Positions 1 through 64,000 of a DNA stretch of 64,000 nt are shown piece after piece. The stretch is from Boletus sp. NGJ (lineage: Eukaryota > Basidiomycota > Agaricomycetes > Boletales > Boletaceae): the NCBI GenBank assembly GCA_019096195.1, contig JAGTXK010000091.1, positions 62,001 through 126,000 of the forward strand, read 5' to 3'. Position numbers and translations under genes: made by a program. The notes beneath the pieces were generated by a model, which searched no databases, was not told where the DNA came from, and was given only the letters and a program-made list of their open reading frames with translations. The first letter of the stretch is position 1. Each line of letters opens with the position of its first letter.

Positions 1-384
1 AAAACTAGAAAAGTGGACTTCTTAGGTATGGTTGTATCTAAAAAGGGGGTAGAGATGCAGTCGAAGAAAGTGGCAGGGTTCATGGATTGGCCAGTTCCCA
101 CATGACTAAAGCAACTTCAGAGATTCCTCGGACTTTGTAACTATTATAGATGATTTATAGAAGGCTTTACTGAAATTGCACATTCTCTGAATGATCTTAC
201 CAAGAAAGATATTCCATTCAGATGAAGACTCAACCAACAGAACACCTTTGAAACTTTAAAATGAAAATTCACAGAAGCACCACTTCTCGCCTATTCAAAT
301 TGAGATCAAGAAGTGTGCGTGGAAACCAATGCCTTGGACATTGCAATGGGAGCAGTACTCTCAACCCTATGCAAAGATGGTAAT
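1..384 (+). mobile_element. Ty3 lineage B pol fragment (RT/RNase H part)
   Basis: The left edge of the window opens inside a Ty3/Gypsy pol, at the end of the reverse transcriptase and the connection to RNase H. It closely matches 58833-59147 and, on the other strand, 24200-24480; a shared landmark is the stretch encoding VVSKKGVEMQ. The copy is a decayed fossil. It stops at the target site GTAAT (380-384), where Ty3-A1 inserted, and resumes at 7636, so the two halves belong to one older insertion. The younger related copy at 59680 reads straight through this site, which shows the uninterrupted state. Upstream parts lie outside the window. Confidence 0.85.
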
Positions 385-745
385 TGAAACGAACTCGGAC
401 ATTTTCTCTTTTCTTTACGAAGTTAGCTATCACTTAGACGATCCCACGAACGCATTACGTAGTTACCACTAGGCCTAGACCTTACGTCCAGACCATACGT
501 CATTCATCAGTCAGCCTACGTCACACCCCTATACCCATAGAACAGGCTAGACCCCACTACGTCACCCTACATCATAGGGAATATTCCAGTAGGTTCCATG
601 ACTGGCCCTAAGCTGGTCCGTGCTCATCAGTAGTTAGTATATAAGTAGCACTACAGGACTTGTATTAGCTAATCTTGGAATTCCTCTTCTCTCTCTCGAA
701 TATCACGCTTGCGACTCTTGAGATATTGAGGTCTTCTTTCTTTCA
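385..745 (+). repeat. 5' LTR of Ty3-A1
   Basis: 361 bp, TG...CA, paired with 7270-7630. It carries a TATA box at 638-644 and a row of TACGTC motifs (three complete TACGTCA at 496-502, 517-523 and 558-564), which match the half-site of bZIP/ATF factors. The predicted transcript start lies near 670. All six differences from the 3' LTR are C/T or G/A changes at CpG positions. Confidence 0.95.
638..682 (+). promoter_or_regulatory. Ty3-A1 core promoter and predicted transcript start
   Basis: TATATAA at 638-644 is followed 32 bp later by TAATCTTGGAATT (670-682). That 13-mer is the exact reverse complement of the bases just after the LTR (746-758). In a Tf1-like element the 5' end of the RNA primes reverse transcription, so the complementarity places the transcript start at about 670, at normal TATA spacing. 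The start site itself is inferred. Confidence 0.7.
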
Positions 746-758
746 AATTCCAAGATTA
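746..758 (+). other. Self-priming primer-binding site of Ty3-A1
   Basis: AATTCCAAGATTA directly abuts the 5' LTR and is the perfect complement of 670-682 in the same RNA. No match to a tRNA 3' end (TGG start) is seen. This fits the self-primed Tf1/sushi group of fungal chromoviruses. Confidence 0.8.
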
Positions 759-1184
759 TCCCTCGTCCCCGGGCTCTTTGCCTCTGGACATTTCCTCCCC
801 TCTACCCCTACTGTTTTGCCTAGTCAGAGCAAACTTTTTGCCTGCTAGTACCGCTCTTGCCCTTCGATCCAACACTCCCCGTATCTGACCCTCAGAGGAA
901 CCGAGGGACCCCCGTTAGCGATAGACATAATACCGGACCTATACGGCGGTTGTCAGTGCAGGGATCTCCTCGACTGCAGGGAACGAATAAGGAGTTCAGG
1001 TCTCGCTTCTCCCTCCCTCCATTCACTTCCGAACGCATGGGCTCGTCGCCGCCGTTCACCCATACACCGGACCTCAGGTTTAGAGGGACCCGCTCGTACA
1101 CGTGACATACGCGAGTAAAGCACTCGGCGAAACGCTTTGTCATACGCTCGTCCGGCGTTTACAAATAAGGATAAGGTTGCTACC

Positions 1185-1258
1185 GGGCATAGTGCACTAG
1201 CCCCGCTTCTTGGGTGGTTGTCGACCCAAGCGTATGTTGGTACTACGATAGTGTATCC
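1185..1258 (+). other. Structured leader RNA of Ty3-A1: three hairpins
   Basis: Untranslated leader between the primer site and gag. Hairpin 0 (1185-1203) has a GGGC/GCCC stem around the palindrome GTGCAC. Hairpin 1 (1209-1230) has a 7-bp stem CTTGGGT/ACCCAAG with loop GGTTGTCG. Hairpin 2 (1239-1258) has GGTAC facing GTATCC around the loop TACGATAGT. The same three hairpins occur in Ty3-A2, Ty3-B1 and Ty3-B2 with compensating stem changes. The role is unknown; packaging, dimerisation or translation control are possible. Confidence 0.65.
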
Positions 1259-1572
1259 AGGTTCGCGTGATCACCTGTGATGTCACGTAGGTGCGATAAC
1301 TCGATTTATCTCGACTTTCGAGCGTGCACCACCTTCCTGTAGTAAGGAAGTCATCCTCCGGTCCCCTATCACCGCCCGACGTCTCCCCCCTCCTGACGGT
1401 GTGCGGTCTTTCCCGCCGTTATTCTTTACAGCCCTGTCTTCAGAAGGCCCCCGCATATACAACGTATTCAGACGCCGCTACATCTGGGTACACCCCGATT
1501 ACTCCTTCGTCATCCACATGGTCCTCACGACCTACTCCACGCACAACCACTGACACCGCACCATAACCCGCC

Positions 1573-3050
1573 TTGCTCAGCTCGCAGGACTACGCCGAGA
1601 TGAGCCAAGAACCCCAAATGCTGTACTCTCGCCCCATGTCCGCCGCCCCCACCCCGGGCAGCTTCAGGGACCTGGCCAACCGGGCAGCAGCCCAGGGCCT
1701 GCCTACCCTCCAGCTCGTCCAACCTACCCTGCAAACGATCCTGGCCCCTCTACCGCAGGCCCCTCCTACCCCCATGCGCCAGCAGGACATCGAACAGTAC
1801 CTGCTACACCAGTCCGTCCTCCGGTACAACCTATGGCGACAAGCGTTCGCGGCCGACGCCATAGCGGCTGGACCGCCCCCACCAATCGAGCTCCCTCAGG
1901 TGGACCCTCCCGCTCCCTCTCCCGGAGCCCACTCCCCGAGCTACGGTATCCGAGTCCACATCCCTTCACCAGGGAGGACTCCCCGTCTGGTCCCACCGCA
2001 GGGCCCAGCTCCTTCGCGCCCGCTCCCCATGCCCCCGCAGCCGAGCTCCCCCTCTCACTCGGCCTCACCTGGGATCCCGCGGCCCGCCGCACGTGGCTTC
2101 CCCCCAACTTCCCTGAGGATCGGGAAGAGCCTGGCCGCTAAGCCAGAGCATTACGACGGAAACAAGGAGAAGTTCGTTCAGTGGTGGAGGAACAGTCACA
2201 TCTCCTACCTCAACGGCTTCGAGAGCATGCCGACCGATCGGCAAAAAATATCTCATCACTCTGTCGTACATGCGAGGCGACAATGGCCGCCGGGCGATTC
2301 TCAGACCTCCTGGTTGAAGGAGACGCCTACGCCGCCGTCAACTTTGAGTTCTTCGTGGAGAAACTCAAGAAGACGTTCCAACCCGCCGGTCTCGTCTCGA
2401 CTGGCTGAACAGAAACTGTTCTCCCTTCGCCAAGGGAAGGACAGCGTGGAGGACTACTTCACGCGCCTGTGTCCAGCTGGCCATCGAGGCCAAATTCGAC
2501 GTGAGGATCAACGGGGAGGACGATCGTCAATCAGATCCGGCACCAGGCCCGGAACGAACTGGTTGAGTACGTCGAGAGGTACAAGCCAGACCTCATCGAC
2601 TCCACCGACGTCCGTGAGTGGGAGACCGCCCTGGTACGGGCAGAGGAGGTCCTCGGCGCCATCGCAGAGCGCAAAAAGGCCTCCAATGTCTTCGCCACCG
2701 GTCCCACCTACAACCCGCGCTTCATCCCGCGTCCTCGCTCTTACGCACCTCCCGCTGCACCCCCTCCTACTCGCCCGCCCCCCTCGGCGCCCGTCGTGCG
2801 CCCGCACCCTCAGACCACCGGGGTCTTTCCCGGACAAGGCGCTCCTATGGAGCTCGACAAGGCACGCGCAGCTGGACTGTGCCGAAAATGCAGGAAGCCC
2901 TGGCCCTGCGCCGATCACCCGCCCCGCCCTCGCCCACAAGCGAGGAGCATTACGGTAAACGGTCAGGAAGTTTCCCCGGACATGTTTGCGACGATCACGA
3001 GCCATGATGGACTCAGCGGAGAGGCTCCCGCATGGAGGAGCCAGTAGTGT
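1573..3050 (+). pseudogene. gag region of Ty3-A1
   Basis: Encodes the capsid precursor of the element. The first third is very rich in proline, serine and alanine (about residues 1-170). It is followed by the capsid core with the landmark AKPEHYDGNKEKFVQWWR and a hydrophobic, helical stretch, then a proline-rich linker and a zinc-knuckle-like cluster (CRKCRKPWPCADH, near 2880-2920). The same order is found in Ty3-A2 at 11646-12917. The region is broken in this copy. The long opposite-strand reading frames here are a by-product of the high GC content. Confidence 0.8.
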
Positions 3051-3240
3051 ACGCCCCCGATGTACAAAGCGACTCGGGTTTTCAGTCTGTACAGTAGACA
3101 CCAGTCGACCTGCTGTACCAACACCTAAGTCATTGCGAAATAACATTGTTCTCCGTTCTGAGCATTGACGAGACTGAAGACGAGAAGTGAGCAACGCGTG
3201 AACCTCCCGGGCACTCCGCCCGCTAAACAAAGTAACCATC

Positions 3241-6200
3241 ATGCCACGAAAAGTGAAGTTCGCACCGTCTGTAAAGCGAGACGACGGTCCCGAACGACGC
3301 AGATACCATCCCTCGCAAACATCCGAAGGAGGCACGAAAGGAAGAGATGTCCTCTCGTTCCTGGCTGAATACATGTTGGACCCCTGGTCCATACGTTGGA
3401 TGAAGGCACAAGTGGAAAACACGGATGTTGACCGCAGCATCCACCACTTGAAGTCCTTCGTCCACGACAGCCGGACGATCGAAGTATCTCGGGACCTCGT
3501 GCAGGACCTCCGAAGACTTTCCGACGAAGACGCGTACTGGGTCCTCCATGACCTACAGCACGCCCCGAAATTCCGGAAAGCATCCCCTCGATCCACGAAG
3601 CGAAACTCGTTGGAGATCCCGGTGACACTGACCCTCCCGAACCGACAGACCGCCAACGTCAAGGCACTGATCGACTCGGGCTGCACCGGATCGTCCATCC
3701 ACGAGAAGTTCGTGGCTGAAAAGGGGGTAAAAGACACACTCCCCTCCCCCGCCCCCTCACCGTCTACAACGCCGACGGCACGCCAAACGCCGGAGGCAAA
3801 AGTAGAGAAATTCGTGATCCTCGAGCTCCAGGTGAACGACCACAAGGAACAGTTAGCCCTCGCAGTAACCAATCTCGGGCCCAACACCGTATTCCTTGGG
3901 ACACGACTGGCTGAAGATGCACAACCCAGCCATCAACTGGAAAGACCGGGAGGATTTCCTTCAGATGCAAGGGGGATCACGCCGTAAGCAACGTAGACGA
4001 GGAGGAAGACGAGATGGACGTAGATTACATGCCATCCCAAGGCGACAGACTATTCGAGCTCGATGTAGTAGAGTACATGCGAAATCGAAACGTCGCCACG
4101 GAGGTGGCCATTAAGGATTACGTCCAGAAAAAGAAGAAAACCTTCGAGGAAGCCGCCCCGAAGTACGTCCACGAATATAAAGACGTCTTCGACAAAGAAA
4201 GCTTTGATGCGCTACCCCCGAGACGCCCTTGGGATCACGCCATCGAGCTACTCCCCGGAAACCATGAGGTAGACTGCAAGGTCTATCCTCTTAACCCGGG
4301 TGAACAAAAAGAACTGGACTCCTTCCTCGAGGAGAACCTTAAATCCGGGAGGATACGACCCTCCAAGTCACCCTTCGCATCAGCCTTCTTCTTCATCAAG
4401 AAGAAAGACGGACGCCTCCGCCCCGTACAAGATTACCGCAAGCTAAACGCGGTAACAAAACGAAATCGCTACCCGCTCCCACTCATAAGCGAACTGGTCG
4501 ACAAACTCAAGTCGGCCAAGTATTACACGAAATTTGATGTGAGATGGGGGTACAACAACGTACGAATGGCAGAAGGCGATGAGTGGAAGGCCGCCTTCCG
4601 AACCAATCGCGGGCTATTCGAGCCCCTCGTGATGTTCTTCGGGCTCACCAACTCTCCAGCGACGTTTCAAACAATGATGAACGCGCTGTTCAGACACCTG
4701 GTGGACCGAGGCGTAGTGGTCGTCTATATAGACGATATCATGATATTCACGAGGACACTCGAAGAACACCGCAAGGTAGTACGCGAAGTGCTACAAATCC
4801 TCCGCGACGCACGCCTCTACCTGCGCCACGACAAATGCGACTTTGAAGTCCAAGAGACCGAGTTCCTCGGGCTCATCGTCGCACAAGATAAGGTGAAGAT
4901 GGACGTGAGAAAAAGGTGGAAGCCATCAAGAGCTGGCCAACCCCCACTTCGAAGAAGACACTTAGAGGTTTCCTCGGATTCCTCAACTTCTACCGACGAT
5001 TCGTTAAGAATTTCGCAATGATAGCGCGCCCCCTCAATGCGCTCACGTCGGTGAAGAAAGACTTCGAGTGGACGACCGCCTGCCAAGAGGCTTTCCAAAC
5101 TCTCAAGGACACCATCTCTTCCGCCCCGGCGCTCGCCATGCCCACCGACAACGACCCCTACCGCATCGAAACTGACGGTTCAGGCATCGGCATCGGCGCC
5201 ATCCTCTCCCAACGACACGACGGTATATGGCACCCCGTCGCATTCATCTCCCGTTCCCTCAACGACGCCGAGAGGAACTATCACGCCGCTGACCTCGAGA
5301 TGTTAGCAATCATGTTCGCCCTCAACGAATGGCGACAGTATCTCCTCGAGGCAGCCCACCCAATCGAGATCTGGACGGACCATAAGAACCTCGAGTTCTT
5401 CCGCAAACCCCAAGATCTCACCCGCCGCCAGGCCCGCTGGCAACAAGTACTACAAGAATACCACGTAGTCATCAGCCACCGGCCGGGCAAAACAAACCCA
5501 GCGGATCCTCTGTCCCGGAGGCCAGACTTTGAAACGGGGGTGACATCCGATAACACCGCACAGACCCTACTACCTGACGCCCTTTTTTCGCCCCCACCGT
5601 CGCCTACCTCCACGACAGTCTCCCTCAAAGCCGTCGCACCGGCAAGCACGCTCTCAAGGATCACGAAACTACAGTATAAACTTGAGCAGTTCGCCAAAGA
5701 AGGCTTAGAAAAAAAGGACTCCCCCTGGAGTCGCAAAGAAGGACTTGTCCATTGGAAGTCGCTCGTCTACGTGCCAAACGACGCGAAACTCCGAGAGGAC
5801 ATCCTCATCGCAAACCATGATCATCCGATCGCTGGCCACCCCGGCATCCGGCGCACTCGCGACTTGATCATGAGCGAATACTACTGGCCCGCACTTCGAC
5901 GCGACGTGGAATCTTACGTCAAAGGGTGTGACACATGCCAAAAGGTCAAAGCCAAGACCACGGCAATCAACACACCGCTCCACCCAAATGAGATCCCATC
6001 GGCCCCCTGGGAAGTCATTTCCGTCGACCTGATCGGCCCTCTCCCACAATCAGATGGCAAGAACGCCATTCTGGTCGTCGTCGATCGTTTCTCCAAAATG
6101 ATCCACCTAGCTTTGGTAATGGACACCATAACGTCACAAGGGGTCGCAACAATCTTCCGCGACCAGGTCTTCAAGCTCCACAGTGTCCCCCGGAAGGTGA

Positions 6201-7258
6201 TCTCCGACAGAGGAACACAATTCGTGTCGTCATTCATGCGCGACCTCTACTCCCTCCTCAGCATCCAAGCCAACCCGTCTACCGCTTACCACCCTCAAAC
6301 CGATGGGCAGACGGAACGCATCAACCGAGAGGTAGAGAAATACCTCCACATTTATGTCAATCATCGCCAAACCGACTGGGCCGAATGGCTACCCTTGGCC
6401 GAATTCGCCCACAACTCGCAGACTACCACCGCAACCGGCGTCTCTCCCTTCCTGCTCAACTACGGGCAACAGCCACTCATACCAAACAAACGAGTGGAAG
6501 TGAGAAACGAATCCACCGCTTCCTTCGCCGAAACAATGAAAACCCACCACAATACAGCTAAGGACGCGCTGGAAAAGGCGGCAGAAGTGATGAAGAAAGC
6601 ACACGACAAGCGCGCCTCCCCTGCCGTCGAATACACGGTCGGCCAACAGGTCCTACTCGAAGGGACTCACATCCGGACCGATCGCCCGACCAAAAAATTC
6701 GATGATAAACGACACAGCCCATTCAAGGTGAAGCATAAGGTAGACGAGGCCTCCTACGAACTGGACCTCCCACGAACGTGGAAAGGAATCCACCCCGTAT
6801 TCCACGAGTCGCTCCTCACGCCTTATCACCCGGGCACCTCCCCCTCGCAGACGAAACCGAAACCACCCCCCCCAGTTATCGTCCAACAGCAAGAAGAGTA
6901 TGAAGTGGAGCACGTCGCCGACTCACGTAAGCGACGCGGTAAAACCGAGTATCTGGTACAGTGGAAGGGATATCCCCGCGAAGAATGCACATGGGAACCC
7001 AAAAAGAACGTCTCAAACGCCCCACAGGCGATCGAGAAGTTCCACCGAGAAAACCCTACCGCCATTCACACCCTCGCCGACAATGAGTGCAACTGCCCAA
7101 CCTGTGTGTTCCCCAAAACCCCCCTATTCAACGACACATCCTTCCGCTCGTACGCGGCCTCCCTAAACCGCCTTCCCGACCGACTCTTCGAGATCCCTAC
7201 ACCCCATAGCGACGTCAAACTTACCGGTATCATCATCAACCAGGAGTTCGATGACTAA
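3241..7258 (+). pseudogene. pol region of Ty3-A1 (PR-RT-RNase H-IN-chromodomain)
   Basis: The domain order is that of Ty3/Gypsy chromoviruses. An aspartic protease with ALIDSGCTGSS lies near 3660. Reverse transcriptase spans about 4230-4900, with the YIDD box at 4725-4736. RNase H spans about 5080-5520 (IETDGSG, LEMLAI, WTDHKNLEF). The integrase zinc finger H-H-C-C (HPIAGHPG ... CDTCQK) lies at about 5810-5950. The integrase core, with its D, D, E residues in VDLIGP, SDRGTQF and TDGQTERINREVE, spans about 6020-6340. A chromodomain (YLVQWKGYPREECTWEP) lies at about 6900-7060. Chromodomains steer insertion to marked chromatin. The polypurine tract AAAAAGGGGG (7257-7266) overlaps the 3' end. It is a fossil, but the 3' half is well preserved. 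Confidence 0.93.
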
Positions 7259-7269
7259 AAAGGGGGTAA

Positions 7270-7630
7270 TGAAACGAACTCGGACATTTTCTCTTTTCTT
7301 TACGAAGTTAGCTATCACTTAGACGATCCCACGAACGCATTACGTAGTTACCACTAGGCCTAGACCTTACGTCCAGACCATACGTCGTTCATCAGTCAGC
7401 CTACGTCACACCCCTATACCCATAGAACAGGCTAGACCCCACTACGTCACCCTACGTCATAGGGAATATTCCAGTAGGTTCCATGACCGGCCCTAAGCTG
7501 GTCCATGCTCATCAGTAGTTAGTATATAAGTAGCGCTACAGGACTTGTATTAGCTAATCTTGGAATTCCTCTTCTCTCTCTCGAATATCGCGCTTGCGAC
7601 TCTTGAGATATTGAGGTCTTCTTTCTTTCA
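7270..7630 (+). repeat. 3' LTR of Ty3-A1
   Basis: 361 bp, TG...CA, 98.3% identical by eye to 385-745. It is preceded by the polypurine tract at 7257-7266 and followed by the target duplication GTAAT (7631-7635). Confidence 0.95.
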
Positions 7631-7635
7631 GTAAT

Positions 7636-8479
7636 TGGTTTTTAATTGCCTTCATTTCACATTCCTTTGATAGCACAGAATGCAACTATCCTATTTATAA
7701 TAAAGAACTACTTGTACTTGCAGTGATTCAAGCACTGGAAGAGTGGTGCCACTATTTAATAGGTCACAAACAATTCGACATCTGAATCAACCACAAGAAT
7801 TTGGAACACTGGAAGAAGCCATAAACCCTTAGTGGTTGTCAAGCACGCTGGCATCTGCTTCTTCAAAAGTTTAATTATTTCTTTGTTTACAAACCAGGTT
7901 CATCAAATAGTAGAGCGGATGCTTTATTTTATTGACCTGATCATGGTGATGCTGTGATTGACCACAATCAAAATGTCACCATTCTTCCTCCTTCTATTTT
8001 TATAAACAATGTTTCTCTTTTTTCTAATTTCTTTACAAAACTACAAAATGAATCTAAAAAACAAAAGATCGATGTGATAAACAATTTCCTTTTCTATTCT
8101 AATTTCAAAAATGAAAACAACAAAATCTTTGTTCCTAAATTATTATATACAGAACTTTTAACTCTATGTCATGACTCTCCCATCACCAGTCATGGTGGAC
8201 ATTCAAAAATAATACATACTCTCTCTTGTTATTTCTTGTGGCCAGAAGTCACAAATAATGTTAAAATATATGTAGATCACTGCCAAGTGTGCGCTTTTAT
8301 GAAGGGTAAGTAAAAGGCACCAGCAGGTAAAATTATTCCACTTCTCACAGCAAAAAGACCATGGGAAGATCTCTTGGTAGACTTCATCACAGGTTTACCA
8401 CCTTCATGTTCTTTCATGGCTATATGCATAATCATTGATTGATTTTCCAAAGAAGTCGTATTTATTCCCACTTATAATA
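7636..8479 (+). mobile_element. Ty3 lineage B pol fragment (RNase H and integrase part)
   Basis: Downstream half of the fossil that starts at 1. It encodes the second part of RNase H and the integrase zinc finger (H...H, then CQVCAFMKGK near 8283-8310), followed by the beginning of the integrase core. It closely parallels 59680-60530 of Ty3-B2 and, on the opposite strand, 23240-24050 of Ty3-B1. It ends where a Tc1-type terminus (8480) begins at a TA dinucleotide. The copy is heavily decayed. Confidence 0.85.
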
Positions 8480-9030
8480 TAGTGATTCCCAAAACTGTTC
8501 CAATACCTAATCCTGATGCAGTAAACACGTGGGAATGTCACTTGGCTTTGGTGGAACAAATAATAGTACATACCCTTGGCTATCTATGGGTGCTTGGATC
8601 ATGTGATTTTATCCAGAGGAAGTGGAGATATGGCTATTTTAAAACAGCAACTACATTGGAATAGTTTTGGAACTTTTGATTATCATAAGGGTATTTGGTA
8701 TATATCAGTACTTGGTATATCCTCCTTTGGCTTTAAGCACTGCCTGAACCCTCCTAGGCATGCTCTCAATCAATCCCTGACACACCTCAGCTAGTATCTC
8801 ATTCCATTTCTCCTGAGTTCTTCTCCACAACTCCTCTATTCTCTTAGAAGGCTCCTCATAGTCTGCCAGCTTCCTTTTAAGGTGAAGCAAGATATGTTCT
8901 ATGGGATTGGGTCAGGAGACTGTGCAGGCCATACCCATAGTCCTAAATTCCTGCTCTTTCAGCCACTCCACACTATTGGAATAGAAAATGACAATACCAG
9001 CATGCTAGTCATTCCTTCTGAGTAGATGAT
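8480..9030 (-). mobile_element. Tc1/mariner fragment, type Tc1-3, 3' end
   Basis: Terminal repeat plus the C-terminal part of a Tc1-family transposase on the minus strand. The transposon end (starting TAGTGATTCCC) abuts a TA at 8478-8479, the usual Tc1 target. Reading leftward from about 9000, the protein includes the catalytic-Glu region NPIEHI (with a 1-bp frame change in the preceding SPD motif) and ends with QGLIESMPRRVQAVLKAKGG (8705-8890), the standard Tc1 C-terminus. The terminal repeat holds its own inverted pair: 8482-8503 against 8655-8673. The N-terminal half and the other end are missing. The same type is present at 53879-54375. The upper boundary is approximate. Confidence 0.85.
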
Positions 9031-9037
9031 TGAATAT

Positions 9038-9205
9038 AAGGTTGACTACATCATTAATACCTGATTTAAAAGAAATCACCTAGAATATCTTGTACATTGG
9101 CAAGGATATATGGATGAAGATCATACATGAGAACCTCTAAGCAACCTTGATGGTGCTTAGAAAGCAATACAAGAGTTCCATAAGAAACATCCTAATGATG
9201 CCCCT
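9038..9205 (+). mobile_element. Chromodomain scrap of a third Ty3 lineage (C)
   Basis: A short stretch encodes a recognisable chromodomain: VDYIINT, then a segment like EYLVHWQGYMDEDHT, and AIQEFHKKHPNDAP. The sequence matches neither lineage A nor lineage B, so a third Ty3 family is implied. It is a decayed fossil without visible LTRs; 9206-9531 downstream may be the remains of its untranslated end. Confidence 0.6.
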
Positions 9206-9531
9206 TAATGTATCCATCTTATACAAACAGATTTCTTTTCAAGCTTTACAGACTATGAATTTCCTTCATAAGAAATTTCTTCACCAAAACTACCTTTCAA
9301 TCACCTGGAAGTTGATTCATAGAGAGAGAATAGTATTATAGACCATATTATTTTTTTCCTTTATTTCTACTATTTTTCCCAATTTTATATGATGACTTTC
9401 GCATTTAGCCCCTATAATTAGCCCCTATAACCTGATCCTCCTAAATGCTTAAGTCAATCCATAGATCTAGACCCACAGACCTCATGGCATCCTCATTCCA
9501 TTTTCTCTGACTCATCCTAGGTCTAGATCAC
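9206..9531. other. AT-rich spacer, no gene seen
   Basis: No coding signal. It contains a short tandem duplication (TAGCCCCTATAAT followed by TAGCCCCTATAAC near 9410). It could be the 3' untranslated remains of the lineage-C Ty3 upstream. Confidence 0.4.
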
Positions 9532-9880
9532 TGAAAGGAAAAGAGCCTTAATGTCTCAAGGGGTGCAAGCGCACTATCCAAGAGAGAGAAAAGGAATTCC
9601 AAGGTTACCGAATACAGGTGTTGCTATGCTACTTATATACTATGTACAGTCCTTGGTTTAGGGCCGGTATGGAAACTACTAGAATGTTCTGTATGACATA
9701 CGGTGACGTGGTGGGGTCTAGACTGTTCTATGAGTATAGGGTTGTGACGTAGTCTGACTAAGGTATGATGTATGGTCTAGACTTAAGGTCTAGGTATAGG
9801 ATAACCATGTAAGCATTCATGGGATCGCTAAGTCTTAGCTAACTACAATAAACTTAGGTGAAAATGTCACAGTCATTTCA
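9532..9880 (-). repeat. Solo LTR of Ty3 lineage A
   Basis: 349 bp on the minus strand, beginning TG and ending CA in that sense, flanked by the perfect target duplication ATCAC (9527-9531 and 9881-9885). It resembles the LTRs of Ty3-A2, including the promoter region and the CTTTGG/CCTTGGAATTCC start motif. TGACGT motifs are still present. A solo LTR is what recombination between the two LTRs of a full element leaves behind. Confidence 0.9.
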
Positions 9881-10465
9881 ATCACCTTATGTATATCTGC
9901 AAAATCACATATGTTAGTCTAGATTGCCTCATGCTCACCTTATGCCCCTATCTATGACTCACTCTCCTCATGTACTTCTCATGCTATGCTTCTCTTCCAT
10001 TCCATGGTTGTACTGATACATATGTTACAGTATTTAGTAGCCTCACCAATCATGCATGTAGCATAGCATATTATTAGATCAAGTGTACACAGATGTAAAC
10101 CCCTAGACAGTATATAAAGGCCCAAGAGCCACCAGAGGACCTCAGTCTTGTCCTCTTGGTCTTTTCAATCCTCTACAGATCTGGGCTAAGAGTTACAAGT
10201 ACTAGCTTCACTTGCCTATTGTTTAATCAGCCCCAGGTAGGATTTGGTCATTTCAAAATACTTTCCATGCCATTGCAAATAAAATCTATGCTGCTCAAGG
10301 CTGAGCTTGGCTTGCTTGTGTTTACTCTGATAAGTGGTTGCTATACTCCAACAATTACAAACTGTGGATGCAGCTATGTTGGCTTGCTTAGTCAGGTGTA
10401 GCATGCAATGCCTGGCTGTACTGGTAAGTGCATTTTGCCCAACTTGAACTTCCATCCATGGCAGG
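9881..10465. other. Spacer with a repeated core promoter
   Basis: No protein-coding gene is seen. A strong TATATAAAGGCCC box at 10111 is followed by a pyrimidine-rich start region. About 65 bp of this match 34021-34075 on the other strand, so it is a repeat, probably the core of an LTR or of a repeated promoter. The rest is unrecognised and continues at 18571 after Ty3-A2. Confidence 0.5.
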
Positions 10466-10804
10466 TGAAACGACTCTAACATTTTTCCATAAGATTATCA
10501 TAGTTAGCTAAGACTTAATGATCCCACGAAACGATTACATAGTTAAACTATACCTAGACCTTAAGTCTAGTCCCTACGTCAGGCTACATCACAACCCTAT
10601 ACCCATAGAACAGCCTAGACCCCACTACGTCACCATACATTATATGGAACATTCTAACACCTTCTATGCCGGCCCTAAACCAAGGACCGTAGGTAATATA
10701 TAAGTAGCATAGTAATATCTGTATTCGGTAGCTTTGGAATTCCTTTTCTCTCTCTTGGATAGTGCACTTTGCACCCCTTGAGATATTAAGGCCTTTCCCT
10801 TTCA
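10466..10804 (+). repeat. 5' LTR of Ty3-A2
   Basis: 339 bp, TG...CA. TATATAA lies at 10697-10703, and the predicted transcript start TAGCTTTGGAATT lies at 10729-10741, 32 bp downstream. TACGTCA motifs are retained in part. Confidence 0.93.
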
Positions 10805-10817
10805 AATTCCAAAGCTA
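10805..10817 (+). other. Self-priming primer-binding site of Ty3-A2
   Basis: AATTCCAAAGCTA abuts the LTR and is the exact complement of 10729-10741. Relative to Ty3-A1, bases inside both arms have changed together (AAGATTA/TAATCTT against AAAGCTA/TAGCTTT), which supports real pairing. Confidence 0.8.
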
Positions 10818-11237
10818 CTACCTTGTCCCCAGGCTCTTCGCCTCTGGACACTTCTAGCCCTCTCTCTCTTGCTTTTGCCTAGTCGGTGCAAACTTTTTGC
10901 CTGCTAGTACCGCTCTCGTCTTCGACCCAGACCCTCCCCGGATCAATCCTCAGAGTAACTGAAGCCTCTCGTTAGTGATAGATGCAATTCCAGCCTACTA
11001 GGTGGTTGTTAGCGCAAGATCAGCTTCGACTGCAGGAGAAGATAAGGAGATACCAGTCATCATTCTCTCCTTCCCTCCCACTTCCGAATGCACGGGCTCT
11101 TCACTGCCATTCACCCCTTGCCAGACCTCAGGCTTAGAGGAACCTGCTAGTACACGTGACGTACTCGAGTAAAGCACTCGTTGAAGTGCTTGTCTATATG
11201 CTTGTCCGGCGTTCTAAGTAAGGATAATGTTGCTACT

Positions 11238-11310
11238 AGGCATAGAGCACTAGCCCCGCTTCTCGAGTGGTTGTCGACCCGAGCGTACGCTGGCACTACA
11301 ATAGTGTGCC
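11238..11310 (+). other. Structured leader RNA of Ty3-A2
   Basis: The same three-hairpin block as at 1185-1258. Hairpin 0 is at 11238-11255. Hairpin 1 is at 11262-11283 (CTCGAGT/ACCCGAG, loop GGTTGTCG). Hairpin 2 is at 11292-11310 (GGCAC/GTGCC, loop TACAATAGT). Confidence 0.6.
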
Positions 11311-11645
11311 TAGGTTCACGTGATTACCTGTGATGTTACGCAGCTGCGATAGGAGAGTTTATCTCACCTTCTCTCTGTGCAGCACCTCCCCATAGTAAGG
11401 GAGTTATCCTCCGGTTTCTCCCTCCAACTCTCTCACTTCCAGACGGTGTGCAGTCTTTCCTGCCATTTTCTTTTCCAAGCTGCCTTTGGAACAGACCCGT
11501 TCCTACCAAGTCTTTCGCCGGCGATATGTCTGGGCACACCCAGAGTATAGCCTCGTAGTACACACCACTCTCACAACCTACTCGCTGACACTTATCCAGC
11601 GCATATGTACAATAACCCACCTCGCTCAGCTCGCAGAACTTTGCC

Positions 11646-12917
11646 ATGATGACCACAGTCCTGAGCCCCTACAGTCGCCCCACCTCCGCTGCTCCAGGGA
11701 GCTTTCGTGATCTTGCCCAGAGGGCAGCAGCCCAGGGCCTTCCTACCCTCCAGTTGGCCCAACCGGCCCCATACCTCCCCGCAGCCACCCACCTGCAACA
11801 GGAGGTGGCCCAGTACAACCTCCATCAATCGGTCCTGTGCTACAACATGTGGCACCAGCAGTTTGTGGAAGACCCTGCAGTGGCTGGACCGCCACCTCCA
11901 ATTGAGATCCCACGTGAGGACCCCACCCAAGTCCACATGGGCCCCATTCGGGTCAATATCCCATTACCTGCCAGAACACCCCGGGTCCCTCCACAGGGCC
12001 CTCCCCCGTCCCGACCCCTGCCGACCCCACCATCACTGCCCTCCGGCCCAAGTTCACCTGGGCAGCCGAGGGCACCAGCGCATGGATTTCCCCTGACTTC
12101 CCCCTGGATTGGCAAGAGCTTGGCCTCCAAGCCAGAGCACTACAATGGGAATAAGGAGAAGTTCATCCAGTGGTGGTGAACGATGACCTTATACCTAAGT
12201 GGCTTTGAGACTGAGCCGACCGATCGACAAAAAATCCTCATCATGCTCTCTTACATACGTGGAGACAACGCGGCAGGCTGCTTTTCCAACTTACTGGCCA
12301 AGGGCAACGCATACACCCTTATCAGCTACAAATTCTTCATCGATAAGTTGAAGAAGACCTTCCAACCTGCTGGGCTCATCAGACAGGCCGAGCAGAAACT
12401 CTTCACCCTCAGGCAGGGGAAGGATGCAGTAGAAGATTACTTCACATGACTCTATCAGCTGGCGATGGAGGCAAAGTTCAACATGCAGATCAATGGGCGA
12501 ACAATCGTCAACCAAATACGCCATCAAGCTCGCAACGACCTGGTGGAATACATCGAGAGGTACAAACCCGACCTCATCGACAGCACCGACGTTTGCGAGT
12601 GGGAACAAGCACTAGTAAGGGCAGAAGAGATCCTTGGCGCCATTGGAGACAGAAAGAAGGTGACTTCTGTCTACACAACTGGCCCCACATACAAGCTGCA
12701 CTTTATCCCTTGCCTCCGTTATGCCCTGCCGACAACTGCGCCTTCTGCCCCAATGCCCGCTATGCGTCCACACTCTCAGCAAACCAGGACATTCCCTGGG
12801 CAAGGCACTCCAATGGAGCTGGACAAGGCACGTGCAGCCGGTCTGTGCAGAAAGTGTAGAAAACCTTGGCCCTGTGCAGACCACCCCCCCCCCCCCCCCG
12901 CCCTCGCCCACAGGTGA
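11646..12917 (+). pseudogene. gag region of Ty3-A2
   Basis: Homologous to the gag of Ty3-A1: a proline-rich start (SAAPGSFRDLAQRAAAQGLP), the capsid core (KPEHYNGNKEKFIQWW, then RGDNAAGCFSNLLAKGNAYT), and the cysteine cluster CRKCRKPWPCADHP near 12845-12885. A 16-base C run (12884-12899) directly follows the cluster. The region is a decayed fossil. Confidence 0.8.
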
Positions 12918-13189
12918 GAAGTATCACAGTAAACAGACAAGAAGTGTCCTCGAATATGTTTGTGGCCATCTGGGCCATGATGGACTCAGCGGAAGCTCCT
13001 CAGGAGGAGCCAGTAGTATACGCTTCCAATGTAATGAACGATCCAGGTTTTCAACTCATACAGTAGACACCAGTCAACCTACTGTACCTATTAAGTCATT
13101 GTCAAAGAATAGATTTGCAATTCTGGACATTGACGAGACTGAAACCGAAAACTGAGTGAACCTCCCTGGCACTCCGCCAGTCAAAGGTG

Positions 13190-16100
13190 TAACCATCATG
13201 CCATGAAGGATGAAGTTCGCGCTGTCTGTAAAGCTAGACGACAGACCAAACAACGCTGACACCATACCCTGCAAACACCCTAAGGAAGTATGAAAGGAAG
13301 AGACATCCTCTCGTTCTTGGTTGAACATGCTAGACCCTTGGTCTATACGTTGGATGAAGGCCCAGGTGGAGAACACAGATGTAGAATGAAGCATCCACCA
13401 CCTCAAGTCCTTCATCCACAATACCAGAATGATTGAAGTGTCTCAGGACCTCGTACAAGACCTCCGAAGGCTTTCCGATGAGGACGCATACTGGGTCCTC
13501 CACGACCTACAGCATGCCCCAAAGTTCCGGAAAGCCTCCCCCTGATCAACCAAACAAAACTCCTTGGAGATCCCCGTCAAGGTAACCCTTGCAAACTGTC
13601 AGACCACCGAAGTCAAGGCACTAATTGACTCAGGTTGCACTGGATCATCCATACACGAGAAGTTCATGGCTGAAAAGGGGGTATCCACCCACTCACTCTC
13701 TCGCCCTCTCACCGTATACAACGCTGATGGCATGCCAAACACCGGAGGCAAAGTAGAAAAGTTTGTGATACTTGAACTCCAAGTCCAGGATCACAAGGAA
13801 CAGTTGGCCCTTGCCATAACAAACCTTGGGCCCAACACAATATTCCTTGGACACGATTGGCTGAAGACACACAACCCAGCCATCAACTGGAAAACAGGCA
13901 GGATCTCCTTTCGTTGTAAAGGAGACCACGTCATGAACAATGTGGATGAGGAGAATGAGGCAGACATAGACTACATGCCCTCACAAGGCGACTGCCTATT
14001 CAAAATTGATGTAGTAGAATACATGAGAAACTGAAATGTCGCCACAGAGGTAGCCATTAAGGACTATGTCCAAAAGAAAAAGAAAACCTTCGAGGAAGCC
14101 GCCCCAAAGTATGTCCATGAGTTCAAGGACATCTTCGACAAAGAGAGTTTTGACGCACTACCCCCAAGATGTCCTTGGGATCACACCATCGAACTCCTCC
14201 TAGGAAACCATAAAGTGGACTGCAAGGTTTACCTGCTAAACCCCAGCAAGCAAAAAGAACTCGACGCCTTCCTTAAGGAGAATCTCAAATCAAGGAGGAA
14301 TGACCTTCCAAGTCCCCCTTCACATCGGTGTTCTTCTTCATCAAAAAGAAAGATGGACACCTCCGCCCTGTACAGGACTACCGCAAGCTAAACGCGGTGA
14401 CCAAGAGAAACCGATACCCCCTTCCACTCATAAATGAACTGGTCAATAAACTCAAGTTGGCCAAGTACTACACTAAGTTCGACATGAGATGGGGTTACAA
14501 CAATGTACGAATGGCAGAAGGAGACGAATGGAAGGTGGCCTTCCAAACAAACCGCGGTCTATCCGAGCCACTCGTGATGTTCTTTGGACTCACCAATTCC
14601 CTGGTGATGTTTCAAACCATGATGAACACACTGTTCAAGAATCTGGTGGACCGAGGCATAGTGGTCATCTACATAGACGATATCATGATATTCACAAAGA
14701 CGCTCGAAGAGCACTGAAAAGTAGTATGCAAAGTGCTACAAATCCTGAGAGACACCCACCTTTACCTGCGTCATGACAAGTGCGACTTTGAAGTCCAAGA
14801 GACCGAGTTCCTTGGACTCATCGTCGTGCAAGACAAGGTAAAGATGGATGAAAAGAAGGTGGAAGCCATCAAAAGCTAGCCAGTCCCCACATTGAAGAAA
14901 ATGCTGAGAGGTTTCCTCAGATTCCTCAACTTCTACTGACAGTTTGTCAAGAACTTCGCCATAATCGTGCACCCCTTAAATGTGCTCATGTCGGTAAAGA
15001 AAGACTTTGAGTGGATGACAACCTGCCAGGAGGCCTTCCAAACCCTCAAGGACACTATCTCCTCTGCCCTGGCGCTAGCCATGCCAACCGACGATGACCC
15101 CTACCACATCGAAACCAACAGTTCCGACATTGGCATTGATGCCATCCTCTCTCAATGACATGACGGCATATGGCACGCCGTCGCCTTCATCTCCCGTTCC
15201 CTCAATGACGCTGAGCGGAACTACCATGCAGCTGACCTGGAGATGCTCACCATCATGTTTGCTCTCAATGAATGGTGGCAATACCTCCTCAAAGCCATGT
15301 ACCCAATCAAGATCTGGACAGACCATAAGAACCTTGAATTCTTCTGTTGACCACAAGATCTCACATGCCGCCAAGCCAGATGGGAACAAATACTACAAGA
15401 ATACCACATAGTTATCAGCCACCGACCTGGCAAAACCAACCCTGCGGATTCTCTGTCCCAGAGGCCAGACTTCGAAAAGGGGGTGACAACCGATAACACC
15501 GCACAAACACTACTCCCCAACATACTTTTTCCCCCCACTGTCGCCAACCTCCACAATAGTCTCCCTCAAAGCCGTCACACCTGCAAGCATGCTCTCGAGA
15601 ATCACCAAAATGCAGTACAAACTCGAGGAGTTTGCCAAAGATGGCCTAGAGAAGGAGAACTCACCCTGGACCTGCAAGGAAGGACTCGTCCACTGGAAAT
15701 TGCTTGTATACATGCCAAACGATGCGAAACTCCAAGAGGACATCCTCATCGCAAATCATGATCACCCGATCGCCGGCCATCCTGGTATCCAGCGAACGCG
15801 TGACCTAATCATGAGTGAATACTATTGGCCATCACTATGAAGAGACAGGGAGTCATACATAAAAGGTTGCAATACATGCCAAAAGGTTAAAGCCAAAACC
15901 TCAGCAATCCACACGCAACTCCACCCGAATGAAATCCCATCATCCCCATGGGAAATCATCTCTGTAGACCTGATCGGCCCCCTCCCCCAATCAGATGGCA
16001 AGAATGCCATCTTAGTCATCGTCAACTGTTTCTCGAAGATGATTCACCTAGCACCGGTAATGGACACCATTACATCACAAGGAGTCACGACAATCTTCTG

Positions 16101-17199
16101 TGACCAAATATTCAAACTCCATGGCGTCCCCTGTAAGGTGATCTCAGATCGAGGAACACAATTCATGTCATCGTTCATGCGTGACCTCTACTCCCTCCTC
16201 GGCATTGAAGCCAACCTGTCCACGGCCTACCACCCCCAAACCGACAGCCAGACAGAATGCATCAACCAAGAGGTAGAGAAGTACCTGTGCATCTACGTAA
16301 ACCATCACCAGACTGACTGGGCAGAATGGCTACCACTAGCCAAGTTCGCCCACAACTCCCAGACCACCAGCGCCACAGGTGTCTTGCCATTCCTGCTCAA
16401 TTACGGGCAACAACCACTCATACCCAACAAAAGAGTGGAAGTACGGAATGAGTCTGCCACCTCCTTTGCCGAAATAATGAAGGCGCATCACGACTCGGCA
16501 AAGGGCGCACTGGAGAAAGTGGCACAGGTGATGAAAAAGTCACACGACAAATGTGCCTCCCCTGCCGTCAAATATACCGTTGGTCAACAAGTTCTACTTG
16601 GAGGAACCCACATCCAAACTGACTGACCAACGAAGAAGTTTGACGATAAATGACATGGGCCATTCAAAGTGAAATGAAAGGTGGGCGAGGCTTCCTACAA
16701 GCTCGACCTCCCAAAGACGTGGAAAGGAATCCACCCTGTCTTCCACTCCTCACTCCTCACACCCTACCACCCCGGCACATCCCCCTCCCAGACAAAACTG
16801 AAACCACCACCCCTGGTTATCGTCCAACAACAAGAGGAATATGAGGTTGAACACATCGCCGACTCATGTAAGCAACATGGTAAAACAGAGTACCTTGTAC
16901 AGTGGAAAGGATACCCCCACAAGGAATGCACCTGGGAACCAAAGAAGAATGTCCCAAATACCCCACAGGTGATTGAGAAATTCCACTGTGAAAACCCCAC
17001 CGCCATCCACACTCTTGCCGACGACGAGTGCGACTGCCCAATATGCGCGTTCCCCAGCACCTCGCTATTTGATGACCCATCCTTCCACTCATACATGGCA
17101 TCCCTCAATCACCTGCCCGACCACCTCTTTGAGATCCCCAAGCCTCACAAAGACGTCAAGCTCACTGGTATCATTGTTGACTGGGAGTTCGATGGCTAA
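13190..17199 (+). pseudogene. pol region of Ty3-A2
   Basis: Protease (LIDSGCTGSSIHEKF near 13620), reverse transcriptase (about 14160-14830, YIDDIMIFT near 14670), RNase H (about 15050-15440), integrase zinc finger and core (about 15750-16300, HPQTDSQTECINQEVEKY), and chromodomain (YLVQWKGYPHKECTWEPKK, about 16850-17000). The domain order and spacing are those of Ty3-A1. It is decayed throughout, and many of the differences from Ty3-A1 are losses of CpG. Confidence 0.9.
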
Positions 17200-17210
17200 A
17201 AAGGGGGTGA

Positions 17211-18565
17211 TGAAATGACTCCAACATTTTTCCATAAGATTATCATAGTTAGCTAAGACTTAATGATCCCACGAAATGATTACATAGTTAAACTATACCT
17301 AGACCTTAAATCTAGACACTACATCAGGCTACGTCACAACCCTATATCTGTTACACCGGGTAACAATGTGACACGTTTCCGTATAATCCCCCTATTGGAT
17401 TATAGGACTAGCAGGACTTGAGGGAAATATCTACCTCCAGAGGCCCAAGGTTTCCTCTGACTGGGGACCAACTGCTAGCTTTACATAGAGTCCTGTTGTT
17501 ACCTCTACAACCAATGGCAGAGTCTTGGATTTACCATGGTGGTGTGATTCTTTGTGAAGGATGGGCAGACCGGATGCGGAGGCCAGAGGAAGTTGCCTTC
17601 CATCAGCTAGTTCTCTGGGCTTACTCGGCCTAGTGCTGGTGGCGGAGTCCCAGGCTTTACGAGTGCTGGTGGTGGAGTCCTGGGCTTGCTGGGTCAGTGG
17701 CAGAGTCCTGACCAACAACGACCAACCTCTGTTGGTCGTTGGGGTTGCCGAAGCTTTAGGAGCCTGTAATGGCAACGATGGCGCACAAGTGCAAAGTGAT
17801 GAGAAGGAAAATCACAAGTGCGAGGGCGATCACCTCCAGAGTGTGGAAGGACGGCTTCTGAGGTGAAGTGGAACCTTTGCAGGAGAAGCAGGTAGATTAC
17901 ATGGGAAGGAGTGTAGATCTAGGTTAGAGTTACATGAAGGGCCTGCGTCCCTATTTATAGGCCTTACCTGTCTAGGGCAGACTTCATAACGAATATAGTA
18001 ATCATTAGTCACAGATGAAAGATTACTATAAACGGATCAAGGCATGAGTCAAAATGGGGAAAGTAGGAATACTGGGCTATGCACGAGAGAGCACAGCCAA
18101 GGAGGCAATGTCTATGATTGGGTCAAGAAGGAAGAAAACATATATCAGATAAAATAGGGGAGGCGGTGTCCATACCAAACGGATAGATTCCTGAAAAGGG
18201 AGTTACGGATAACTTTCTAGAAAGGAGGTTCCAAATGGGGCAATGCCTGAGTTGGTGTTGTGGGGGAATCCCTGGTCCGAGTCAAAGAATAGCTCATTCC
18301 ATAGTTCTACGGGAGGTGAAGGAAGGGGAAAAGATGTACCCCCTTTGGTAACCGTAACAATACCCATAGAACAGCCTAGACCCCACTACATCACCATACG
18401 TCATACGGAACATTCTAACACCTTCCATGCTGGCCCTAAACCAAGCACTGTAGGTAGTATATAAGTAGTGTAGTAATATCTGTATTCGGTAGCTTTGGAA
18501 TTCCCTTTCTCTTTCTTGGATAGTGCACTTTGCGCCCCTTGAGATATTAAGGCCTTTCCCTTTTA
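17211..18565 (+). repeat. 3' LTR of Ty3-A2, split by a nested solo LTR
   Basis: The LTR occupies 17211-17348 and 18360-18565. The gap is filled by an unrelated 1,011-bp insertion. Without it (and the duplicated 5 bp) the LTR is 339 bp, equal to the 5' copy. It is preceded by a purine tract (AAAAAGGGGGTGA). Confidence 0.92.
17349..18359 (-). mobile_element. Solo-LTR-like insertion of an unrelated family
   Basis: 1,011 bp with short inverted ends TGTTAC...GTAACA, flanked by a 5-bp target duplication (ATATC, one change from ATACC at 18360-18364). The intact 5' LTR shows the empty site as ACCCTATACCCATAG. A TATAAATA box on the minus strand (17952-17959) suggests transcription in that direction. 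No long open reading frame or transposase is seen. An LTR of this length fits a Ty3 or Copia family with no internal copy in the window. Confidence 0.7.
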
Positions 18566-20685
18566 GCAGGTTGCTAATATCTGCAACCTCCATTCTTGAA
18601 ATGAACATTAGTTGTGATGAATTTTGCTTGCTATGTCATGTTCTGAATCTATGTTGAGTGGATATTGCCACCATTACAGAAGGCTTCCAACTCTCAGATC
18701 TATCTGGATTGCTTCCAACACATCTGTAGGCCACAGCTACTGACCTGGATACTTTATTGAGCAAGGTTCACATCTGTGCAGCTTGTTAATCTGCCAGCTG
18801 ATCCTTGATCCTGGTTAGATCTTAGGAAATTCAAATAACAATGTCAATCTCTCAGATGACCTTTGTGGTCTTAGGTGCTCCACCACAACAAGTTCTGCAC
18901 CCCATCCAAGTATGTCCCCTACTGTCATATCATTTCAAGCAAGCATTTCAAGTAGCCCTGCACCATCTCAAGCTTTGCTTTCCTCTCCTGCCAACACATC
19001 AGTAACACCATTGGCTTGTATCACACCAACTCAGCTTCAACAAAACAACACCATCATGATACTGAATACACTGCAGAACAACTCTAACAGGCTCACCCCA
19101 CCAGGTATCTGTTTCAGCCATGCATGATCTCAGCCTGTATTTGGTCCAACTCCTCACCTATTTTTCAGCTGCATGCCATCTCAGTCTTTGCTTAGTCCAA
19201 CTCCAAGCTTATCTAACTTGGAACCCTCAACTTTTTAAATTTGTCAATGGAGATCATGCTGAGGCTTGCTTGAAACTACTGGGGGGGAAAGTACTATTGC
19301 CCCCCCTTCATTTCAATAATTGTGGTGGGATATCCCAGAAGCCTATGCCCAATAAATGGTGGTACTGTCTCAGTCTATACACAGTATCATCTCAGCAAGT
19401 AGATGAACTCCTGGCCAAATTAGTGGCTGCACACTAGGGCTCCTCAGTATATGATGTAAAGAAGTGGGTTGCTTATGTTGGGAATCTTATTGGTGAACAG
19501 ACAGAGGCATTTCAAGATCAGAGTTTGTGTTCAGTTGTGCTGCAGTACCTCTAGAGAGCTATAGGCATGAGATTTTTGGGTCAGCTTTTTTGAATAATCA
19601 ATCTTGTTCAACTGGTCATCAAGTGCCAGAGGTAAGGTGCCATTATGGTAGCTCTAATATTCAACTGAAGCTGTACTCCATCAGCACACATTGACACAAG
19701 GGAGGTATCATGTCACTCTCTAGTATATGTCACCATGAATTTCATAATATGCCTAGTGGTCCTGTCTTATCAACCTTTTTGGACTGGCATGCTACTAGAA
19801 GTCAATTTGCTGCATTGGCAGGTGCTAGCTCAGTGTATTTGTTGATACTAATTGCCAGACTGGGTTTGCATGTGGCCATTGGGTCATTATCAGGCCACAC
19901 TCTAATGGATTGAGCTAATATCTTATGTGTGCTGGTCAAAGGTGAGTTACAAGCCCCAGTATTTAGGACACTGATTGAGATGTGTAAACTATCAAAGCTG
20001 ATTATTGTTAACTTGTTTCAAATTTTATAGCACCAACAATTGCTAAGATAAAGGCAGCATTGCCTCTTTACATGAATATCCTGTTTTCACCCACCCTTCA
20101 AGAGGAGTATGGGATCACTAGCATGTTGATCCAACTAAGTGAAGGTCATACTTCCCATACTTCAATAAGTGATCAATTAATTGTTCATTTTGAAGATCTG
20201 CTTGCTCATTCAATGTATGTATTCACTTACATCTAAGACATCACTTCTGACATAGATGGTCATGAAGTTTGGAGACTACTCTCTGGTTGCTAAAAAGTGA
20301 TTATTTTAAATTGGAGGCTCAAGAACATTATGAATCAACCAGGGAGCTATTATCACATTGAAGCACAGATCTTTGAAGCTGGGTGCACAGCCATGGTGGC
20401 ATCCCAACCACATTCATTGAGGGAATCCATGAATGCATTAGCTTCTAAGGCTCATGAGCTCCAACTCAAGTCAGATGCCACTTGCCTCAAGCTGCCTATC
20501 CTGGCTGTTAAGTACAAGAAGGTGGCAAACAGTGTAATGAAATGAACAAATTAGATCAGGATATACTTACTGTGTCTATCAAGTTCCTCTAGGCTGTCAG
20601 GATCACAAACATTCCTGTATATGGTGTACAGACAGATAGGCCTATTGTAGTTTTGTCTGCTGTTGTTCTTCAGGACAACAATATA
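18566..20685 (+). pseudogene. Decayed spliced gene-like sequence, unidentified
   Basis: No intact gene. Several plus-strand stretches have protein-like composition: 18912-19127 (rich in Ser, Pro and Thr), 19240-19440 (SSQQVDELLAKLVAAH), 19780-19913 (LLILIARLGLHVAIGSLSGH) and 20297-20545 (HIEAQIFEAGCTAMVASQ, then ALASKAHELQLKSDATCLKL). Between the last two, a typical fungal intron pattern is visible (GTGAGT at about 19947, ending TTATAG at about 20030), after which the frame continues PTIAKIKAALPLYMNILF. This looks like a degraded multi-exon gene, of host or transposon origin. The family is not recognised. Confidence 0.35.
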
Positions 20686-20897
20686 CAGTGGCTCAAAAAA
20701 GTGTCCCAATGTTTGGCTATTTTGCAAAGACTTGACATTTGCAAAAGAACCAAAAGGTATTAGCCCTAACCCTTGCTGGGCCATTGATAGTCCTAATCCT
20801 TGCCTTGAAGATGAGCCCTTAGTCATATAATTTGGTTGTCATGGCACTGCGATATAGCCATATTAAAGTGACATGTCATTGGGACACTTTTTTGAGC
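20686..20897 (+). repeat. Left terminal inverted repeat of Tc1-1
   Basis: About 212 bp, matching 28488-28697 in reverse. The repeat is itself bounded by an inverted pair: GCTCAAAAAAGTGTCCCAAT at 20691-20710 and its reverse complement at 20878-20897. Each transposon end thus presents two copies of the terminal motif facing each other. Confidence 0.85.
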
Positions 20898-20916
20898 AAC
20901 ATTTCTATTCTTCACT

Positions 20917-21739
20917 TTAGTACTTTGTATGCCCTCCCTTTGCTTTTATCACTGCCTCTAGTCTTCTAGCCATACTCTCTATCAATCCTTGACACTCCTC
21001 AACCTCTATCTTCCCCCACTCCACTTCAATTCTCTCCCAAAGCTCCCATACTCCTTTTGGTGGCGTTGTATAGCTATTGAGTTTTTTTTTGAGGATTTGC
21101 CAGAGATGTTCAATGGGATTAAGGTCTGGAGATTGTGCTGGCCAGTCAAGAAGCTTGATCCCTTGAGATTCCAGCCACTCCTTGGCTCTTTTAGAGGTGT
21201 GCTTGGGGTCATTATCTTGTTGAAAGATAATGCTCTCTTCAGGAATTCCAGAATTTTCCATGGAAGGAAGCAGATTATCCTCCAAAATGGAGACATACTG
21301 CTCAGCATTCATCCTCCCTTCAACCTCTGCAAGAATCCCCACTCCACTCCAACTCATGCATCCCCAAACCATCAAGGAACCTCCTCCAAACTTTACTGTT
21401 CTCTGAACTTCCTTGTCTTGCAAAGACTTTCCTGCCAATTTCCACACATACTTCCTTCCATCTGACCCAATCCTGTTGATCTTGGTTTCATCTGACCATA
21501 TAACCCTAGTCCAGTCCTCCACAGTCCAATGTTGGTGCTTGAGAGCAAAGGCTAGCCTATGTTGCCTATGCTTCACAGACAGGAGTGGCTTCTTTTTCTT
21601 GACTACAGCCTTGAGAGATGCAGACTTGAGAACATTCCTAACAGTTTGAGCAGAGACAGGAGAAGAGAGAGCTGAATTGATGAGATGGGTAGCCTGGACA
21701 GCATTTTCAACTTTGCCAGAGGTAATACTAGAGACAATT
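20917..21739 (-). CDS. Tc1-1 transposase, C-terminal part (residues about 66-338)
   Basis: Cut-and-paste DDE transposase of the Tc1 family. The frame is open from the Ty3-B1 insertion point (21739) to the stop at 20917. It begins with the second helix-turn-helix region (VSSITSGKVENAVQATHLIN) and runs into the catalytic domain. Catalytic residues, numbered in the undisrupted 338-codon frame, are D148 in WSDETKINR, D240 in FQQDNDPKHTS and E275 in DLNPIEHLW. The second and third are separated by 34 residues, the DD34E signature. The C-terminus is QGLIESMARRLEAVIKAKGG followed by HTKY. No stop or frameshift is seen. The N-terminal part is at 28148-28346. Confidence 0.93.
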
Positions 21740-22212
21740 TGTTATGATCCCTTTTGGAAACAAAACCACAAGGCTCATGTCTCGCAGGCTACATGTATCC
21801 TGGCTTAGCGAATAAGGTGGGGAGTCATCGTCCATATGTACACCAACTCTACAAGGACAATCTAGTCTAGGCAATGAGTCGTGGTGGAAACAAGTGGATT
21901 GGACTGGGGATTCCAGTTGTCAATGTGCTACTTTATATATGTACAGGGTATGTGCACGGACCAAGCAGTGTGTGTGATAAATTACTATGTATGGTATGAC
22001 GGAGATTAAAGGGCTATGTAAGAAGAGCGGAAATTAAAGAGTCATGGATCATATGAGGTATGATGTCATCTGATGTCATAGGTTCTAGACTTGATCATGT
22101 GATTGTTCCCATGGTCACATGCACAGTCACATGACTTTATGAAGAAAATGATTGACAAAACGAAAAAGTAAGTGTTCAGATAAAAAGTTTGAAATTTTCA
22201 TATATTATAACA
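21740..22212 (-). repeat. 3' LTR of Ty3-B1
   Basis: 473 bp, with outer bases TGTTAT...ATAACA on the plus strand. It pairs with 27674-28147. Related LTRs are at 55309-55666 (partial), 59148-59626 (solo) and 61936-62112 (partial). Confidence 0.92.
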
Positions 22213-25200
22213 CTACCCCCTTCTTGGGAATCGAATTCCAGGCGAGTCATTGTTTTTTTCATTTTCAGTAAAGTTTTCGAAAGGAGAAAATAGAGAAGCG
22301 AAAGCTAATAATGATAATCCATGAAGCTTGTGTGGTGCGGATGGGTATAGATGATGGAAATCTGTTACTGCATCTGATGCAGTTATTGAGATGTCTTCAG
22401 ATTCCCAAGTACGATCTGTGTCGTCATACCCTTTCCAATCAACCAAATATTCTAATTTGCCATTCTTCAATCTAGAAGCGACAATGAAGTCAACTTTGTA
22501 TTGTTCTTCCCCTTCTTCGTCAATCTCAATTGTGTCTGGCCTAGATTTAGGTTGCCCTGGCAATGTATCTTTATAAGGTTTGACATGGGAGATGTTCACA
22601 GTTGGATGAATGTGAACTGAATTGGGGAGTTTAAATGTAATGGCGTTTGGGAGGACCTGAGTGATAGCATATGGTCCAATCCATTTTTATGTGAGTTTCT
22701 TCACTATATACAGAAGTTTTAGTTTTTCTGTTGAAAGCCAGACTTGCTGACCAATAGAATAATCTGGTGCATTTGATCATTTTTTATTGGAAGAGATGAT
22801 CACCCTCTCTTGTGTCACTTCTAGCATTGCCTCTATCTCCTGATGATTACATCCTATCTCGCTTGCAAATCCGGTAAGATTTCCTTCGAAACCCATGCAC
22901 AGCACGTAGTTTCGTGTGACTTTAAAAGGAATCTCGCCAGTTGCCATTGTAACAGTATTGTTGTGCGAGAATTGCGCTAACTTTAGTCAATCTGCCCACT
23001 CATTCTGTTTCTTTCCGGCATATGCACAGAGATACTGCTCTAGATCTCGATTAACGTGTTCTGTTTGTCCGTCCATTTGTGGATGATATGCTGTAGAGAT
23101 TTTTTGCTTGATTCCTAAGAGCTTACAAAGCTCTTGAGTGAAAGCAGAAATAAATTGAGGTCCTCGATTGGATACCAAAGTCAAGGGTAGTCCATGTATC
23201 GACCAGACATGGTCTGTAAATAAAATAGCAAGGTCCTTTGAGGAACAAGTGTCATGTGTAGATATAAAAATAACTTCTTTCGAGAATCGATCCACGATTA
23301 CACAGATAGCTGTACATGAATGTGAAGATGGTAAACCTGTGATGAAGTCTACTGATAGGTCTTCCCATGGTCTTTTTGCCACAGGTAAGGGAATGACTTT
23401 TCCTGCTGGTGCATTTTGCTTACCCTTCGTAAGAGCGCACACTTGGCAGTGATCTACATAGTTTTTTTACATCCTTTGTGACTCCTGGCCATGAAAAATA
23501 ACAAGAGAGTGTATATATAGTTTTCAAGTGTCCACCATGTCCTGCAATGGGCAAGTCATGACATAATGTTATAAGTTCTGTACATAATGGTTCTGGGATA
23601 AATATTTTGTCTTTTTCATTTTTGAATAGATTTAGTTCTGAGTAAAAAAGGAAATTGTCTATTGTGTCTACATTGTATTTTTTGGATTCTTTTTGTATTT
23701 TTGCGAAGAAGTCCAAAGATAAAGAAACGTGATTTATAAATATAGAAGAAGGGAGAACAGTGACATTTTGGTTGTGATCTATCACAGCGTCACCATGATC
23801 AGGTTGTCAGGATAGAGCGTCAGCTCTTCCATTTGATGATCCTGCTTTGTAAACGAATACATAATTGAATTCTTGAAGTAGAGCGTGCCAGCATGCTTGT
23901 CGACCACTGAGTGTTTGTGGTTTCTTCCAGTATTCAAGATTCTTGTGGTCAGTCCAGATTTCGAATCTTTCGTGACCGATGAGATAGTGGTGCCATTCTT
24001 CCAGCGCCCAAATTACTGCAAGTAATTCTTTATCATAAATATGGTAATTGTGCTCTGCACTATTGAAAGAAAGAGTGAGAAATGAAGGCGACCAGTCACC
24101 AATTACTGTCATTGCATAGAGTTGAGAGCACAGCTCCCGTGGTGATGTCTGATGCATTGGTTTCCATGCGCATTTCTTGATCGCGATTTGGATACACAAG
24201 AAGTGGCACTTCCATGAATTTTCTTTTTAAATTTGTGAATGCTTCCTGTTGTTCAGGACCCCATTTGAAAAGAACGTCTTTTTTGATTAGATTGTTCAGA
24301 GATCTTGCGATTTGAGCGAAGCCTTCAATGAATCTCCTATAATAATTACAAAGTCTGAGAAAACCTTGTAGTTGTTTTAATCTAGTAGGTACTGGCCAAT
24401 CCATGACCCCAGCTACTTTTTTCTCTTGCATTTCTACCCCCTTCTTAGATACGACCATACCTAGGAAGTCCACTTTGTCAGCAGAAAAGGTACACTTTTT
24501 TGGGTTTTAGGTAAAGGTTGTTCTTGCATAAGCAGCGTAGAATTTCCTTTACAACTTCTTCATGTTGCTCTTTGGACTTCCCAGAAGTAAATATCATGAT
24601 GTCATCTATGTAGATGACTACTACTGCATACATGTCATTAAATATGTCATTCATCATGGTTTGAAACATTGGAGGAGAGTTTGTGAGTCCGAAATACATT
24701 ACTGTGGGTTTGTAAGCTTCGATGGAGGTTATGAAGGCTGCTTTCCATTCATCATCTTCTTTGATGCATACATTGTTGTAACCCCACCAAAGATCCATTG
24801 CTGTGAACATATCCACATTTTTGAGCCTGTCAATTAGTTGCGGAATTAAAGAGAGTGGGTAGGAATTCTTGATAGTTCCTTTGTTTAAATAACGATAGTC
24901 CATTACCATTCGTTTCTTGCCATTTTTTTTCGGAATGAAGAATACAGGAGATGTCTGTGGGGATTTGGAAGGTTTGACATAGCCCTTTTTTACTTCTTTT
25001 TTGATAAATGTTCTGACTTCTTCCATTTTGATGTCCGAAAGGAGAATAACACATCCTTTCTTTGGGATGAAGTCTTCTTTGAGATCTATGGTGTGATCCC
25101 AGTGTTTTCTGAGGGGCATTCGTTGTGATTCATTTTTCAAAAAGACATCTAAAAATTCGTGATAAGTTAGCAGTACTTTTTCTTTAAGTCCTTCTTCTAT

Positions 25201-25755
25201 AGTATGAAGATTTACTGGTTCATAAGAAGAAGAGGGTCCGAGTCCCATAACTTTACAGGATGAAGTACATCGAGGAAAAGAAATTGTTTGTTTCACCCAA
25301 TCGATATTGGGATTATGGTGGTAAAGCCAGTCGTATCCGATAATCATGCAATGGGTACCTAATTTAGAGATATAAGTGTCTATTACTTCGTAATGTCCTT
25401 GTACTTCCACAATCAGTGTTACCACATGATGGATAGATCTGATAGCTCCTTCTGATCCATCTGCATTATATATCTTGATTGGGTTTCCAATATTATAAAA
25501 GGGAATGCTGTAACAATTGACATAGTTCTGGTCAATAAAGGTGTATGACACTCCTAAGTCCAAGAGGGATTTGAACTGGTAACACGACCACTGTCCGTTA
25601 ACATTGCATAATATTATGGTGTCAAGAGAGAATTCTCCACCATAAGATAACATTGATGCTTGGTTTAATGTGACTTTAGTGGGTTTATAGATACGCGATA
25701 TTTTTTGTTGTTTTGCAAGGGAATTAAGTACACTTAAATCTGGTGCCACACTCAT
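22213..25755 (-). pseudogene. pol region of Ty3-B1
   Basis: Read on the minus strand from 25755. A protease-like domain (LLDLGVSYTFIDQNYV, near 25530-25580) is followed by reverse transcriptase (about 24480-25100, with [19 protein letters not shown] near 24600). RNase H is at about 23810-24230 (METNASD, WTDHKNLEYWKKPQTLSGRQ). The integrase zinc finger and core are at about 22990-23620 (SVDFITGLPSS, SNRGPQFISAF, HPQMDGQTEHVNRDLEQYL). A chromodomain is at about 22330-22530 (KLEYLVDWKGYDDTDRTWES). The domain set equals lineage A, but the proteins are only distantly alike. It is a fossil with breaks. Confidence 0.9.
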
Positions 25756-26108
25756 TTGAGACGCCCTTGCAAATTGTATTGATAATTTACGTAGAACGGA
25801 TAATAGATCTGAGATAGAGAAATTGCTACTTGTACAATTTACTAAAGAAGAAGATGATGATGAACATTATTCTTGCCACCAAGTTCCCTCGTCACTCATT
25901 GGCACTGTCCATTTAAAGCCTGCACAGCTCTGGCTTTCGCTTCCACTTCAAACTTGTCTCTATAATACACCTCTGCTTCCTCTGAGACATAAGACCTTTG
26001 TGCTGTGCTTGGTGCTGCCACAGCGGCAGGAGGTTGTAGGAGAGGTTGTGTGGCGTAATGCTAACATGTCTGGTATTGATTAAAAAAATTGGGATACTCA
26101 TTTTCTCC

Positions 26109-27063
26109 CTAGTATGGCTCTTCATAGAAGCCTGCGTTCCAATTCCAGACTTGTTGTTGTTGGGGTGGATGACCAGTCCTTTTAAATGGGTTCAATGGAC
26201 AATTGGGCTTTATATGGCCTGGCTTTCCACAATGGAAACAGGTACAGGTGTCTTTAGATGGTCCAGCCTGCTGGACTCCGATCTCCATTGGGGTGCTGCA
26301 GCCCGGTTGTGTGCCCGTTGCTGTGAACTCCAGGGGGTATGTTTGTTGTGGGGGTTGCCCACAGGAAGAAGGAAATGATGACCTTGGGATGTAGTGTGAG
26401 GCATTGACGGGCGGTCCACACTCCATCGCCATCTGCTTGAATGCTCTTCTGATCACCTGGTAGTTTAGCACTAAGTCCTCATAATCATAGAATTGCACTG
26501 GGTTGTTTAGACACGATTTTTTGTAGATCTTGAAATCTATGGCCTTTTTGAGGAGTATAGTTGCATGGTGGTCATCCACATGGGATTCCTTTCTTAGTAT
26601 CTCAAATTTTTGAAGGAATTGGTCCATGGAGTGGCCATTTTGCCTTAGAGCCTCTAATTTCTTAAGAGACTTGTGGGTGAGGGTGTCAATGCAGAAGTGC
26701 ACCCTTATTTGGTCCTGCATTTTACTCCATGTGGGCCATGCATTGGCTCCTTTTGCCAGTAGCATAACCCCATTGGCGTCTGTCTCGATTATGGCTTCTT
26801 CATCAAGATAGTGCTCCATAATGAGCTGAGCGAAACCTTCTGCCTTTCCTTCAAGCCAAGACAAGATGGCAATGTTGAGGATCTTATTGTTTTTCCATGT
26901 TTGTGCATCGACCCAGAGATGCAGCTTGATCCACCAAACATGGAAGGTGGAGCGATTGCCATCTCATTTACTGGGATCAGCGATCTTTTTGGTGATGTTT
27001 TCCTTTTCGCATTCCTGGGTAAGGTTGGCGAGCCTTTTGACAAGATCGTCTACATCCACTCAA
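26109..27063 (-). pseudogene. gag region of Ty3-B1
   Basis: Minus-strand capsid precursor. The capsid core includes LEGKAEGFAQLIMEHYLDEE and LKKLEALRQNGHSMDQFLQK. It is followed by a CCHC zinc knuckle, CFHCGKPGHIKPNCP (C-x2-C-x4-H-x4-C, near 26200-26245), which binds RNA. The same arrangement occurs in Ty3-B2 at about 56240-57180. The region is broken. Confidence 0.85.
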
Positions 27064-27423
27064 GACATATTTGATTACAGGTTTTAGGAGGGAGAGAGGG
27101 CAAAGATAAGAAAGGTGAATTGCGATGCGATAAAGAGCAAAAGCAAAGGAGGGGCGGAGAAGTCTCTGCTTATCGGAATTTGCCTGGTAAATTTTCCTTG
27201 GCCTTGGTTGGGCTTCTTTCAGTGCCTTACTACCTGGTATCTCACAACCAGATTCTGGGACACCTACATAAGAGTCGAAATATAAATCGTTGAAAATGGT
27301 GGGTAGCGGTGGTTGGGGTCCAGAGTATAACTGTCTTACTATGGACAGGTGTTGCATAGAGAAAAGGCGAGATAAATTCTCTTATTGCAACTGTGTGACA
27401 TCACAGGTGATCATGCAAACCTA

Positions 27424-27496
27424 GGTTCACTATCATAGAACCAGCGTACGCTAGAGTCAGCACCCACTCTAGAAAGGGGGCTAGTGCACTATGCCC
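27424..27496 (-). other. Structured leader RNA of Ty3-B1
   Basis: Three hairpins homologous to 1185-1258, read on the minus strand. Hairpin 0 is at 27478-27496 (GGGC, GTGCAC, GCCC). Hairpin 1 is at 27451-27472 with a perfect 7-bp stem CTAGAGT/ACTCTAG. Hairpin 2 is at 27424-27442 with a perfect GGTTC/GAACC stem around TATGATAGT. The stems differ from lineage A but still pair. Confidence 0.65.
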
Positions 27497-27661
27497 AGCA
27501 GCAACTTTATCTGTATTTATGATGCTGGATGAGTGTATATGCAAGAATTTCAGCGAGTTCTTTACCCGTCACCGTCAAGTGGTGATAACTTCAAATGTCC
27601 CTTCAACACTGGGCCCATGTATGATCTCCTTAGCTCTGGAGTCCAAGCATTGTATATGACA

Positions 27662-27673
27662 GTCTAATCCAAG
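27662..27673 (-). other. Self-priming primer-binding site of Ty3-B1
   Basis: Directly after the 5' LTR the minus strand reads CTTGGATTAGAC. Ten bases, TGGATTAGAC, are complementary to 27829-27838 in the LTR, which lies about 35 bp past the TATATAAAG box (27865-27873). Ty3-B2 has the same primer site at 55667. Confidence 0.7.
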
Positions 27674-28147
27674 TGTTATAATCCCTTTTGGAAACAAAAC
27701 CACAAGGCTTGTATCTCACAGGCTACATATGTCCTGGCTTAGCGAATAAGTTGGGGAGTTATCGTCTGTGTGTACACCAACCCTACAAGGACAATCTAGT
27801 CCAGGCAATGAGTCGCAATGAAAACAAGTGGATTAGACTAGGGATTCCAGTTGTCAATGTGCTACTTTATATATGTACAGGGTATGTGCACAGACCAAGC
27901 AGTGCGTGTGATAAATTACTATGTATGGTATGACGGAGATTAAAGGGGCTAGGTAAGAAGAGTGGAAATTAAAGAGTTGTGGATCACATGAGGTATGATG
28001 TCATCTGATGTCATAGGTTCTAGACTTGATCATGTGATTGTTCCCATGGTCACATGCACAGTCACATGACTTTATGAAGAAAATGATTGATGAAACGAAA
28101 AAGTAAGTGTTCAGATGAAAAGTTTGAAATTTTCGTGTATTATAACA
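27674..28147 (-). repeat. 5' LTR of Ty3-B1
   Basis: 474 bp with TG...CA ends. The TATA box lies on the minus strand at 27865-27873. CRE-like TGATGTCA motifs (decayed TGACGTCA) occur near 27995-28015. Confidence 0.92.
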
Positions 28148-28346
28148 CAATTCTCCTTTTATCAGTAGGAGAAAGTTTAGAAGGACATCCTAATTTGATG
28201 TTTTCCTTGCCTGGGTGGATCTCCTTGATAACCCTGGCCACAGTAGACTTCCCCAGACCAGGTTGGAATGATATTTGCCTAGTAGAAAGGCCAGATTCAG
28301 AGAGAAAAAGAATATTGGCTCTAGCAGAGGAGGGAGTGGATTTCAT
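28148..28346 (-). CDS. Tc1-1 transposase, N-terminal part (residues 1-66)
   Basis: Start of the Tc1-1 transposase; the ATG lies at 28346-28344. It carries the first helix-turn-helix (RANILFLSESGLSTRQISFQ, then STVARVI), which in Tc1 proteins contacts the terminal repeats. The linker GCPSKLS corresponds to the GRPR-like motif, and KRRIV opens the second helix-turn-helix. The frame runs to the Ty3-B1 target site and continues in frame at 21739. Counting the duplicated 5 bp once, the total is 1,017 nt, or 338 codons plus stop, the usual Tc1 length. Confidence 0.9.
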
Positions 28347-28487
28347 AATGAAGTAGGGTTGGCTGAATGGTATCTCTGCTCTTTATACCATTTGGAGTTA
28401 TGTAAGTGACATAATCAGACAGGGTTGAAGCACAGCATCCATCAGAACCATATGTTATTTACTAAATGATAGTTGATAATATCAGGG

Positions 28488-28697
28488 TCAAATAAGTGTC
28501 CCAATGACATATCCTTTTAATATGGCTATAACTCAGTACCATGACAGCCAACTCACATGACTAAGGGCTCGTCCTCAGGGCAAGGATTAGGGCTATCGAT
28601 GGCCCAGCAAGGGTTAGGGCTAATACCTTTTGGTTCTTTTGCAAATGTCAAGTCTTTGCAAAATAGTCAAACATTGGGACACCTTTTTGAGCCACTG
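28488..28697 (-). repeat. Right terminal inverted repeat of Tc1-1
   Basis: About 210 bp, the mirror of 20686-20897. The outer motif is TTTTGAGCCACTG and the inner facing copy is AAGTGTCCCAATG at about 28494-28506. Confidence 0.85.
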
Positions 28698-29650
28698 TAT
28701 AGATCTGGATGATTGACCTACCACACATTCTGTGACATGAAAGGAATTTCTGAGGAGGAACATGCCCCCACATCCCACAACCTCATTGCTCTCTTCCTTT
28801 CCACCCTTGCTGGAATCTACACCAGCAGCTCCATCACCAATTATTTCAATGCTGTACATGCCTGGCACACCATCCACAGGGTCAAGTGGAAGCTGAAACA
28901 GGATAAGACAGATGTGCTCATCAAAGCTGCCAAAGCCCTTGCCCCACCTACATCCAAGCACTCTCTGTGAGCTCTAGTATACACCATCAACAAATCATAA
29001 AAATCTATGCCCAACTCAACCTCTCCTCCCCTCTCCATGCCTCTGTCTTTGCCTGCCTTACCACCCTCTTCTTTGCCACCACCCAAATGGGTGAATTCAC
29101 CATTCACAACTGCAATGATTTCAACATCCAAAAACACATCACCACTGCTTCCCTCTCCATCCACCATGATCACAATGGCAACAAAGTCACAAACCTCCAC
29201 CTCCTCTACACCAAAGCCACCCCCTAGGAAGAAGATGTACACTGGACAAAACAAGAAGGACCTGCTGACCCCTTCAGCACCATGTCCAATCACCTTGCCA
29301 TCAATAACCCAACCCCCTTCCAACATGTCTTCATGTACCACATAAAAAACAGTTCTGCCTCACTCACCTGCCACAAATTCCTCAAAGTACTGGAAACCAC
29401 ATTGAAAGTCACCAGCCTCACCCTCTGAAAGGCCACAGCATTCATATTGGATCAACTCTAGAATACCTTCTTCAAAACATCACATTCAACATCATTAAGT
29501 CAAAAGGCCACTGGACCAGTGATGCCTTCCTCATCTACCTGCACAAACATGTCCAAATCCTAGCCCCATACATACAATCCACACCCACCCTCCACCAAGC
29601 CTTCCTCCAATACACCATTTCTCCAATTCACAGATAATTTCTACCACTCC
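28698..29650 (+). pseudogene. Tyrosine recombinase remnant (DIRS/Crypton type)
   Basis: Plus-strand fossil of the integrase-like tyrosine recombinase used by DIRS and Crypton elements. The SAM-like DNA-binding part is clear: LTYHTFCDMKGISEEEHAP, then FLSTLAGIYTSSSITNYFNA, then AAKALAPPTSKHSL. It is followed by a middle part (HASVFACLTTLFFATTQMGE) and, near 29420-29560, the catalytic block with GSTLEYLL, GHWTSDAFLIYLHKHVQILA. It parallels 52440-53370 of the DIRS-like element. Tc1-1 inserted at or in its 5' end. Whether it came from a DIRS or a Crypton cannot be told without its partners. Confidence 0.75.
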
Positions 29651-30350
29651 AGTAAGTACTGTCCATCTCCTGCCATTTTGGGCATTTTCTGCTTTGCTAC
29701 ACATGTTGCTGAACTCCTAGCAATCCAGGATCACAGCTCATCAGATCCAACAGGTACTCCTATTCCAGGCTGAAAAGCACCCAGTGCTTCCACCATCCCA
29801 TCACTCTTTATCATGCATCTTCATTTTATGTACTAGTTATTGTCATGTAGTTACCTATCAATGATACTGCTCTCTCTCTTCCCATCCATCAAATGATGTC
29901 CAAAGAACTTAGTTTATGAAGTTTCAGACACTTACTGTGAACTTATTTTTTTAGATCAAGTTTTAACAAGATTAACATTAGTGAGTGTGGTTTATGACAA
30001 AAGTGGATATATGTACCAAATGAGCAATCAATTAAGTGAATGCTATTGACAAATGAAGAGGATTTGGAAAGTCCTAGGGTACTTGGAAGTAGTTACTGGC
30101 CCTTTCTTTTCTTGCATTTCTTCTTTTCTGGAGGTCCAGATTTCTCATCTTTCCTTTTCTTAGGATTTTACATCATCACTTTCTTAGCTTGTGCCCCTAT
30201 CACCATTTCCTATTCCAACTCTGCTGCTCCCTCTGTAATTCCTTGTACTATAGCTTGCAAGTCTTTTGGGCCCAGAACTAGCAGCTCCATCAATCCTTCC
30301 TCTAGTTCATTCCTATCTCCAGTGGGAGCTACATATGACCAGCCTTTCAT
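29651..30350. other. AT-rich stretch, no identifiable gene
   Basis: No clear gene. A minus-strand lysine-rich stretch near 30070-30160 (PPEKKKCKKRK) may be the C-terminal tail of the unknown protein described at 30360-31130. Confidence 0.35.
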
Positions 30351-30359
30351 GGTTGTAGA

Positions 30360-31130
30360 CATAAGTTTCTGACATACTGGGCAGTTGAGATTTTAGTGGG
30401 CATCATCACTGCATATTATACAAACTTGCTATAAGCAAACTCAAGGGAATAACTGTTTGCAATAAAACTAGAAGAAAAATCCTCTTTCTTCTTTATTAAC
30501 ACCACTTTGTTGTCCTCATCCTCCATTTCTATCAATGCCTCCACTTTGTATGTTTTCATGTTATTCTCTAGGACTATGCACTATAGGTCTGTTATGGAGT
30601 AGATAAAGTCCAGTGTTCTAATCTCTGCTTGATTCTATTTATACTAAGTTCTGCTAGTGTGTGCATGATGATAACAAGAGTGGAGGACTGGTAATATTCA
30701 CCTGGGCAGAGTAGTTAGCAACCAAGTCCTCATCCTAGCTTTATCTAATCTTTTGACAGTTTTCAAACAATCTTTTCCTTGTCTCCTTTGTCAGAGCTAA
30801 GCAGATATCTGACTGTCTTTCCTTCACTGGAGAACTTTTCTATCTGTTCTAGCTGGATTCTCCACTACTCAACCACAAAGCTGGCAACAAATTGAGGGAT
30901 GTGTACATTGTAAACTTTATTCAGGCCAAAGTGGAGACCTTTCTCAAAGGCAGTGGCAAACATCAGCCACAGATGGATAAAGTATTGTGCACTTTGTTGG
31001 CCTTCAAGAGTCATAATGAATGCAAAGTAGTAAGTCCTGTATTAGATGGTATCTTTCCTGAAGTTCTTCTTGATCTCCTCCTTGTGTATCATCAAGGCTA
31101 GTGGGTGCAACACACCACTGCCAGCCATGT
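30360..31130 (-). pseudogene. Unidentified degraded protein with a C-x2-C pair cluster
   Basis: Reading the minus strand downward from about 31130, protein-like blocks follow one another: HPLALMIHKEEIKKNFRKDT, then FIMTLEGQQSAQYFIHLWLM, FATAFEKGLHFGLNKVYNV and EQIEKFSSEGKTVRYLLS. It ends with two cysteine pairs, CIIC and CPVCQKL (about 30360-30425). Stops interrupt the frame. I do not recognise the family. It lies just downstream, on the same strand, of the Ty3 gag debris at 31390-32250. Confidence 0.4.
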
Positions 31131-31389
31131 CTACTTCATTGTCTTCCATTCCTATCATATTGTGATCTCAATTGAAGTGTGTTGACTTTCTTTTGGTGAA
31201 CACAATTTTGGGGGTTTTCAATGATTTTGTAGCAGGGGTAGTGAATGCAGTGGACATTACAAGAAGGAGTTCAGAGTAGTAATGGGAAGTATCTCCTTGT
31301 CCTGCTTAAATACCATTCCAGCAATCAGATATACTTTGCTTCAACATTTATAGATTAGATATGACTTTATAGTCTCCCTTGAGCTTATT

Positions 31390-32250
31390 CTGCTATTGGT
31401 CACTCATACTTTGGTGCTCCATATCTCTGACAGGGTCATGTGGACCAAAATTAGTCTGGAGTTCTAGAATAAACTCTTTAAAGTCATCAATCCAGAGGGG
31501 ATGGAATGTGGTGTCTTTTATCTGGAGAAGGTCTGGCTTGAACCATTTTAAAGCCATACCCTTAAGGTAGGACTGTACAAATGTTGCTTTGGCATGATCC
31601 ATTCTGAAGGCTTTTGGGCAGTCTTGAAAGTTCTAGAATGATAAAAGGAGTTAGATGAAGCAAATTCTGTTCTTTTGTGAAGGAAACCCATGATTTCAAT
31701 GGTTTCTCCAACTTCTCTGATTGCTTCAAAATAGGTATAGACATCTCCTGTGCTTCGTTTTCCCTATTTAATTACTTGATCATAAATTTCAGAGTTTATA
31801 TTGCACTCAATAATGTTTACACTATATATATGTATTGCTGCTATTAGCATTCTTATAGAGTTTGTTAAACTGGTCAATTCAGTCACAAGTGCAAGTGTTT
31901 TCTTGTTTGAGCTTCCAGAGCTTTTCTAGAGCCCAATCTGGTTTGGCTGTGGAACAGAACTATTTTTTGATATCCACTGTTAGTTTGTCCCATAGATAAG
32001 CTGTTCCCTTTTCTAGACAAGTGGTAGCAAAGTTTCCAGCTCATTGTCCTATCATATGGAATAAGACAGTAATGACTACCTTATATGACTTAGCGGGAAT
32101 TGTTTTTGGATTGAATGGCTGGCACTTTAGCAAGTTGGGTTTGTACTATAGATAGAGCAGTTTCTAAGTAGGATGCTTGCATGGTTGACAAGCAATCTAA
32201 ACTGTGTGAAGCTCAGGGACATTTGGGCATGATAATCTGCACATGCATAC
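31390..32250 (-). mobile_element. Ty3-type gag debris
   Basis: Minus-strand capsid-like sequence: KATFVQSYLKGMALKWFKPD and ELQTNFGPHDPVRDMEHQ (31393-31602) are typical of the retrotransposon gag core in basidiomycete Ty3 elements. Near 31900-32050 a second block (DKLTVDIKK, then EKLWKLKQENTCTCD) also fits a gag core. This does not match the gag of lineage A or B. It is a short, decayed fossil; no LTR could be assigned with confidence. Confidence 0.65.
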
Positions 32251-32869
32251 TGATTTGTTAGAAACTGATTTGAGTTGAAGTTGTGAAGGTTGAATGACAA
32301 CATATATATCAGGCAAGAAAGTCTTTAGAGTAGATTACAAGTGAAATGAAATCACAGAACAAGAACTAGATAGATTTATTAAAAATCAAGTTCAGGTATC
32401 TCTATTATGGAGTCTATTTTCCAAGTGTTTGCTGGCTGTTTGGCTTCTTCAACAAGAGGGGTTACTTTAGATATGAGACTGGTAAGGGCTGGATGGTATT
32501 CATGTCTGATCTGGTTAATGAAGTTGGAGAGAAAAGATGAATAGCAAAATTGGCTTAGCAATTTGTTGAATCTGACTGGTTGAGATATGAGTGAATATTC
32601 AATTAATCCACTTGGATGTGTAACAGTCTGGTTGCTCAATTTCTAGGGGCTGAGCATTCCAGATATTCTCATTGTCAAAATCTGGATTATGCCAACCATT
32701 TTGATAGTCAGGATTTTCTTAGTTTGCTGGTTCTCCTTTTCCTTTGATCTCTGCTTGTCCTTGCATGTTCCAAGTGATAGTGGGATCACTGATTGTGACT
32801 GACTAGAATTTTACATTTTTGGAAAAATCAATTACATGTGGGTGATTCCTAGATAATGATCTTCAAATG
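32251..32869. other. No gene recognised
   Basis: AT-rich, with one short minus-strand open stretch (32379-32639) that has no recognisable motif. It may be the remains of the same gag-bearing element, but nothing firm can be said. Confidence 0.35.
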
Positions 32870-33998
32870 CAATATACATACTTGAGATCATTGTCCTGCT
32901 GAAAGATAATGTCAGGAGAATTGAGACCATAATACTTTAGGGTTTGTTGGAGTTCATTTGAAGATAGAGATCTCCATCCATTTTACCATCAATCTTAATA
33001 GCAAAACCAACTCCCTTCCAAGTCATACAGCCTCACATCATAAGAGAATCTCCTCCAAACTTGAGGGTTCCCTGCACCAGCTTATCACTAAGGCCCTACC
33101 TACCCTTTTCCATGCCCATTTGTATCCATCTAACTCTAGATGATTGATTTTGATCTTATCAAACCATCATACTACCTTCTTCCAGTCCTCTATAGTCCAG
33201 TTCTTATGAGCATAGGCAAAATCCAAATCAATTTTGTGATGCCTAGCAAAGAGAATAGGGCATTTCAACTTGACTACAGCTTTCATACCAGCTTTCTTCA
33301 AGTGGAGACAGACAGTACTGGCAGAGAGAGATTGGTTGATGATGTTTGTAAATGATCTGGTCACTTGGACAGCATTTTCAGCCTTTCTAGAGGTGATAAG
33401 ATGTTGGGCATGACAGATATCAGTAGAAGAAAGCTTGAAGGGACAACCTCCAACAGCTTTAATAAGGCCAGAACACTCTTTGAAACAAAGTTTAGATATG
33501 GCAGAAGGACTGACACCTGTTTGCTTGGCAATGGCTTCACCAGAATGGCCAGAATCAAGCAAAGAGGGGATGATATTGTGGACATTTTTTATATTAATTT
33601 TATTATAAGGATGATATTTTGCTGAGTAAGAGAAAGAGATCTGATCATGATGGTGATTGAGAATCAAGAAGTGTGGGAGCTTGTTTAAACTCAGACATAC
33701 TATTTATATGTGTATCTTTGTTTGTACTAATAAACAATGGCAATTATACTACAATATAACTAAGATTCCACTTAGCAAATCAAAAGCTCAAAAACCCTTT
33801 CCATGGTATTACTATTTTGAATTGACTATATCTCCATAGCCCAGGAGCCAAATCACATGACCTAGGGGGTGATTCTGTAGCCAAGAGTATGTACTATTCA
33901 TAACTCCACCAAAGCTAAGTGAAATTCCCACAGTGTCTGGCAGTGTGCTTCACACACTGCAGTAAGGGTTAGTATGAAAAGGGTTTTTGAGGTCACTG
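32870..33998 (-). mobile_element. Tc1-2, truncated Tc1/mariner transposon
   Basis: Minus-strand Tc1 element cut off on the left. One end is intact: CAGTGACCTCAAAAA on the minus strand, abutting TA at 33999-34000. The transposase starts at about 33667 with a helix-turn-helix (HSGEAIAKQTGVSPSAISKL), then GGCPFKLS and the second HTH region (TRSFTNIINQSLSASTVCLH). The first catalytic Asp lies in WFDKIKINHL, just after an in-frame TGA (33167-33169). The second lies in FQQDND (about 32885-32905), where homology stops, so the third catalytic residue, the C-terminus and the other terminal repeat are lost. The terminal repeat has an inner inverted copy at 33787-33802. Confidence 0.88.
33787..33998 (-). 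repeat. Terminal repeat of Tc1-2 with nested inverted pair
   Basis: The outer motif at 33976-33991 (CTCAAAAACCCTTTTC in minus sense) faces an inner copy at 33787-33802. Midway lies a near-perfect palindrome, GCAGTGTGCTTCACACACTG followed by C (33940-33960). Confidence 0.8.
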
Positions 33999-35266
33999 TA
34001 GCTACCAGTAAAGAATGGGAAAGATCAAGATGACAAGACTGAGGTCCTCCAGTGGACCTTGGGCCTTTATATATAGTGAGTTCAATACAACCATACCATT
34101 GTCAACATGCCAGCTAAGGAAACATCAGATATGAATAATGTTGGCTGAGGAAGTGGCCCCATTATTGTAAAATACGGTGTGATTGGATTTAGTTCAAGTG
34201 AAACCCAGATGGACCATAGTGGCCCCATAGTCTACATCTAGAACCTGGGAGAAACCCTGCACAACCAAGCTAGCCTTGAAGACTAATCTGTTATGATTCT
34301 TTCCTGCTTTTCCCTATTTCATCTCATTTCCTCTCAACTCCTTCTTATATGCTGTTGGAACCCCACATATCTACTAATAGTCATTCTACTACTTCCTTTT
34401 GACATCCTACTGATATACAGAATGCCCCCTTGCTTTTACCTTCTATTATATACATAATGTTCTGCCATATTTCTTTCTTTGTCATCAAGTTCCTTCCATT
34501 GTCTTCCACAAAGGTTCTATGACCAGCCCTGAACATCTCATGCTCTATGTATATAAACTCTCTGTAGAACACAATATAAGTCATATCATTTCTCCAGCTC
34601 TCTAAGAGTCATTGTTCCACTCTTGACCAAGTGCTCCTACTCTTACCTCTTGACAAAATAGCTGAACTTGTCTGTTGCTACAATGTAGTTGGTTCCATAC
34701 TAGATGACTCAGTACCCTTGACTCTAGTAGCTCACTGCTATGCAACACTCCATTGGCTAGTTGCCAACTGAACCTTTTGAGTCTACACCTATCTCTACCT
34801 AAGGTAAGCATAACACAATCCACCTCTGTTAATCCTCCTGGAACTCTATCTAGGACCTAGTTGCATCCAATTGTCTTATGGCCCTCTGGAAGATGTGCAA
34901 GCTCATAGACATATGACTACATGGCCTTCTCAGATGTCACTGGTGATAGTACAGGGTGAGAGGGATCATAGTGCTTCTCACTTCAAATGGTGGTATTGGC
35001 TTGCTTTTTGATGATAACATACCAAACTGCCTCCACAATATCAATATCCTGTTCAATTGATTTTAGACAACTCTCTTTGGTGTGAGTGTTTTCATTTAAG
35101 TTGATATTCAAAGTGACTTGACAACAACTATTGTAGAGGTCAGGTTTGTAGATGATGGCCCAGGGGTGGAAGGGGTGATGGACACTGTGCTGTTGTCATC
35201 ATGATCAGAATCCAAGTCAGAAGTGGGACCAGGTAACATTCTCATCAAATTTGACATTACAGGCTC
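33999..35266. other. Mostly unassigned; repeated core promoter at 34021-34075
   Basis: 34021-34075 on the minus strand carries TATATAAAGGCCC and about 65 bp matching 10108-10175, so a repeated promoter or LTR core lies here, cut by Tc1-2. From 34381 to 34823 the minus strand has two adjoining open stretches (FYREFIYIEHEMFRAGHRTF and LKRFSWQLANGVLHSSELLE) with protein-like composition but no recognised family. Nothing else is seen. Confidence 0.4.
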
Positions 35267-35759
35267 CAATTAGACTAGCCTTAGAGGACACCAGAACGAG
35301 AAGCCAGCAAAGCCAAGATAGAATAGTCTACCTCAGAATGACATTGGAGTGAAGTGGACACATACAGGACGAAGCCACTAGAAACACTAGGCAACAAGGG
35401 AAGGGAGGGAAGGGGTAAAGCAAAGGCAGTGGCTAGCAAGCAAACAAGAGGACTCTGAGAACAAAAGCAAGAAGAGTTGAATTCCAATTATGCACAGCTG
35501 GCAAGCAAATGAGAGGACTGTGGGGAGAGGGGCCAGAGGAGTGCTGTCAGTGGCTTGTCAGTCGGAGTTTGAATCGGAGTTTGGAAAGAGTGGCTTTTTG
35601 CCACAATGATGTGGCACAGGCGAGAAATCTGATCATAATGGTGTGGTCAGTCAAAAAATAAGCAGGGACCCTCCAACCATAATGGTATGGCTAGTGGGTG
35701 TGCATAGTGCACATGATAGTGGCATTGTCCAATTAGCCTTGTATAAACTGAGTTTAAAC
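35267..35759 (-). repeat. DIRS-type inverted terminal repeat, minus copy
   Basis: 493 bp that match 43714-44209 in reverse. In the minus sense it begins TTTAAACTCAGTTTATACAA and ends with AAGGCTAGTCTAATTGGA. Parts of the same unit occur at 37822-38100 and 39999-40370. Inverted repeats of this kind bound DIRS retroelements, and decayed DIRS coding sequence lies between the two copies. The assignment to DIRS rests on that context. Confidence 0.75.
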
Positions 35760-37500
35760 CCAAATTTTTGCAGATCCTGCCATGTTTTGTCAATCACTAT
35801 GGCACACATTGCTTTAAACACCAAGGTACCTGGCACCTCAAATAGAGCTGTACTAGGATGGCCAGCTTTTGATTCGTGCCTGTGATTTGCAGGTCAAGGA
35901 TGATCAAATCTCGGCTATTTAATAGATTATCAATCCAACTTTCCTGTGCCACCTTGGTGCTGAAGCATGGCAAATTGATGATCTCCCCATCACCCTCATC
36001 CTAGCTGCCATTATTCATCTTCTGCTCTTGGTCTTGCATCATGCACAATGCTCGGTCAAGTACATAAGTGAAGCGCTTGCTGCATGTATGGTCACAGCTC
36101 ATGAGGCAGTCTGTCTTGCAAACATTGATGGCAGCAAAGTATCTGGGTCCATCAATAACTTGTACCACTATGCCTGCATGCATTTCAGTACCAGTCACTT
36201 CATCTGCTCAAACCATGCAGAATGCCACCTTTCAGATAGTGGCATTACAATTAACGCAGTCAAACAAAAGTAAGGCATCCTGTTCACCTGATATGCAATC
36301 ATGACTTATATATACCCTTATAAGGTACAACATTGTGTTTGATGACTTCAGAATAATCACATTCCATCACATAATGTCTGAAAGGGTCTCTCTATGAGGG
36401 AGCTGGCTCAAAATCTTTTTGGTGTACTTACAGCAAGTGGCAGGAACTTCATTGTTATAATGACAAAAATGACCGTGGATCTGAAAACATTTGCAAAGTC
36501 ATCACAGGTCTAGATGAGAATCATTTTTACCATATCCCGAATGTTGAGCTCAATGATTTCTCCATTCTTATAAAAAACTGCAAGGTGACCAGGTCGACCA
36601 TTGGTAACAGCAGTGTGATGGTCTGAGAGTGTCCTTCTCTTGGAAAACCAAGTCTGAACATTGGATCCTGTCAGCAAGGCTGGGCAGAGGATGCTCTGTC
36701 AATCAAGTATAGCTCTGCCAAGAATGGGTACAATTTCATCAGATTCTTTGAAACAAACGATATGGGGCAGAACTTTGCTTCACACCATGGTTATAGCAAT
36801 GGGAATGCCACAGGAAAATTTGTTCAGATCCTGCTTCAGGATGCATGCTGGACGTTGCCTTATGCATTCGCTCACTCTGCATTGCTACAAAGAGCCATCA
36901 TGGCAAAACAGTGGAGGACAATCAAAATATATTACTGTTCAGAATGCCCAGGGCTCCTCTGGACACTGTGCATAAATCATGGTGGGTGTCAAAGGGTAGC
37001 TTTTGGGATCCTGAGCGAAGTTACAACTGCCCTGCATCAACCCCTGGTGCCGAAATGACTGACACCTTCAACATGAGCTTTTGAAAATGTCATCACGTGA
37101 TCGTCATTTGAGGCAATAGTGACTCTGGCACATCCTTTGTGATCTTACCTGGACTTTCGATTGTTTGTGAAGCCTGGTTGCACAGACAAACTTTGTTACA
37201 AATTTACAGATTTTTCAAAGATTCTCTCGGATTTGGATGCGGCACAGGGCTTGGATGGATAGAATGATTACACATGTGCTGCCATCACCTCATGCATCAG
37301 CTCATGGCAGGTCTCTACAGTTACATTAATGCTCTATACATAAAAGGCGCAACATCTCAACAGTATGAGAGTAGCAATATTCAATGGTTCTTCTGTTTTT
37401 TTTGCAACATTGGAAACAAACCTGACTCCATAAAGCTGAGCGAGTCAAAGATGATATGCACCTGCTGCAAATAAATAGAATGAACATTATTGTGTAGTGG
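35760..37500 (+). other. Unassigned, with scattered plus-strand coding-like blocks
   Basis: No gene can be named. Plus-strand blocks near 36020-36270, 36660-37060 (NFASHHGYSNGNATGKFVQI, CSECPGLLWTLC) and 37270-37470 have protein-like composition, separated by stops. They lead into the repeated block at 37500-37821 and may be exons of the same degraded gene family. Confidence 0.35.
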
Positions 37501-37821
37501 TGGATATATTGTCATCTTTTTGCAAAATGATTGGTATAGGGAGCGGTTTTTGAGATTGGGATAGGGAAGATCACCTCATAAAGGGGCAGGATGAAGCAAC
37601 CATACTGCTTGCTGCATGGCTCACTATAAAGTATGGGGAAGAAAAATTTTACCGCTCCTGTCTCACCTAGCTAGACGATGACAATTCTACCCTTTCTTTA
37701 ATAAACTGCACCATCTGCACCATAGTATTATAGACATGTTCACTAGCAGGCCACCAAAGAGAGTGCACACCAATTCAGCCTCAACTATACAGTCTACAGG
37801 AGAACCAGGAGTGATATTGGG
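37500..37821 (+). pseudogene. Unknown repeated gene X, copy 1 (cut by DIRS repeat)
   Basis: Similar at the DNA level to 46260-46610. Shared landmarks are GGATAGGGAAGATCAC against GAGATAGGGGGGAGTCAC, then CTGCTTGCTGCATGG against CTACTTTCTGCATGG, and the stretch encoding KRVHT followed by a serine-rich run. The homology stops abruptly at 37821, where a DIRS-type repeat begins, so that repeat inserted into gene X. Function and family are unknown. Confidence 0.5.
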
Positions 37822-38100
37822 TTTAAACTCAGTTTATACAAGGTTTATTGGACAATGCCACTATCATGTGCACCATGCCTTAGTCAGTCTAGCCATAGTC
37901 AGTCTAGCCATACCACTATGGTTGGAGGGTCCCTGCTTATTTTTTGACTGACCACACCATTATGATCAGATTTCTCACCTGTGCCACATCATTGTGGCAA
38001 AAAGCCACTCTTTCCAAACTCCGATTCAAACTCCGACTGACAAGCCACTGACAGCACTCCTCTGGCCCCTCTCCCAACAGTCCTCTCATTTGCTTGCCAA
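37822..38100 (+). repeat. Partial DIRS-type terminal repeat, plus copy
   Basis: About 280 bp matching the first part of 43714-44209. It runs directly into DIRS ORF1-type coding sequence at 38101, as expected for the left end of a DIRS element. Confidence 0.75.
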
Positions 38101-39998
38101 GTGCATATTGGGCTCGAGCACGAGGTGCAGCAGTGTCTCGACCTCCTTAAGGACTGGGCAACAGACCCCACCTATGTGGTCAGAAAGATGCTGCTCTCAC
38201 CTGGATGCCCAGACTTCCCACCTGACCAGTGGCTCGACATTCTCAAGGGGTTTGCAGTCGACCTTGCCAAGGTCCTGGGAGCACATTACTCCACTGATAT
38301 GGAGACTAAGCAGAGCCAGGATGTTGGAGACCTCTTCCACATCTCAGCTCGAGTCCCCAAACAATCCAAGGCCATCAGGTTGCATGGCGACTGGGTCATT
38401 GCATTCGGCAAGACCATCCAAGCGATCACGATACTCTGAATATGTGGCCTACCAAGTGTATATGTCGGCCCTCTTTGCCTCCATCTCCCCCACATTCCAC
38501 TCCAGGGTTATTGACCTCGACAAGGCCATCAGACTCCGAGCTGCCAATCAAAAGCACCTTCGCCTCTCTGATTTTGCCCGGTTTGAGGACCTCAGAACCA
38601 TATATCTCACCTCATTTGGCATGGGTCTGAGTCCCGGAGAGGGAGGACAGGGCGGAAAGCGAGCTGGCAAGTCAGCCAGTGCTGGATGAAGAGAGCCCTG
38701 CCATAACTGGAATAGAGGCACCTGTCACAAGCAAGCATTCAGATGCTCCTACTCTCATGTCTGCGATCGCAACCAGTGTGGAGGAGCTCACAGACGGCCC
38801 AAGTGTCCAAAGTCGAAGCCTCAATCAGGAGCTCAGTAGGGGTCAGAAGTTCAGGAGACACTTTGTGTGGGACCCAGCTGCAGCTGTCAGGAGCAGGACA
38901 GTGCGCTGGACTCAGCTTGCTGAGCCCTTACCATCTCCTCCAGCTCATCACCGCTGTTCGAGATTTCTGTCTACATGGCACGAGACGCCCTTTGAGAGAT
39001 TTCCAGCGCATTGCTGGCCATCTCAACTGAGCACTCAATGTGTATCCTCTTCTTCGCCCTGGTCTCTCTGCCCTCTATTCCAAGACAGCGGGCAAGCTGT
39101 TCCAGAAGGCACTTCTATGGGTGAACCGGGATCTTGAGAGGGAGTTGACTTCGATGGTCGATCATCTTATTCATTCAGATGGAATCTACTTCCTTCGCTC
39201 TGTTGCCTGGTCGTTCGATGACCACTCACCTTCCATCCTTCGTGTGTATTGTGATGCCTCCCCATTCGGTTTGGGCTTCTGGTACCCATCATTCAGGCTA
39301 GCATTCCATGCACCAGCCCATGACATCTTCGCCCAGCTTGGAGGATCTATCTTCCATCTCAAGTCTCTGTGTGTCTGTGCAGCCATAACACTGTCCAACT
39401 GTCCAATTCGCTTTCAGCACTGCCTGCATTCAACTGGATGTTGATTCAGGTTGCTGATCTTGTGCTTAGTCGAGGGTTTGACTTTCGAGTGTTCCATGTC
39501 CCTGGAGTTCGCTGTCTCGTCTTCAGAATGCTCAGCTTGCAGCATCATACCCTGAGTTGACAATTTCTGCCTTTCAACCCCCTCGACCTGCGCTGGGGGC
39601 AGCCAAGTTATGAGCCTCACCATCTCCTCCCGGGACAGTCAACCTGTCTGGGCTGCTTGGTCCATGGAGCGCCTCCTTCTTGAGCGCTCCATTGTGCTTG
39701 GCTGTGCTCTTGACCGATCCACTCAAGCAGTCTACTCATCTGCTCTGAATTCCTATCTCACCTTCTGCCAACTCCATCACCTTGACCCAGATCCTACTGC
39801 CAACACCCTGTCCCTATATGTTACCTGCATGTCCCATCACATCGAGCCGCGCTCTGTTCGTGCGTACCTGGCAGGCATTGTATCCGAACTCGAGTCAACC
39901 CCCTCCAACAGGTATTCTCCCCTGGTTGTGCGCACACTCAAAGGTTCTCTGCGCCGTTTCTCTCGTCCTGTGCGCCAGAAAGCACCCCTCCCTCACTC
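38101..39998 (+). mobile_element. DIRS-like retroelement fossil 1 (ORF1, RNase H, YR)
   Basis: Plus-strand remains of a tyrosine-recombinase retroelement. 38101-38660 encodes an ORF1/gag-like protein (DVGDLFHISARVPKQSKAIR, AIRLRAANQKHLRLSDFARF), followed by a cysteine-rich, nucleocapsid-like stretch near 38690-38810. 39040-39440 encodes the DIRS RNase H (RVYCDASPFGLGFWYPSFRL). 39610-40000 encodes the SAM-like N-terminal domain of the tyrosine recombinase (LDRSTQAVYSSALNSYLTFC, IEPRSVRAYLAGIVSELES). Most of the RT is absent. The recombinase frame runs into the repeat at 39999-40370. It is a fossil with multiple breaks. Confidence 0.85.
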
Positions 39999-40370
39999 TC
40001 GATATTCTACCTCGGCATTGCTGGCTTCTCGTCCTGGTGCCCCTCTAAGGCTAGTCCAATTGGCAAGGCTAATTGGACAATGCCAGTATCCCGTGCACCA
40101 TGCCTTCGCCAGTGCATCACAAGCACACTCATCTAGCCATACCACTGTGGTTGGAAGGGCCCTGCTTGTCTTCATCTTCCTACACACTTGTGGTAAGCTT
40201 CCCCACCTTTGCCAGACCATATCATTGTGGAAAAGCCCCTCTTTCCAAACTATAATTCAAACTCCGACTAGCAAGCCACTGAGAGCACTCCTCCAGCCCC
40301 TCTCCCTCCAGTCCTCTCATTTGCTTGCCAGCCACTGCCTTTGCTTTATTTCAGTCACATCTGTTCCCAT
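39999..40370 (+). repeat. Rearranged DIRS-type terminal repeat
   Basis: Holds the last part of the repeat unit (CTGGTGCCCCTCTAAGGCTA) joined directly to the first part (AAGGCTAATTGGACAATGCC), and so looks like a tail-to-head junction between two DIRS copies: fossil 1 to the left, fossil 2 to the right. Confidence 0.65.
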
Positions 40371-41445
40371 CATTTCCTCATGTCTCAGAATGCATCCTCC
40401 TCCACACTAACCACCTCTTCTCACTCGGTTAGGCGAGGAGAATCAGCCTACACCATCCCAGAAGGGTTTCCCATAGCCTCTGGGCAGTCAGCACTTGGAG
40501 TTGTCAGACAATACAGGAAGGGAGAGGTCTCCAAGGGTGAAGCCATTCTCCACATCCAGACAGCCCTCACTTCTGGAGAGACTGAACACTCCCATGAAGA
40601 CCTCACTAGTGCCCTCACCACCTACATCTCCATGCTTCATGACCCCGACCAGTCTGCTCGAGAGAATCAGCCCAAGGGAGTCCCAGGAGATACAGCCACC
40701 ACAAGAGCCCAATACAGCCCAACCCTCCTGACAAGGAAGTCGCCCTTGGTCGCTATTGAGAGTCCTTTGGCCCAGATCTGCTTCCAGGGATGTACAGCAT
40801 GCCAATCCATGCAGTCCCCAAGCCTGGGACCAACAAAGATCACCTTGTGACAGATCACCGTGCTGGTCAGTTTGCTCTCAACTACATGATCTCATGGGGT
40901 TACTCTGGACAATGTGCAAGACTTGGGCAATGCCCTTCGCCTTCGCCACCTTCGCCAACAATCCCCTGATTCGACTTCATCCTCTGGAAAGTTGATGTCT
41001 CCGAGGTATACAAGTTGTTCCAGAAGGCACTCCTTTGGGTCAACCCCGATCTTGAGAGGGAGTTGACTTGGATGGTCGATCACCTTATCCATTCAGATGG
41101 AATCTACTTCCTTCGCTCTGTTGCCTGGTCGTTCGATGACCACTCACCTTCCATCCTTCGTGTGTATTGTGATGCCTCCCCATTCGGTTTGGGCTTCTGG
41201 TACTCATCATTCAGGCTAGCATTCCATGCACCAGCCCATGACATCTTTGCCCAACATGGAGGATCTATCTTCTATCTTGACTCTCTGTGTGTCTGTGCAG
41301 CCATCCTTGATGCAGCACCACGCCTCTTAGAGGGACAACACTTGGCAGTCTTTACAGACAGCTTCAATACTGCAGCTGTGCAATTCGCTTTCAGCACTGC
41401 CTGCATTCACTGGTTTCTCATGCTGGCGCCCCCTGAGGCTAGTCC
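40371..41445 (+). mobile_element. DIRS-like retroelement fossil 2 (ORF1 start, RT, RNase H)
   Basis: Begins with the ORF1 N-terminus (MSQNASSSTLTTSSHSVRRG, ISMLHDPDQSAREN). The reverse transcriptase entry motif follows near 40800 (HAVPKPGTNKDHLVTDHRAG, FALNYMISWG), then RNase H at 41010-41440 (RVYCDASPFGLGFWYSSFRL, ILDAAPRLLEGQHLAVFTDS). The RNase H part is nearly identical to that of fossil 1, so the two copies are close relatives. It ends with a scrap of the terminal repeat (GAGGCTAGTCCAATTGG, 41431-41447). Confidence 0.85.
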
Positions 41446-41447
41446 AA

Positions 41448-42350
41448 TTGGTAAAATGTGAATGGTGATGGGGTTAAGGAAAGAGGCAATGTGTCACTAG
41501 ATTCTTAATGTGTGTAATTGCACTAATAGAGAGGTAGATTAGAGGTAAACATAGATCGGTGGGTGACACGACTGACCAATAAAGAACTGGGATTTTGCTG
41601 AGGGAGAACGCTCCCTAGCTAGCAAAGTTTTATACTTAGCTAAGTTCACGGACACCCTGGATTTCTAAGCAGTCAGTCATTGGAGGCAATTGTGAAGTGT
41701 CTCAGCTATCTGATTGGACAATAAGTGGTTTAGATGTTCTTATCGTGGTGTGTTCTTATCGTGGTGAGAAGCATGTTTGCTGTGAAGAAAAGATGATGCC
41801 TGGGAGTCCAACTGACCAATGGAAGGTGCACTGCTTGGGCAAGTGGTGAACAGATGCTTGGGTGATGACGTGGTGGCGTTGAGTGTGGGCTATTGATGAA
41901 CATCGGCATGAGGAACCTACTGATGTTTCCATCAGTTCAGAGATGGTCGCAGACATTTTGGGGTGGCAGTCAGGAACAGCACATCTGTCATCTAATGGAG
42001 TGAGGAATTAGGTGTGAGAGGATACCAAATTTTTAGGCTGTGTTGAGGAATGGGGCTATTCACATGTGTATTACAGCTTCAGCCGGTTATGATGGTGAAA
42101 AGTGGTGTGTTAAGGTCTCAATAGATTATGAGCACAGCATTCTATGTGAATGACTTCTTCAAATTTGCTGCTTCTTCATTTTGTGGCATTGGTAGCTGAG
42201 TGACAGGCTCTAGCTAGGGCTTCTCACTTGAAATGAGGGTGGCTGCTTGAATTCACACAATTTATTCAGGTCAACGAACTTTTTATTTAAAGAGTGATTT
42301 GCACAGAGCTTTACATATATGGTAATAAAAATAAAAACATGAGTGAACCA
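41448..42350. other. Spacer with repeat R, minus copy
   Basis: No gene is recognised. About 270 bp (41690-41960), read on the minus strand, match 54600-54905: shared landmarks are CCACCCCAAAATGT, TGTTCATCAATAGCCCACAC, and ATCTGTTCACCACTTGCCCA. No protein frame is conserved between the two copies, so this is a dispersed non-coding repeat or a decayed gene. Confidence 0.5.
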
Positions 42351-42949
42351 GTCAGGAAGTGAGTGATATGGAGAATATTTTGGCAATTTGCCCCCAAATT
42401 TGACAGGATGGTGGTGGTGTTGAGTAGTAGTACACGATAGGGAACATATGACTCACAGTCTCCAGGATGGTTTTTGTACCAATTTCTATATTTGCATCAG
42501 GTGTGAAGGGAGTGCCAGAGATGTTCATGATTGTGTGCTCCGACAAATTGAGATTGGCCAGCTCATCTATGATGGAGGGGTGTGTATGAGGGAAGGGGGC
42601 AAGGATGATGACTTCAGAGAAGGCAATGGCAGTGTCGAGATTGATGCCTAGAATTGGCATGCAGCTGCTTGGAAGTTCTCTTGTGGTTTTGAAAGAGCAG
42701 GAGTTTTGCTATGGGTTAGCATGCTGTCACAGTAATAGAGAGGGTAGCTAATCACAGGGTAAGGGAAATAAGAGGGGGCAAGTTGTGTTGATAGGCAGCT
42801 GAGCTGAGTGGAGATGGTTTGTCAACAATATATGAAGGTGAATGAGATCACATAATCCAGGTCAGCCCAATTATGGGATGATGTTATAAGGCTTAAGGGG
42901 AATAGAGTGGTAAGAAGCACATTATTTTCACCCTGGCAATTTTCTCCGC

Positions 42950-43400
42950 CATGTGTGGGGGACTGCACATCACATTAGATTCTTTGAATGACCACTTGAT
43001 GATGCAGTCTTGGACTGAGGAATGGAGAAGGTGGGAGAGGTGGAGTCCAGATGGACATTATGCCTCCAGGAGATCATGGAGCTGTCAGGCTGGAAAAGCT
43101 CCCCTAAGCGCAACAAACCAAAGAATCCAACTAGGTGTAAAGTGAGGAAGAGCAGCCTGCCATGGGAGAGAGGCTGAAGAAGATGTTGGTACATGTAGAT
43201 GAGGTCATCTTATGTAAGGAGTGCCTTTTGGCATACAGGATGGGAGAAATGGCACAGAGAAGGTGAGATAGGAGTTCAGAGCTGATGAGTAGACTGCTTG
43301 AGTAGATCAGTCAAGAGAGCAGCCTTGAGTGATGGAAACCAGTTCATAAACACAGGCACATCTTATTGAAGTTCAGGATGGTTATCTTAATGGAGCAGCA
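42950..43400 (-). pseudogene. Tyrosine recombinase core fragment
   Basis: Minus-strand remnant of a DIRS/Crypton tyrosine recombinase, covering the entry to the catalytic domain: YQHLLQPLSHGRLLFLTLHL, VGFFGLLRLGELFQPDSSMI, FSIPQSKTASSSGHSK. The LRLGEL block carries the first catalytic arginine region of the family. No continuation to the H-x-x-R and tyrosine blocks could be secured in 42350-42950, where a minus-strand open stretch (42352-42660) is not recognised. The remnant lies opposite in sense to the nearby DIRS fossils 1 and 2. Confidence 0.7.
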
Positions 43401-43713
43401 GTTCTTGTTGGGTGGCAGGCCAATGCTAATCCTGACCCAGAAGGGCATTATGCCAAGATAAGAATTGGTGTTGATGGCTTTCTGTCTAGTCATAGAGACC
43501 AGGCGTGGTTGCAGTGGCTACCAATGCCAAGTTGGGTCAGGTTGGTTGTGGCATTCACTGTGTAGAGGACGAGTTTCATCTGGCATAATTCAATGTGTGC
43601 AGTCATCAATGTCGATCAAGAGGCAGTTCTCTATGGCATAAAGTCAATGGGGTGAGCTTTAGTTAGATTTGGAGAATTACTGACATTCACTCCCATCCAT
43701 ATTAATGATTGGA
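43401..43713. other. No gene seen
   Basis: The minus strand may continue the N-terminal part of the recombinase fragment, but too weakly to annotate. Confidence 0.3.
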
Positions 43714-44209
43714 TTTAAACTCAGTTTATACAAGGCTAATTGGACAATGCCACTATTATGTGCACTATGCACACCCACTAGCCATACCACTATGGTTGGA
43801 GGGTCCCTGCTTATTTTTTGACTGACCACACTATTATGATCAGATTTCTCACCTGTGCCACATCATTGTGGCAAAAAGCCACTCTTTCCAAACTCCGATT
43901 CAAACTCCGACTGGCAAGCCACTGACAGCACTCCTCTGGCCCCTCTCCCCACAGTCCACTCATTTGCTTGCCAGCTGTGCATAATTGGAATTCAACTCTT
44001 CTTGCTTTTGTTCTCAGAGTCCTCTTGTTTGCTTGCTAGCCACTGCCTTTGCTTTACCCCTTCCCTCCCTTCCCTTGTTGCCTAGTGTTTCTAGTGGCTT
44101 CGTCCTGTATGTGTCCATTTCACTCCAATGTCATTCTGAGGTAGACTATTCTACCTTGGCTTTGCTGGCTTCTCATCCTGGTGCCCCTCTAAGGCTAGTC
44201 CAATTGGAC
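43714..44209 (+). repeat. DIRS-type inverted terminal repeat, plus copy
   Basis: 496 bp, the inverted partner of 35267-35759. It ends in the perfect 12-bp palindrome GTCCAATTGGAC (44198-44209). It contains a C/T-rich tract and a start-site-like region (TTCACTCCAATGTCATTC). Confidence 0.8.
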
Positions 44210-45839
44210 TGCTTTTTATATTGAGATGTCATCCCTCAGACAAGATAATACCAGGCGTGAAAACAAACTCTTTTGCCACTCTGGCTCCAGCCAAAAATAT
44301 AAAAGCCTTTTGTACCAAACTCTCTCCTCTCAATGTCTCTCATCCCAAACCTTTCTAAACTTGGCTATAATCTAAGCATCAACACCCTGGTGTTTCTTCT
44401 TGCTGCCCCAAATGATTGTGATGGTCATGGAGAGTGTATCCAGCCCAGCCTCATGCTTCTCCTCCATTTGCTTGTTGATGATGTACTCGCCAACAGGTCT
44501 TTGCCAATAGAGTTGGGGAAGGATGTAGTGGGTGATGAGGAAGAGCATGCATAAGCTTGAGATAAGAATGGGATTCCGACCACCTCTGGTGACTGGGACA
44601 TAGTGTGGAAATGCTTTTGAGAAAGAGATATCTAAATTTCCAATCAGTTGAGGCCAGTGACATTTAAGTGTTGTCGAATACAGCAACAGTCTCGTTTGCA
44701 GCAGGTTCTTGAAATGTGTCAGAAACAGAGGGCAAATTCTCCATAAGCTCATGGAAAATCTCCGCCATGGTCGTGGCATTCATTGGTGTATGATGCATCA
44801 AGAATGATAGGTCAGGTGCATCTTGGTCACCACCAACATCCCCCTCCAACTGGTTACTAGTAGGAACTGCTGGGGATGGTATGTACTTGATGGATAGCAC
44901 CTTTCATGGGCACTCCAGTCAGGAATGCAACAGCATTGCTGTGCTGGAGTGGGGAAAAGAGGCATGCAAACAGTGTCATGCTCAGGGTATGTGGGGTAGT
45001 AATACCTCCTGGCCATCTTTTTGCCCATTATATATATAGGTGCAAACATCAATTTCTCATGATGACAACTCACTAACTGACTGAACAAGTTGCAACTGGA
45101 TAGCTCCTCCCATGTCAGTTCTAGGTAAATTATCAATCTGCCCATCAATCACAAGAAATCTTTAAGATTCACCCTTCTCCCCTCAAGCAGCTTTTTGTTG
45201 AGGCTTAGACAGGCTGAATGAAGGGATGCTAGAAGTTCACTCAGCCATTTGTGAGCCATTCAGGTACATTGCAACATCACCAAATCACACTCTATGGCCA
45301 GCAAAACTGACAGATCAATTTGGAAATACATTAAGGGGAACTGTTTCTGAATGCCTGAGATGACTGAGTCCACATCGGCAAGCTAGGGAAACTTCCTACA
45401 TCAGAACTACTGACAGTCTTGAGAAATACCAGCCTCTACCAACACAAATGGTAATGCTTCAACACAAGACTAAAATGCATAACATGTATTCTGATTGGCT
45501 GGCAAAAAGAACTCTGCTCTCATTATGTCTTTGTCAGTTCTAGCCTACATAATTTGATACTATTACCATAAGCCACTTTGCTTCCTTTGGATTAGAATTA
45601 TGTTTACCCATGCAATTTCCCTGCTAGCCTGTGACAGGTTTCATCCCCTGTCATTATGCTATTCAATGAGCAGAAGAGGTCAAATATATCAAGCTTAACC
45701 TTAACCTAAGCATTTATTCCCTCTCCCTCTCATCAATGTTTTCTACCACTCTCTCTGTTACTTATTCCAATCCTTCCTTGCTTCTGCAGATCGCATCCAA
45801 TGCTACCCTCCCTCAGCCCTCCATCTGGCCCACTAGATT
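44210..45839. other. Unassigned; minus-strand coding-like block 44390-44900
   Basis: The minus strand at 44372-44779 has a 135-codon open stretch (HWPQLIGNLDISFSKAFPHY, HYILPQLYWQRPVGEYIINK, TIIWGSKKKHQGVDA). A possible upstream continuation extends to 45148. The composition is protein-like, but no family is recognised. 45180-45839 shows nothing. Confidence 0.35.
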
Positions 45840-45989
45840 GTGCCTTGCTCTTTACAATTTCCTTTCTTCTTTTTGATTAATGTTCAACTTTATCTGCAAA
45901 TAATTCATTGCCTACTTCACCTGGCTAGCAATATTGTGCATAGCTGGCCCAATCAATCTACATATGGTGGCTCTGACAGTATTTCACCT

Positions 45990-46740
45990 CAGTATGTCTA
46001 CATCTATGTGATGAAGTGCTTTTTATTTATTTGTGGTAGGTGCATATTGTTTTTGACTCACTCAGCTGGGTAGGGTCTGGCATGATTCAAATGACAGAGG
46101 AAACAGAAAAATCATTAGATTTAGAAGAATTTCTAGGAACACTTTCAGACCTTAAGGATCACCTCAATGACTCAGGCTGTCATGGAATCTGCATTATCAA
46201 GGGCAGGTTAGGCTTCTCATATTGTAATGGCAACTACACCTTCAATCCCATTTCCCAGGTGTACTCTTAGAGGAAATTGCCAAAAAACTTGCATCACACC
46301 ATCTTTTCATAAAGTGAAAGGGATATGGACAGAAGTTTGAGGTTGAGATAGGGGGGAGTCACTTCACAAGGGGGCAGAGGGTAGTAATTCTGCTACTTTC
46401 TGCATGGTTTGTGATAAGATTATAGACATGTTTTACAGTGCTGCTAGAGGGAAGCTATGGGATGTTTCATTTGCAGGGGCACAAAAGAGAGTTCACACTA
46501 AAATAGTGAGTTTCTACAAGAATGAAGGGATTTGCCACTTAGCCTCAACTAAATGGTCTACAGGAGAACTGGGGGTGGCCGAGATTGAATCTGGAATTGT
46601 GTCATATCACTGCATCAACCAAAATGAAACCACCCTCAATTATAGTGGTACATGTGAGCACAATGAAAGTGGACTTGATCCATACAGGATTGCACTAATC
46701 TTGCATGCAATTGACCAGTAGATTGTCTGAGATCTTTTAT
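45990..46740 (+). pseudogene. Unknown repeated gene X, copy 2
   Basis: Two open plus-strand blocks, 46040-46270 (SLDLEEFLGTLSDLKDHLND, CHGICIIKGRLGFSYCNGNY) and 46404-46721 (AARGKLWDVSFAGAQKRVHT, VAEIESGIVSYHCINQNETT, ending HAIDQ), are separated by about 140 bp that could contain an intron. The second block matches 37500-37821. It ends in a natural stop and shows few internal breaks, so this copy is the better preserved of the two. The function is unknown. Confidence 0.45.
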
Positions 46741-47640
46741 TAGAGGGCTTCTACTTCAAGCTCTTTGGACATTGGGCAGTGGAACAGTAAGTACAAATTG
46801 AATCTATCCAGAGATTTTGACTGATCCAGCTTCAGGTTCATCAATAACAATTAGGCTGCAGTTGCCTAGGATATAATGCTTGTTATTGCCAAGAGGTACT
46901 TGGATGCTGCCACCATCCATTTTGATACAGGCATCACTAATCACCAGTTAGTGGCATCTCCTTATACTGCAAGCATTTAGGTCCCAAGGATTAAGATACA
47001 CTCTTTAGTTCATTCAAACACAAACTTGGCTACTACTTAACATCCACAATCAATACCAACCTAGATACACTATTGATTTCATTGAAAAATTCATGTTCTT
47101 CCCTAATGTCAGAAGATAATTAAAAAAATATTTCTTTTATTTTTTAGAAATCAAAATAAATATGCCACCATATAAATTCTGTATTTGTAGAAAAATCTTT
47201 GCCTATCTTTATCTGTGATTTCATGGACCATCTGAAGTCATTAACTGAAAACAAAATCTAACTGACCTTAAAAAATACCACATATCTCTGATTGCACCTG
47301 ACTGAGATCATCCAGGCCTATTCAATCATCTTCTCATAAATATGGGCTTACCCTGCTCCTCTCCATCTGATTGTAGATAGGAAGGCTCACATGTTCTGCA
47401 GCTGATAAATCACCATTTCCCAGGCCATACCAGTATAATGAAATTTGCCACTAATGAGCCCAGCCATTCAAAGATCAAGAGCATTTGGGTACAAGTTCCA
47501 GGCAACCTGTCCCACGTTAGACAGCCTAATAAGCACTTTTAGCCATCTCTAACCACCCCAACACTAATGTTATCTCCCATGCCTACACCTCCGACCATGT
47601 CAAAGGCCTCACCATCAATCAACTTCAGGCCCTCCTTGTT
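46741..47640. other. AT-rich spacer, no gene seen
   Basis: No convincing reading frame or motif on either strand. Short runs near 47560-47640 may be the eroded upstream edge of the Ty3 fragment that follows. Confidence 0.4.
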
Positions 47641-48610
47641 GAATGGCCTTCTTGTCACTTCTGTTTGGTGATATTCAAACCCATGAAGTCTGGGCCAACA
47701 ATGGTGGGCCAACCGTTTTTCAGATGTATGCAGATGAGTTGCTTTTGAAGGGTGGATTGTACAAGCAGATCTACCCCCTTGATCTTAAAAGTGTGATGAT
47801 AAGAAACATTCTCCATGTCGTGGTCATCAGAAGAAAAGTGGTATGAGAAGTACTACAAATCCTACATAATGCCCACCTATACCTCCATTACAACAAATGC
47901 AACTTTGAGATTCAAAAAACAGAGTTTCTGGGATTCATTGTTGCCCAAGACAAGATAAAGATGGACCATAAGAAGGTCTCCACCATTGCAGACTGGCCTG
48001 TCTCAATGTCTAAGAAGACACTCTGAGATTTTCTCAGCTTTCTTAACTCCTACTTATATTTTATCAAGAACTTCACCATGATTACACAACCACTCAATGT
48101 GCTCACATTGATTAAGAAAAACTTATCTGGACAGATAACTGCCAAAAGGTGTTTGAAAACCTCAAGTGCACCATCTCCACAGTGCCTGCCCTTGCTATGC
48201 CAATAGAGAACAATCCTTACTTGAGTTGAAACTGACAGCTTTGGTGTTGGCATTGGTGCCATCCTCTTCCAAAAACATAACAGTGTTTTGGTGCCCTATT
48301 ATGTCCATCTTCCATTTTTTTAATGATGTAGAATAGAACTATCACATAGCAGACCTTGAATGTTCACCATCATATTCACACTTAATGAATGGCACCAATA
48401 TCCCCTTAATGCTGCCCACCCAATCCAGATCCTCACTGACCACAAAAATCTTGAGTTTTTCCACTACCCTCAAGATCTCTCTCGCTGTCAAGCCCAATGG
48501 GAACAAATTATCCAAGAGTATTTCCTCATAATTACTCACTAATCAGGCAAGACCAATCTTGCCAACCCTCTGTCCCAGAGGGCAGACTTTAAAAAGGGGG
48601 TGGAATACAA
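47641..48610 (+). mobile_element. Ty3 fragment (late RT and RNase H), lineage A relative
   Basis: Decayed plus-strand pol related to 4720-5560 and 14640-15490: HLYLHYNKCNFEIQKTEFLG, IVAQDKIKMD (about 47860-47970), LNEWHQYPLNAAHPIQILTD, HKNLEFFHYPQDLSRCQAQW (about 48380-48500). No LTR or integrase is left. It is more diverged from Ty3-A1 than Ty3-A2 is, so it is an old insertion or another branch of lineage A. Confidence 0.8.
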
Positions 48611-48689
48611 CAACATCCAATAGACATCTTCTAAGCCACAAGACAACCACTAGCAGATGATTTTAATATCACACACAAGCAAGCAGCTC

Positions 48690-50220
48690 AATACCTTACT
48701 CTCATCTGGCAAGCTTAGAATGCTCTAGAATGGCAGGAATGGGATGACCAACAGGAGGCCAAAAACATAGCAGCCAGGGGGCAACAGAATCAGCTGCACC
48801 AGCAGGAAGAAAAGCATCAACCCCTTCTTGATGAAGCGGAAGAGCTTGCAAAGCAAGAAGACTGTAAGAAGAACTGTAAGAAGTTCCTCCCTTACAACAA
48901 AGTCCCAATCTTAGCAACCATTCCCAAACTTACCTCACCTCTCACCCTCTGCAAACTCAAAAAAGGTGACTATGGAGAATTCTACCATTGGACCAATCAA
49001 GGCCTAGCCGAGGCTGAAGTGTCAGCATACTTCATAGATGAGAATGCCTTTGCCCTCATGCAAGATGAGAATGGCCACTACTCTTTCATTTCCATCGCTG
49101 CCTCAAAGGCCAAAGACACTATCATTCCAGACAAAGATCTTACCTGGATGGAATTCAATGAAGCTGCACCATGCATCCTAAAAGCCATAGAAGAGAGCGA
49201 CTGGTACAATGAACAGATCCAATTCCATCTCCAGTTCTGAATGGCCATTAGCCACCATGAATATCAGCATGAATCAAACAAATTCAGCAAGCACACTCTT
49301 ATTATATATGAAGCTATAGCTAGAAAAAATGGTATCAGCTTCTCAGCACCCCCCACTCTTTTGACCTCATCTTCATCAACAAGATGATGATCAAAGAGGT
49401 CTGAGATGACTTCCTCCATAAAGTAAACAGATCCATCAAAGAAGAAGCCACTCAAGCAAGTAACCCTCTTTCCCTCTAGTGTTTTTATCTGCACATCTAA
49501 CCATGCTACCAACCCCCTGCTCTCCCCCCCCCCCTTTTTTTTTTCTGGGTACACATATAAAATGGCTATAACCAACCCCTCTTGTGACTTTATGCCATTG
49601 ACTCCCCTCAGCTTTATACCATGACACATAGCTCAATGCCAATGCAGGATCTACTTCCCACACTCTACAGCTCAACACCACCTCTCTCCATTTGGCTTCA
49701 CACCACTATGCTCAGCTCAACACCACTCCCCCTACATTGCCCAAACAGGCCAAAGAGCAGCTCCTAGCAGCACTCTCCAAGCTAAATACCATAGCACATC
49801 AGGTATCATCCACCACAGCATCACCCTCCAATGCCCTCTAGTCCTTCCACAAATGGCAATTCAGCCAGTCCAAGTGCCCCCCTCTCCTTCCCCAGAGCAA
49901 TCTGATCACTATCACAAGTGCACCAAGTTCTTTCAGCCCTCTGAGAAAGGCACAGGCACTCAAAACGACCCCCTCCCCATCTGTGCAGTCTATCTCAGCT
50001 GTGGTCCCCACACATTCCCAGTTGTATACTGTGCTGAAAAGAAAATCTGGGACAACAAACATAGCATATTGACCAAAAGCTATATATCAAAGCCACTAGC
50101 CAACACTGCTTGGCAATGGATCAAGGGTTGCACACAATGCCACTCAGGCTCTCCTGCTCATGCTTGCTCTGGCTGCAGATTCACTTCACACAGAGTTCAG
50201 AACTGCCATCAAGCTTAGAA
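48690..50220 (+). pseudogene. ORF1 (gag-like) of the DIRS-like element
   Basis: Starts with a glutamine- and glutamate-rich coiled-coil-like stretch (QEAKNIAARGQQNQLHQQEE, about 48740-48870). It is followed by a conserved globular part (YGEFYHWTNQGLAEAEVSAY, YSFISIAASKAKDTIIPDKD, 48960-49240) and, after a spacer, a cysteine-rich end (GCTQCHSGSPAHACSGCRFT, near 50130-50190), which resembles a zinc-binding nucleocapsid tail. It is broken in several places. Confidence 0.7.
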
Positions 50221-50329
50221 GAGGCATGGCACAAACTCCCTGTAAGCCAGATTCTTGGGAACATGCCCTCCATACTGTCAATATTCTTTATTAATTTGAT
50301 AATGTATCTACTAGACTTCGTCATGGTTT

Positions 50330-51960
50330 TAAAATAGACTTCTCTAATATTATGCATGTGCAAACCCCACAGAACTCTCCATCTGTTGATATGCACCAAG
50401 ATAAGTTTCTCAAGATAGTTCAAAAAGAAATCACAAAAGGTAGATACTTAGGTCCTTATCCCCTATCCATAATCTTTTCCCTCATTGGACCATTCCAATC
50501 TTCCCCCCTATCCATCATCCCCAAGCCTGGTCACCTAGACAAGTTTAGGCTAGTCTAGAACTTCTCCTTTCCCCTTAATCCCTTTCTCTTTGTCTCTCCA
50601 TTGATCAATTCCTTTATATCCACTGACAATTTTCCCACAACTTGGGGCAAATTCTCCATTGTTCTCAATCTTGCAGCAAGTCTCCCTGAGGGATCAGAGA
50701 CCACAATCCAAGACAGAGCAGAAGCTTACTGTATGATATCTCTTCACCCTTCACAGTGGCCTGCCACTGTAGTCTGCACCTCAGCAATATACAGCTATAT
50801 TGACACATGCACAGCTTTTGGTGCCACCCCATCAGCAGGTGCTTATGGGCACATAGCAGATGCAGCTGCTGAAATTTTCAGATACCACAGCATTGGTCCA
50901 TTAGACAAATGGATCAGCAACCACATTTTCTTCTGAGTCAGATGCACATATATCACAGAGTATAACCAAGTCCAAAATGAATTCCATCAGGAGATAACAC
51001 AGCATGGCATACAACAAACAGGTAGCTGTGTCTGGTTCAAGGGTGTGACCAACCAGGACAGTTACATATAAGAATTCAGTGAGGACTGCTCACAACCAAT
51101 AGCAGATCTATCGCACTCCTCTCCTTGCTCCCACCCTGATGTGCTCTTTGCATATTCCCTTGCCAACATTGACCACATCTCACTAGAGCTAGGCATTCCT
51201 TGGGAAATCTCCAAAGACCAACCATTTGACTTGTCCACTATATACATTAGCTTCCATTGGAACCTTAAACAGTGCATAGTTGAGCTAAGTCCTGAAGAAT
51301 ATGTCAAATACACCAGAGCCATTGATGAATGGGAACAGCACCCCACACACAGTCTCGAAGATGTTAGAAAGCTTTATGGAAAACTACTTCACACCGCCTC
51401 ATTAATCACCACAGGCAGAGCATACCTCACAGGCCTAGAGCATATGATGGCCATCTGTGCTGATAAACCATTCATGCTGCATCGCCCTAAACAGAGCCAA
51501 AACTGACAATTTAAAATGGTGGAAAATGTTCATCACTTCAGATAGCATCCAATGCACCATAGCTCCCCCTCCATCTTTTTTCAACCTGCAAGCATTTTCT
51601 GATGCTAGCTCTAGTATCAGTATTGCAATCATCATCAATGGCTGGTGGCAAGCCTGGAGACTCATCCCTAGCTGGCAAACCCTTAATGGCAAAGATGACA
51701 TTGCCTGGGCAGAAGCCATCAGATTTAAATGCCTCCTCATTGCACTCTTATGTCTCATCCAACAATCACAACACATCATCATATATGGAGATAACATCAG
51801 TGTCATTGAGAGCTGGCATATCAGCAGACATCACAACAAAGACATCAACACCATTTTCAAATGCATGCACACATTTCTTGCAAACAATTCCAACATACTT
51901 AGTGTTCTTCCCATATTCACCCCTAGTGAATGCAACCCAGCTGACACCCCATCGTGAGGT
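50330..51960 (+). pseudogene. RT-RNase H of the DIRS-like element
   Basis: Reverse transcriptase of the DIRS type: SIIPKPGHLDKFRLV near 50510, INSFISTDNFPTTWGKFSIV near 50605, AEAYCMISLHPSQWPATVVC, TAFGATPSAGAYGHIADAAA, and the active-site region PLDKWISNHIFF ending near 50935. A connection domain (ELSPEEYVKYTRAIDEWEQH) leads to RNase H at 51580-51960 (AFSDASSSISIAI, AWAEAIRFKCLLIALLC, IIIYGDNISVIESWHISRHH). Confidence 0.85.
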
Positions 51961-52159
51961 GTCTACAACTTCACAGACCACTCTCTTCCTCCAATTCCCA
52001 TACCCCAGCACCTCCATGAATCCCTCATCAACCCCACAGACCCTCTCACTGCCAATGAGATCAGAGCCCTCATGCTCAGGTAATGTACCCCCATGCTGCT
52101 AAATTCATTAACCAGCTCAAATCTGAGCAAGAACTCATAAAAGGCCATTACTGCAGACC

Positions 52160-53425
52160 AGGACAGCATTGACATCATCACCTGGGACTCCCTCCACCAT
52201 CTCTAAATCTGCACCATTCAAATTCAATTACCCAATCTCCCCACCACTTGAACACAACCTAAAATCCTGCCCATACAAACCAAACCTCACACCAGCTCCC
52301 TTCAATCTCCACCCCCATTGTCTAGCCTGGCAATGCCTCCTTCTCTGGCTTCCCACAGACACCTCTCCAAGAGCTGCTCTAGCAAACAAGGTGAAACTTC
52401 TCACAGATCAAGAAATCAGGTGCATTATTGAAGTCATTGGTGTGTCATGGTCAGAGGCAACCAAAGAACTCTATGGGACAGGCCTCCTCATATATCATGT
52501 CTACTGCAACTTAAATAACATCCCAGACAGCTACAGAGCCCCCATCTCATCAAACATCCTTGTGGCTTTTCTATCCAGCTGTGCAGGTGAATATTCTGGA
52601 TCCACTGTAGCCAATTATGCCACCATCATCAAAGCCTGGCACCTGCTTCATGGGTTGGAATGGGCAATTAAAGATGCCAAATATAGAACACTGCTGGAAG
52701 GCACCATGAGGCTAGCCCCAGCCTCATCAAAAAGATCCAAATGAGCTCCCTTCATGGTTGACATCCTCAAATCATTTAGCTTGGCAATGGATCTCAATGA
52801 CCTGTGAGATGCTGCTATCTTTGCATGCCTCATCTGTGCTTTCTTCTGCATTGCATATCTAGGCAAATTCACTGTACCTGCCATATCCAAATTCCACCCT
52901 TCCAAATACATCACAAGAACTAGAGTCACCTTATCCTACAACCATGAGAACCTTTCTATTTCCAAATTCACCCTCTCATACACCAAAGTGTTTACCAACA
53001 GAGAGGACACCTTTTGCACACCCCACAATGAGAACTCACACCTAGACTCCAAAAGCACACTCAACAGACACTTCACCATAAATGTTGACTCCAACTGTGC
53101 ACCTTTTCTCATGGAAACACCAACAGGCAGTCTCCATCCCCTCTCCAAAAAAGAGATAATCAAATGAATAGATTCCATCACAAAAAACAACCCTAACATC
53201 CTAGACCTTAAAGACCACAGCCTATGCATTGAAAGCACCCTCTTCTACCACCTAAAAGGAGTTGCCTTCGACATCATCAAAACAATGGGAAGATGGTCAA
53301 GTGAATCCTTCACTTTGTACCTCTGTCATCATGCAATCATGCTAGCCAACATCAATCTAACATTCTCAACAGCTTACATTGTTACATACTCCCACCTGTC
53401 AGATGAACTCCTCCCTTTGTGAGTC
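52160..53425 (+). pseudogene. Tyrosine recombinase of the DIRS-like element
   Basis: The SAM-like N-terminal domain (EVIGVSWSEATKELYGTGLL, NILVAFLSSCAGEYSGSTVA, 52430-52740) is followed by the catalytic domain up to 53390, ending in MGRWSSESFTLYLCHHAIML, which contains the block around the nucleophilic tyrosine. The enzyme family joins a circular DNA copy into the genome without making a target duplication. The 28698-29650 remnant is a paralogue. Confidence 0.85.
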
Positions 53426-53878
53426 ACTGCTCCTACTGTTGAAGCTTTAGGCTCTTGCTTTGCCTGACAGTTTGAGTCCAGTTTTGGGCTAGAAAAACCT
53501 GTGGTTTTCACCCAGACCTTTCACTCATTGACATCACCATACATATGTACCTACATCACCTGACAATCCATTATCTAAATCTCTTTCTATCTAGCATATG
53601 AAGCATGATATGCATAGATTACATTTGATCATCAACAGGCCTTGATGTATCAAATCAAAAAGTATCTTATGCATCCTGATAATCCTGATGTGATGTTGTC
53701 AATACCATTTATTATACATTAGGATTTATTGGCAAAAATAAAGCTGGAATACAGTCTCCCAAGACTTTTAAAAGCTGTAACACTGGAAAATGAGGTCACA
53801 TTCTGGAGTCTGATAAAAGATTGTATGATGCTGAAAAGCATCAAATAGTTGAATCTAACTCCATCCAAGGACCACCTA
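53426..53878. other. No gene recognised
   Basis: AT-rich. A weak open stretch near 53640-53850 (YLMHPDNPDVMLSIPFII) is unrecognised. It is the target into which Tc1-3 inserted at TA (53877-53878). Confidence 0.35.
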
Positions 53879-54375
53879 TAGTGACTCCCAAAACTGTTCC
53901 AATACCTAACCCTAATGCAGTGTGCTTTGCACACTGCAAATACCTATGGGAATTTGGCTTGGCTTTGGTGGGACAAATAATAATACATACCATTGATTGC
54001 CTATGGGTGGTTGGATTATGTGATGTGATTCAAAGAAAGTGGAGATACGGCTACTTGAAAACAGCAACTACATTGGAACAGTTTTGGGACTTTTAATTAT
54101 CATAAGGGTATTTGGTATACTGTATATGTCAGTACTTGATATATCCTCCTTTGGCTTTAAGCACTGCCTGAACCCTTCTAGGCATGCTTTCAATCAATCC
54201 CTAACACACCTCAGCTGGTATCTTATTTCATTTCTCCTGAGTTCTTCTCCACAACTCCTCTATCCCTTTAGGAGGCTTCTCATAGTCTGCCAGCTTCCTC
54301 TTAAGGTGAAGCCAGATATATTCTATGGGATTGAGGTCAGGAGATTGTGCAGGCCATACCATGATTCTGTGCATG
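53879..54375 (-). mobile_element. Tc1-3, 3' fragment of a Tc1/mariner transposon
   Basis: A second copy of the Tc1 type at 8480-9030. The end TAGTGACTCCCAAAAC abuts TA. The terminal repeat holds the nested inverted pair 53881-53903 and 54072-54090, with a central hairpin GCAGTGTGC...GCACACTGC (53918-53937). The minus-strand transposase tail reads AQSPDLNPIEYIWLHLKRKL (including the third catalytic residue, Glu) and continues to QAVLKAKGG near 54140, with two in-frame stops. Upstream parts are missing; homology ends at about 54375. Confidence 0.88.
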
Positions 54376-55308
54376 TGAATGATCTATTCATTGACAGACT
54401 CTGAGTTTGGCACGCTCTTCCACCTAATTTCTCACTCTAGTAGATGACAGATACGCTGTTTCTGACTTGAGTGCCCACTTTTAAGACCACATTCCATCTG
54501 CACAACAACAAATTTGTTGTCTGGCAAAATTGAGAGCATGAATGGAGCTAATCACCAGATGCTTGTCCATTTCCAGTGACAGGGTGATATAGGTGGCTAG
54601 TAGATTGCCCTCTGTCTCTATTGCAGGAATGGTCTTTCTAATGCCACCCCAAAATGTTCATGACCATCTTAGGACTATTATGAATATCACTGGGGCTCTC
54701 ATGCCAGTGTTCATCAATAGCCCACACCTTTGCTTAGCTGATAAAATCACCATATTATCACCCAAACATCTGTTCACCACTTGCCCAAACAGCCTTCCTT
54801 TTATCAGTCAGCTAGATCTCCAAGCCTTACCTTTCCCTCATGGGAAGCATGCTTTTCACCACAATAAGGACATCTGACTGTCTATTGTCCAATGAAATTG
54901 TGACCAAATAGTGAAAAATATAAGCTTAGAAATGATCTGTATATCATATCTCTTCTCCCATACAAATCAGCAGAATGATTCACTAACAGTCCCTTTTGTG
55001 GTGAGTAGAAAACCACCAGTTCAAATGTCACAGCTAATCACACACTATAGATTAAGAATGCCTCAAAACACATCACCAGTTCCTCAACTTGCCTCATAAT
55101 CCACTTTTCCTTACCTCCATGCCCCCCCTGCTCATCAAACCAAATTTATTCTTCAACAATGCAAGCTGATGCACAGAAGCCTCTCATTTTGTTGCAAGGA
55201 GATGCCCCCTCTGAGGATGATGCTCAAGTACCACTTGTTTTTAAGCATCCTGGCCTAGAAGGCAAGCATTTCTTGGTAGGAAAGAAATTCAGGGCTACAG
55301 TATGGTCT
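54376..55308. other. Spacer with repeat R, plus copy
   Basis: 54600-54905 is the plus-strand partner of 41690-41960. The one long open stretch (54593-54877) is not conserved as protein in the partner copy. The rest shows no feature. The right edge is where the truncated LTR of Ty3-B2 begins. Confidence 0.45.
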
Positions 55309-55666
55309 GGAACTGATGATGTCAGATGACATCATACCTCATGTGATCCACGACTCTTTAATCTCCATTCTTCTCATATAGCCACATTAATTTCCATCTT
55401 ACTATACATAGTAAATTATCACACGCACAGCTTGGTCCATGCATCATTTCTATACATATAGAAGTACTACTTTGACGACTGGAATTTCTAGTCTAATCCA
55501 CTTGTATTCTTCCTCCAACAACTCATTGCCTTGACCACTCTGGTCATTGTAGGGTAGGATTGGGAATAGTACAGCCTAAGACTCCCCACCTCATCCATTG
55601 AGCCAGAACTTATGTAGCCTGCAAGCAGTTTTGAGCCTTGTGGTTTTGTTCTGTTAGGTTCATAAC
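55309..55666 (+). repeat. 5' LTR of Ty3-B2, outer part missing
   Basis: Matches the inner part of 59148-59626 and ends TTCATAACA. It retains the start-site motif GTCTAATCCACTTG near 55492-55505, complementary to the primer site directly after the LTR. Confidence 0.85.
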
Positions 55667-55678
55667 ACTTGGATTAGA
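55667..55678 (+). other. Self-priming primer-binding site of Ty3-B2
   Basis: CTTGGATTAGAC adjoins the LTR, is identical to the site in Ty3-B1, and its last ten bases are complementary to GTCTAATCCA near 55492. Confidence 0.7.
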
Positions 55679-55848
55679 CTATATACACAACACTTGGACT
55701 CCAGAGCTAAGGAGACATCATATATGTGGGCCCAGTATTTAAGAGACATTAGAAGTCTTTACCACTTGACAGTAATGAGTATAGCACTTAGTGAAACACT
55801 AGTTATATATGCTCGTCTGGTGTCATAAATAAGGATAAAGTTGCTACT

Positions 55849-55922
55849 GGGCATAGTGCACTAGCCCTCTTTCTCGAGTGGGTGCTGATTTGAGTGTATG
55901 TTGGTTTCTACGATAGTGGACC
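55849..55922 (+). other. Structured leader RNA of Ty3-B2
   Basis: Hairpin 0 is at 55849-55867 (GGGC/GCCC around GTGCAC). Hairpin 1 is at 55873-55894 (CTCGAGT/ATTTGAG, two G-U pairs, loop GGGTGCTG). Hairpin 2 is at 55903-55922 (GGT...ACC with loop containing TACGATAGT). Confidence 0.6.
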
Positions 55923-56239
55923 TGGGTTCTTATGATCACCTGTAACATCACAACTAATGAGGGTAGTATTCTCTTATGCCGAAGCCAGGCAGATCCAGTC
56001 CCCCCCCCTCTACTCACCCACCATTTTTAACGACTTATACTTCAATTCATTCATAGGCACCCTAGAACCCAGTTGTAAGATACCAGGTAGTAAGGTGCTG
56101 AAAGAAGCCTGACCAAGGTAAATCTATCAAGCAAATTCTGACAGGCAGAGGCCTCTTCGTCCTTTCTCTGCCTTCACTCTCTATTGCATTACAATTCATT
56201 GCTCCTATCTCCAACCCACCTCCCTTCTAAAACCCATCA

Positions 56240-57180
56240 TCAAGTATGTCTTACATGGATATAGATGAACTTGTCCAAAAGCTCACCAACCTCACACAGG
56301 AACATGATAAGAAAAACATCACAAAGAAAATTGTCAACTCTGGAAAGTGAAATGGCAATCACACCACCTTTAGGAGTTGGTAGGTAAAACTGAAACTATG
56401 GGTTGCAATCCAAAAATGGAAAAATGATGAAATCCTCATTATTGCTGTGCTATCACACCTAGAAGGAAAGGCAGAAGGATTTGCCCAATTAATGCTTAAG
56501 TACTATCTTGAGCAAGAAGATGAATCAACAACAGACACACAAGGAAATCTACTTCCAGCCAAAGGTGACATAGCATGGCCAATAGGGAAAAAGATGCAGG
56601 AGCAAATATGCGCACACTTCTGCATCAATACTCTCACACATGTGTTTCTAAAGAAACTAGAGGCTCTGAAGCAAAACAGGCATCCTATCAACCAGTTCTT
56701 GCAAAAGTTCAAGGTCTTATGAAAGGAGTCAAACATAGATGATAACCATGCAACAGTTCTCATAAAAAGGGCCATAGACATTAAAATCTATGAGAGATCT
56801 TGCCTTAACAATCCAGCAAGAGTTTATGATTACAAGGACCTTGTAATCTTGTATAGAGTCATTGTCAGAGCATTTAAACAAATGCAAACTGAATGAGGTC
56901 CTCCCATTATACCATCTTGATTCCCTCCCTGTTCATCTTATCCTTCTTCTTGTGGGCAACCTCCACAACAATTCAATTATCCACAATTCATGGTAACAGG
57001 CACACAACTGGGCAGAGGTGCCCCAATGGAAATAGGAGTCCAGCAGGTTGGACTGTCCAAGAACACAAGGACCTGCTTCCATTGCAGAAAACCTCAGCAT
57101 ATAAAGCCCAACTGTCCAACAAACTCTTATTGTCATACATTACATCTGCCTCAACAAAGGCAAATTTGAGATTGGAATCA
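56240..57180 (+). pseudogene. gag region of Ty3-B2
   Basis: Capsid precursor like that of Ty3-B1: LEGKAEGFAQLMLKYYLEQE and LKKLEALKQNRHPINQFLQK (56447-56722), then the knuckle region CFHCRKPQHIKPNCP (near 57070-57115). It starts soon after the leader. It is a decayed fossil. Confidence 0.8.
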
Positions 57181-57414
57181 AGACTCTTATAAAGAGCAAA
57201 CCATGGGAGAAAATGAGTATCCCACATTTTTTAATCAGTCTCAAGCACAACAACATTATCCAGGATGACTGCTTCCTCCCCCTCCCATAGCTACAGCGAC
57301 ACCAAATGTAGCAGCAAGGACATACATCTCTGATAAGGCAGAGGTTTATTATCGAGATAAGTTTGAAGTAGAAGCAAAAAGGAGAGCAATGGAGGCTTTA
57401 AATGGACAACACCA

Positions 57415-60400
57415 ATGAGTAAAGAGGGAACTCAGCAGCCAGAACTGTCTTCTTCTTCTTCTTCTTTTGTAAATTATACAGATTCAGATTTCCTGATTAC
57501 TGATCTTTCTTCAGTTTTATGTAAATTATCTCTACAATCTGCAAGGGCGTCTCGATTGAGCATGGCACCAGAACAAAGTGTACTTAATTCTTTTATAAAA
57601 CAACAAAAAATATCTTCTATTTATAAACTCACAAAAGTCACATTAAACCAAGCATTGACCTTGTCATTCAGCAGAGAATTCTCGCTTGAGACAGTCATTT
57701 CATACAAAGTTAACGAACAGTGGTCATGTTACTGATTTAAATCCCTCTTGAATTCGGGAGCATCACATATGTTTATTGATTAGAACTATGTTACTCAACA
57801 TGGAATACCCTTTTATGATATTGGAAACCCAATTAAGATACATAACGTGGATGGAATGGAAGAAGCTATCAGACCAATCTGTCATGCAGTAACACTGATT
57901 GTGGAAGTACAAGGACATTACAAAGTACTAGACACTTATATATCTAAACTTGGAACCCATTGAATAATCATCAGGTACAATTGACTATATCATCATAATC
58001 CTGAAATCAATTGGGTAAATCAGACAATTACTTTTCCTTGTTGCACTTCTTACTGTAAAGTTATGGGACTTGGACCTTCTTCTTCATATGCTCCAGTCAA
58101 TTTACATACCATCAAAGAAGGACTCAAAGAGAAAGTTTTGCTAAATTATCACAAGTTTTTAGATCTTTTCTCAGAACAAGAATTGCAAAGAATACCCATA
58201 AGGAAACATTGGGATCATGCCATAGATCTCAAAGAAGACTTCTCTCCAAAAAAGCGACATGTCATACCCCTTTCTAATATCAAAAATGGAAGAAGTCAGG
58301 GCATTCATCAAAAAAGAAGTAAAGAAGGGATACATCAAATCTTCAAAATCTCCACAAACATCTCAAGTATTCTTTATTCCCAAAAAAGATGGTAGAAAAT
58401 AAATGGTTATGGACTATTGATATTGAAATGAAGGCACCATAAAAAATTCTTATCCTCTTCCTCTTATTCTACAATTAATTGACAGGCTCAAAAATGTGGA
58501 TATATTTACAGCAATGGATCTCCAATGGGAATACAATAATGTACACATCAAAGAAGGAGACAAGTGGAAAGCAGCATTTGTAACGCCCATTGGTGCTTAT
58601 GAACCAATGGTAATGTATTTTGGTTTAACAAACTCTTCTCCTACATTCCAAACTATGATGAACAACATATTTAACAACATGTATGTGGTGGCTGTCATCT
58701 ATATCAATGACTGCATGATATTTACATCTGGAAAGTCCAAAGAAGAATACAAGAAGGTTGTTAAGGAAGTTCTTTGTCGCTTGTGTGAAAACAACCTATA
58801 CATAAAACCAGAAAAATACACCTTCTCCGTGAACAAAGCGACTTTCTAGGTATGGTAGTATCTAAAAAGGGGGTAGAGATGCAATCAAAGAAAGTGGCAG
58901 GGGCCATGGATTGGCCAATTCCCACATGACTAAAGCAGCCTCAAGGATTCCTCAGACTTTGTAATTATTATAGACGATTCATAGAAGGCTTCACCAAAAT
59001 CACTTGTTCTTTGAATGATCTTACCAAGAAAGATGTTCCATTCAAATGGGGATCTGATCAACAGGTCTTCCAAACATTAAAAAGAAATTTTATGGAAACA
59101 CCACTTCTCACCTATCCTAATCACAATCAAGAAGTGTGCATGGAAACTGTTATAATATACAAAATTTTCAAACTTTTCATATGAACACTTACTTTTCATT
59201 TTCATCAACATTTTTCTTCATAAGTCACATGACTGTGCACGTGACCATGGGAACATATCACATGACAGGTCTAGAACCTATGACATCATATGACGTCACA
59301 CCTCATGTGATCCACGACTCTTTAATTTCTGCTCTTCTTGCACAGCCCTTTTAATCTCCCTCTTACTATACTTAGTAAATTATCACACACACTGCTTGGT
59401 CCATGCGCATCTCTCTCATGTATATAAAGTAGCACTTTGACGACTGGTAACCCCAGTCTAATCCACTTGTATTCTTCCTCCAACAACTCATTAGCTTTGA
59501 CCACTCTGGTCATTGTAGGGTTGGGAATAGTACGGACTAAGGCTCCCCACCTCATCCGTTGAACCAGGCTTCGTGTAACCTGTGAATAGTTCAAGCCTTG
59601 TGATTTGTGCCAAAAGGTTCATAACAGAAACTGATGTTTCAGACGTCACAATGGAAGCAGTACTCTCAACTTTATGCAAAGATGGTAATTGGCAACCAAT
59701 TGCCTCCATCTCTCATTCTTTCAATAGTGCAGAGTGCAACTATCCTATTTATGATAAAGAATTACTTGCAGTGATTTGAGCACTAGAAGAATGGCACCAT
59801 TATCTAATTGGTTGAGAAAGATTTGAAATCTGGACCGACCACAAAAATCTAGAATATTGGAAGAAGCCACAAACCCTTAGTGGTCATTAAGCATGCTGGC
59901 ATGTGCTTCTTCAAGAATTTAATTATTTCTTTGTTTACAAACCAGGTTCTTCAAATGGTAGAGCTGATGCTTCATCACGTCGACCTAATCACAAAGACGC
60001 TGTGGTTGACCACAATTAAAATGTCACTGTCCTTCCTCCTTCTATTTTCATAAACAATGTTTCTCTTTCTTCTAATTTCTTCATAAAACTACAAAATGAA
60101 TCTAAAAAACAAAATGTCAATGCAATAAACAAATTTCTTTTCTATTATGATTTAAATATTTTCAAAAATGAAAACAACAAAATCTATGTACCTGAATCAT
60201 TATGTACAGAACTTCTAACCTTATGCCATGACTCTCCAATCACTGGTCATGGTGGACATTCAAAAACCATACATACTCTTTCTTGTTATTTTTCATGGCG
60301 AGAAGTCACAAAGGATGTAAAAACATACATAGACCACTGCCAAGTATGCGCCCTCACAAAGGGTAAGCAAAAAGCACCAGCAGGAAAATTTATTCCATTA

Positions 60401-61858
60401 CCTGTGGCAAAAAGACCATGGGAAGATCTCTTGGTAGACTTTATCACTGGTCTATCACTGTTACATTTTTTCACAGCTATTTGTGTAATCATTGATTGAT
60501 TTTCCAAAGAAGTCATCTTCATTCCTACATACAATACATGTTCTTCAAAAGATCTAGCTCTTTTATTCCATGACCATGTTTGGTATACACATGGACTACC
60601 TTCCACACTTGTTTCTGATCAAGGACCCTGAGTTCATTTCCATGTTTACCCAAGAACTTTGCAAGTTACTTGATGTTAAACAAACCACTACACTATAAAC
60701 TGCCCTTCTTCCAACCAAGTTCCAATGCCCCAGCCACCCCACTTTGACACATTGTCCATAGCACATCGTCTTATGACATGATATTGCCATTTCCCATATA
60801 TCAAGGTTAATGCTTAGGGTTAGTTTGCCATCATACTGTTTCACTCCACACATCCTAGCCCCAATCCAATGCCATGACAAAGTGAAAGGCAGACATGTCA
60901 TTGCAAGAGATGTGTGCCCCTCATTGACTGTCAGATCTGACCTCAATCACCAGAAGCATGAAAGGGTCAAACAGCAAAATTCAGAGCTACACAAGGTGAA
61001 GCATGCCTTTATGTAGATCTCCTATTCGTTCAAGGGGAGAACTTGCCCACCAATCTGATTGTAGGTCTAATCTTCTCAGCATATCACCTGCAGACAGATG
61101 GGAAAACAAAGCATATAAACTAAGATCTTGAACAATATCTCCACTCATGTTGGGAAGAAACAAAATGAATGGGTAGATTGGTTAAAACTCACCTAATTCT
61201 CCCACAACAACACCATAACCACAGCCACTGGAGAAATTCCCTTCAAAGTCACACGAAACTATGCACCTCACATGGGTTTTGAAGGAAATCTTTTTGATTT
61301 GTGGAAGAAATCGGCTGAAACTATAAGAAGCGCTTGAAGTGTCACATGAGAGGATGATCACCTCTTCCAATAAAAATAATCTGAAGCTCCACAATATTCT
61401 ATTGGTCAGCAAGTCTGGCTTTTAACTGATAAATTAAAACTTTCATATATGGTGAAAAAGTTGACACAGAAATGAATAGGACCATATCAAATTATACAAG
61501 TCCTACCAAATGCAGTCATGCTCAAATTACCCAATTCTATCTACATACATTCCACTGTGAATATCTCACACGTCAAACCATATAGAGAAACACTGCCTAG
61601 ATAGCCAAAATATTGGACACTATTAAAATCAATGAAGAAGGTGAAAAGCAATTTGAAGTTGACTTCATAGCCACTTCCAGGATGAAGAATCAGAAACTAG
61701 AATATTTAGTACACTGGAAAGGATACGACGAAACAGATCATACATGGAAATCAGATGACATCATCAACACTGCACTGGATGCAGTTGAAAACTTCCATCA
61801 TCAATATCCTTCTACACCACACAAGCTTCATGGTTTATCTGCTGCATCATTCACTTGA
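57415..61858 (+). pseudogene. pol region of Ty3-B2
   Basis: N-terminal linker and protease region (57415-58060, QKISSIYKLTKVTLNQALTL), reverse transcriptase (about 58120-58850, [40 protein letters not shown]), RNase H (58900-60000, interrupted by the solo LTR), integrase zinc finger and core (about 60200-61160, CHDSPITGHGGHSKTIHTLS), and chromodomain (61640-61830, KLEYLVHWKGYDETDHTWKS). The purine tract AAAAAGGGGGTAG (61907-61919) precedes the 3' LTR. It is a decayed fossil. Confidence 0.87.
59148..59626 (+). repeat. Solo LTR of Ty3 lineage B
   Basis: 479 bp, TGTTAT...ATAACA, with a perfect target duplication GAAAC (59143-59147 and 59627-59631). It contains a full CRE palindrome TGACGTCA (59291-59298), a TATATAAAG box near 59435 and the start motif CAGTCTAATCCACTTG. 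It inserted into the RNase H part of Ty3-B2 and is better preserved than the LTRs of its host. Confidence 0.93.
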
Positions 61859-61935
61859 AAACTTTACACAAACCAAGAAAACCACAACTTGTCTGGAATT
61901 CAAGTCCTAAAAAGGGGGTAGCATTATGATATTAG

Positions 61936-62112
61936 TGTTATGATATTAAATATTTCACAATGGTACTTACTATTCACTTTTTTGAACTCTTTTCTCATCA
62001 AGTCATGTGACTGTAAAAACAATCACATGATATGGTCTAGAACTTATGATGTCAGCTGACATCATATCTCATGTGATCCATGACTCTTTAATCTCCTTTC
62101 TTCTTATATAGA
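61936..62112 (+). repeat. 3' LTR of Ty3-B2, truncated
   Basis: Begins TGTTATGATATT after the polypurine tract. It matches the first part of 59148-59626 up to about 62112, where unrelated sequence of the helicase element begins. Confidence 0.8.
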
Positions 62113-64000
62113 TCAGCATGGGATTGTGGCAGATTGATGTTCAAAAGTGGTGTTTCATTACAGAGATTCTGAAGAGTTGTGTTTACAAGCACATGTTCTT
62201 CGCTTGTACCATGTTGTGATGTTGTTTTCAAATTAAGATATGATCTCTTATATTCCTTTCATACATCTTCACTTGGTCTATATGTTATCTTTTTAAACTC
62301 AAATGGATGAAGAATGGCAATATCTTCTAAAGAGCGTGTGCATAAAAGCATCACATAGGAGCTTTCTGTTCCTCTACATCCTTCAAGATCAACAATTAAG
62401 TTAGGTAACATTTGCCCTTGTACTTTGTGTGCCGTCATAGCAAAACTTGGCATAATAGGAAGTTGTGTCCATTGAAGTTTACATTTTTTTGCCACTATAA
62501 GGATGTTTGAAGATAAGATCGACTGTATCTTCAAGTGTGACTGTATGTCATCAAGATAAGTTAGAAAGATGTTCATCAGCAGCATCAAATGTTTTAATAA
62601 TGCAAGAATGTGTGTGTTGATCTCCATTCATGTCTGCAGTGTATTGAATCAACATAAGTATTCCTGTACAACCATCCACAATACCATTCAAAATGTCAAA
62701 GTTCTGGAGAATCATCACTGGCATTCCAAGAACTAAAGGTAATCTTCCTACATGATGATTTGTGCTGCCTGAATGACAGTTAGCAAGCTAATTGCATAAA
62801 TGTGCATCTGTTATAGGTACACCATTTCTGATATTAAGACTATGATACCAATGAAGAGAATGACCTGTTCTCACTGCAAATTCAATAATGCTTCATGCAT
62901 TTAATGCATCCTTTACTTTGTTATCTGATACAAGAAATGGCACATTCTGCCAAATGTTCTATTGAGATGCAAGTAAAACATGACTTAAAAGACATTGATT
63001 CAATAAAGAGAAATCTAAATCTATACATGCACCAATGTGAAGTTGCTGGAGAAGATCTCTGAATGTATTGTTGTCATCACCTACTTAACAAACAATTTCT
63101 TGGAGAATAACAACTTTGTCTATCAACAACCATAAAAGCTTGCCAAAGACATTGACTTGACCTGATAACATTGACACAAGATTCATATTAATTGACGCAA
63201 ACAGTCTTGTTTGTCCAATAGGCTGAAGTTGTGCAGAATCACCAGTGAAAATGACATTTATGCCACCAAATGCATTAGAATTTCCTTTAGCAGCTGACAA
63301 TGCTTTGCTTACTTGAGTCAATAAAGCACAACCAAGCATAGATACTTCATCAATAAGTAAGTAATCTACACCTTCCCACATGGTGATAAGTTCATTATTT
63401 ACTTCAACAGAATGGTGTTGGTGATAGAGTTGCAGAGCTGTATGCAAAGTCATTCAATTGATATTTTTTGCAGCCACTCCTGTGAAAGACAATAATTGCA
63501 GATAACATGCCATACCTTGGTGTTGGAAAAAATCAGTAAGTGCATGAATCACATGCAACTTTCCTATTTCAGCAGCACCTCCGATATACATTCTGAGAGA
63601 ATCTGGTTTAGTTTCTAAAGAATGATTAGCAATAATCCGAAATGCATGTTGCTGATCATTGTTGAGTTGATATTTGATCAAGTGGAAGTAAGGCAATCAA
63701 CACTTGTGATGAAAGAGATGAATCTTCATGGGACATGCCATCAAGGTGTTCAACCGAACATAAAGGAATATTTGAAGGAGTATTAGTTATTTCTGAAGGT
63801 GATTGTTGAGAAGCATTCATTTTTAGATGTTCATGACATTGTAGATATTCATTGCACCAAATACTCTCATCATTAGCCAAATAAGGGAAAACAGGTAATT
63901 CAAGATCATATTCTGTAGAATTATGTTCATGTTGAATGAATAGACCCGAACAATCCAAACTTTCGAGATAACAAAGCACTTTATCAACATCTACAGCTAT
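62113..64000 (-). pseudogene. Pif1-type helicase, Helitron-like, decayed and cut by window end
   Basis: Minus-strand superfamily 1B helicase of the kind carried by fungal Helitrons. Reading down from 64000 there is an N-terminal region (63656-63979). The Walker A block follows as MYIGGAAEIGKLHVIHAL near 63545-63600; its GxxGxGKS core is degenerate, with G, T and S replaced by E, I and L. Motif Ia is FTGVAAKNI. Walker B and motif III are IDEVSMLG (about 63345) and VIFTGDSAQLQPIGQT (about 63215-63260). A middle part (GRLPLVLGMPVMI) lies at about 62720-62760. The last motif is TAHKVQGQ (about 62410-62440), and the end is near 62259. At least one frame change and several stops separate the blocks, so it is a pseudogene. 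The Rep/HUH part would lie beyond 64000. A telomere-linked or host Pif1 is the alternative. Confidence 0.8.

Follow-up and report, generated by a model that had tools for sequence, protein, structure and literature searches.

Four LTR retrotransposons in a 64,000-nucleotide stretch of the Boletus sp. NGJ genome (the window) carry the same block of sequence ahead of gag, and the locus raises the question of what this block is and what preserves it. A preliminary description had reported a 74-nt, three-hairpin block at 1185-1258, 11238-11310, 27424-27496 (minus strand) and 55849-55922, and all four blocks lie at these coordinates with the stems assigned to them. The three hairpins are real and form the middle of a unit of about 250 nt with at least eight helices. 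At the level of sequence comparison, the copies establish a cis-acting domain of the sense RNA that lies between the primer binding site (PBS) and gag and is kept by compensatory change in self-priming Ty3/chromovirus elements.

The elements and the shared domain

Element A1 is bounded by a direct repeat (373-745 and 7259-7630, 97.6% identical), and its pol carries RVT_1, RNase H, H2C2, rve, Chromo and SH3_Tf2-1 domains, all between the LTR pair. A pol with reverse transcriptase (RT), RNase H, integrase, chromodomain and a Tf2-1-type SH3 makes A1 a chromovirus, that is, an LTR element of the Ty3/chromovirus type. In each of the four window elements, a run of 11-14 nt that starts within two bases of the LTR end is the complement of a site inside the LTR itself. 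In A1, A2 and B1 this self-primer site follows a TATA box by 31-34 nt, and from this layout we infer the transcript start. With the start so placed, the window elements would have the self-complementary PBS of Tf1-type self-priming, which is what we take the layout to be.

378..745, plus strand: 5' LTR of A1, with ends TGG...TCA
670..682, plus strand: self-primer of A1, TAATCTTGGAATT, at the inferred transcript start, 32 nt past the TATA box at 638
746..758, plus strand: primer binding site of A1, AATTCCAAGATTA, complementary to 670-682
1112..1358 (3' end approximate), plus strand: domain, copy A1, from covariation, structure model and HMM
about 7264-7630: 3' LTR of A1
10728-10741 and from 10805: self-primer and PBS of A2, laid out as in A1
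11167..11412, plus strand: domain, copy A2, 3' end by analogy with A1
27314..27565, minus strand: domain, copy B1, HMM match
27829-27839 and 27661-27671, minus strand: self-primer and PBS of B1, laid out as in A1
55489-55500 and 55670-55681: self-primer and PBS of B2, laid out as in A1
55777..56005, plus strand: domain, copy B2, without part of the 3' helices

The domain falls between PBS and gag in each of the four elements. HMM matches within the window (1113-1367 and 11167-11421 on the plus strand, 27565-27314 on the minus strand, 55777-56005 on the plus strand) have E values of 2e-56 to 3e-82, and no fifth copy was detected in the 64 kb at HMM E<10. The same genome holds at least 91 distinct copies, all genome-wide copy numbers being lower bounds, and every statistic on the domain and on the reading frame described below comes from this one genome. 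The HMM found the block in all 108 of the loci first collected, which had been chosen because they matched, and two pairs among them are the same place twice (L002/L028 and L038/L060). Leaving out partial matches reduced 94 unique leader matches to 91. Their MAFFT alignment used no information beyond the sequence, and removal of every column with at least 50% gaps left 258 of 279. A second set of 103 copies adds 12 divergent ones; L109 and L123 (the place of L086) were left out, and L119 equals L120. L109, a Halomonas sequence, was the single match in a pattern scan of prokaryote genomes and is regarded as a chance match (HMM E 0.002 over 27 positions); the same kind of scan of viral contigs gave none.

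The statement that the block belongs to no named RNA family agrees with a comparison of the window to Rfam, which returned no match at gathering thresholds. The stretch 1050-1450 had no match in Rfam 15 at E<=10, and the sole match in a permissive search of seven loci was weak, irrelevant and outside the domain.

The elements belong, as had been proposed, to two distant Ty3 lineages. The RTs of A1 and B1 are 47% identical over 224 aa and their Gags have no convincing similarity, a 251-aa piece of B1 Gag giving a single 30-residue match (E 0.002) to that of A1. Zinc-knuckle spacing is CX2CX5CX2H in lineage A versus CX2CX4HX4C in lineage B. The A-lineage Gag ends in CRKCRKPWPCADH, which has the former spacing (element position 2503 in A1, 2381 in A2), and the B-type knuckle is found at element position 1909 in B1 and 1770 in B2. 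DNA alignments between A and B elements of the window at E<1e-10 cover the domain alone. In the wider set, too, the domain is the shared island of cross-lineage pairs, with ends near the first domain base and near 164-266. Median domain identity is 0.75 between lineages and 0.81-0.82 within them.

In a tree of the domain, one branch with support 0.998 parts 31 copies with A flanks from 21 with B flanks without error; here the B label follows the 3' flank, and the set includes L052 and omits window B2. Such a clean separation implies that the module is old in both lineages, whether inherited or acquired in a single early exchange, and it rules out a recent exchange of the domain between A and B. 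Elements of class C, whose proteins are nearest to those of B, also carry the domain. Two class-C copies with downstream gag and pol matches keep it with the hairpin-1 stem replaced, and because of these matches the idea that class C is non-autonomous was rejected.

L052 has an A-like 5' flank and a B-like 3' flank and is either a chimaera or a nested insertion. Short matches to B1 upstream of the domain occur in four A copies (L019, L027, L029 and L032). A class-C-like hairpin 1, a replaced hairpin 2, or both, are seen in L116 and L023 (both with A-like flanks) and in L121 (weakly A-like), which suggests recombination of sub-blocks inside the domain.

Helices, pseudoknots and covariation

The structure model of the domain is given below in the coordinates of copy A1; all features are on the plus strand, and "significant" refers to the covariation test described after the list.

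1112..1137: candidate pseudoknot A, 1112-1116/1122-1126 with 1118-1121/1134-1137
1185..1203: hairpin 0, GGGC/GCCC with a bulged A, plus UAG/CUA
1203..1230: hairpin 1, stem 1209-1215/1224-1230, pairs 1211-1228 and 1212-1227 significant
1205-1218, 1206-1217 and 1207-1216: crossing pairs of pseudoknot B, linking the loop of hairpin 1 with the bases on its 5' side
1239..1257: hairpin 2, stem 1239-1243/1253-1257, pair 1242-1254 significant
1259..1276: hairpin 3, stem 1259-1262/1273-1276, 97.5% paired, two-sided change in one of four pairs
1290..1330: outer helix 1290-1294/1326-1330 around hairpin 4, pair 1291-1329 significant
1295-1299/1306-1310: stem of candidate pseudoknot C, in combination with hairpin 4, alignment-dependent
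1300-1304/1318-1322: hairpin 4, pair 1304-1318 significant
1333..1350: hairpin 5, stem 1333-1337/1346-1350, pair 1335-1348 the top-scoring one in both tests

Covariation was tested for all column pairs with our own R-scape-like implementation, not R-scape itself. It applies a G-test with average-product correction and compares the scores to null alignments in which the reconstructed substitutions are replayed on the tree at random columns; pairs with E<0.05 were called significant. Among the 91 copies, 7 of 32,385 column pairs were significant (1335-1348, 1212-1227, 1211-1228, 1291-1329, 1304-1318, 1118-1137 and 1242-1254), and all seven are canonical and inside predicted helices. The 103-copy alignment yielded 8 of 32,131, namely the earlier seven and 1205-1218, again all canonical. 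At the threshold of this alignment, one pair exceeded it in 6 of 200 null alignments, and two or more in none of the 200. The next ranks, below threshold, include the non-canonical pairs 1127-1132 (E 0.28) and 1300-1329 (E 0.29).

The preliminary description had argued that compensating stem changes mark a functional RNA. This is borne out by tree-based covariation over all copies, significant in both alignments of related leaders from the same genome, and by lineage A alone (31 copies), in which three pairs were significant in the domain, all of them canonical, and none in either of two flanks of equal size, leader and ORF0/gag. Lineage B alone (21 copies) gave one significant pair in the domain, one in the leader (the tight pair -179/-171) and none in ORF0/gag; this test has little power and does not separate domain from leader. 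In a set of 30 diverse copies, two-sided change was found in 27 of 48 model pairs, versus 16.9 ± 1.9 in shuffles and 4-13 in slid controls, and 94.7% of cells could pair, versus 33-49% in slid controls. Across 31 tabulated helix pairs, G-U occurred 144 times and A-C 70 times; this excess fits folding of the sense RNA, though a model derived from the sense strand is biased in that direction. We conclude that the domain is almost certainly an RNA under selection.

The helices differ in how much of this evidence they carry. Hairpins 0 and 3 contain no significant pair. Hairpin 0 is nearly invariant and offers little evidence from covariation (1187-1201 is GC in 86 copies, AU in 4 and GU in 1); its positions 1192-1197 read GUGCAC in 60 of 91 copies, GAGCAC in 23 and otherwise in 8. 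In pseudoknot A, the pair 1118-1137 is significant in both alignments, and the first stem is nearly invariant, so that it is only compatible with the model. Whole stems have also been replaced, that of hairpin 1 in class C and that of hairpin 2 in L023 and L121. The loop of hairpin 2, previously described as fixed, proved otherwise, since class C has TATGCTAGT or a near variant in its place.

The crossing pair 1205-1218 rose from E 0.97 in 91 copies to E 0.03 in 103, where it is composed of GU 34, AU 30, CG 26, UG 7 and CA 5. The neighbouring positions 1207-1216 are able to pair in all 103 copies (U-G 101, U-A 2), and 1206-1217 in 92, the remaining 11 being G-A or A-A. Because 1205-1218 crosses hairpin 1 and its neighbours can pair, hairpin 1 together with the crossing pairs is probably an H-type pseudoknot (B). 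Pseudoknots A and C share its geometry and are candidates. For C, two-sided changes were present at two pairs in the first alignment, and the scores shifted after realignment with the divergent copies. The B2 sublineage (55777-56005 and the related loci L069-L079) is missing hairpin 5 as well as one strand of hairpin 4 but retains, for example in L071, an AAGGG/CCCTT stem at the site of the candidate pseudoknot C stem. Three helices predicted by RNAalifold (1113-1115/1356-1358, 1141-1148/1154-1163 and 1169-1180/1277-1286) had no covariation support and are not claimed.

An AUG-less frame between the domain and gag

Directly 3' of the domain, divergence among the aligned copies demonstrates a conserved predicted frame without an AUG, which we call ORF0, with codon constraint up to the gag AUG. 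Its length is 55-81 codons.

1434-1599, plus strand: ORF0 of A1, candidate CUG at 1434-1436, one in-frame stop in this copy
1600..2958, plus strand: gag ORF of A1, AUG at 1600, offset +1 relative to the ORF0 frame
11480-11648, plus strand: ORF0 of A2, CUG at 11480, gag AUG at 11649
27306-27069, minus strand: ORF0 of B1, start codon reading CUA from 27306, gag AUG from 27068
56014-56245, plus strand: ORF0 of B2, start codon reading UCA at 56014, gag AUG at 56246

A three-base period of divergence starts at domain-count position 323 in A (window position 1434 in A1) and 263 in B (permutation P 2e-4 in each), holds one frame up to the gag AUG and then passes into the gag frame, at a resolution of 60 bases. 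No such period was detected in the leader (P 0.32 in A and 0.87 in B), in the domain (0.76 and 0.35) or in the A stretch from domain to CUG (P 0.11). The ORF0 analyses used 21 B copies, without L052 and with B2; one preceding analysis took 22. Divergence is ordered third > first > second position in the sense frame, which disfavours an antisense ORF. Lineage A conserves the gag AUG in 29 of 31 copies and lineage B in 20 of 21.

The frame begins with a near-cognate codon. In A it is CTG in 29 of 31 copies, directly preceded by a pyrimidine tract, and diverges by 0, 0.03 and 0.03 at its three positions versus 0.18, 0.11 and 0.36 for the whole of ORF0. The 21 B copies have CTG (9), TTG (8), TTA (2), CTA (1) and TCA (1), so that 17 carry CTG or TTG, and the first base is variable (divergence 0.48). 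Walking upstream in frame, a stop is met before any ATG in 28 of 31 A and 17 of 21 B copies. An AUG supplied by splicing was considered, as CAG/AAG follows the pyrimidine tract in A; it is disfavoured because no upstream AUG is fixed in 60% of copies and B has no such AG. From the end of the domain to the start codon is about 75 nt in A and 13 nt in B.

Stops are absent from ORF0 in 19 of 31 A and 13 of 21 B copies, as would be expected of a mix of intact and decayed copies. Four ORF0 peptides had no match in Pfam, and an hhalign comparison of 5 and 6 sequences gave no sign of homology between the A and B frames. A decayed homologue of the B ORF0 is present in all three class-C copies that were read, two of which reach the same KYVS/AUG junction.

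Throughout leader, domain and ORF0, in both lineages, the number of sites with ATG in at least 60% of copies is 0, versus 12 for CAT; no AUG is fixed at this level between the inferred transcript start and gag. The A gag is also CAT-rich (CAT 4.48 vs AUG 2.06 per copy). At the 30% level, the A leader has no AUG site and the B leader has three (-200, -159 and -51, in 8, 7 and 10 of 21 copies), and domain position 33 in A is ATG in 17 of 31 copies. In ORF0, where many copies are decayed, A has 1.42 AUGs per copy against 1.42 expected, and B has 1.14 against 2.41. AUG avoidance through leader and domain argues for scanning over internal entry.

From CUG to gag AUG the distance is 166-171 in A, where it equals 1 modulo 3 in 26 of 31 copies, and 210-246 in B, where it does so in 19 of 21. 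The +1 relation of ORF0 to gag is not uniform in near-identical copies. For example, the distances in L003-L007, whose domains are identical, are 167, 167, 166, 168 and 167, with one of the five at 1 modulo 3, and L057 and L058 have 246 and 245; in L063-L068 a simple search did not find both codons. The one-base differences may be sequencing or assembly errors, or real decay. No conserved +1 slip site was seen. ORF0 was rejected as a free upstream ORF with a stop of its own, since a conserved stop is missing both ahead of the gag AUG and close to it. In 15 of 31 A copies the ORF0 frame has a common stop 123-126 codons beyond the gag AUG, probably by chance, as gag is GC-rich. ORF0 would escape any annotation in which frames must open with an ATG, and similar frames may hide in other LTR elements.

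Possible functions of the domain

We tentatively favour, at a little less than an even chance, a reading in which the domain is a genomic-RNA selection (psi-like) site that gates packaging and translation. The domain would fold into a compact array of hairpins and pseudoknots, to be recognised by Gag or by a host factor common to both lineages, and recognition would channel full-length RNA away from translation and into particles, perhaps with dimerisation via the hairpin-0 loop. Ribosomes would load at the cap and scan through a leader that is poor in AUGs; an occasional CUG start would yield ORF0 and most ribosomes would leak to the gag AUG. A single leader stretch would gate both RNA fates, as in pararetroviruses.

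This choice is supported by the covariation with its controls and the place between PBS and gag, by the domain being the sole island shared by A and B and conserved across unlike coding sequences, and by the clean A/B tree, the class-C copies with gag and pol that keep the domain, and the avoidance of AUG. Several observations weigh against it. The zinc knuckles of A and B differ, making binding of a shared RNA by both Gags less obvious; the 23 copies with GAGCAC imply that loop-loop dimerisation through GUGCAC is not general; the domain almost abuts ORF0 in B, equally compatible with translation control; no non-autonomous element carrying the domain without the genes was noticed; and AUG avoidance is not clean in lineage A.

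Retroviral psi/DIS and the Ty1 leader pseudoknot are likewise structured parts of the genomic-RNA leader 3' of the PBS, and the domain probably contains a pseudoknot. The psi/DIS position between PBS and gag is matched by all four window elements, and the GUGCAC copies offer a possible counterpart to its palindromic loop, though the palindrome is not general. The domain differs from both systems in having at least eight helices over about 250 nt and no Rfam match, and its packaging role is putative. According to a 2016 review, the packaging sequences of Ty1 and Ty3 are not precisely defined, Ty3 RNA structure is uncharacterized, and a packaging role for the Ty1 leader pseudoknot could not be demonstrated (PMC4974528). 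The titles and abstract openings surveyed, with subscription papers mostly uncovered, describe no such domain or ORF0 in a Ty3 element. A bounded domain of about 250 nt with named pairs, present in elements with unlike Gags, makes packaging versus translation directly testable.

Control of translation is possible, if on balance unlikely: the domain would govern how often ribosomes initiate at the gag AUG and at the non-AUG codon of ORF0, whether through internal entry, shunting or pausing of scanning ribosomes. The psi-like signal is slightly favoured over such control of the non-AUG start. Codon constraint on ORF0 in both lineages, with its decayed homologue in class C, supports a role in translation, as do the start codon (nearly invariant in A), the nearness of the domain end to it and the pyrimidine tract of A. 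AUG avoidance 5' of and within the domain, however, is needed by plain scanning and not by internal entry, the spacing from domain to CUG is unequal between lineages, the first base of the B start codon varies, and the A and B ORF0s are unalignable. Pararetroviral shunting is defined by a conserved short ORF, whereas no conserved short AUG ORF lies 5' of a stem here, no leader AUG being present in 60% of copies. Dicistrovirus intergenic IRESs are compact RNAs with several pseudoknots and a non-AUG start directly 3'; the domain differs from them in its one significant crossing pair, in having no Rfam match and in that scanning is favoured.

By anatomy, the pararetroviral leader is the nearest system to domain and ORF0 together. 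RTBV and the Caulimoviridae are described as having a long structured leader, a non-AUG first ORF without internal AUGs and an AUG on the downstream ORF; in RTBV a pyrimidine tract precedes the non-AUG codon, which follows the structured leader and is used with leaky scanning, and one structured region serves packaging and precedes the non-AUG ORF (PMC5902531). The window elements resemble this in their structured leader, AUG gag, pyrimidine tract (A) and ORF0, which as a predicted frame has the near-cognate start of RTBV-like leaky scanning. They differ in having no single large shunt stem, in a leader that is itself AUG-poor and in an ORF0 without a conserved stop before gag.

A variant seems improbable in which the compact pseudoknotted domain drives the CUG start and a +1 shift at the gag AUG fuses ORF0 to Gag. 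With no conserved stop near gag and constraint that ends at the gag AUG, such a join is possible, and the non-uniform +1 relation in near-identical copies lowers its odds. If true, one RNA would give two forms of Gag (AUG-Gag and ORF0-Gag), and both the fate of the RNA and the form of Gag would be set at the leader domain.

The elements resemble Tf1 and the sushi chromoviruses in their self-complementary PBS after the LTR, chromodomain integrase and Tf2-1-type SH3, and they differ in the extra structured domain and ORF0, neither of which, to our knowledge, is known from Tf1. Self-priming in all four elements by the 11-14 nt match raises a doubtful alternative, that the domain serves reverse transcription or helps RNA ends to pair (presentation of the self-primer, circularisation) and has no part in packaging or translation. 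Leader folds influence primer use in Ty1, according to the review (PMC4974528), but in A1 some 350 nt separate the PBS from the domain on its 3' side.

It is distinctly improbable that the block is a module exchanged between lineages, its similarity recent and of little bearing on constraint. The island-like A-B alignment in the window and the hairpins of L116, L023 and L121, which look like moved sub-blocks, agree with exchange; against it, the clean tree split means that any exchange of the whole domain would be old, and covariation is found inside A alone. Chance pairing among related sequences, with no functional RNA, is scarcely credible, for although fold stability is modest in the one copy tested (z -2.05; 7 of 200 shuffles equally stable), variation is scant in hairpin 0 and in the first stem of pseudoknot A, and B alone gives as many significant pairs in the leader as in the domain, the tree-aware nulls over all copies and the A flank controls stand against it.

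The window contains two other features of note. Inverted repeats at 35265-35763 and 43709-44208, about 500 bp long and 97% identical, flank an interior of about 8 kb whose ORFs are 152-266 codons long and with which they are possibly a large terminal-inverted-repeat element. A DDE_3 transposase-like fragment (20917-21576, minus strand; Pfam E 7e-20) adjoins B1.
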